Shown: positions 1 through 33,371 of the stretch, in pieces
Layout of the letters: each line of letters begins with the position of its first letter
Numbering within the stretch: the stretch's first letter is position 1
NCBI GenBank assembly: GCA_903889745.1
Contig: CAISYO010000097.1
Coordinates: 1 to 33,371 of the forward strand
From: an uncultured Bacteroidota bacterium
Lineage (GTDB): Bacteria; Bacteroidota; Bacteroidia; Flavobacteriales; Flavobacteriaceae
Direction: 5' to 3'
Length of the DNA: 33,371 bases
Notes under the pieces: generated by a model
What the model was told of the DNA's origin: nothing
Database searches by the model: none
What the model saw: the letters and a program-made list of their open reading frames with translations, nothing else
Translations under genes and position numbers: made by a program

Positions 1-195
1 AAATAATAAATTGGCAAAATAAATAGTAAAATCGCCATAATAGATTAAAATATCTTTAAATGGAATTTTCTTTTCAATCATTCGATTTACTTTTTCAGAA
101 ACGTCAATAGTAATTCCAATCGGAATAAACATAATTAGCATCACCGAAAAAGTAACTAAATAGCGTTTTAAAATGTATTTATCTATTATTTTCAT
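1..195 (-). CDS. LptF/LptG-family permease, N-terminal fragment (runs off window start)
   Basis: Reverse strand reads MKIIDKYILKRYLVTFSVMLIMFIPIGITIDVSEKVNRMIEKKIPFKDILIYYGDFTIYFANLLF, open to the window edge; matches the N-terminus of LptF/G (YjgP/YjgQ) permeases. Confidence 0.8.
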   Translation of the reverse strand, partial: MKIIDKYILKRYLVTFSVMLIMFIPIGITIDVSEKVNRMIEKKIPFKDILIYYGDFTIYFANLLF

Positions 196-298
196 ATTTC
201 AAGAGAAAAGAGATTAGAAAAAAGAGCATAGACTATTTTAATTTATCTAAAACTCATTTTACATTCTTTGTTCTATATTCTTTATTCTTTATTCTCGT

Positions 299-1429
299 TT
301 ATAATCGTTGACTCATTTGCACCACCATTTTATCTTTCCAAGCTCTAAAGGTTCCAGCGATAATTTGGCGTCTTGCTTCGCGAACTAACCACATGTAAAA
401 ACCTAAATTATGAATGGTTGCAATTTGTTTACCTAAAAACTCATCGGCAGCAAATAGATGGCGCAAATACGCTTTTGAATATTCAGTATCAACCCAAGTG
501 TGCCCCATTTCGTCAATAGGCGAAAAATCAGCTTCCCACTTTTTATTTTTCATATTGATTGTTCCGTGTGCGGTGAACAACATACCATTTCGGGCATTTC
601 GCGTTGGCATTACACAATCAAACATATCAATTCCTAACGCAATATTCTCTAAAATATTGATTGGCGTTCCTACACCCATTAAATACCTCGGTTTATCTTC
701 TGGAAGAATGGCAGTCACTACTTCGGTCATTGCATACATTTCTTCAGCCGGTTCTCCTACTGATAAACCTCCAATGGCATTCCCTTGAGCGCCAGCATTT
801 GCAATATATTCAGCCGATTCTGCTCTCAAATCTTTATACGTACTTCCTTGAACTATAGGAAAAAACGTTTGTTCGTAACCATATTTAAAGGGTAATTTTT
901 CTAAATGATTGATGCATCGATCTAACCAACGGTGCGTCATGTGCATCGAACGTTTGGCATAACGATAATCGCATGGATAAGGCGTACATTCGTCAAAAGC
1001 CATAATGATATCGGCACCAATAGTTCGCTGTATTTCCATGACGTTCTCAGGCGAAAAGGAATGATACGATCCGTCAATATGCGATTTGAATTTTACGCCT
1101 TCTTCTTTAATTTTTCGATTAGAAGACAACGAATACACTTGGTAACCCCCTGAATCGGTTAAGATATTTCTATCCCAATTCATGAATTTATGTAAACCAC
1201 CCGCTGCTTCTAAAATTTTAGTTTGCGGTCTTAAATATAAATGATAGGTATTGCCTAGAATAATATCAGGATTGATGTCTTCTCTTAATTCGCGTTGGTG
1301 CACCCCTTTTACCGAGGCAACAGTACCAACAGGCATAAATATAGGCGTTTCAATAACTCCGTGATCGGTTGTTATTTTTCCGGCTCTGGCTTTGCTTTGT
1401 GGATCTTTGGTAATTAAATCAAACTTCAT
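299..1429 (-). CDS. tgt: tRNA-guanine(34) transglycosylase (queuine tRNA-ribosyltransferase)
   Basis: 376 aa with LTDSGGYQVYSLS, FDECTPYP, GGLSVGEP and YLMGVGTP motifs. Confidence 0.97.
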   Translation of the reverse strand: MKFDLITKDPQSKARAGKITTDHGVIETPIFMPVGTVASVKGVHQRELREDINPDIILGNTYHLYLRPQTKILEAAGGLHKFMNWDRNILTDSGGYQVYSLSSNRKIKEEGVKFKSHIDGSYHSFSPENVMEIQRTIGADIIMAFDECTPYPCDYRYAKRSMHMTHRWLDRCINHLEKLPFKYGYEQTFFPIVQGSTYKDLRAESAEYIANAGAQGNAIGGLSVGEPAEEMYAMTEVVTAILPEDKPRYLMGVGTPINILENIALGIDMFDCVMPTRNARNGMLFTAHGTINMKNKKWEADFSPIDEMGHTWVDTEYSKAYLRHLFAADEFLGKQIATIHNLGFYMWLVREARRQIIAGTFRAWKDKMVVQMSQRL

Positions 1430-1598
1430 AGTGTACTTTTACGAAACGCAAAGATAATTGAATTTAGAATTTAGAAATTAGAATTTGGAATTATTTATGA
1501 AATTCAGTAAAATTCAAAAATCGGTTTACTTCATCTCAATTACTTTCTCCTTTTTACTTTTCACTATCAACAATTCTTAATAACTTCTCATAAAATGA

Positions 1599-1630
1599 TT
1601 TGTAGCACCAAAAAAATAAAATTACTTTTG
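1599..1630 (+). promoter_or_regulatory. Putative Bacteroidota-type promoter (TTTG-N20-TACTTTTG) for transketolase
   Basis: TTTG at 1599-1602 and TACTTTTG (TAnnTTTG) at 1623-1630, 28 nt before ATG 1659; matches the Bacteroidota -33/-7 consensus. Confidence 0.6.
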
Positions 1631-1658
1631 TGGGCATATAACACATATTCTATTATAA

Positions 1659-2504
1659 ATGTCTAACACACAACAACTACAAGATTTTACAACACAAGTG
1701 CGAAGAGATATTCTTCGTATGGTTCATGCCGTAAATTCAGGTCATCCAGGAGGTTCTTTAGGATGTGCCGAATTTTTGGTAACCCTTTACCAAGACGTTA
1801 TGAAACGCAACCCTGGTTTTTCTATGGACGGCATAAACGAGGATATTTTCTTCTTATCGAACGGACATATTTCTCCTGTTTTTTACAGCGTTTTAGCAAG
1901 AAGCGGGTATTTTCCAGTAGCCGAATTAGCTACCTTTAGAAAATTAAACTCGAGATTACAAGGCCACCCAACCACTCACGAAGGTTTACCTGGAATTAGA
2001 ATGGCTTCGGGTTCATTAGGCCAAGGTTTGTCGGTTGCCGTTGGTGCTGCTCAAGCTAAAAAATTAAACAAGGACAACCATTTGGTATTTGCTCTTCTAG
2101 GCGATGGTGAATTGCAAGAAGGTCAAAATTGGGAAGCCATCATGTATGCTTCGGCAAAAAAAGTAGATAACTTAATTGCTACTATCGATTTGAACGGAAA
2201 ACAAATTGACGGAACTACAGACGAAGTTTTGGCAATGGGAAGTATAAAAGCAAAATTTGAAGCCTTTGACTGGATTGTATTAGAAGTTACAGCCGGTAAT
2301 GACATTGATGCTATCAAAGCTGGGTTAGCTGAATCCAAATCAAAATCAGGTAACGGTAAACCCGTTTGTATTTTATTGCATACCGAAATGGGTAATGGTG
2401 TAGATTTTATGATGCACACACATGCTTGGCATGGTAAAGCGCCAAATGATGAGCAATTAGCCAATGCATTAGCACAAAATGTGGCAACTTTAGGAGATTA
2501 TTAA
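1659..2504 (+). CDS. Transketolase, N-terminal (ThDP-binding) subunit
   Basis: 281 aa; GHPGGSLGCAEFLVTLY, GSLGQGLSVAVGAA, LGDGELQEGQNWEA. Confidence 0.95.
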   Translation: MSNTQQLQDFTTQVRRDILRMVHAVNSGHPGGSLGCAEFLVTLYQDVMKRNPGFSMDGINEDIFFLSNGHISPVFYSVLARSGYFPVAELATFRKLNSRLQGHPTTHEGLPGIRMASGSLGQGLSVAVGAAQAKKLNKDNHLVFALLGDGELQEGQNWEAIMYASAKKVDNLIATIDLNGKQIDGTTDEVLAMGSIKAKFEAFDWIVLEVTAGNDIDAIKAGLAESKSKSGNGKPVCILLHTEMGNGVDFMMHTHAWHGKAPNDEQLANALAQNVATLGDY

Positions 2505-2648
2505 CGTAGTATTAAGATGAGAGACCAAAGTATTAAGACGAAAGATATGATTTGTAATACTGAGGATTTTAGCTTTTAAGACTTTTTATAAAATTTAAAC
2601 AATTAAAAAATAGCATTGTGCCTTAGTGGCTTGGTGGCAAAAAATAAT

Positions 2649-3602
2649 ATGAAAAAATATATCAACCAAGGCAGTAAAGATACCCGTTCGGGATTTGGAG
2701 CTGGTATGACCGAGTTAGGTCAGAAAAATGAAAATGTTGTGGCGCTTTGTGCCGACTTAATCGGATCATTAAAATTTGATGATTTCAAGAAAAACCATCC
2801 TGAGCGTTTTTTCCAAATTGGGATTGCAGAAGCCAACATGATTGGAATTGCAGCTGGTTTAACCATTGGTGGAAAAATTCCGTTTACTGGAACGTTTGCT
2901 AACTTTTCTACCGGAAGAGTATACGATCAAATTCGTCAATCGGTGGCGTATTCAGATAAAAATGTTAAAATTTGTGCTTCGCATGCCGGATTGACTTTAG
3001 GGGAAGACGGAGCTACGCATCAAATTTTAGAAGATATTGGTTTGATGAAAATGTTACCTGGAATGACCGTTATTAATACTTGTGATTTCAACCAAACCAA
3101 AGCAGCAACTTTAGCGTTAGCCGATCATCATGGTCCTGCTTATTTGCGTTTTGGTCGCCCAGTAGTGCCTAACTTTATGCCAGCTGACGAACCTTTTGTA
3201 ATTGGAAAAGCGATTCTTTTAAACGAAGGTACTGATGTTACCATTATTGCTACCGGACATTTAGTTTGGGAAGCATTAGTAGCAGCTGAAGCCTTAGAAG
3301 CAAAAGGAATTTCAGCCGAAGTAATTAACATTCACACTATTAAACCGTTAGACGAAGAAGCGATTTTAAAATCGGTTCAAAAAACAGGTTGTGTAGTAAC
3401 GGCTGAAGAGCATAACATCATTGGCGGTTTAGGAGAAAGTGTTTCTAGATGTTTAGTTCAAAACCATTTAGTACCTCAAGAATTTGTTGCAGTAAACGAT
3501 AGTTTTGGTGAAAGCGGAACACCAGACCAATTAATGGAAAAATACGGTTTAAACAGTGCCGCTATTATTGAAAAAGCCGAAAAAGTATTGGCTCGAAAAT
3601 AA
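2649..3602 (+). CDS. Transketolase, C-terminal subunit
   Basis: Track ORF starts at 2616; preferred ATG at 2649 (MKKYINQGSKDTRSGFGAGM). Contains HAGLTLGEDGATHQ, TAEEHNIIGGLG, DSFGESGTPDQL. Confidence 0.93.
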   Translation: MKKYINQGSKDTRSGFGAGMTELGQKNENVVALCADLIGSLKFDDFKKNHPERFFQIGIAEANMIGIAAGLTIGGKIPFTGTFANFSTGRVYDQIRQSVAYSDKNVKICASHAGLTLGEDGATHQILEDIGLMKMLPGMTVINTCDFNQTKAATLALADHHGPAYLRFGRPVVPNFMPADEPFVIGKAILLNEGTDVTIIATGHLVWEALVAAEALEAKGISAEVINIHTIKPLDEEAILKSVQKTGCVVTAEEHNIIGGLGESVSRCLVQNHLVPQEFVAVNDSFGESGTPDQLMEKYGLNSAAIIEKAEKVLARK

Positions 3603-3623
3603 TAGTCTACTTTACCTATATTA

Positions 3624-3652
3624 AAAATCCTCAGTAGTTGAGGATTTTTTTT
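3624..3652 (+). terminator. Rho-independent terminator after transketolase
   Basis: AAAATCCTCA-gtagt-TGAGGATTTTTTTT. Confidence 0.85.
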
Positions 3653-3737
3653 GGTCTACATATTGTTTTATTTAAAAAAATGTGTCTATAATTAAAAGTA
3701 TTTGTTATTTTTGACTTTATTTAAAAGCGCAACAAAT

Positions 3738-3776
3738 GTTGAGCAAAGCTAACCAAAATGGCTAGCTTTGCTCAAC
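3738..3776. repeat. Perfect 14-bp inverted repeat (hairpin)
   Basis: GTTGAGCAAAGCTA-accaaaatggc-TAGCTTTGCTCAAC; after an A.C mismatch a further CCA/TGG pairing is possible. No T-tract follows. Confidence 0.85.
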
Positions 3777-3851
3777 TAAATAGCAAAAAACTGAGCATAT
3801 ATACAAGTTAGGCTAAATACTATGAAATAACTGTAGTCAATAAGCAAAAAA

Positions 3852-5090
3852 ATGAAACCTGAAAAATTAGAAATATTTAAACGTCAAATTACTAAGAAAA
3901 GTAAAAGATTGACAGATTTGGAAAGCCATTTTAAATCTGAATTTAGTTTGCATGGAAGTGATTTTAAGATATCACGTAAAATATATGCCTGTCTTGATGG
4001 ATTTGTTATTTTAAGAACTTTTTCGGATGTTAATTTCGAACCCTTTCAATTTTATGTAATAACAGAAAGGTTAGAAATTTTTTTAAAAAATAGACTTCCA
4101 ATTAATACTAATGAAGGTCAACTAAACTTGTACAATCTTTTAAAAAATTCAATTGGTGTAGAATTGAGAAAGGGTCAAACTTGTGATTTCGGTAGTAAAG
4201 GAAAAGGAATAACGATAGGTGGAAGAATTAAAATTGATGGATTTCAAATATTGATTAGAGACTATCAAAATTTAGAAGAAACCCTAGAAACTCTTGCTGA
4301 TATGAAGTTTGCGGTTTTCAGTCTTACAGATATTCAAATATTAGAAAATGAAAATGAATCACTAAAAAAAGCAATTGAAGATTTAGGTAAAGATAAGAAC
4401 CCTTTAATCATAAGTGAGGGCAAAACAGATTGGAAATATTTTTTGTCAGCTTTACGATATTTTCATTCTAAAAACGAATTTAAAAATATTCAAGAAAGTT
4501 GGTTTTTAAAATTTGGTTCTGAACAAGACAAAAACTTAAATAATTGTGGAACAAATTTCATTTTAGATAACTCGGTTTCAAAATTAAATACTATACTAGA
4601 TTCATTTATTGAATCAAGAAACTTAGAAAATGTAAGTTCTTGTCCTTTAAGAATTGGTATTTTTGATTCTGACGAAAAATCTGCTAAAACAAGAAATGAC
4701 ACAAAAAACAATGTTTATTCTTTTTTAATTGAACCACCAGATATTTCAACAGAATTTCTGTTTTCCAAATCGGAGATAATGACTACTTTAAATGGAAGAA
4801 GATTATATATTGGTAGTGAATTTGATAAACAAACCGGCAAACTTTTAAGTGATACTAATATTGTACTTGGTTACGACAATATTAATAGAAATAAAGCAGA
4901 GGTAAATAAGATTATTGACTCAAATGTTTTTGATAGCAATAATGTAAATATAGCGTTAACAAAAGAAGAGTTTGCAAAATCAGTTTTTTTAAAAAAAACA
5001 AAAATTTCTGAAGAAAGTTGGGAAAATTTTAGAAATATTTTTGAAAAAATTATAGATATATTAAATAAAAGCCACGCTCCGCCCCGATAG
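3852..5090 (+). CDS. Hypothetical protein with putative TOPRIM-like domain (possible OLD/defence-type protein)
   Basis: 412 aa. PLIISEGKTDWKYF resembles TOPRIM motif 1 (hh.EGxTD) and LRIGIFDSDEK the DxD motif. The C-terminal residues (SHAPPR) are encoded by a REP-like repeat. Confidence 0.6.
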   Translation: MKPEKLEIFKRQITKKSKRLTDLESHFKSEFSLHGSDFKISRKIYACLDGFVILRTFSDVNFEPFQFYVITERLEIFLKNRLPINTNEGQLNLYNLLKNSIGVELRKGQTCDFGSKGKGITIGGRIKIDGFQILIRDYQNLEETLETLADMKFAVFSLTDIQILENENESLKKAIEDLGKDKNPLIISEGKTDWKYFLSALRYFHSKNEFKNIQESWFLKFGSEQDKNLNNCGTNFILDNSVSKLNTILDSFIESRNLENVSSCPLRIGIFDSDEKSAKTRNDTKNNVYSFLIEPPDISTEFLFSKSEIMTTLNGRRLYIGSEFDKQTGKLLSDTNIVLGYDNINRNKAEVNKIIDSNVFDSNNVNIALTKEEFAKSVFLKKTKISEESWENFRNIFEKIIDILNKSHAPPR

Positions 5091-5110
5091 CGCGGATTTA
5101 CAATCCGTGC
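5071..5110. repeat. REP-like intergenic palindrome (GCGCGGATTTACAATCCGTGC)
   Basis: Stem GCGCGGATT/AATCCGTGC (one G.T) with TAC loop at 5090-5110, GC-rich against an AT-rich background; resembles Bacteroidota REP sequences associated with RAYT transposases. Confidence 0.6.
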
Positions 5111-5178
5111 CCAAAAAGCATATAAAAAGATTTACAAAGATTTATTCTATACAACTAAGCTAATGCTATCCCCTAGCT

Positions 5179-5202
5179 GGTGCGAGCGTCTCGCTCGTAA
5201 CC
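5179..5202. repeat. REP-like hairpin GGTGCGAGCGTCTCGCTCGTAACC
   Basis: Stem TGCGAGCG/CGCTCGTA (one G.T) with TCT loop, then GG/CC after a bulge. Confidence 0.6.
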
Positions 5203-5208
5203 ATCGCT

Positions 5209-5256
5209 CACGCGATAAACGCAACTCAGGACAGTTAATCCTTTCGTATTGTTAAA
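5209..5256 (+). repeat. Diverged direct repeat, copy 1 (upstream of polyvalent kinase)
   Basis: CACGCGAtaAACGCAACTcaggacAGTTAATCCTTT; partner at 6009-6056. Confidence 0.55.
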
Positions 5257-5357
5257 AAATAAGCCAGCTGCAGTAACAAAAAGTTAGCAGTAATTGTATT
5301 GAAAAACATACAAATCAAGGACTTTTAAATAATTAAAAAGTTTGTTTATATTTGTTG

Positions 5358-5993
5358 ATGCAAAACCATTTAAAACATGAACTACACAATGTCTTTTCAG
5401 GAAAGAGCCAAATTAGGTTTGGAACAGTTATCCAATCAATCGCCAGTTACCTTAACGATGGCGCGCAAACAGGCACAATCATTGAAGACGAAAAGCACTT
5501 CAAAAAACAAGAAACAAAGAGTTTAGAAAATTACATTGCTGAAAAAAATCTTTGGATATCTATTGATCTAACTCAATATGTTAGTGAGGGTGCTGAACAA
5601 AAAGTATATTTGAAGGATACTGAAAATGTGCTTAAACTAAATGATAGTATTTATTATAATTCTTGGAAAGATTATTTATATAATTTATTGCTTCACAATT
5701 ATTTCTTTCCAGATACAGCCTATGATTTAATTGGCTTCACAAAAGATAATGACATTTTATATGCAGTTGTTCAACAAGCTTATGTTTCAATAACAGCTAA
5801 TACAGATTTAAAGCAAGTTAAAGAATTTTTAACTCTTAACGGCTTTGAAAATAATCGCAATAATGATTATATCAATCACGAATTAGGAATTATCCTGGAA
5901 GATTTACATGATGAAAATGTTTTGACAAGAAATGAAGTGTTATATTTTATAGATACTGTTTTCTATGTAACCGAAACATTTTGGGATAAATAA
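5358..5993 (+). CDS. Polyvalent-protein-type Ser/Thr/Tyr kinase domain protein (stand-alone)
   Basis: Track ORF begins with TTG at 5352; first ATG is 5358 (MQNHLKHELHNVFSGKSQIRFG...). DLTQYVSEGAEQKVYLKDTENVLKLND, YNSWKDYLYNLLLHNYFFPDTAY and LGIILEDLHDENVLTRNEVLYFIDTVFYV match my recollection of the Kinase-PolyVal family. Confidence 0.7.
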   Translation: MQNHLKHELHNVFSGKSQIRFGTVIQSIASYLNDGAQTGTIIEDEKHFKKQETKSLENYIAEKNLWISIDLTQYVSEGAEQKVYLKDTENVLKLNDSIYYNSWKDYLYNLLLHNYFFPDTAYDLIGFTKDNDILYAVVQQAYVSITANTDLKQVKEFLTLNGFENNRNNDYINHELGIILEDLHDENVLTRNEVLYFIDTVFYVTETFWDK

Positions 5994-6008
5994 AAAAACA
6001 ACTGCTCC

Positions 6009-6056
6009 CACGCGAAACGTAACTTGACCAAGTTAATCCTTTGACGTGGTTCAATA
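6009..6056 (+). repeat. Diverged direct repeat, copy 2 (downstream of polyvalent kinase)
   Basis: CACGCGAAACGTAACTtgaccAAGTTAATCCTTT; includes the small palindrome AACTTG-ac-CAAGTT. Confidence 0.55.
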
Positions 6057-6083
6057 AAAATCCTGAGTTTCCTCAGGATTTTT
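6056..6083. terminator. Bidirectional Rho-independent terminator
   Basis: AAAAATCCTGAG-tttc-CTCAGGATTTTT between convergent genes. Confidence 0.85.
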
Positions 6084-6085
6084 TA

Positions 6086-6319
6086 TTACTTCACTTCTTT
6101 TACTCCTTTTAAAAAGAGCCACTTCATGAATATTTTTTCGCCATCGTGGGTTTTTATCGCTTGAAACTTGGGTGCTACTAATAACGCTACCATAAAACCA
6201 GTCATGGGTATCCAAATGCCTTGCAAATGCGTAGCAATGTCCACTACATATAAAGTAGGTAAATAAATCACCACAAACCCTAAGAAGTTGTATAGAAATG
6301 CTTTTACTTTTTTACTCAT
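6086..6319 (-). CDS. Small conserved membrane protein, unknown function
   Basis: Likely start MSKKVKAFLYNFLGFVVIYL (track ORF extends to 6367); two hydrophobic segments. Confidence 0.7.
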   Translation of the reverse strand: MSKKVKAFLYNFLGFVVIYLPTLYVVDIATHLQGIWIPMTGFMVALLVAPKFQAIKTHDGEKIFMKWLFLKGVKEVK

Positions 6320-6373
6320 ATTTTTTATTGTTGATTTTTTCTGTTTAATTATTGTATAACTTATCAATACTCC

Positions 6374-7552
6374 CTACTCACTACTTCCATCTCCATCCTG
6401 CACCATATACTTCCCCTTCTTACTCCCCTCATACATTTCATATTTCACAAAACGGGTTTCTAGTTTTCCGTTAAAGAGTTTAATTTTTCGGCTCGGCTTT
6501 AAGCCTACAAATTTCAATGCTTCTAAATTGGCGGTAATAAACCAAGCATTAGTATTCGGGTAACTTTGTTTTAAAGTATCGCCTATTTCTCGGTAAAAAC
6601 GTTCCATATCAATATCTAATCGCTCCCCATAAGGCGGATTAAACACCATGTGCAACGGTCCTTCGGTTGTCTTTTTCGAATCGAAGAAATTGTCATTGCT
6701 CACTTTTACATATTCGTCCAAATTAGCATTTTTGATATTATCTTTTGCTTTAGCGGCCGCACTTGGCGCTTTATCATATCCAGTAATAGTGTAATGAAAC
6801 TCGCGGGTTTTCTTCAATAGCGATTCTAAAATGTTATCGAATAATTCGGCATCCCAATCCTTCCATTTTTCAAAACCAAACTCTTTACGATTAATGTTGG
6901 CCGGAATATTACAAGCAATCATCGCAGCTTCGGCTAAAATAGTCCCCGATCCACACATAGGATCAACAAAATGGCTATTGCCTTCCCAACCCGATAAAAT
7001 AAGCATTCCTGCGGCTAATACTTCGTTAATCGGTGCAATATTTGTAGCTGTTCGATATCCTCTATGGTGCAACGAAGCGCCAGAAGAATCCAAGGAAACC
7101 GTTACCGTATCGCGATCAATGTGTACGTGAATTTGTAAATCGGGAAAATCTTTATCGATGCTAGGACGCTTTCCGTCAATAGCTCTGAATTGATCTACAA
7201 TAGCATCTTTGGTTTTCAAAGCCACAAACTGACTGTGGTTAAAATTTTCAGAATGCAAAGTTGTTTCTACCAAAAACGTAAGATGCGGCGTTAAATAATC
7301 GGTCCAATCAATCGCCATAATGCCATCATACAAGGTTTTTTCATTATGCGCTCGAAACGTTTTAATGGGTTTTAAAATTTTTAATGCCGTGCGTAAGGCT
7401 AAATTAGATTTGTACATAAAACCTTTATCGCCTTTAAAATGAACAACACGAGTTCCTATTTCTACTTGTTGTGCTCCTAAAAGTTGTAATTCTTTAGCTA
7501 CTATTTCTTCAAAACCAAAAAAAGTTTTGGCGGTCATTTTATAATTTTCCAT
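6374..7552 (-). CDS. THUMP domain class I SAM-dependent RNA methyltransferase (RlmL/YcbY-like)
   Basis: MENYKMTAKTFFGFEEIVAKEL start; FVDPMCGSGTILAEAAMIACN and MVFNPPYGERL motifs. Confidence 0.92.
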   Translation of the reverse strand: MENYKMTAKTFFGFEEIVAKELQLLGAQQVEIGTRVVHFKGDKGFMYKSNLALRTALKILKPIKTFRAHNEKTLYDGIMAIDWTDYLTPHLTFLVETTLHSENFNHSQFVALKTKDAIVDQFRAIDGKRPSIDKDFPDLQIHVHIDRDTVTVSLDSSGASLHHRGYRTATNIAPINEVLAAGMLILSGWEGNSHFVDPMCGSGTILAEAAMIACNIPANINRKEFGFEKWKDWDAELFDNILESLLKKTREFHYTITGYDKAPSAAAKAKDNIKNANLDEYVKVSNDNFFDSKKTTEGPLHMVFNPPYGERLDIDMERFYREIGDTLKQSYPNTNAWFITANLEALKFVGLKPSRKIKLFNGKLETRFVKYEMYEGSKKGKYMVQDGDGSSE

Positions 7553-7568
7553 GCTTGCATTTGAAATT

Positions 7569-7592
7569 CCATTGCAAAAAACCATTGCAATG
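7569..7592. promoter_or_regulatory. Directly repeated CCATTGCAA sites in a divergent promoter region
   Basis: CCATTGCAA at 7569-7577 and 7582-7590; the second is part of the palindrome CATTGCAATG (7583-7592). Confidence 0.3.
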
Positions 7593-7615
7593 TGAATAAT
7601 TAAGGTAATCTTGTG

Positions 7616-7634
7616 CAAAAATACATTAAATTTG
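7616..7634. promoter_or_regulatory. Overlapping divergent -7 like boxes (TATTTTTG on minus, TAAATTTG on plus)
   Basis: Minus strand TATTTTTG at 7616-7623 and plus strand TAAATTTG at 7627-7634, upstream of the divergent methyltransferase genes; no clear -33 TTTG. Confidence 0.4.
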
Positions 7635-7647
7635 CTACTTGAAAGAA

Positions 7648-8427
7648 ATGAAAACCGAATTAATGTCAGAACAGCATTCTATACACGCTTCCACAAACCA
7701 ACCCGTAACTGCTAATTGGTTTGAATCTTGGTTTGATACTCCTTATTACCATATTTTATACAAAGAGCGTAACGACGATGAGGCGGAGTTGTTAATGGAT
7801 AATTTAACCCAGTATTTGAATCTTCCGGAAGAAGCAAAAATATTAGACTTAGCTTGTGGTAAAGGCCGTCATGCAATTTATCTGAATTCGTTAGCGTATG
7901 ACGTTACCGGTGCTGATTTATCGGAAAATAGCATTGCCGAAGCCACTAAATTTGCCAATGAAAAACTGCATTTCAAAGTGCACGATATGCGTGAGCCTTT
8001 TGAAGAAAAATATGATGCTATTTTCAATTTATTTACTAGCTTTGGGTATTTTGATGATGATGCCGACAATTATAAAACATTAAAAGCCATTCACAATAGT
8101 TTGACCGAAACCGGATTTGCCGTACTTGATTTCATGAATGTGGATTATGTGTTGGAAAATTTGGTTCCCAATGAAGTAAAATCGGTGGATGGAATTGATT
8201 TTCATATCAAACGCTATGTAAAAGACGGCTATATTTTCAAAGAAATTAATTTTGAAGACCAAGGAAAAACCTTTCATTTTACCGAAAAAGTTCAGGCATT
8301 ACGCTTGGAAGATTTTGAACAAATGATGGAAAAAGCGGGTATATTTTTGTTGGATTTTTTTGGCGATTATAAATTGCGAAAATTTTACAAAAGTCAATCC
8401 GAACGTTTAATTATGATTTTTAAATAA
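7648..8427 (+). CDS. Class I SAM-dependent methyltransferase
   Basis: ILDLACGKGRHAIYLNSLAYDVTGADLSENSI; track ORF start 7639, ATG at 7648 equally plausible. Confidence 0.9.
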   Translation: MKTELMSEQHSIHASTNQPVTANWFESWFDTPYYHILYKERNDDEAELLMDNLTQYLNLPEEAKILDLACGKGRHAIYLNSLAYDVTGADLSENSIAEATKFANEKLHFKVHDMREPFEEKYDAIFNLFTSFGYFDDDADNYKTLKAIHNSLTETGFAVLDFMNVDYVLENLVPNEVKSVDGIDFHIKRYVKDGYIFKEINFEDQGKTFHFTEKVQALRLEDFEQMMEKAGIFLLDFFGDYKLRKFYKSQSERLIMIFK

Positions 8428-9161
8428 TGCACTATATCATTACTTTTTCGGCTGTAATTATTGGGTTTTTTATAGCGTTGTTTTTAAAACCGCAAAAGAA
8501 AAAAAACATCAAATTATTATTGGCGTTCAGTGGCGCTTTCTTGCTATCGTTGACCGTTTTACATTTACTTCCCGAATTATTTAGTGAAGGACATAATCCT
8601 ATTCACGAAGGCGAAGCTACACCTGCTTCATTACCTGTTGGCGTGTTCATCATGATTGGAATTTTGTTCCAAATCTTATTAGAATTTTTCTCTAAAGGAG
8701 CCGAACACGGTCATGTTCATGTTCATACTGACGCGCACAACGAATTACATCATATTCCGTGGTTGTTATTTATTAGCTTGTGTATTCATGCGTTACTGGA
8801 AGGTTTTCCAATTCATGAGAATCAAAATTTAGCCTACGGAATTGCAGTACATCATTTTCCAATTGCTATTATTTTAACTTTGTTTTTTGTGAATGCAAAA
8901 ATGAACAAATGGATGGTTTTTTCCTTTATGTTTGCCTTTGCACTGATGACACCACTAGGCACGTTATTAGCAGAACAAATGCATTTTGCACAACACTATT
9001 CTAAGGAAATTTCGGCAGTTGTCGTTGGGATTTTATTTCATATTTCGTCGACCATTATTTTTGAAAGCAACGAAGGACATAAATTCAATTTGGCTAAAAT
9101 TACCATGATTGTTTTTGGATTTGCATTAGCATATATAATTGAAATGGGACATTCGCATTAA
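8427..9161 (+). CDS. ZIP family metal transporter
   Basis: Hydrophobic, His-rich loop (HGHVHVHTDAHNELHH), CIHALLEGFPI and VHHFPIAIILTL motifs. Confidence 0.88.
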   Translation: MHYIITFSAVIIGFFIALFLKPQKKKNIKLLLAFSGAFLLSLTVLHLLPELFSEGHNPIHEGEATPASLPVGVFIMIGILFQILLEFFSKGAEHGHVHVHTDAHNELHHIPWLLFISLCIHALLEGFPIHENQNLAYGIAVHHFPIAIILTLFFVNAKMNKWMVFSFMFAFALMTPLGTLLAEQMHFAQHYSKEISAVVVGILFHISSTIIFESNEGHKFNLAKITMIVFGFALAYIIEMGHSH

Positions 9162-9197
9162 TTTACCAAACTATTTTCAACCAAAGCACTATTTGAA

Positions 9198-10016
9198 ATG
9201 AACTTTACCAAAACCACCGAACAATCTTCAAAATATGAACATTTAGAAAAAATGTCGGTTAGCGAATTGTTGGCTAATATCAACCATGAAGATAAAACAG
9301 TTCCTTTAGCCATTGAAAAAGCATTGCCTCAAATTGAAAAATTAGTGACCGAGGTAGTAAGTAAAATGAAACAAGGCGGTCGATTATTTTATATTGGAGC
9401 AGGAACTTCGGGCCGATTAGGTATTGTAGATGCTTCAGAATGTCCGCCAACTTTTGGTGTTCCATTTGATTTGGTTATTGGAATTATTGCTGGTGGCGAC
9501 ACCGCGATTAGAAAAGCAGTTGAATTTGCAGAAGACGACAAAGAACAAGCTTGGAAAGACTTACAAGCCTGGAATATTAATGAAAAGGATGTGGTTATAG
9601 GAATTGCAGCTTCAGGAACTACACCCTATGTTATTGGTGGATTAGAAAAGTGCAACCAACAAAATATTTGCACAGGAAGTATAAGTTGCAATGCCGAAAG
9701 TCCGTTATCAAAAACGGCAAAATTTCCAATTGATGTCGTTGTAGGTCCAGAGTTTGTAACCGGTAGTTCGCGCATGAAAGCAGGTACAGCACAGAAGTTA
9801 GTTTTGAACATGATTTCCACTTCAACCATGATTCAGTTAGGTAAAGTAAAAGGTAATAAGATGGTAGATATGCAACTGAGTAACAATAAATTAGTTGACC
9901 GAGGAACTCGTATGATTATGGATGAAATTTCAGTTACGTATGAAGAAGCCAACGAACTTTTAGCTAGCCACGGAAGTGTTAGAAATGCAGTAGATTTTTA
10001 TTTAAATTCGAAATAA
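9198..10016 (+). CDS. murQ: N-acetylmuramic acid 6-phosphate etherase
   Basis: GGRLFYIGAGTSGRLGIVDASECPPTFG, VTGSSRMKAGTAQKLVLNMIST. Confidence 0.96.
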   Translation: MNFTKTTEQSSKYEHLEKMSVSELLANINHEDKTVPLAIEKALPQIEKLVTEVVSKMKQGGRLFYIGAGTSGRLGIVDASECPPTFGVPFDLVIGIIAGGDTAIRKAVEFAEDDKEQAWKDLQAWNINEKDVVIGIAASGTTPYVIGGLEKCNQQNICTGSISCNAESPLSKTAKFPIDVVVGPEFVTGSSRMKAGTAQKLVLNMISTSTMIQLGKVKGNKMVDMQLSNNKLVDRGTRMIMDEISVTYEEANELLASHGSVRNAVDFYLNSK

Positions 10017-10247
10017 ATGGCAACAAACAAATCCATTCTTGCAAAAGGTATTAAATATTTAGCCGCAGCTTTACCCTTATTGTTTGTTGGACCTGTCGTA
10101 ATTACTAGCGCGTTTAAAAACGAGAAACATCCTTTGTATGTTTATGTATTAATATTAGGAATAATCATTGGTTTTGCCGCTATGTTTCTAATCTTTAAAG
10201 GCATTACTACTATTTTAAAAAGTTTATTCGATGGTGATAAAAATTAA
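10017..10247 (+). CDS. Small two-TM protein, probably DUF6095-like
   Basis: 76 aa, two hydrophobic segments, abuts murQ stop codon. Confidence 0.65.
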   Translation: MATNKSILAKGIKYLAAALPLLFVGPVVITSAFKNEKHPLYVYVLILGIIIGFAAMFLIFKGITTILKSLFDGDKN

Positions 10248-10251
10248 AATT

Positions 10252-10623
10252 ATGAAATCTATTGTTTTAGGATTATTTTTCTTACTCTTAACTTCGTGTT
10301 ACCAACAAGAGCGAAATTGTACCGATTTTAAAACGGGTAAATTCACTTCTGAAACTGAAATAGAAGGCAAAAAATTCACGAGTACTTTTGAAAGAAATGA
10401 TTCCATTCAAATCGAAATGTATGAAGGTAAAATAGATACTTTTAAAGTGCGTTGGACAAACGATTGTGAATATGTCATTCAAAATATTCATCCTAAAAAC
10501 AGAGCTGAGAAGAAACCGGTACAAATGAAAATTTTGACAACCAACTCAAAATCATACACTTTTGAATATTCATTTGTTGGTGATGCAAAAAAACAGCGCG
10601 GAACTGCAACAAAATTAAATTAA
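10252..10623 (+). CDS. Putative lipoprotein, conserved in flavobacteria
   Basis: MKSIVLGLFFLLLTSCYQQERNC: signal peptide with LTSC lipobox. Track ORF begins at 10231. Confidence 0.75.
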   Translation: MKSIVLGLFFLLLTSCYQQERNCTDFKTGKFTSETEIEGKKFTSTFERNDSIQIEMYEGKIDTFKVRWTNDCEYVIQNIHPKNRAEKKPVQMKILTTNSKSYTFEYSFVGDAKKQRGTATKLN

Positions 10624-10654
10624 TGAACGTATAATTAGTCAAAAAGCAAAAACA

Positions 10655-11425
10655 ATGGAAGTATTTTTAAACCCAGATGCATGGGTGGCGTTATTAACTT
10701 TAACTTTTTTAGAGATTATTTTAGGAATTGATAACATCATTTTTATCTCAATAGTAACTGGTAAATTACCCGAAGAAAAACGCAAAAAAGCTACTCAATT
10801 AGGTTTGTTTTTAGCAATGTTTATGCGTATAGCCTTACTGTTTGGAATCACTATTTTAATTGCCATGAAAGCACCTTGGTTTAGCTTTGATATTGGTTGG
10901 TTTTCAGCTGATATAACTGGTCAAGCCTTAATATTATTACTTGGTGGTTTGTTCTTAATTTATAAAAGTACTAAAGAAATTCATGAAAAAGTAGACCATA
11001 AAGGCGAAGAAGAAAAAAGTATGCAATCGAGTGCTGCTAAATCTTTTGGCAGTGTTATTATTCAAATTTTATTGATTGATTTGATCTTTTCAGTTGATAG
11101 TATTTTAACAGCCGTTGGAATGACTAACGGAATCGAAGGAGCTTTAGCCATAATGATTACTGCAGTAGTTATTTCTGTAGCTATTATGATGTTATTTGCT
11201 GTCCCTGTTGGCAATTTTGTCAATGCTAATCCTTCTATTCAAATTTTAGGATTAGCCTTTTTAATCCTAATCGGATTTATGTTAATTACCGAAAGTATGC
11301 ATTTATCGCATGCACAGTTAGCAGGTCAACATGTGGGCGCCGTTCCAAAAGGTTATTTGTATTTTGCGATTGCATTTTCATTAGCGGTAGAATTTATTAA
11401 TATGAAAATGCGTAAAAAGAAATAA
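10655..11425 (+). CDS. TerC family integral membrane protein
   Basis: LTFLEIILGIDNIIFISIVTGKLP, LIDLIFSVDSILTAVGMT. Confidence 0.93.
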   Translation: MEVFLNPDAWVALLTLTFLEIILGIDNIIFISIVTGKLPEEKRKKATQLGLFLAMFMRIALLFGITILIAMKAPWFSFDIGWFSADITGQALILLLGGLFLIYKSTKEIHEKVDHKGEEEKSMQSSAAKSFGSVIIQILLIDLIFSVDSILTAVGMTNGIEGALAIMITAVVISVAIMMLFAVPVGNFVNANPSIQILGLAFLILIGFMLITESMHLSHAQLAGQHVGAVPKGYLYFAIAFSLAVEFINMKMRKKK

Positions 11426-11429
11426 TAGT

Positions 11430-11480
11430 AGTAACGAATGGCTCGGGACATACTGGCGGTCCATTTTCCTGCTATACATT
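11430..11480 (-). repeat. Degenerate partial copy (inverted) of the intergenic element at 31443-31520
   Basis: Minus strand ATAGCAGGAAAATGGACCGCCAGTATGTCCCGAGCCATTCGTTACT aligns to ACAGCGGGAAAATGGATTACAAATAAATCCCGAGCCATTCGCTACT. Confidence 0.6.
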
Positions 11481-11485
11481 ACAAT

Positions 11486-11524
11486 AAAAAAGGGTCACTA
11501 CGAGTACGTCAGCAACCCTTTTTT
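11486..11524. terminator. Bidirectional terminator between terC and fhs
   Basis: AAAAAAGGGT ... ACCCTTTTTT. Confidence 0.75.
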
Positions 11525-11581
11525 ATTTTCATTACTATCAGGGTTAGTTAGTATTTGTATTGTTTATTTGCTTCAAAAAAA

Positions 11582-13255
11582 TTAAGACAATCCAGTAATT
11601 ACTCCGTAATTATCAATATCAATTCGTTCAGCATTAGGAACCGCTGGTAAACCAGGCATTCGCATTACCTCACCTAAAAGCGGCACAATAAATCCGGCTC
11701 CGCTAGCTATTTCAAATTCACGAACGGTAATGTCAAAATTCGTTGGTCTACCAATTAACTTCTCATTATCAGAAAAACTGGCTGGTGTTTTTGCCATACA
11801 AACCGAAAAATGACTAAAACCTAAATCGTTGATCATTTTTAATTGGGCTTTAGATTTTGGAGAAAACTCTACTTCATTCGCTCCATATATGTTCTTAGCT
11901 ACAGTATTTATCTTATATTCAATACTATCTGAAGGTTGATACAACGGTTTGTAATTTGCCGTTCCTTTTTCAATTTCGGCAACTACTTTTTGCGCTACTT
12001 CTGCAGAACCTTTTCCACCATGAATAAAAGCCGTACTTACAATAGCTGTAACTCCTTTAGTGGTACACAATTCTTTTAACTTGTCATATTCTGCTTGGGT
12101 ATCATCTGGGAAAGCATTAATACAAACTACAGGATTCAATCCAAATTGTTGCATATTTTCGATGTGCTTTTCTAAATTACAAAAGCCTTTTTCAATAGCG
12201 CTTACGTTTTCGGTTTTGAAATCTTCCGCCGCTAATCCTGCGTGGTGTTTTATAGCTCTAATTGTTGCTACTAACACAACTGCATCAGGTTTTAAACCAC
12301 TTTGTTCGCATTTAATGTGCAGAAACTTCTCAGCGCCTAAATCAGCACCAAAACCTGCTTCTGTCACCACATAATCAACAAGAGATAATCCCATTTTAGT
12401 TGCAATTGCTGTATTTGTCCCTTGAGCAATACTGGCAAATGGTCCACCATGTAAAATAGCTGGATTTCCGTCGATGGTTTGAACTAAATTGGGTTTAATA
12501 GCATCTTTCAATAACGTTGCCATTGCTCCTACTACATTTAAATCGCGAGCAAAAATGGCTTTTCCTTCCAATGTTTTACCAACGAATATATTTCCTAATC
12601 GGAATTTTAAATCTGCTAAATCTTTTGCCAAACATAAAATCGCCATCACTTCTGATGCTGGCGTTATGTTGAAGCCGTCTTCACGCATGGTTCCATTTGC
12701 TTTAGCGCCAACTCCTATGATAATTTGGCGCAACGAACGATCGTTCATATCCATTACCCGTTTCCAAGCAATAGATTTTGGATCTAGATTTAAGGAATAT
12801 TTGGTGTTTTGTAAATTATTATCAATCACCGCCGAAAGTAAGTTATTCGCCTTTTCAATTGCCGAAAAATCGCCTGTGAAATGCAAATTGATATCTTCCA
12901 TTGGCAACACTTGCACATAACCACCACCAGCTGCTCCACCTTTTAAACCAAAAACAGGCCCCAATGAAGGCTCGCGTAAAACCGCATTCGCTTTTTTACC
13001 AATATAATTCAAACCATCCGTCAAACCGATAGACATGGTGGTTTTTCCTTCCCCATATTTAGTAGGCGACATAGCTGAAACTAAAATTAGTTTTCCTTTA
13101 GGATGTTCTTGTTGCAAATGAAGTGGTAATTTAGCTTTATACTTACCGTAATATTCTAAATCGTCTTCTTTAATATTTATTTTTTTGGCAATTTCTTTGA
13201 TATGAGACATCGTTGCATTTTGTGCAATTTCAATATCTGATGGAAATGTAGGCAT
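11582..13255 (-). CDS. fhs: Formate--tetrahydrofolate ligase
   Basis: 557 aa; TKYGEGKTTMSIGLTDGLNYIGKKANAVLREPSLGPVFGLKGGAAGGGYVQVLPMEDINLHFTGD. Confidence 0.97.
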   Translation of the reverse strand: MPTFPSDIEIAQNATMSHIKEIAKKINIKEDDLEYYGKYKAKLPLHLQQEHPKGKLILVSAMSPTKYGEGKTTMSIGLTDGLNYIGKKANAVLREPSLGPVFGLKGGAAGGGYVQVLPMEDINLHFTGDFSAIEKANNLLSAVIDNNLQNTKYSLNLDPKSIAWKRVMDMNDRSLRQIIIGVGAKANGTMREDGFNITPASEVMAILCLAKDLADLKFRLGNIFVGKTLEGKAIFARDLNVVGAMATLLKDAIKPNLVQTIDGNPAILHGGPFASIAQGTNTAIATKMGLSLVDYVVTEAGFGADLGAEKFLHIKCEQSGLKPDAVVLVATIRAIKHHAGLAAEDFKTENVSAIEKGFCNLEKHIENMQQFGLNPVVCINAFPDDTQAEYDKLKELCTTKGVTAIVSTAFIHGGKGSAEVAQKVVAEIEKGTANYKPLYQPSDSIEYKINTVAKNIYGANEVEFSPKSKAQLKMINDLGFSHFSVCMAKTPASFSDNEKLIGRPTNFDITVREFEIASGAGFIVPLLGEVMRMPGLPAVPNAERIDIDNYGVITGLS

Positions 13256-13302
13256 GTTATTGTGTTTTAATTTAGGGTAAAAGTTGTGATTGTGATAGTA
13301 AA

Positions 13303-13336
13303 AAAGACCTTCATGGTTATAGAAACCTTGCAGGCC
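13303..13336 (-). terminator. Probable terminator of parC built on an imperfect ACCTGCAAGGTT-type palindrome
   Basis: Minus strand GGCCTGCAAGGTTtctaTAACCATGAAGGTC followed by TTTTTT. Confidence 0.55.
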
Positions 13337-13342
13337 AAAAAT

Positions 13343-16051
13343 TTATTCTAACGACAATGTGATTTGTCCGTCTTCATCTAATTCAGTTTGAATATCGTCT
13401 GAAAGATTACTTTCATCTGAAACTTCCATTTCTTCAGGAACTATTTCTTCCGGTTCTTCATACGGTAATGATTCTAATAAATTGATTTGTTTCAATTTAT
13501 CTGCGGTCAATTGATTACCTAAAGCTTTAATTCCTTTAACAGCTATAAATTGCTCTAAATCAATTGTTTGATTTTCTTTTTGAATTCCTTTTACTTTGGT
13601 AAAAATTACCTCAGCAACCGGACGCCAATCTGTTGAAACGATTTCTAATTGTGATTTCTCATGTTCAGTGATGAAGATTTCTTCTTTGTTTTCATTTTCA
13701 ACTAAGAAACGTTTCACAAAATAACGGTCTTTTTCGCCACAATAATAAATACATGAAACCGGCTTATTTGGATTCCATTTTTCCAACACTATCATATCTT
13801 CTTCGAAATGCGTTGTCAATTCTGGAATAATGGTTTTTAGTTTTCCCGATTGATTCACAATCAGCAAACGATCATTTGGGCGGAATTCACCCAACAATTC
13901 CCCTCTTCCATCTACATTCAAGCGTTGTACTGTGTCATCAAACCAAACTTTTCGTGGACGCAACGTTGAAATTCCTTTCTCTTTAAGCTCTATTTTTTTG
14001 ATTGGATATTTGGTCACGGTATTGCCTCGTGAAGCCCTTCCTTTGATAGCAATATCAGTGAAATCAACATCCCATTTTAGTTTTTTCACGCTACCTACTT
14101 GACGTAATAAAATCGTTACTACTTCGGCTTCACCATTTGGATTGGCAGAAAAATACAGTACCATGGAACCTTTATTTTCTTGTGTTAAATCGTAAAATTT
14201 ATCACGAGTAACACCCGAAACATTGAAGCGTTTTATAAAAGTAGAACCGTTATTACCATCACGATACATCATGTTGTAAATTGTTCTTTTGTCGTTTTTA
14301 TCAAAAACAGCAATATGAATAATGTCTTTTCCAACGAATTTTTTGTCATCCACTTTTGCTACCATCATTTTTCCATCGCGAAGGAAAACAATTACATCAT
14401 CAATATCTGAACAATCAGCTACATATTCGTCTTTCTTTAAACCCGTTCCAAAGAACCCTTCTTCCCGATTTACATATAATTTTGTATTTCTTAAAACTAC
14501 TTTTGTAGCCTCAATAGTATCAAAACTTCTTAATTCTGTTTGACGCTCGCGCCCAATTCCATATTTATCTTTTAATCTTTGAAAGAAATCTATCGTGTAC
14601 TCAATAATAAGGTCCAAATGGTATTTCACTTGTTCCATTTCGGCTTCCAATTTCGAAATTGCATCATCCGCTTTATCCGAGTCGAAACGCGTAATACGAA
14701 TCATTGGAATTTGTGTCAATTTTTGCAAATCATCGTCATTAATCTCCCTAACAAATGATTTTAAAAACGGCTCAAATCGGTCATACATATATTTATACAA
14801 CGATTCTCTATCGGAATACAATTTGAAGTCGATATACATTTCTTCACGAATGAAAATCTTTTCTAAAGTTGAGAAATGCCATTTATTTTCTAATTCGTCT
14901 AACTGAATTTCCAGTTCACGTTTGAGCAAATCAACCGTTCTATTGGTCGAAATTTTCAACATATCTGAAACACCGATAAACAAAGGCTTATGATTTTCAA
15001 TTACACAACCTAGAGGCGCAACCGAAGTTTCACAAGCGGTAAACGCATACAACGCATCAATGGTTTTATCAGGAGAAACGCCCGGCGGAAGATGAATTAA
15101 AATTTCAACCTCAGCAGCCGTATTGTCTTCGATTTTCTTGATTTTGATTTTCCCTTTTTCGTTGGCTTTCAAAATACTATCAATCAAGGTTGATGTATTG
15201 GTTGAAAACGGAATTTGGGTTATCACCAACGTTTGTTTGTCTAATTGACCAATTTTTGCACGCACACGCACACGACCACCGCGTAATCCATCATTGTAAT
15301 TGGAAACATCTGCAATACCTGCGGTTGGGAAATCAGGAAATAAGGTAAAAGGTTTCCCTTTTAATATTTTGATAGATGAATCTATTAATTCATTAAAGTT
15401 GTGCGGTAACACTTTTGTCGATAAACCTACGGCAATACCTTCGGCACCTTGCGCCAACAGCAAAGGAAACTTTACTGGAAGATTAATTGGTTCCGCACGA
15501 CGACCATCATAGGACATTCCCCATTCAGTAATTTTTGGAGAATACAACACATCGTGACCAAATTTTGAAATTCGGGCTTCAATGTAACGGGAAGCAGCAG
15601 CACTATCTCCTGTTAAGATATTCCCCCAGTTTCCTTGCATGTCGATAATTAGGTCTTTTTGCCCAATTTGCACCATAGCATCACCAATACTCGCATCTCC
15701 GTGAGGATGATATTGCATGGTGTGACCCACGATATTCGCCACTTTATTGTAACGACCATCATCTAACTCTTTCATAGAGTGCATAATACGACGTTGCACC
15801 GGTTTAAAACCATCTTCAATCGCAGGAACTGCTCGTTCTAGAATTACATACGAAGCGTAGTCCAAAAACCAATCTTTGTACATTCCTGTAACTTTGGTAA
15901 TGGTGTCTTCTGGGTTTTCGTTGTTTTCGTAAAAATGATGTCCTGTAGAAACACGAATATCGTCAAAACCTTCCTCGTTAGTAGATTGGTCTTGGTTATC
16001 GAAATTTTCGTCTTCGTTTGGAATGATGTTATCTTCTTCTTCGTCTTTCAT
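13343..16051 (-). CDS. parC: DNA gyrase/topoisomerase IV subunit A (ParC-type)
   Basis: 902 aa; YASYVILERAVPAIEDGFKPVQRRIMHSM, PHGDASIGDAMVQIGQ, SRYIEARISKFG (catalytic Tyr). Confidence 0.92.
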   Translation of the reverse strand: MKDEEEDNIIPNEDENFDNQDQSTNEEGFDDIRVSTGHHFYENNENPEDTITKVTGMYKDWFLDYASYVILERAVPAIEDGFKPVQRRIMHSMKELDDGRYNKVANIVGHTMQYHPHGDASIGDAMVQIGQKDLIIDMQGNWGNILTGDSAAASRYIEARISKFGHDVLYSPKITEWGMSYDGRRAEPINLPVKFPLLLAQGAEGIAVGLSTKVLPHNFNELIDSSIKILKGKPFTLFPDFPTAGIADVSNYNDGLRGGRVRVRAKIGQLDKQTLVITQIPFSTNTSTLIDSILKANEKGKIKIKKIEDNTAAEVEILIHLPPGVSPDKTIDALYAFTACETSVAPLGCVIENHKPLFIGVSDMLKISTNRTVDLLKRELEIQLDELENKWHFSTLEKIFIREEMYIDFKLYSDRESLYKYMYDRFEPFLKSFVREINDDDLQKLTQIPMIRITRFDSDKADDAISKLEAEMEQVKYHLDLIIEYTIDFFQRLKDKYGIGRERQTELRSFDTIEATKVVLRNTKLYVNREEGFFGTGLKKDEYVADCSDIDDVIVFLRDGKMMVAKVDDKKFVGKDIIHIAVFDKNDKRTIYNMMYRDGNNGSTFIKRFNVSGVTRDKFYDLTQENKGSMVLYFSANPNGEAEVVTILLRQVGSVKKLKWDVDFTDIAIKGRASRGNTVTKYPIKKIELKEKGISTLRPRKVWFDDTVQRLNVDGRGELLGEFRPNDRLLIVNQSGKLKTIIPELTTHFEEDMIVLEKWNPNKPVSCIYYCGEKDRYFVKRFLVENENKEEIFITEHEKSQLEIVSTDWRPVAEVIFTKVKGIQKENQTIDLEQFIAVKGIKALGNQLTADKLKQINLLESLPYEEPEEIVPEEMEVSDESNLSDDIQTELDEDGQITLSLE

Positions 16052-16102
16052 ATCTTTGTAGCACTATGTTACTCAAAGTTTTACACTAAGTTTCACAATG
16101 TT
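16052..16102 (-). repeat. ACTTTGTG-type repeat, copy D, directly upstream of parC ATG
   Basis: Minus strand TAACATTGTGAAACTTAGTGTAAAACTTTGAGTAACATAGTGCTACAAAGAT-ATG; 39/50 ungapped matches to 16475-16527. Confidence 0.8.
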
Positions 16103-16474
16103 ATAATATTAATCTTTTAATTCCGTCTTTTAATGATTTTTTATAAAAATTTAAAAGTAAACCTAATCTACATTCCGAAAGTCTCATATAAGTTAAACAT
16201 TGTGCTGTATGCTCTAATGTAAACTCTTCAACGACTTTCAATTCAACAATAATCTTATTATTTACAAGTATATCAACTCTGTAGCCTCAATCCATTTAAT
16301 ATCTTCATAAACAACTGGAAATGCTTTCTGTTGTTTAACTTCTAAACCGCACTTCGTTAATTCATAGGCTAAACATTCTCTATACACTTTTTCCAACAAT
16401 CCTGAACCTAACTTTGTATGAACTTTGTAAGCACAATCCAAAATGATTCGGCTAATTTCATTTTCTTCAGTCAT
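16101..16474 (-). pseudogene. GxxExxY-family protein gene, disrupted by a single-nucleotide frameshift
   Basis: Frame 1: MTEENEISRIILDCAYKVHTKLGSGLLEKVYRECLAYELTKCGLEVKQQKAFPVVYEDIKWIE, then off-frame stop. The next frame continues GYRVDILVNNKIIVELKVVEEFTLEHTAQCLTYMRLSECRLGLLLNFYKKSLKDGIKRLIL*. Shift near 16285-16291. Confidence 0.88.
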
Positions 16475-16527
16475 ATTTTTTGTATCACAATATTACACTA
16501 AGTTATTCACTATGTTTCGCAATGTTT
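16475..16527 (-). repeat. ACTTTGTG-type repeat, copy U, directly upstream of GxxExxY ATG
   Basis: Minus strand AAACATTGCGAAACATAGTGAATAACTTAGTGTAATATTGTGATACAAAAAAT-ATG. Confidence 0.8.
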
Positions 16528-16532
16528 AATAA

Positions 16533-16579
16533 ATCTTGGTGTGACTTTGTGTTAAACTTTGAGAAACTTTGTGCTACCA
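16533..16579 (+). repeat. ACTTTGTG-type repeat, inverted copy I, adjacent to parE stop
   Basis: Plus strand CTTTGTGTTAAACTTTGAGAAACTTTGTGCTACC aligns with copy D CTTAGTGTAAAACTTTGAGTAACATAGTGCTACA (28/34). Confidence 0.75.
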
Positions 16580-18433
16580 TCACTTCTCCACTACATCCAA
16601 TTCTACTTTCAAATTGTTAATGATAAACTCTTGTCGGTCTGGGGTATTTTTACCCATGTAGAACTCTAACAAGGTTTCAATTGAAGTAGCTTTATCTAAC
16701 ATGACTGGATCTAATCGAATGTCTTGCCCGATGAAATGCTTGAACTCATCTGGCGAAATTTCCCCTAATCCTTTGAATCGGGTGATTTCTGGTTTTGGCT
16801 TTAGCTTTTCAATGGCATCAACTCGTTCTTGATCAGAATAACAATAAATCGTTTCTTTTTTATTTCGCACACGGAATAAAGGCGTTTGTAAAATATACAA
16901 ATGTCCGTCTTTAATCAACTCAGGGAAAAACTGCAAGAAAAACGTAATCAATAATAAGCGAATGTGCATACCATCGACATCGGCATCGGTTGCAATTACT
17001 ATATTATTGTAACGCAAATCGCCCATATCTTCCTCAATGTTTAATGCTGCTTGTAATAAATTGAATTCTTCGTTTTCGTACACAATTTTCTTGGTCATTC
17101 CATACGAGTTCAAAGGCTTACCCCGTAAACTAAACACCGCTTGCGTATTCACATCACGACTTTTAGTAATCGAACCCGAAGCCGAATCTCCCTCGGTAAT
17201 AAAAAGTGTACTTTCTAAACTTCTTGGATTTTTAGCATCGGTTAAATGCACACGACAATCGCGTAATTTTTTATTGTGAAGACTGGCTTTTTTAGCACGG
17301 TCTTTGGCTAATTTTCTAATTCCTGAAAGCTCTTTACGTTCGCGTTCGGCTTGTAAAATCTTACGCAATAATGCATCAGCTACTTCTGGGTTTTTATGTA
17401 AAAAATTGTCTAACTTCGTTTTGATGAAATCATTCACAAATGAACGTACCGAAGGACCATTCGGACCAATATCGGTTGAACCCAATTTGGTTTTGGTTTG
17501 TGATTCAAAAACAGGTTCTTCCACTTTAACAGAAACTGCTGAAACAATCGACTTACGTATATCAGAAGCTTCAAAAGGTTTGTTGTAAAACTCTTTGATG
17601 GTTTTTACAATCGCTTCACGAAAAGCACCTAAATGCGTTCCTCCTTGCGTGGTATTTTGTCCATTGACAAATGAATGGTATTCTTCTGAATATTGCGATT
17701 TACTGTGTGTAATTGCCACTTCGATATCGTCGCCCAACAAATGAATTGTTGGATATACCATATCGTCTTCGTGAATCGCTTCTTCTAATAAATCTTTTAA
17801 ACCGTTATCTGAAAAATACTTTTCGCCATTGTAAAAAATAGTCAATCCTGTATTTAGATAACAGTAATTTTTGAGCATCTTGATGATGTACTCATTACGG
17901 TATTTGTAGTTCTTGAAAATCGCTTCATCGGCAACAAATGAAACTTTCGTTCCTTTTCGTTTCGTAGTTTCTTGAACGTCTTCTTCTAACGTTAGATTTC
18001 CAGCAGAGAATTCCGCTGCTTTTTGTTGGTTATCACGCACCGATTCTACTCGGAAATAATTAGAAAGTGCATTAACTGCTTTGGTTCCTACACCATTTAA
18101 ACCAACCGATTTTTTGAAGGCTTTGGAATCGTACTTTCCACCCGTGTTCATTTTAGAAACAACATCAACGACTTTTCCTAACGGAATACCTCGACCATAA
18201 TCGCGCACCGTTACGAGTTTATCTTTGATGGTAACTTCGATGGTTTTTCCGGCACCCATGACAAATTCATCAATACAGTTATCCAATACTTCTTTTAATA
18301 AAATATAAATACCATCATCGGGCGACGATCCATCACCGAGTTTTCCGATATACATACCGGGACGCATACGGATGTGTTCTTTCCAATCGAGGGAACGTAT
18401 ATTGTCTTCGGTATATTGATTTTGATCTAACAT
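16580..18433 (-). CDS. parE: DNA topoisomerase IV subunit B
   Basis: 617 aa; [66 protein letters not shown]. Confidence 0.95.
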
Positions 18434-18521
18434 AAACAGAATTTGGATTTTGTGCTAATATAAAGGAATTAGCCCAATTTTAAAAACAGAAGTACTATAA
18501 CTTATTGACATATTTACAAAC

Positions 18522-18554
18522 AAAAAAACCGCTGAAATTCTTCAACGGTTTTTT
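18522..18554 (-). terminator. Terminator downstream of ychF
   Basis: AAAACCGcTGAA-attc-TTCAaCGGTTTT (one mismatch) with A/T tracts on both sides. Confidence 0.75.
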
Positions 18555-18596
18555 CTATTATCTGTATTCTTTTCTCTTTTCTCTTTTCTCTCAAAA

Positions 18597-19691
18597 TTAC
18601 ACGTTAAAACGGAAATGCATTACATCACCATCTTTTACAATGTATTCCTTACCTTCTACTCTTAATTTTCCTGCTTCTTTTACTTTAGCTTCTGAACCGA
18701 AATTAGAGAAATCTTCAAATGCAATAACTTCTGCACGAATGAATCCTTTTTCAAAATCGGTGTGGATTACTCCGGCTGCTTTTGGCGCAGTATCTCCGAT
18801 GTTGATTGTCCAAGCACGAACTTCTTTAACACCAGCGGTGAAATAGGTTTGTAATTTTAATAATTTGTAAGCTGCACGAATCAACACTGCCGAACCTGGC
18901 TCGGTTAATCCCATGTCTTCTAAAAATATTTGACGCTCTTCGTAGCTTTCTAATTCGGTAATATCGGCTTCTGCTCCTACGGAAAGAATGATTACTTCTG
19001 CTTGTTCGTCTTTTACCAATTCGCGAACTTGGTCTACATATTTGTTTCCGTTTACTGCTGAAGATTCGTCAACATTACAAACATATAAAACAGGTTTGGT
19101 TGTGATTAGTTGGAATTCTTCCATCATATCCACCTCATCTTGATTTTGAGGAACAACCGTACGAGCCGATTTTGCTTCCATCAAAGTCTGACGAATTCTG
19201 TCTAACAACGCTTTTTCAGCTTGTGCTTCTTTATTTCCTGTTTTTGCTGCGCGATTGGTTTTTTCTAGACGTTTTTCAACGGTTTCTAAGTCTTTTAATT
19301 GCAATTCGATATCGATGGTTTCTTTATCACGAATTGGATTTACATTACCATCCACGTGCACAATATTATCGTTATCAAAACAACGTAAAACGTGAATAAT
19401 GGCGTTACATTCTCTAATATTTCCTAAGAATTTATTTCCTAATCCTTCACCTTTACTTGCTCCTTTTACCAAACCTGCAATATCTACAATATCTACGGTT
19501 GCCATTTGAACTCGCTCTGGTTTTACCAATTCCTCTAAACGAGCAATACGCGGATCGGGAACGTTTACCACACCAATATTAGGTTCGATAGTACAAAACG
19601 GAAAGTTAGCACTTTGCGCTTTTGCGTTTGATAAACAATTAAATAAAGTTGATTTTCCAACATTTGGTAATCCTACAATTCCTGCTTTCAT
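18597..19691 (-). CDS. ychF: Redox-regulated ATPase/GTPase YchF
   Basis: MKAGIVGLPNVGKSTLFNCL, VDIAGLVKGASKGEGLGNKFL, HTDFEKGFIRAEVIAFEDF. The track start at 19724 lies in repeat DNA; real ATG at 19691. Confidence 0.96.
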   Translation of the reverse strand: MKAGIVGLPNVGKSTLFNCLSNAKAQSANFPFCTIEPNIGVVNVPDPRIARLEELVKPERVQMATVDIVDIAGLVKGASKGEGLGNKFLGNIRECNAIIHVLRCFDNDNIVHVDGNVNPIRDKETIDIELQLKDLETVEKRLEKTNRAAKTGNKEAQAEKALLDRIRQTLMEAKSARTVVPQNQDEVDMMEEFQLITTKPVLYVCNVDESSAVNGNKYVDQVRELVKDEQAEVIILSVGAEADITELESYEERQIFLEDMGLTEPGSAVLIRAAYKLLKLQTYFTAGVKEVRAWTINIGDTAPKAAGVIHTDFEKGFIRAEVIAFEDFSNFGSEAKVKEAGKLRVEGKEYIVKDGDVMHFRFNV

Positions 19692-19722
19692 ATTTAAGAT
19701 TGCCACCAAGGCACGAAGGCTC
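19692..19722 (-). repeat. CCTTNGTGGC-type repeat directly upstream of ychF ATG
   Basis: Minus strand CACTTTGAGCCTTCGTGCCTTGGTGGCAATCTTAAAT-ATG. Confidence 0.6.
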
Positions 19723-19786
19723 AAAGTGTATTTTAAGTTATTTTTCTATTTTAGTTATTTAAGTCTGAGTATTTTTAACTTAAATT

Positions 19787-20137
19787 TTACTCATTATGTA
19801 AAAAAGCTTGTCTGTTTAACAATGTCTCTTCGCTTTCTACATGATTATCATCGGGAACACAACAATCAACAGGACAAACAGCAGCGCATTGTGGCTCTTC
19901 ATGAAAACCTTTACATTCGGTACATTTTCCTGGAACAATGTAATAAATATCATCAGAAATTGGGGTTTGAGCCGCATCTGAATCAACTTCAGTACCATCT
20001 GGTAAAATGACTTTTCCGCTTAATTTAGTTCCGTCTTTATATCGCCAGTCGTCAGCACCTTCATAAATAGCCGTATTAGGACACTCTGGTTCACAAGCTC
20101 CACAGTTAATGCATTCGTCAGTTATAATTATTGCCAT
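19787..20137 (-). CDS. 4Fe-4S dicluster ferredoxin
   Basis: [13 protein letters not shown] and [22 protein letters not shown] cluster motifs. Confidence 0.93.
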
Positions 20138-20246
20138 ATCTTCAAAATTAGAAGTTAGAAGTTTTATAAAAATCTACTTATTAGTCTAACTAAATGATTA
20201 TTTTTGTGCAAAATTACAATGTAAACCACATATATACAAGTTACAA

Positions 20247-21305
20247 ATGTTACAAAGTGAAATAAAATCGAGTTTTGTTGAATTAGGAAACTTTTTACGC
20301 CAATTTTCTTTAGAAAAAAATACTAAAGAAAATTCGGTGCTACAAAACGATTTATTTTATGATGATTTCATTTCGTTAATTGAATTATCGCAATCGCACA
20401 ATGGTTGGTTTACTCCAGAGCAAGTCTATTTCAGTATTCAATCTTGGGGAAATGCGTTAACAGAAACCGACCTAAACCATTGGCTTTCTTCGTATGATTT
20501 TTCAAAAATAACACCTAAAAAAATTGGTTTAATTTTGGCAGGAAATATCCCGTTAGTTGGTTTTCATGATTTTCTTTCGGTATTGATTTCGGGTCATGAT
20601 GTGCTTGTAAAAACTTCTTCAAGCGACCAACATTTATTGAAATTTTTAGCCAAATATTTGATTGCTATTCAACCTGAACTTAACTCAAAAATAACTTTTG
20701 TTGAAGGAAAATTAGAAGGTTTTGATGCGGTAATAGCCACCGGAAGCAACAACACAGCACGTTATTTTGAATATTATTTTAAAGGAAAACCTAGTATCAT
20801 TCGTAAAAACAGAAATTCGGTTGCTGTTTTAAATGGAACAGAAACTCACGAAGAATTAGTTGGTTTAGGTGAAGATATTTTTAGATATTTTGGTTTGGGA
20901 TGTCGTAATGTTTCTAAACTTTTTGTACCAAAAGATTACAATTTTGAAGCATTTTTTAAAGCCATGTTTGAATATAGCGAAATAATTCAATATGAAAAAT
21001 ATGCGAATAATTATGATTACAATAAAGCGGTTTTCTTGATGAGTAACTTCCAGTTATTAGATAATGAGTTTTTAACAATCAAAGAAGATACGAGTTACTC
21101 CTCTCCTATTTCTTCCATTTTTTATGAATTTTATGATAGTTTAGAAGAAGTTAAATCACGATTAAGTAATGATACAGATCAAATTCAATGTATCGTTTCA
21201 AAAGATCTAATTGAAAATTCAATTGTTTTTGGACAAACGCAGCAACCAAAACTTTGGGATTATGCAGACAATGAAGATACTTTGGCCTTTTTATCAAAAA
21301 TATAA
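20247..21305 (+). CDS. Acyl-CoA reductase (LuxC-like)
   Basis: 352 aa; GLILAGNIPLVGFHDFLSVLISGHDVLVKTSSSDQHLL, IRKNRNSVAVLNG. Confidence 0.85.
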   Translation: MLQSEIKSSFVELGNFLRQFSLEKNTKENSVLQNDLFYDDFISLIELSQSHNGWFTPEQVYFSIQSWGNALTETDLNHWLSSYDFSKITPKKIGLILAGNIPLVGFHDFLSVLISGHDVLVKTSSSDQHLLKFLAKYLIAIQPELNSKITFVEGKLEGFDAVIATGSNNTARYFEYYFKGKPSIIRKNRNSVAVLNGTETHEELVGLGEDIFRYFGLGCRNVSKLFVPKDYNFEAFFKAMFEYSEIIQYEKYANNYDYNKAVFLMSNFQLLDNEFLTIKEDTSYSSPISSIFYEFYDSLEEVKSRLSNDTDQIQCIVSKDLIENSIVFGQTQQPKLWDYADNEDTLAFLSKI

Positions 21306-21451
21306 TTACACAATTACTATTTTTTAGCAATATCTAAAACGTTTTCGTTAATAACATGGGGTAATTATTATCAAATTATAACTCATTTTTAAATTCCTAT
21401 TTACGAAATTTGCTTTTTTAAAAACACACATATCTAACTACATACAACATA

Positions 21452-22522
21452 ATGAAAAAACACAACTACAGCGCAGGTCCTTGCATACTTCCTCAAGAGG
21501 TTTTTAAGCAATCGGCGCAAGCCATATTAGATTTTAATAATTCTGGATTGTCTATTTTAGAAATTTCGCACCGAAGTAAAGATTTTGTTGCCGTAATGGA
21601 AGAAGCTAGAGCATTAGTTTTAGAACTTTTAGGATTAGAAGGCAAAGGATATCAAGCATTATTTCTAGCAGGTGGTGCAAGTTTAGAATTTTTAATGGTT
21701 CCTTATAATGTAATGAAAGTAGACGGAAAAGCCGCATACTTAGATACGGGAACTTGGGCAAGTAGTGCTATTAAAGAGGCAAAACATTTTGGTGAAACCT
21801 TAGTAGTTGCTTCCTCAAAACCAGAAAATTACAATCATATTCCAAAAGATTTTACTATTCCTGCTGATGCCTCGTATTTTCACTGTACTAGCAATAATAC
21901 AATTTTTGGAACGCAAATGAAATCATTTCCACAAACCGATGTTCCTTTAGTATGTGATATGAGTTCGGATATTTTCTCAAGAACATTAGATTTTTCGCAA
22001 TTTGATTTGATTTACGCTGGCGCTCAAAAAAATATGGGTCCAGCCGGAACCACTCTAGTTGTAGTAAAAGAAGCACTATTAGGAAAAACCGGTAGAACTA
22101 TTCCAAGTATGTTAGATTACCAACAACATATTTCGAAAGAAAGTATGTACAATACACCTCCTGTATTTCCAATATATGCATCTCTTTTAACATTACAATG
22201 GTTGAAAAACTTAGGCGGAATTGCAGCTATAGAAAAAATCAACGAAGCAAAAGCAAACTTATTATTTACAGAAATAGACCGAAATCCTTTATTCAAAGGA
22301 ACGGCTGCTAAAGAAGATAGAAGTACTATGAATGCTACTTTCTTATTGGTTAATGAAGACCATCAGGAAACATTTGATGCCATGTGGAAAGCTGCCGGAA
22401 TTTCTGGATTAGCGGGTCATCGTTCTGTAGGTGGTTATCGTGCTTCTATGTACAATGCGCTACCATTAGAAAGTGTTCAGATTTTAGTGGATGTAATGAG
22501 AAATTTAGAAAATAATATTTAG
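21452..22522 (+). CDS. serC: Phosphoserine aminotransferase
   Basis: HNYSAGPCILPQEV, SHRSKDF, DLIYAGAQKNMGPAG, GHRSVGGYRASMYNA. Confidence 0.96.
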   Translation: MKKHNYSAGPCILPQEVFKQSAQAILDFNNSGLSILEISHRSKDFVAVMEEARALVLELLGLEGKGYQALFLAGGASLEFLMVPYNVMKVDGKAAYLDTGTWASSAIKEAKHFGETLVVASSKPENYNHIPKDFTIPADASYFHCTSNNTIFGTQMKSFPQTDVPLVCDMSSDIFSRTLDFSQFDLIYAGAQKNMGPAGTTLVVVKEALLGKTGRTIPSMLDYQQHISKESMYNTPPVFPIYASLLTLQWLKNLGGIAAIEKINEAKANLLFTEIDRNPLFKGTAAKEDRSTMNATFLLVNEDHQETFDAMWKAAGISGLAGHRSVGGYRASMYNALPLESVQILVDVMRNLENNI

Positions 22523-22543
22523 TAATTAGCAATAACATAAAGT

Positions 22544-23497
22544 ATGAAAGTTTTAGCAAACGACGGAATTTCAAAAAGTGGTATCAAAGCTTTAGAAAAA
22601 GGTGGATTTGAAGTCATTACTACAAAAGTAGCGCAAGAACAAGTTGCCAATTATATCAACACAAACGATGTACAAGTCATTTTAGTAAGAAGTGCTACCA
22701 AAGTACGTCAAGATATAATAGATGCTTGTCCTGGTTTAAAAATCATTGGTCGTGGCGGTGTAGGAATGGATAATATTGATGTAGATTATGCTCGTGAAAA
22801 AGGATTACACGTAATCAATACACCAGCTTCATCCTCTGAAAGTGTTGCCGAATTGGTTTTTGCTCATTTATTTACAGGAGTTCGTTTTTTACATGATGCG
22901 AATAGAAATATGCCACTTGAAGGCGATTCTAATTTTGACGGATTGAAAAAAGCGTATGCAAACGGAATTGAACTACGTGGTAAAACATTAGGAATTGTTG
23001 GTTTTGGTCGAATTGGACAAGCAGTTGCAAAAATGGCATTAGGATTAGGAATGAAAGTAATTGCAGCCGATAAATTTGTTACTGAAGCCATAATTCGTGT
23101 CGATTTTTATAATGGTCAATTCATTAATGTAGATATTGTTACCGAATCATTAGAAAATATTTTCAAGCATTCTGATTTTATTACCTTACATGTACCTGCA
23201 CAAGATGGATATGTAATTGATAAAGCTGAATTTCAATTGATGAAAGATAATGTTGGAATTGTAAACTGTGCTCGTGGAGGTGTTATAAATGAAGTAGCTT
23301 TAATTGATGCATTAGATGAAGGTAAAGTTTTATTTGCCGGTTTAGATGTATTTGAAAACGAACCTACACCAGAAATTCAAATATTAATGCATCCGAAAAT
23401 TTCATTAACTCCACATATTGGTGCGGCGACTGAAGAAGCTCAAGATCGAATTGGAACCGAACTAGCAGAACAAATTATCAGCTTATTAAAAAAATAA
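22544..23497 (+). CDS. serA: D-3-phosphoglycerate dehydrogenase-like D-2-hydroxyacid dehydrogenase (short form)
   Basis: GRGGVGMDNIDVDYA, LGIVGFGRIGQAVA, NCARGGVINE; no C-terminal ACT domain; follows serC. Confidence 0.88.
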   Translation: MKVLANDGISKSGIKALEKGGFEVITTKVAQEQVANYINTNDVQVILVRSATKVRQDIIDACPGLKIIGRGGVGMDNIDVDYAREKGLHVINTPASSSESVAELVFAHLFTGVRFLHDANRNMPLEGDSNFDGLKKAYANGIELRGKTLGIVGFGRIGQAVAKMALGLGMKVIAADKFVTEAIIRVDFYNGQFINVDIVTESLENIFKHSDFITLHVPAQDGYVIDKAEFQLMKDNVGIVNCARGGVINEVALIDALDEGKVLFAGLDVFENEPTPEIQILMHPKISLTPHIGAATEEAQDRIGTELAEQIISLLKK

Positions 23498-23518
23498 TTA
23501 TTATTCTATAAAATCTTT

Positions 23519-23550
23519 AAAAAAGCATCGATAGTATCGGTGCTTTTTTT
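23519..23550 (+). terminator. Rho-independent terminator
   Basis: AAAAGCAtCGATAgtaTCGgTGCTTTTTTT. Confidence 0.75.
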
Positions 23551-23599
23551 AATTTTGACATTATTTAAAATTGGGAAAAACAGACCACTTACCATTCTC

Positions 23600-23932
23600 A
23601 TGAAAAAACTAAAAGAACGCTGGGGTGTTAAAAGTAATAAACAAATTGTAATTATTTTTATAGTATTTGCAATTACCGGATTTAGTTCCTTACAATTAGC
23701 AAAACCTTTTTTGTCATTAATAGGAATTCCCGATACCTTTGAACCGCATTGGTTGTATCGCGTGTTACGTCTATTATTAATTTTTCCTATTTACCAAATA
23801 ATATTAGTCTTTGTAGGATATATTTTTGGTCAATTTTCATTTTTTTGGGAATTTGAAAAAAAAATGTTAGTACGATTAAAATTAGGATTTATCGCCCGTT
23901 ATATTGATTCAAAAATAAAAAAGGAGCTATAA
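23600..23932 (+). CDS. Small membrane protein, likely DUF6787-type
   Basis: Likely ATG at 23600 (MKKLKERWGVKSNKQIVIIFIVFAITGFSSLQLAKPFL); track ORF starts at 23540. Confidence 0.65.
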   Translation: MKKLKERWGVKSNKQIVIIFIVFAITGFSSLQLAKPFLSLIGIPDTFEPHWLYRVLRLLLIFPIYQIILVFVGYIFGQFSFFWEFEKKMLVRLKLGFIARYIDSKIKKEL

Positions 23933-23949
23933 TTTATAGCTCCTTTTTT
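23917..23949. terminator. Perfect palindromic bidirectional terminator overlapping the stop codon
   Basis: AAAAAAGGAGCTATAA-t-TTATAGCTCCTTTTTT, 33 nt, between convergent ORFs. Confidence 0.88.
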
Positions 23950-23951
23950 AT

Positions 23952-24251
23952 TTATTTTTTATAGTTTGTCTTAATAACATAAGTGTAAAACCAAGTTATT
24001 GTGAAGGTAGGTATAACATCTAACATAGGAATCATTTCTTCTATAAACCCAAAAATACCAGCAACTTTCCCTACTGTTCCTTTATACATATAAGCTAAGA
24101 GTAAACCGGAAATAGGTGCCCAAATAATATCAATACCTTCACCAAAAAATGGAATCGTATAAGATATTAAACCAATTCCATCAAATAGTAAACTTAAAAT
24201 TAATTTGATTTCCTTATGGTCTTTTTTCGTGTTTTGAACAAGTTCTGTCAT
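23952..24251 (-). CDS. Small conserved membrane protein, unknown function
   Basis: 99 aa, hydrophobic; convergent with the DUF6787-like gene. Confidence 0.65.
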   Translation of the reverse strand: MTELVQNTKKDHKEIKLILSLLFDGIGLISYTIPFFGEGIDIIWAPISGLLLAYMYKGTVGKVAGIFGFIEEMIPMLDVIPTFTITWFYTYVIKTNYKK

Positions 24252-24299
24252 ATTATCATATTTAAATTACACATCAAATATAACAAAATTAGTGCCAAT

Positions 24300-24968
24300 T
24301 TATTCTTTATGAATCATTTTATAGAAATCATCTCTGTATTCTTTCTTATCAAATATGCCTCCATATTGTAATGTAGAGGTATAACTACTTTCATCTTTAA
24401 TTCCTCGGCTCGATACACATAAATGGGTTGCTTCCATCACAATCATAACGCTATCTATCTCTAAAACCGATTTTAGTTCATTAAAAATCTGCATGATCAT
24501 TCGCTCTTGAACTTGAGGTCGGCGTGCATAATAATCTACAATTCTATTTAATTTTGACAAGCCAATAACTTTACCAGATGAAACATATCCAATGTGTGCT
24601 TTACCTACAATTGGTAAAAAATGATGTTCGCAAGTTGAATTAAAACTGATATTTGCTTCCACCAACATTTTATCATATTGATACGAATTGTCAAAAACCG
24701 AAACTTTAGGTTTATTGGCTGGATTCAATCCCGAAAAAATTTCCTGAACAAACATCTTTGCTACTCGGTGCGGAGTTCCCTGCAAGCTATCATCGGTTAA
24801 ATCTAAACCTAACTCTTTCATAATAATCTCGAAATGTTGTTCAATAACTTCCATTTTTTGAGCATCAGAACGATGAAAAGCATCAGCACGCAAAGGAGTT
24901 TCGGCTGAGGTCATTTGATGATTATCGCCGATAATGTCAAATATTTCTTTTTCAATTGTAGTATTCAT
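24300..24968 (-). CDS. folE: GTP cyclohydrolase I
   Basis: STCEHHFLPIVGKAHIGYVSSGKVIGLSKLNRIVDYYARRPQVQERM. Confidence 0.96.
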   Translation of the reverse strand: MNTTIEKEIFDIIGDNHQMTSAETPLRADAFHRSDAQKMEVIEQHFEIIMKELGLDLTDDSLQGTPHRVAKMFVQEIFSGLNPANKPKVSVFDNSYQYDKMLVEANISFNSTCEHHFLPIVGKAHIGYVSSGKVIGLSKLNRIVDYYARRPQVQERMIMQIFNELKSVLEIDSVMIVMEATHLCVSSRGIKDESSYTSTLQYGGIFDKKEYRDDFYKMIHKE

Positions 24969-24982
24969 AGCAATATGTCCTT

Positions 24983-25636
24983 CTATTTTAATTTCGATTT
25001 ATAATACTTATGTAATTTTTCCAATTTTGGAGCAATAACCATTTGGCAATAACCTTGCTCTGCATTTTGATTGTAATAGTTTTGATGATATTCCTCTGCA
25101 GGATAAAAAACAGTAGCCTTAGATACTTTAGTTACAATTTCCTTATCATACAATTTTTCTCCACTAATTAATGAAATGTATTTTTCTGCTTTATCTTTTT
25201 GCACCTCAGAATGATAAAAAATTTCACTTCGGTATTGCGTCCCAACATCAGCTCCTTGACGATTCAAAGTAGTAGGATCATGTGTTCCAAAAAATACTTC
25301 TAATAAATCTTCGTAGGCCACTTTATTTGGATCAAACGTTATTTGTATCGCTTCGGCATGACCAGTTTCTCCTGAACAAATATCCTTATATGTAGGATTC
25401 AAAGTTTTACCACCAATATATCCCGAAACTACTTTTTCAACTCCATCAATTTCTAAAAAAATGGCTTCTGTACACCAAAAACAACCACCAGCAAATGTTG
25501 CTATTTCCATACCTGTTGTATTTTCTACTTGTATATTATTATTCTTATTCATTTCCGCTATCGAATTGTCTTTAGCCACACAAGAAACATTGGCAAAACA
25601 AAAACTAAAGAATGATAAGGGTATTACTATTTTCAT
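24983..25636 (-). CDS. msrA: Peptide-methionine (S)-S-oxide reductase with N-terminal signal sequence
   Basis: [47 protein letters not shown]; hydrophobic N-terminus. Confidence 0.95.
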
Positions 25637-25782
25637 TTTCGATTATTTTGTTTAACAAAAGTAATAAAATATTAAACACAAATTACGTTTTAACGAAAGT
25701 TTATCGTTTAGTAGATGAAAATAGATTTGAATTTGATTTTTTATTAGGCAAAAATCTTTGTTTCTTTGTAAAAAATAGTGGT

Positions 25783-26451
25783 ATGATACTTGCAAAAAAT
25801 CTACATAAATATTACGATTCATTACACGTATTAAAAGGTGTTGATTTACATATTCAAAAAGGAGAAATTGTTTCTATTGTGGGGGCATCAGGTGCCGGAA
25901 AAACAACGTTACTTCAAATTTTAGGCACTTTAGATCTTCCACAAAAACAAACAGATACAATATTAGAAATCAATGGGAAATCAGTTCTAAACTTACCCGA
26001 TGTTGCGCTGTCTAAATTCAGAAATACTCATTTAGGATTTATTTTTCAATTTCATCAATTACTTCCCGAATTTTCGGCCTTAGAAAATGTTTGTATTCCA
26101 GGTTTAATTGCAAAAAATGAAAAATCAGTAGTAGAATTAGAAGCAAAAAAAATATTAACCTATTTAGGGTTAGCCGAAAGAATGCATCACAAACCGAGCG
26201 AACTTTCGGGTGGTGAACAACAACGTGTTGCGGTTGCTAGAGCCTTAATCAATAAACCAGCTGTTATTTTTGCCGATGAACCTTCAGGGAATTTAGATAA
26301 AACTTCGGCTCAAAACTTACATGAATTGTTTTTTAAATTGCGTGATGAATTTGGGCAAACGTTTGTTATTGTTACCCATAATGAAGAATTGGCCAACATG
26401 GCTGATCGAAAACTAACGATGGTAGATGGGAATATTGTAACGAGTAACTAA
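25783..26451 (+). CDS. ABC transporter ATP-binding protein (LolD-like)
   Basis: Walker [10 protein letters not shown], signature [15 protein letters not shown], Walker [13 protein letters not shown]. Preferred ATG at 25783; the upstream 57 codons lack family similarity. Confidence 0.9.
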
Positions 26452-27209
26452 TGAATGCCTCGGAACTTAAAGAAATTCTTGACGAAAAAGTCGAGTTGTA
26501 CAACAATCCAAATTTCATTGAAAGCGATCCTATTCAGATTCCTCATTCCTATTCATTAAAGGAAGATATTGAAATAGCTGGGTTTTTAGCGGCTACTATT
26601 GCTTGGGGAAATCGAAAAATGATCATCAACAATGCCACTAAAATGATGGATTTGATGGGAAACTCGCCCTACGATTTTGTCATGAATCATTCCAATTCAC
26701 AATTAGAAAATTTAGAAAATTTTGTGCATCGCACTTTTAACGGACAAGATTTCATCGGATTTAAGAAAGGCTTGCGACACATTTACCAAAATCATAACGG
26801 ATTAGAAGCTGTTTTTTCAAAAGAAAATATAACGATGCAACACACTATTTCTGAATTTAAACAGTTGTTTTTTGAAGCACATCATTTGAACCGTACTGAA
26901 AAACATATTTCCGATCCACTCAATGGTTCAGCTGCAAAGCGTATTAACATGTATTTACGCTGGATGGTTCGAAAAGATACTAAAGGTGTCGATTTTGGTA
27001 TTTGGAAAACCATTTCACCCGCAGCACTTTCTTGCCCACTTGATGTTCACTCGGGTAATGTTGCTCGAAAATTAGGTTTACTCCACCGCACACTAAACGA
27101 TGCAAAGGCTGTTGCAGAACTCGATGCACAACTCCGTATTTTGGATCCAAACGACCCTGTAAAATACGATTTTGCCTTGTTTGGATTAGGTGTTTTTGAA
27201 GGGTTTTAA
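26451..27209 (+). CDS. TIGR02757 family protein
   Basis: ESDPIQIPHSYSLKEDIEIAGFLAATIAWGNRKMIINNA; RWMVRKDTKGVDFGIWK; LDVHSGNVARKLGLL. Confidence 0.9.
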   Translation: MNASELKEILDEKVELYNNPNFIESDPIQIPHSYSLKEDIEIAGFLAATIAWGNRKMIINNATKMMDLMGNSPYDFVMNHSNSQLENLENFVHRTFNGQDFIGFKKGLRHIYQNHNGLEAVFSKENITMQHTISEFKQLFFEAHHLNRTEKHISDPLNGSAAKRINMYLRWMVRKDTKGVDFGIWKTISPAALSCPLDVHSGNVARKLGLLHRTLNDAKAVAELDAQLRILDPNDPVKYDFALFGLGVFEGF

Positions 27210-27216
27210 AACAAAA

Positions 27217-27236
27217 AATCCTGCCGAAACAGGATT
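27217..27236 (-). terminator. Terminator for tRNA-Ala
   Basis: Minus strand AATCCTG-tttcgg-CAGGATT followed by TTTTG. Confidence 0.7.
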
Positions 27237-27240
27237 CTAG

Positions 27241-27314
27241 TGGAGAAGATGGGGCTCGAACCCACGACCTCTTGACTGCCAGTCAAGCACTCTAGCCAAC
27301 TGAGCTACATCCCC
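27241..27314 (-). tRNA. tRNA-Ala (anticodon GGC)
   Basis: 74 nt cloverleaf GGGGATGTAGCTCAGTTGGCTAGAGTGCTTGACTGGCAGTCAAGAGGTCGTGGGTTCGAGCCCCATCTTCTCCA; loop CTGGCAG; G3.U70 alanine identity pair; CCA not encoded. Confidence 0.93.
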
Positions 27315-27402
27315 AAAATTTTTACGAATATACTATTTTTAACTAAATAATTTTATTTTGATTGATAAAATTGAACTAGTTTTACGATTCTAAAATAAAA
27401 TC

Positions 27403-27975
27403 ATGCACGCAGATTATATAATTGATGAACAATTTACCGATATTATTTATGCAGAGAATGATATCAAGTTTAAAGAATATGAAAATTGCACGTTTACTAA
27501 ATGCGATTTTACAGCGTGTTCATTTACCGCAGTAACGTTTATAGATTGTAATTTTTTTGATTGTAATTTTAAAAACACAAAAATCAACCACGTTTCGTTG
27601 CGGGATGTATGGTTTACCAATTGCGATTTTACGGCGGTTAACTTTGCCATGACCGATCAAATTTTATATGAATTTCACTTCAAAGACAGTTTGTTAGATT
27701 ATGCCCAATTTTACAGTTTGAAACTAAAAAAAATGCAATTCATTAATTGTAGTATGATTGCGGTAGACATTATGGAAAGCGATTTAACCGAAGCGTTATT
27801 TGATAATTGTAATTTAAGACATGCCGTTTTCATAGGCACCACTGCTAATAAAACCGATTTTTCTAGCAGTTATGATTTCATCATAGATCCTGAAAAAAAC
27901 AAACTAAAAAGAGCTATTTTTTCCACTGAAAATTTGGCGGGTCTTTTGAAAAAATATGACTTGGTAATAAAATAG
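27403..27975 (+). CDS. Pentapeptide-repeat protein, Qnr/MfpA-like
   Basis: CTFTKCDFTACSFTAVTFIDCNFFDCNF; NCDFTAVNF; ESDLTEALFDNCNLRHAVF; Qnr-like C-terminus SYDFIIDPEKNKLKRAIFS. Confidence 0.85.
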   Translation: MHADYIIDEQFTDIIYAENDIKFKEYENCTFTKCDFTACSFTAVTFIDCNFFDCNFKNTKINHVSLRDVWFTNCDFTAVNFAMTDQILYEFHFKDSLLDYAQFYSLKLKKMQFINCSMIAVDIMESDLTEALFDNCNLRHAVFIGTTANKTDFSSSYDFIIDPEKNKLKRAIFSTENLAGLLKKYDLVIK

Positions 27976-28095
27976 TTGATTGAATTGCTTATCTTCAATA
28001 AATTACAAATCAACTATTGCAGTAAGTTTATGTTTTTGTTAACATGCTAGATAATTATATTCATTAAATTCGTTAATCAATTCAATAAATAAACT

Positions 28096-28656
28096 ATGAA
28101 AAAGATCATAACTGTGTTCATCATAACTGTAGTTATAATTAGCAGCCAATTATTCACCAATTGTGAAGAAAAAAAAGAAACTACAACTATTTCGAAACCG
28201 GCACCCCAACCGCTAACAGAAGCGCAACAAAAAGCTAATCGGGAAGCGCGAGCAAAATGGGAAGCTTCACCCGATGGCATCGAATACAAAAAATGGCAAA
28301 ACTCGCCGGAAGGAAAAAAAATAAAAGTCAGTCATGACAAAATAAGAAAGCAACTTCAAGAATTCACAACCATGGAAGCCGTAGTAACTTCGGTTACGTT
28401 TGAGCGTCAGGGAACAAAAGGAAAAGTTCCAAAATGGCTGTTGGTGCAAATTGAAGGCGAAACTTACATGATGCAATTTATTTCTAAAGAGTTTGAACAA
28501 TTGAAAAGCTTGCAAGTCAACGATAAAATTAGCCTGAAAAGCCGCAGTGCTGGGTATTCCAACAATCATCCGTATTTGATTATTACGGGCGATTATATTG
28601 CAAAAGATAATAAAGTGCTTTTTAAACGCGACTTAAGTAAAAATAATCGTTGTTAA
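28096..28656 (+). CDS. Putative lipoprotein, unknown function
   Basis: MKKIITVFIITVVIISSQLFTNCEEKK: signal peptide-like start with nearby Cys. Confidence 0.65.
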   Translation: MKKIITVFIITVVIISSQLFTNCEEKKETTTISKPAPQPLTEAQQKANREARAKWEASPDGIEYKKWQNSPEGKKIKVSHDKIRKQLQEFTTMEAVVTSVTFERQGTKGKVPKWLLVQIEGETYMMQFISKEFEQLKSLQVNDKISLKSRSAGYSNNHPYLIITGDYIAKDNKVLFKRDLSKNNRC

Positions 28657-28679
28657 ATATAGTAAACGTTTTACAAAAT

Positions 28680-28715
28680 AATCCCGAGCGAAAACTCGGG
28701 ATTCTTTTTTTTTAA
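28680..28715 (+). terminator. Rho-independent terminator
   Basis: AATCCCGAG-cgaaaa-CTCGGGATTctttttttttt. Confidence 0.85.
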
Positions 28716-28719
28716 TATA

Positions 28720-31347
28720 CTATTTCAAACCGGCCAAACTTTGCTCAATCATCGCAATTTTTGCCAAAGCATCGGCTTCTTTTTTGCGTTCGTTGGCAAT
28801 CACTTGTTCGGGTGCGCCGGCTACAAATTTCTCGTTAGACAATTTGCCTTGCACCGAGCGTAAGAATCCTTTGGTGTAGTTTAACTCTTCGGTTAATTTT
28901 GCAATTTCTGCTTCCACATCAATAGCGCCCGTAATCGGAATAAAATACTCGTTTGATTTCACACGATACGATAAGGCTCCGTCTACTTTATCTGAAACAT
29001 ACTCCAAGGTACTTACGTTTCCTAATTTCTGCACCACGGCATCAAAATAGGTTGCGGCTTTTTCATTATTCATCACGCGCAATTCAATGGCATCTCTAAA
29101 CGGAATATTTTTATCTTTACGAATGGTTCTAATTCCTGAAATGACTTCGGTAGCAAAATCAAAATCAGCAATTAATTGTGCATTAAAAGGTTTGGCTGTT
29201 GGCCACTCCCCTACAATCAACGCTTGTTCTGGTGTTCTTTCGGCAATGTGGTGCCACAATTCTTCCGTTAAAAACGGCATAAACGGATGCAACAATTTCA
29301 AGTTGTTTTCCAACATTTCAATGGCTTTGTCAAAAGTTGCTTTATCAATTGGTTGTTGGTAGCCTGGTTTGATCATTTCTAAGAACCACGAACAAAAATC
29401 GTCCCAAACCAATTTGTAAATACCCATTAAAGCATCCGACAAACGGTATTTATCAAAATTATCTTCAATTTCAACTAAGGTTTGTTGCAATTTCGCTTCG
29501 TACCATTCAATCGCCACTTTAGACGATTCGGGTTGAGTAATATCGGCTACTTCCCATCCTTTGATCAGTTTGAAGGCGTTCCAAATTTTATTAGCAAATC
29601 CTTTTCCTTGGTTGCATAATTCTTCATCAAATAAAATATCGTTTCCTGCCGAAGCACTTAATAATAATCCTACACGAACTCCATCGGCACCAAATTTTTC
29701 AATTAATCCCAATGGTTCAGGCGAATTCCCTAATGATTTAGACATTTTACGTCCTTGCTTATCACGAACTAATCCGGTTAAATATACGTTTGAAAATGGT
29801 TTTTCGCCGGCATATTCATAACCTGCAATAATCATACGTGCTACCCAGAAGAACAAAATATCGGGTCCGGTAACTAAATCATTTGTTGGATAATAGTATT
29901 TAAAATCTTCATTTTCTGGGTTTAAAACGCCTCCAAAAACGGCCATTGGCCATAACCATGAAGAAAACCAAGTATCTAATGCATCGGCATCTTGTCTTAG
30001 GTCGTTTATGGTTAATTGTTTATTGTTGGTTTTGGCTTGTGCTAAAGCTAAAGCTTCTTCTTTGGTTTCAGCTACAACGAAATCTTCTTTTCCGTCGCCA
30101 TAATAATACGCTGGAATTTGTTGTCCCCACCATAATTGGCGCGAAATATTCCAATCGCGAATGTTGTTTAACCAATGCGCGTAGGTATTGTTGAAACGGC
30201 TTGGATATAATTTAACATCATCAGATTCTAAAACGGCTTTGATTGCAGGTTTTACCAAATCTTCCATTTTTAAGAACCATTGATCGGATAAACGAGGTTC
30301 GATAACAGCTTTCGTTCGTTCAGAAGTTCCTACTTTATTCAAATGGGTCTCTGTTTTTGCTAAAGCACCTATAGTTTCAAGCTCTTTAGCAATTTCTTCA
30401 CGAACAACGAATCTGTCTTTCCCTTGGTAATGCAATCCGAAAGAATTCAAAGTAGCATCTTCATTGAAAATATCGATGATTTCTAAATTGTGTTTATCGC
30501 CTAAAGTTTTATCGTTTGTATCGTGCGCCGGTGTTACTTTTAAGCAACCGGTTCCAAATTCTACATCAACATATTCGTCTTCAATAATAGGAATCACTCG
30601 ACCACAAATAGGTACAATAGCTTTTTTACCTTTCAAATGCGTAAAACGCTCATCATTCGGATTGATGCAAATGGCAGTATCTCCAAAAATGGTTTCGGGA
30701 CGCGTGGTTGCTACGGTTAAAAAATCAGATGAACCTTCAATCTTATAATTAATAAAATACAATTTTCCTTGGCGTTCTTCAAAGATTACTTCTTCGTCAG
30801 ATAATGTGGTTTTTGCTTCTGGATCCCAGTTTACCATTCGGTAACCGCGATAAATTAATCCTTTGTTGTATAAATCTACAAACGAATGAATTACAGAAGC
30901 TGACATATCGTCATCCATTGTAAACTTGGTACGATTCCAATCGCATGAACAACCTAATTGTTTTAGTTGTTCTAAAATGGTTCCGCCGTATTTATCAGTC
31001 CATTCCCAGGCATGTTTTAGAAATTCTTCGCGCGTTAAATCATTTTTATTGATGCCTTCTTCTTTTAACTTGGCCACTACTTTTGCTTCGGTTGCAATAG
31101 AAGCATGATCGGTTCCTGGTACCCAACACGCATTGAATCCTTTTAAACGCGCACGACGAATTAATACATCTTGAATGGTATTATTCAACATGTGCCCCAT
31201 GTGTAAGACTCCCGTTACATTAGGTGGCGGAATAACAATTGTATAGGGCGTTCTATGGTCGGGTTTTGAAGAAAAATAATCATTTTTCATCCAATAGGCG
31301 TACCATTTTTGTTCTACTTCTTTAGCGTTGAATTGTGCGGGAATCAT
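28720..31347 (-). CDS. valS: Valine--tRNA ligase
   Basis: 875 aa; [49 protein letters not shown]. Confidence 0.97.
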
Positions 31348-31442
31348 ATAATTTTTAGATTTCAGATATTAGATTTTTGATTTCAGATTTACGCTGAATA
31401 TTTTTAAAACAACGATTACAAAAAATCGAAAAATTAGCTTTC

Positions 31443-31520
31443 TAGCCCCGATGGAAGCGGCACCTTGTAGAGCGAACAGCGGGAAAATGGATTACAAATA
31501 AATCCCGAGCCATTCGCTAC
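31443..31520 (+). ncRNA. Structured intergenic repeat element (TAGCCCCGAT...GCGGC type; possibly Flavo-1-like)
   Basis: TAGCCCCGATGGAAGCGGCACCTTGTAGAGCGAACAGCGGGAAAATGGATTACAAATAAATCCCGAGCCATTCGCT; pairings AGCGAA/TTCGCT and GGGA/TCCC, plus GCC/GGC hairpin. Second degenerate copy at 11430. Confidence 0.5.
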
Positions 31521-31661
31521 TCAATAAAAAAGCAACTTTGGTATGTTTTTTGTATTACTAAGTGCAAAAGTAACGATAACACTAAAATAAAAAAAATGTT
31601 AGGTGTAGTTTGTTCGTTACTTATATTTATTTAATTTTACAGCAACCTATTAATTAATAAA

Positions 31662-32090
31662 ATGATGAAAAAATTATTTGTTTTTATTACCGTATTGATT
31701 GGTTTGACTTCCCTAGCTCAAAAAGGTCCTAAAATTGAGTTTAAAGAAGAAACCATCAATTATGGAGAAGTGGAAAAAGGAAAAGATGATGGTATTCGTG
31801 TATTTGAATTTACAAATACGGGAGACGAACCTCTTTTAATTAAAAATGCTAAATCGAGTTGTGGTTGTACCGTTCCTGAATGGCCAAAAGATCCTATAGC
31901 TCCAGGTGCTAAAGGTCAGATAAAAGTGCAATACAACATGAATCCTGGTCCAATTAGTAAAACCATTACTATTGAGAGTAATGCCACTAATAAACCCGAT
32001 GGAATGGTTCCTCTGCGAATTAAAGGAACTGTAATTGTAAAAGAAGAAGTAAGTCCCTTAGTCAAGAAAAAGACCTTACCTAATTCATAA
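31662..32090 (+). CDS. DUF1573 domain-containing secreted protein
   Basis: Signal peptide; IEFKEETINYGEVEKGKDDGIRVFEFTNTGDEPLLIKNAKSSCGCTVPEWPKDPIAPG. Confidence 0.92.
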   Translation: MMKKLFVFITVLIGLTSLAQKGPKIEFKEETINYGEVEKGKDDGIRVFEFTNTGDEPLLIKNAKSSCGCTVPEWPKDPIAPGAKGQIKVQYNMNPGPISKTITIESNATNKPDGMVPLRIKGTVIVKEEVSPLVKKKTLPNS

Positions 32091-32096
32091 AAAAGC

Positions 32097-32126
32097 AAGC
32101 CTCATATAAATTGAGGCTTTTTTTAA
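32097..32126 (+). terminator. Rho-independent terminator
   Basis: AAGCCTCA-tataaat-TGAGGCTTTTTTT. Confidence 0.85.
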
Positions 32127-32189
32127 AAAATAATAGTAGGTAATTCACAAAAAAAAATCGCAATTTTGCGAATCTTAAAATAATATACC

Positions 32190-33371
32190 ATGCCAAAAGT
32201 TTCAATAAAAGGTCAACAAATGCCTGAATCTCCAATTAGAAAATTGGTTCCCTACGCTGAAATTGCAAAGAAGAAAGGTCACAAAGTGTATCATTTAAAC
32301 ATTGGACAACCCGATATTAAAACGCCTGAAGTTGCACTTCAAGCTGTAAAAAATGCTGACATTAGTGTTTTAGAATATAGTCATTCTGCTGGTTTTGAGA
32401 GCTACAGAACAAAACTATCGCAATACTATAGAAATCACGGTTTACCTATTGAAACACAAGATATTATTATTACTACAGGTGGTTCTGAAGCTTTGCTTTT
32501 TGCTATGGGAAGCACCATGGATAGCGGTGATGAAATCATAATTCCTGAACCTTTTTATGCTAATTATAATGGTTTTTCTACTGCTTCAGGTGTAAAAGTA
32601 GTTCCTGTAATTTCTGGAATTGAAACCGGTTTTGCTTTACCTCCTATTGAAGCTTTTGAAAAATTAATTACGCCAAAAACAAAAGCAATCTTAATTTGTA
32701 ATCCAGGTAACCCAACAGGTTATTTGTATTCACATGAAGAAATTTTAAAATTGGCAGAAATAGTAAAAAAGCACGATTTGTTTTTGATTGCTGATGAAGT
32801 GTATAGAGAATTTATTTATGATGGTGAAAAACATTTTTCGGTAATGAATGTTGCTGGTTTAGAAGAGCAAGCTATTATGATTGATTCGGTTTCAAAACGA
32901 TATAGTATGTGTGGGGCAAGAATTGGCTGCATTGTTTCAAAAAACAAAGAAGTTATGGCAACGGCAATGAAATTTGCACAAGCACGATTGAGTCCGCCAA
33001 CCTATGCCCAAATTGCAAGTGAAGCTGCTTTAGAAACTCCACAAAGCTATTTTGACGATGTCATTACTGAATATAAAGAAAGAAGAGATGTCTTAATTGC
33101 AGCATTACAAAAAATTGATGGGGTTACAGTTGCTACTCCAAAAGGAGCTTTCTACTGTATTGCTAAATTACCCGTTGAAAATGCCGATAAATTTGCCCAA
33201 TGGTTGTTAGAATCGTATGATTTTAATGGCGAAACTGTTATGGTTGCTCCTGCAGCTGGGTTTTACTCAACACCAAACGTAGGCCTTGATGAAGTGCGTA
33301 TTGCTTATGTGCTAAAAAAAGAAGATTTGATTAAGGCTGTTGAAATTCTAAAAGAAGCAATTATGCAATAC
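32190..33371 (+). CDS. Pyridoxal phosphate-dependent class I/II aminotransferase (aspartate aminotransferase family), runs off window end
   Basis: Not in ORF track (no stop in window). 394 codons open from ATG 32190: MPKVSIKGQQMPESPIRKLVPYAEIAKKKGHKVYHLNIGQPDIKTPE...ICNPGNPTGYLYS...ADEVYREFIYDG...SVSKRYSMCGARIG. Confidence 0.95.
   Translation, partial: MPKVSIKGQQMPESPIRKLVPYAEIAKKKGHKVYHLNIGQPDIKTPEVALQAVKNADISVLEYSHSAGFESYRTKLSQYYRNHGLPIETQDIIITTGGSEALLFAMGSTMDSGDEIIIPEPFYANYNGFSTASGVKVVPVISGIETGFALPPIEAFEKLITPKTKAILICNPGNPTGYLYSHEEILKLAEIVKKHDLFLIADEVYREFIYDGEKHFSVMNVAGLEEQAIMIDSVSKRYSMCGARIGCIVSKNKEVMATAMKFAQARLSPPTYAQIASEAALETPQSYFDDVITEYKERRDVLIAALQKIDGVTVATPKGAFYCIAKLPVENADKFAQWLLESYDFNGETVMVAPAAGFYSTPNVGLDEVRIAYVLKKEDLIKAVEILKEAIMQY

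Follow-up and report, generated by a model that had tools for sequence, protein, structure and literature searches.

Mirror-image repeats around GxxExxY genes in many phyla suggest a type of mobile genetic element that has been overlooked

A GxxExxY gene lies between parE and parC in the window, by which we mean the whole 33,371-nt contig of an uncultured Flavobacteriaceae bacterium that was analysed here, and copies of a repeat of about 50 nt stand on both sides of it. This arrangement raises the question of whether the gene and the repeats belong together and, if so, what kind of element they form. To our knowledge, no function has been established for GxxExxY proteins or for the S23 proteins that are considered further below, although both are found in many genomes. 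An earlier note on this DNA had proposed a cassette-style insertion, in which a gene arrived with its own leader and a start-proximal sequence was retained ahead of the host gene parC. Our analysis suggests that GxxExxY genes flanked by mirror-image repeats, which occur in many phyla, represent mobile genetic elements of a type that has so far been overlooked.

The ORF coordinates agree with the minus-strand order parE, GxxExxY, parC (Table 1), and the repeats described in the earlier note are real. Copies U and D, aligned in the same orientation without gaps, agree at 40 of 51 positions, with a local score of 51 against a best of 30 in 1000 shuffles; copy I, beside the parE stop, is indeed inverted and scores 44 against D, where the best of 1000 shuffles reached 21. 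The I/U pair taken alone is at chance level (score 20, compared with 22 in shuffles). D and I form the longest and top inverted repeat of the 33-kb window, with 51 nt, 76% complementarity and 418 nt between the arms, and D shares 2 nt with the end of the GxxExxY stop codon. The symmetry of the window is chiefly inverted: I and D are the outer palindrome arms around the GxxExxY gene. What had been taken for a leader retained before parC is the right arm of the element, which ends at the parC ATG by chance, and this part of the earlier proposal has to be abandoned.

Table 1. Parts of the parE-parC junction, in positions of the window
Feature	Coordinates	Strand	Basis
parE, host gene upstream of the element	16580..18433	-	ORF, 617 aa
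Left arm I of the palindrome, GTAGCACAAAGTTTCTCAAAGTTTAACACAAAGTCACACCAAG, beginning at the parE stop	16533..16579	-	inverted match to D
U, additional right-arm copy, ending at the GxxExxY ATG	16475..16527	-	direct match to D
GxxExxY / PDDEXK_3 gene, frameshifted	16101..16474	-	PF13366 and TIGR04256 matches, both halves
Frameshift site, 1 nt (AAA; AAAA in the G012 copy)	16295..16297	-	alignment with G012
D, right arm of the palindrome, ending at the parC ATG	16052..16102	-	inverted-repeat scan and alignment
parC, host gene downstream of the element	13343..16051	-	ORF, 902 aa

The family assignment of the inserted gene holds, but the window copy is frameshifted. Its N-terminal half (16262-16474) covers PF13366 positions 2-57, and its C-terminal half, in a different frame (16101-16286), covers positions 61-117; both halves exceed the curated PF13366 / TIGR04256 cut-off, and intact relatives reach up to 150 bits. 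Compared with the intact copy in the relative G012, the gene is short of one A in an A-run near 16295-16297, and because the source is a draft metagenome-assembled genome (MAG), the frameshift may be either a mutation or an assembly error. Across 86 sequences of the family, the residues of a PD-(D/E)XK active site are kept (E in 85, D in 86, E in 85, K in 86, Q in 81 and Y in 83), so that E, D, ExK and QxxxY are each present in at least 94%. An AlphaFold2 model of GxxExxY has a mean pLDDT of 95, and its nearest solved folds are SSO0001 (probability 1.00, E 2.6e-3), which we take to be a Cas4 protein, and lambda exonuclease; the E-value of the SSO0001 match is weak, and the match gives no substrate. 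A sequence search for a solved homologue returned none, weak Cas4-type profile matches were obtained for one of three members, and a profile search matched the window gene neither to Y1_Tnp nor to any transposase family. We describe GxxExxY as a predicted nuclease of the Cas4/RecB-type PD-(D/E)XK group with an intact active site. It resembles Cas4, lambda exonuclease and RecB in the active-site pattern E-D-ExK-QxxxY and in the fold, Cas4 SSO0001 being the top PDB match; unlike these nucleases, it is a stand-alone protein of 120-130 aa that lies inside palindromes, and no CRISPR or recombinase partner was identified. Two other candidate roles were rejected, namely phage cargo (only 2 relatives in IMG/VR) and a known defence gene (just the weak Cas4-type matches in one of three members).

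The arms are not peculiar to the window. GxxExxY genes were found in 246 of 300 Flavobacterium genomes, with 2-11 matches per genome, fragments counted, in the 14 genomes studied. When the sequence before each ATG was compared with the reverse-complemented stretch behind the stop codon, and the 99th percentile of shuffles was taken as the cut-off, inverted arms were detected around 64% of 86 Flavobacterium GxxExxY genes, compared with 1% of 162 neighbouring genes; direct flanks exceeded the same percentile in only 26% of the 86. Thus, of the earlier expectation that other GxxExxY loci would carry U- and D-like repeats, the presence of flanking repeats at most loci stands, but significant direct repeats are confined to about a quarter of them; a derived insertion is likely, but the general rule is an inverted arm pair and not a direct-repeat cassette. 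About a third of the genes have no significant arms, and these arms may have decayed. Across phyla, 61% of 77 named loci lie above the 99th percentile of shifted controls, compared with 1% of the controls, and so do 13 of 18 loci outside Bacteroidota. The 77 loci include Acidobacteria, Planctomycetota, Chloroflexi, Ignavibacteria, Desulfobacteraceae and a cyanobacterial bin; single host names need care because several of these loci come from MAGs, and the arms in a Rhizobium bin (L236) are of the Flavobacterium type. The arms consist of short words, among them CGCAAAG, CACAGAG, CACATAG, CGGATT and CACGAATT, which recur with a period of 9-12 nt and a second peak at 21-22 nt in Flavobacterium and in other phyla, that is, at roughly one word per helical turn. 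In several clades a short motif resembling 'ACGCCAA/ACGCCATA' was also seen directly ahead of the GxxExxY ATG (L009, L016, L072, L033, L070 and L078).

The arm words follow the protein clade. For genes at different sites, arm similarity increased with protein identity (rho 0.256; the maximum of 500 permutations was 0.079). With same-site pairs left out, arms were shared by at most 2% of pairs below 50% protein identity, by 22% at 65-80% identity and by 46% at 80% identity or above (13 pairs); when same-site pairs were included, 46% of cross-genome pairs at least 60% identical had arms in common, and paralogues within one genome did so in 0-3% of pairs. The intergenic region before a SUI1-like gene, a name inferred from sequence, holds three GxxExxY clades, each with its own arms: GCACGCGGATAAAACGGATT arms in G241, G067 and G189 (clade A), GGAACACAGATTTGAG-type arms in G200 and G164 (clade B) and GAACGCGGATAACACTGATT-type arms in G023 and G032 (clade C), with no GxxExxY gene at this site in G115, G012 and the window genome, G000. 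Because three clades at one site each have their own arms, the arms appear to move with the gene. The comparison shows that gene and clade-matched arms constitute one element, which is dispersed, varies between close relatives and, at fixed intergenic sites, is present, absent or of another type as a whole.

The parE-parC junction was then compared among related Flavobacterium genomes, of which 29 junctions were read initially and further ones were added. A GxxExxY gene with CACAAAGTT-type arms occupies this junction in eight species (G000, G012, G200, G032, G178, G212, G126 and G120), with an intact orthologue in G012 (L066) and G200 (L031). The empty sites that the earlier note had called for exist: G241, G115 and G067 have neither the gene nor U nor D, and the start of parC is 98, 99 and 92% identical, respectively. 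Neither of the two observations that the earlier note had listed as counting against its reading was made. A short intergenic sequence, 'TACTGAA..TTCAGCATAA', is common to many species and absent from those that bear the element. In five relatives (G012, G200, G178, G212 and G126) a left arm is followed by a right arm, the gene and a second right arm, and U in the window is therefore explained as an extra right arm; in G120 the complete gene comes after a truncated copy of the left arm and gene start, with about five copies of the right arm. Because one clade and one arm type are found in all eight species, the insertion between parE and parC may be old and inherited vertically with losses. 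Such tandem right arms, with a constant spacer, number about five at L311 (G120), where the truncated copy also lies, about four at L391 (G164) and about two at L043 (G200); at L014 the right arm is repeated together with the gene's 3' end. The junction is a general hot spot, at which other species have either a nucleotidyltransferase paired with a substrate-binding protein (HEPN/MNT-like) or a PDDEXK nuclease of the YhcG type; such other cargo was seen at L046, L048, L057 and L063 and at L047, L049, L050 and L056.

Arms also occur without a gene. The pattern AACCRCARAGN{1,5}CRCARAG reaches up to 75 copies per genome, compared with zero for its reversed control in nearly every genome, and was found in 104 of 130 genomes with GxxExxY against 5 of 30 without (p about 1e-10, with genomes counted irrespective of relatedness). 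Gene-less copies are scattered between genes as compact palindromes roughly 60-130 nt long, each made of a left arm, a loop and a right arm; one of the window's arm type lies elsewhere in G012 (L333), and a further site has gene-less palindromes in some close relatives but not in others. No target-site duplication was seen at three sites compared, where the intergenic regions diverge much between species, and no clean insertion footprint was found, since occupied and empty sites differ in much of the intergenic sequence, which has been replaced. In an unbiased 800-kb scan, the only ORFs inside wide inverted repeats were those of RAYT, S23 and GxxExxY, whereas a wider scan of 1.6 Mb, for which the threshold was lowered, yielded unrelated genes flanked by repeats of one family as well, and for this reason we claim no exclusivity for these three proteins. 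Some palindromes are mosaics with the left arm of one word family and the right arm of another (L324, L325, L326, L342, L379, L382 and L396).

The known systems closest to this layout are REPtrons and TIRtrons, in which REP palindromes or long terminal inverted repeats lie on either side of a RAYT or TIRYT Y1 transposase (PMC3733652). The likeness lies in a gene between inverted palindromic repeats, in matching gene-less repeats dispersed between genes and in the coexistence of several families in a genome, every one with a repeat of its own. The GxxExxY element differs in having a PD-(D/E)XK nuclease and not a Y1/HUH transposase, and in arms built of periodic words of about 9-12 nt and not of a GTAG-tagged hairpin of 20-40 bp. 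As for the GTAG/CGTC end tag of REPs, only the left arm of the window's clade starts with GTAG, paired with CTAC inside the stem; the arms of other clades start with AACC, ACAC, GGAAC and so on. A Y1 transposase defines the REPtron/TIRtron class, and the GxxExxY element, whose protein is of another kind, falls outside it. Insertion sequences and MITEs with terminal inverted repeats are similar in that a gene lies between inverted repeats and non-autonomous gene-less copies exist, but the GxxExxY element has no transposase and no visible target-site duplication, its arms are degenerate and periodic, and its insertion sites are replaced and not cleanly interrupted.

Our preferred reading, to which we assign a probability of roughly two in three, is that these elements are REPtron-like mobile palindromes with a PD-(D/E)XK nuclease in the place of RAYT, and that the window copy has decayed; mechanism and movement are what we infer from comparing sequences. 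The window element comprises a left arm, an extra right arm, the GxxExxY nuclease gene and a right arm. GxxExxY would be an active nuclease resembling Cas4 and lambda exonuclease that reads the arm words of its own clade on DNA and cuts or trims the palindrome ends; in this way it would cause the palindrome, either alone or together with the gene, to be copied or inserted via host repair, and GxxExxY would then have the role that has been proposed for RAYT transposases on REP palindromes.

For the detailed route, homing and direct-repeat cassette exchange are live alternatives. GxxExxY might instead act as a homing endonuclease that cuts the centre of palindromes spread by other means, the gene being copied into the loop from an occupied palindrome. 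The gene does sit between the arms where gene-less palindromes have their loop, and mosaic palindromes (L326, L342/L324, L325) fit breaks at the centre; however, resident arms would be expected at a shared site unless conversion tracts cover them, and the three clades before the SUI1-like gene each have their own, while the fold is that of Cas4 and lambda exonuclease and not of a known homing endonuclease, and we consider homing unlikely. We place lower still the possibility that the gene and one right-arm copy move between right-arm copies and leave U and D behind, a reading in line with the earlier cassette: the U/D match is strong, the left-right-gene-right order recurs, G120 and G164 have right arms in tandem, and recombination of two right arms would give a gene-less palindrome, but significant direct flanks surround 26% of GxxExxY genes and inverted ones 64%.

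GxxExxY could also be a passenger that only rides between palindromes spread by a RAYT transposase, replication slippage or template switching. Such a role is compatible with the Y1/RAYT gene with inverted flanks and the RAYT-type repeats found in the same genomes, and with the other ORFs sometimes met between repeats in the 1.6-Mb scan, yet the arm words go with the GxxExxY clade and not with the genome, arm abundance goes with GxxExxY presence, and the association holds across phyla, which makes a mere passenger very improbable. Least probable of all, and hardly credible in our view, is an element useful to the host, such as an operator of the nuclease, a terminator or an RNA structure between parE and parC. 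Intergenic palindromes could in principle fold if transcribed, but as RNA the upstream palindrome folds no more stably than shuffled sequences do (z -0.18), Rfam gave no family and nothing near threshold, and G-U and A-C mismatches between arms are about equal (56 and 70), and we rejected an RNA role of the arms; because there is no G-U excess among the mismatches, the symmetry looks to be at the DNA level. Close relatives that have no palindrome at parE-parC, and the scatter of gene-less copies, likewise speak against a host function. In G200, whose genome has both GxxExxY and S23 palindromes, a Y1/RAYT transposase gene with its own inverted repeats lies at G200:C1:235805-236478 (L187).

A second family has the same layout. 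S23/23S-IVP genes (PF05635), whose protein is unrelated to GxxExxY, are likewise multi-copy in Flavobacterium, where inverted arms surround 76% of 55 of them; outside Flavobacterium, 36% of 22 S23 loci score 28 or more, compared with 0 of 43 controls. Their flanks have a sharp 7-nt period (z about 16-17) inside and outside Flavobacterium. A Mantel test of S23 arms against protein was not significant overall; among pairs 65-80% identical, 40% have arms in common. S23 four-helix-bundle genes between inverted arms of 7-nt words were observed in intergenic regions at L086-L115, L150-L175 and L350-L374. In Coxiella, an intervening sequence (IVS) of the 23S rRNA carries an S23 ORF in a loop between terminal inverted repeats and has been called selfish, with tandem heptamers ahead of the S23 start (PMC4990558), and these heptamers resemble the 7-nt words at the intergenic S23 genes described here. 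The GxxExxY element shares with this IVS an ORF between terminal inverted repeats, but the window gene lies between parE and parC and not in rRNA, encodes GxxExxY and not S23, and seems to have its symmetry at the DNA and not the RNA level, with no RNase III excision implied.

We tentatively propose, at somewhat less than even odds, that palindromic mobile elements of two new and mutually unrelated classes, spread across many phyla, each have a dedicated protein, GxxExxY in one class and S23/IVP in the other, which reads the periodic word of its class (about a helical turn and 7 nt, respectively), and that together the two may lie behind many intergenic repeats of the CGCAAAG/CAGAG type. In the literature open to search we found neither a published account of the association of GxxExxY with palindromes, of which an earlier description is possible, nor a named owner of the degenerate CGCAAAG/CAGAG intergenic repeats; the names of the protein families turned up there only in unrelated senses. 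The tie between clade-specific arms and a nuclease with an intact active site offers a testable function for GxxExxY, would add a non-transposase enzyme to the few proteins linked to mobile palindromes, and carries the long-standing question of 23S rRNA intervening sequences over to the genome as a whole. Two further arrangements were seen in G042: a cluster of small genes (G042:C1:966532-972479, L417) is spaced by inverted repeated copies resembling 'GGGCACGGATTGCAAATCCGCGCTATCGG', and an ankyrin-repeat gene (G042:C1:959684-961388, L416) lies in a 180-nt inverted repeat that opens with 'AACACATAGAAACATAG' words, which are an arm type of GxxExxY.
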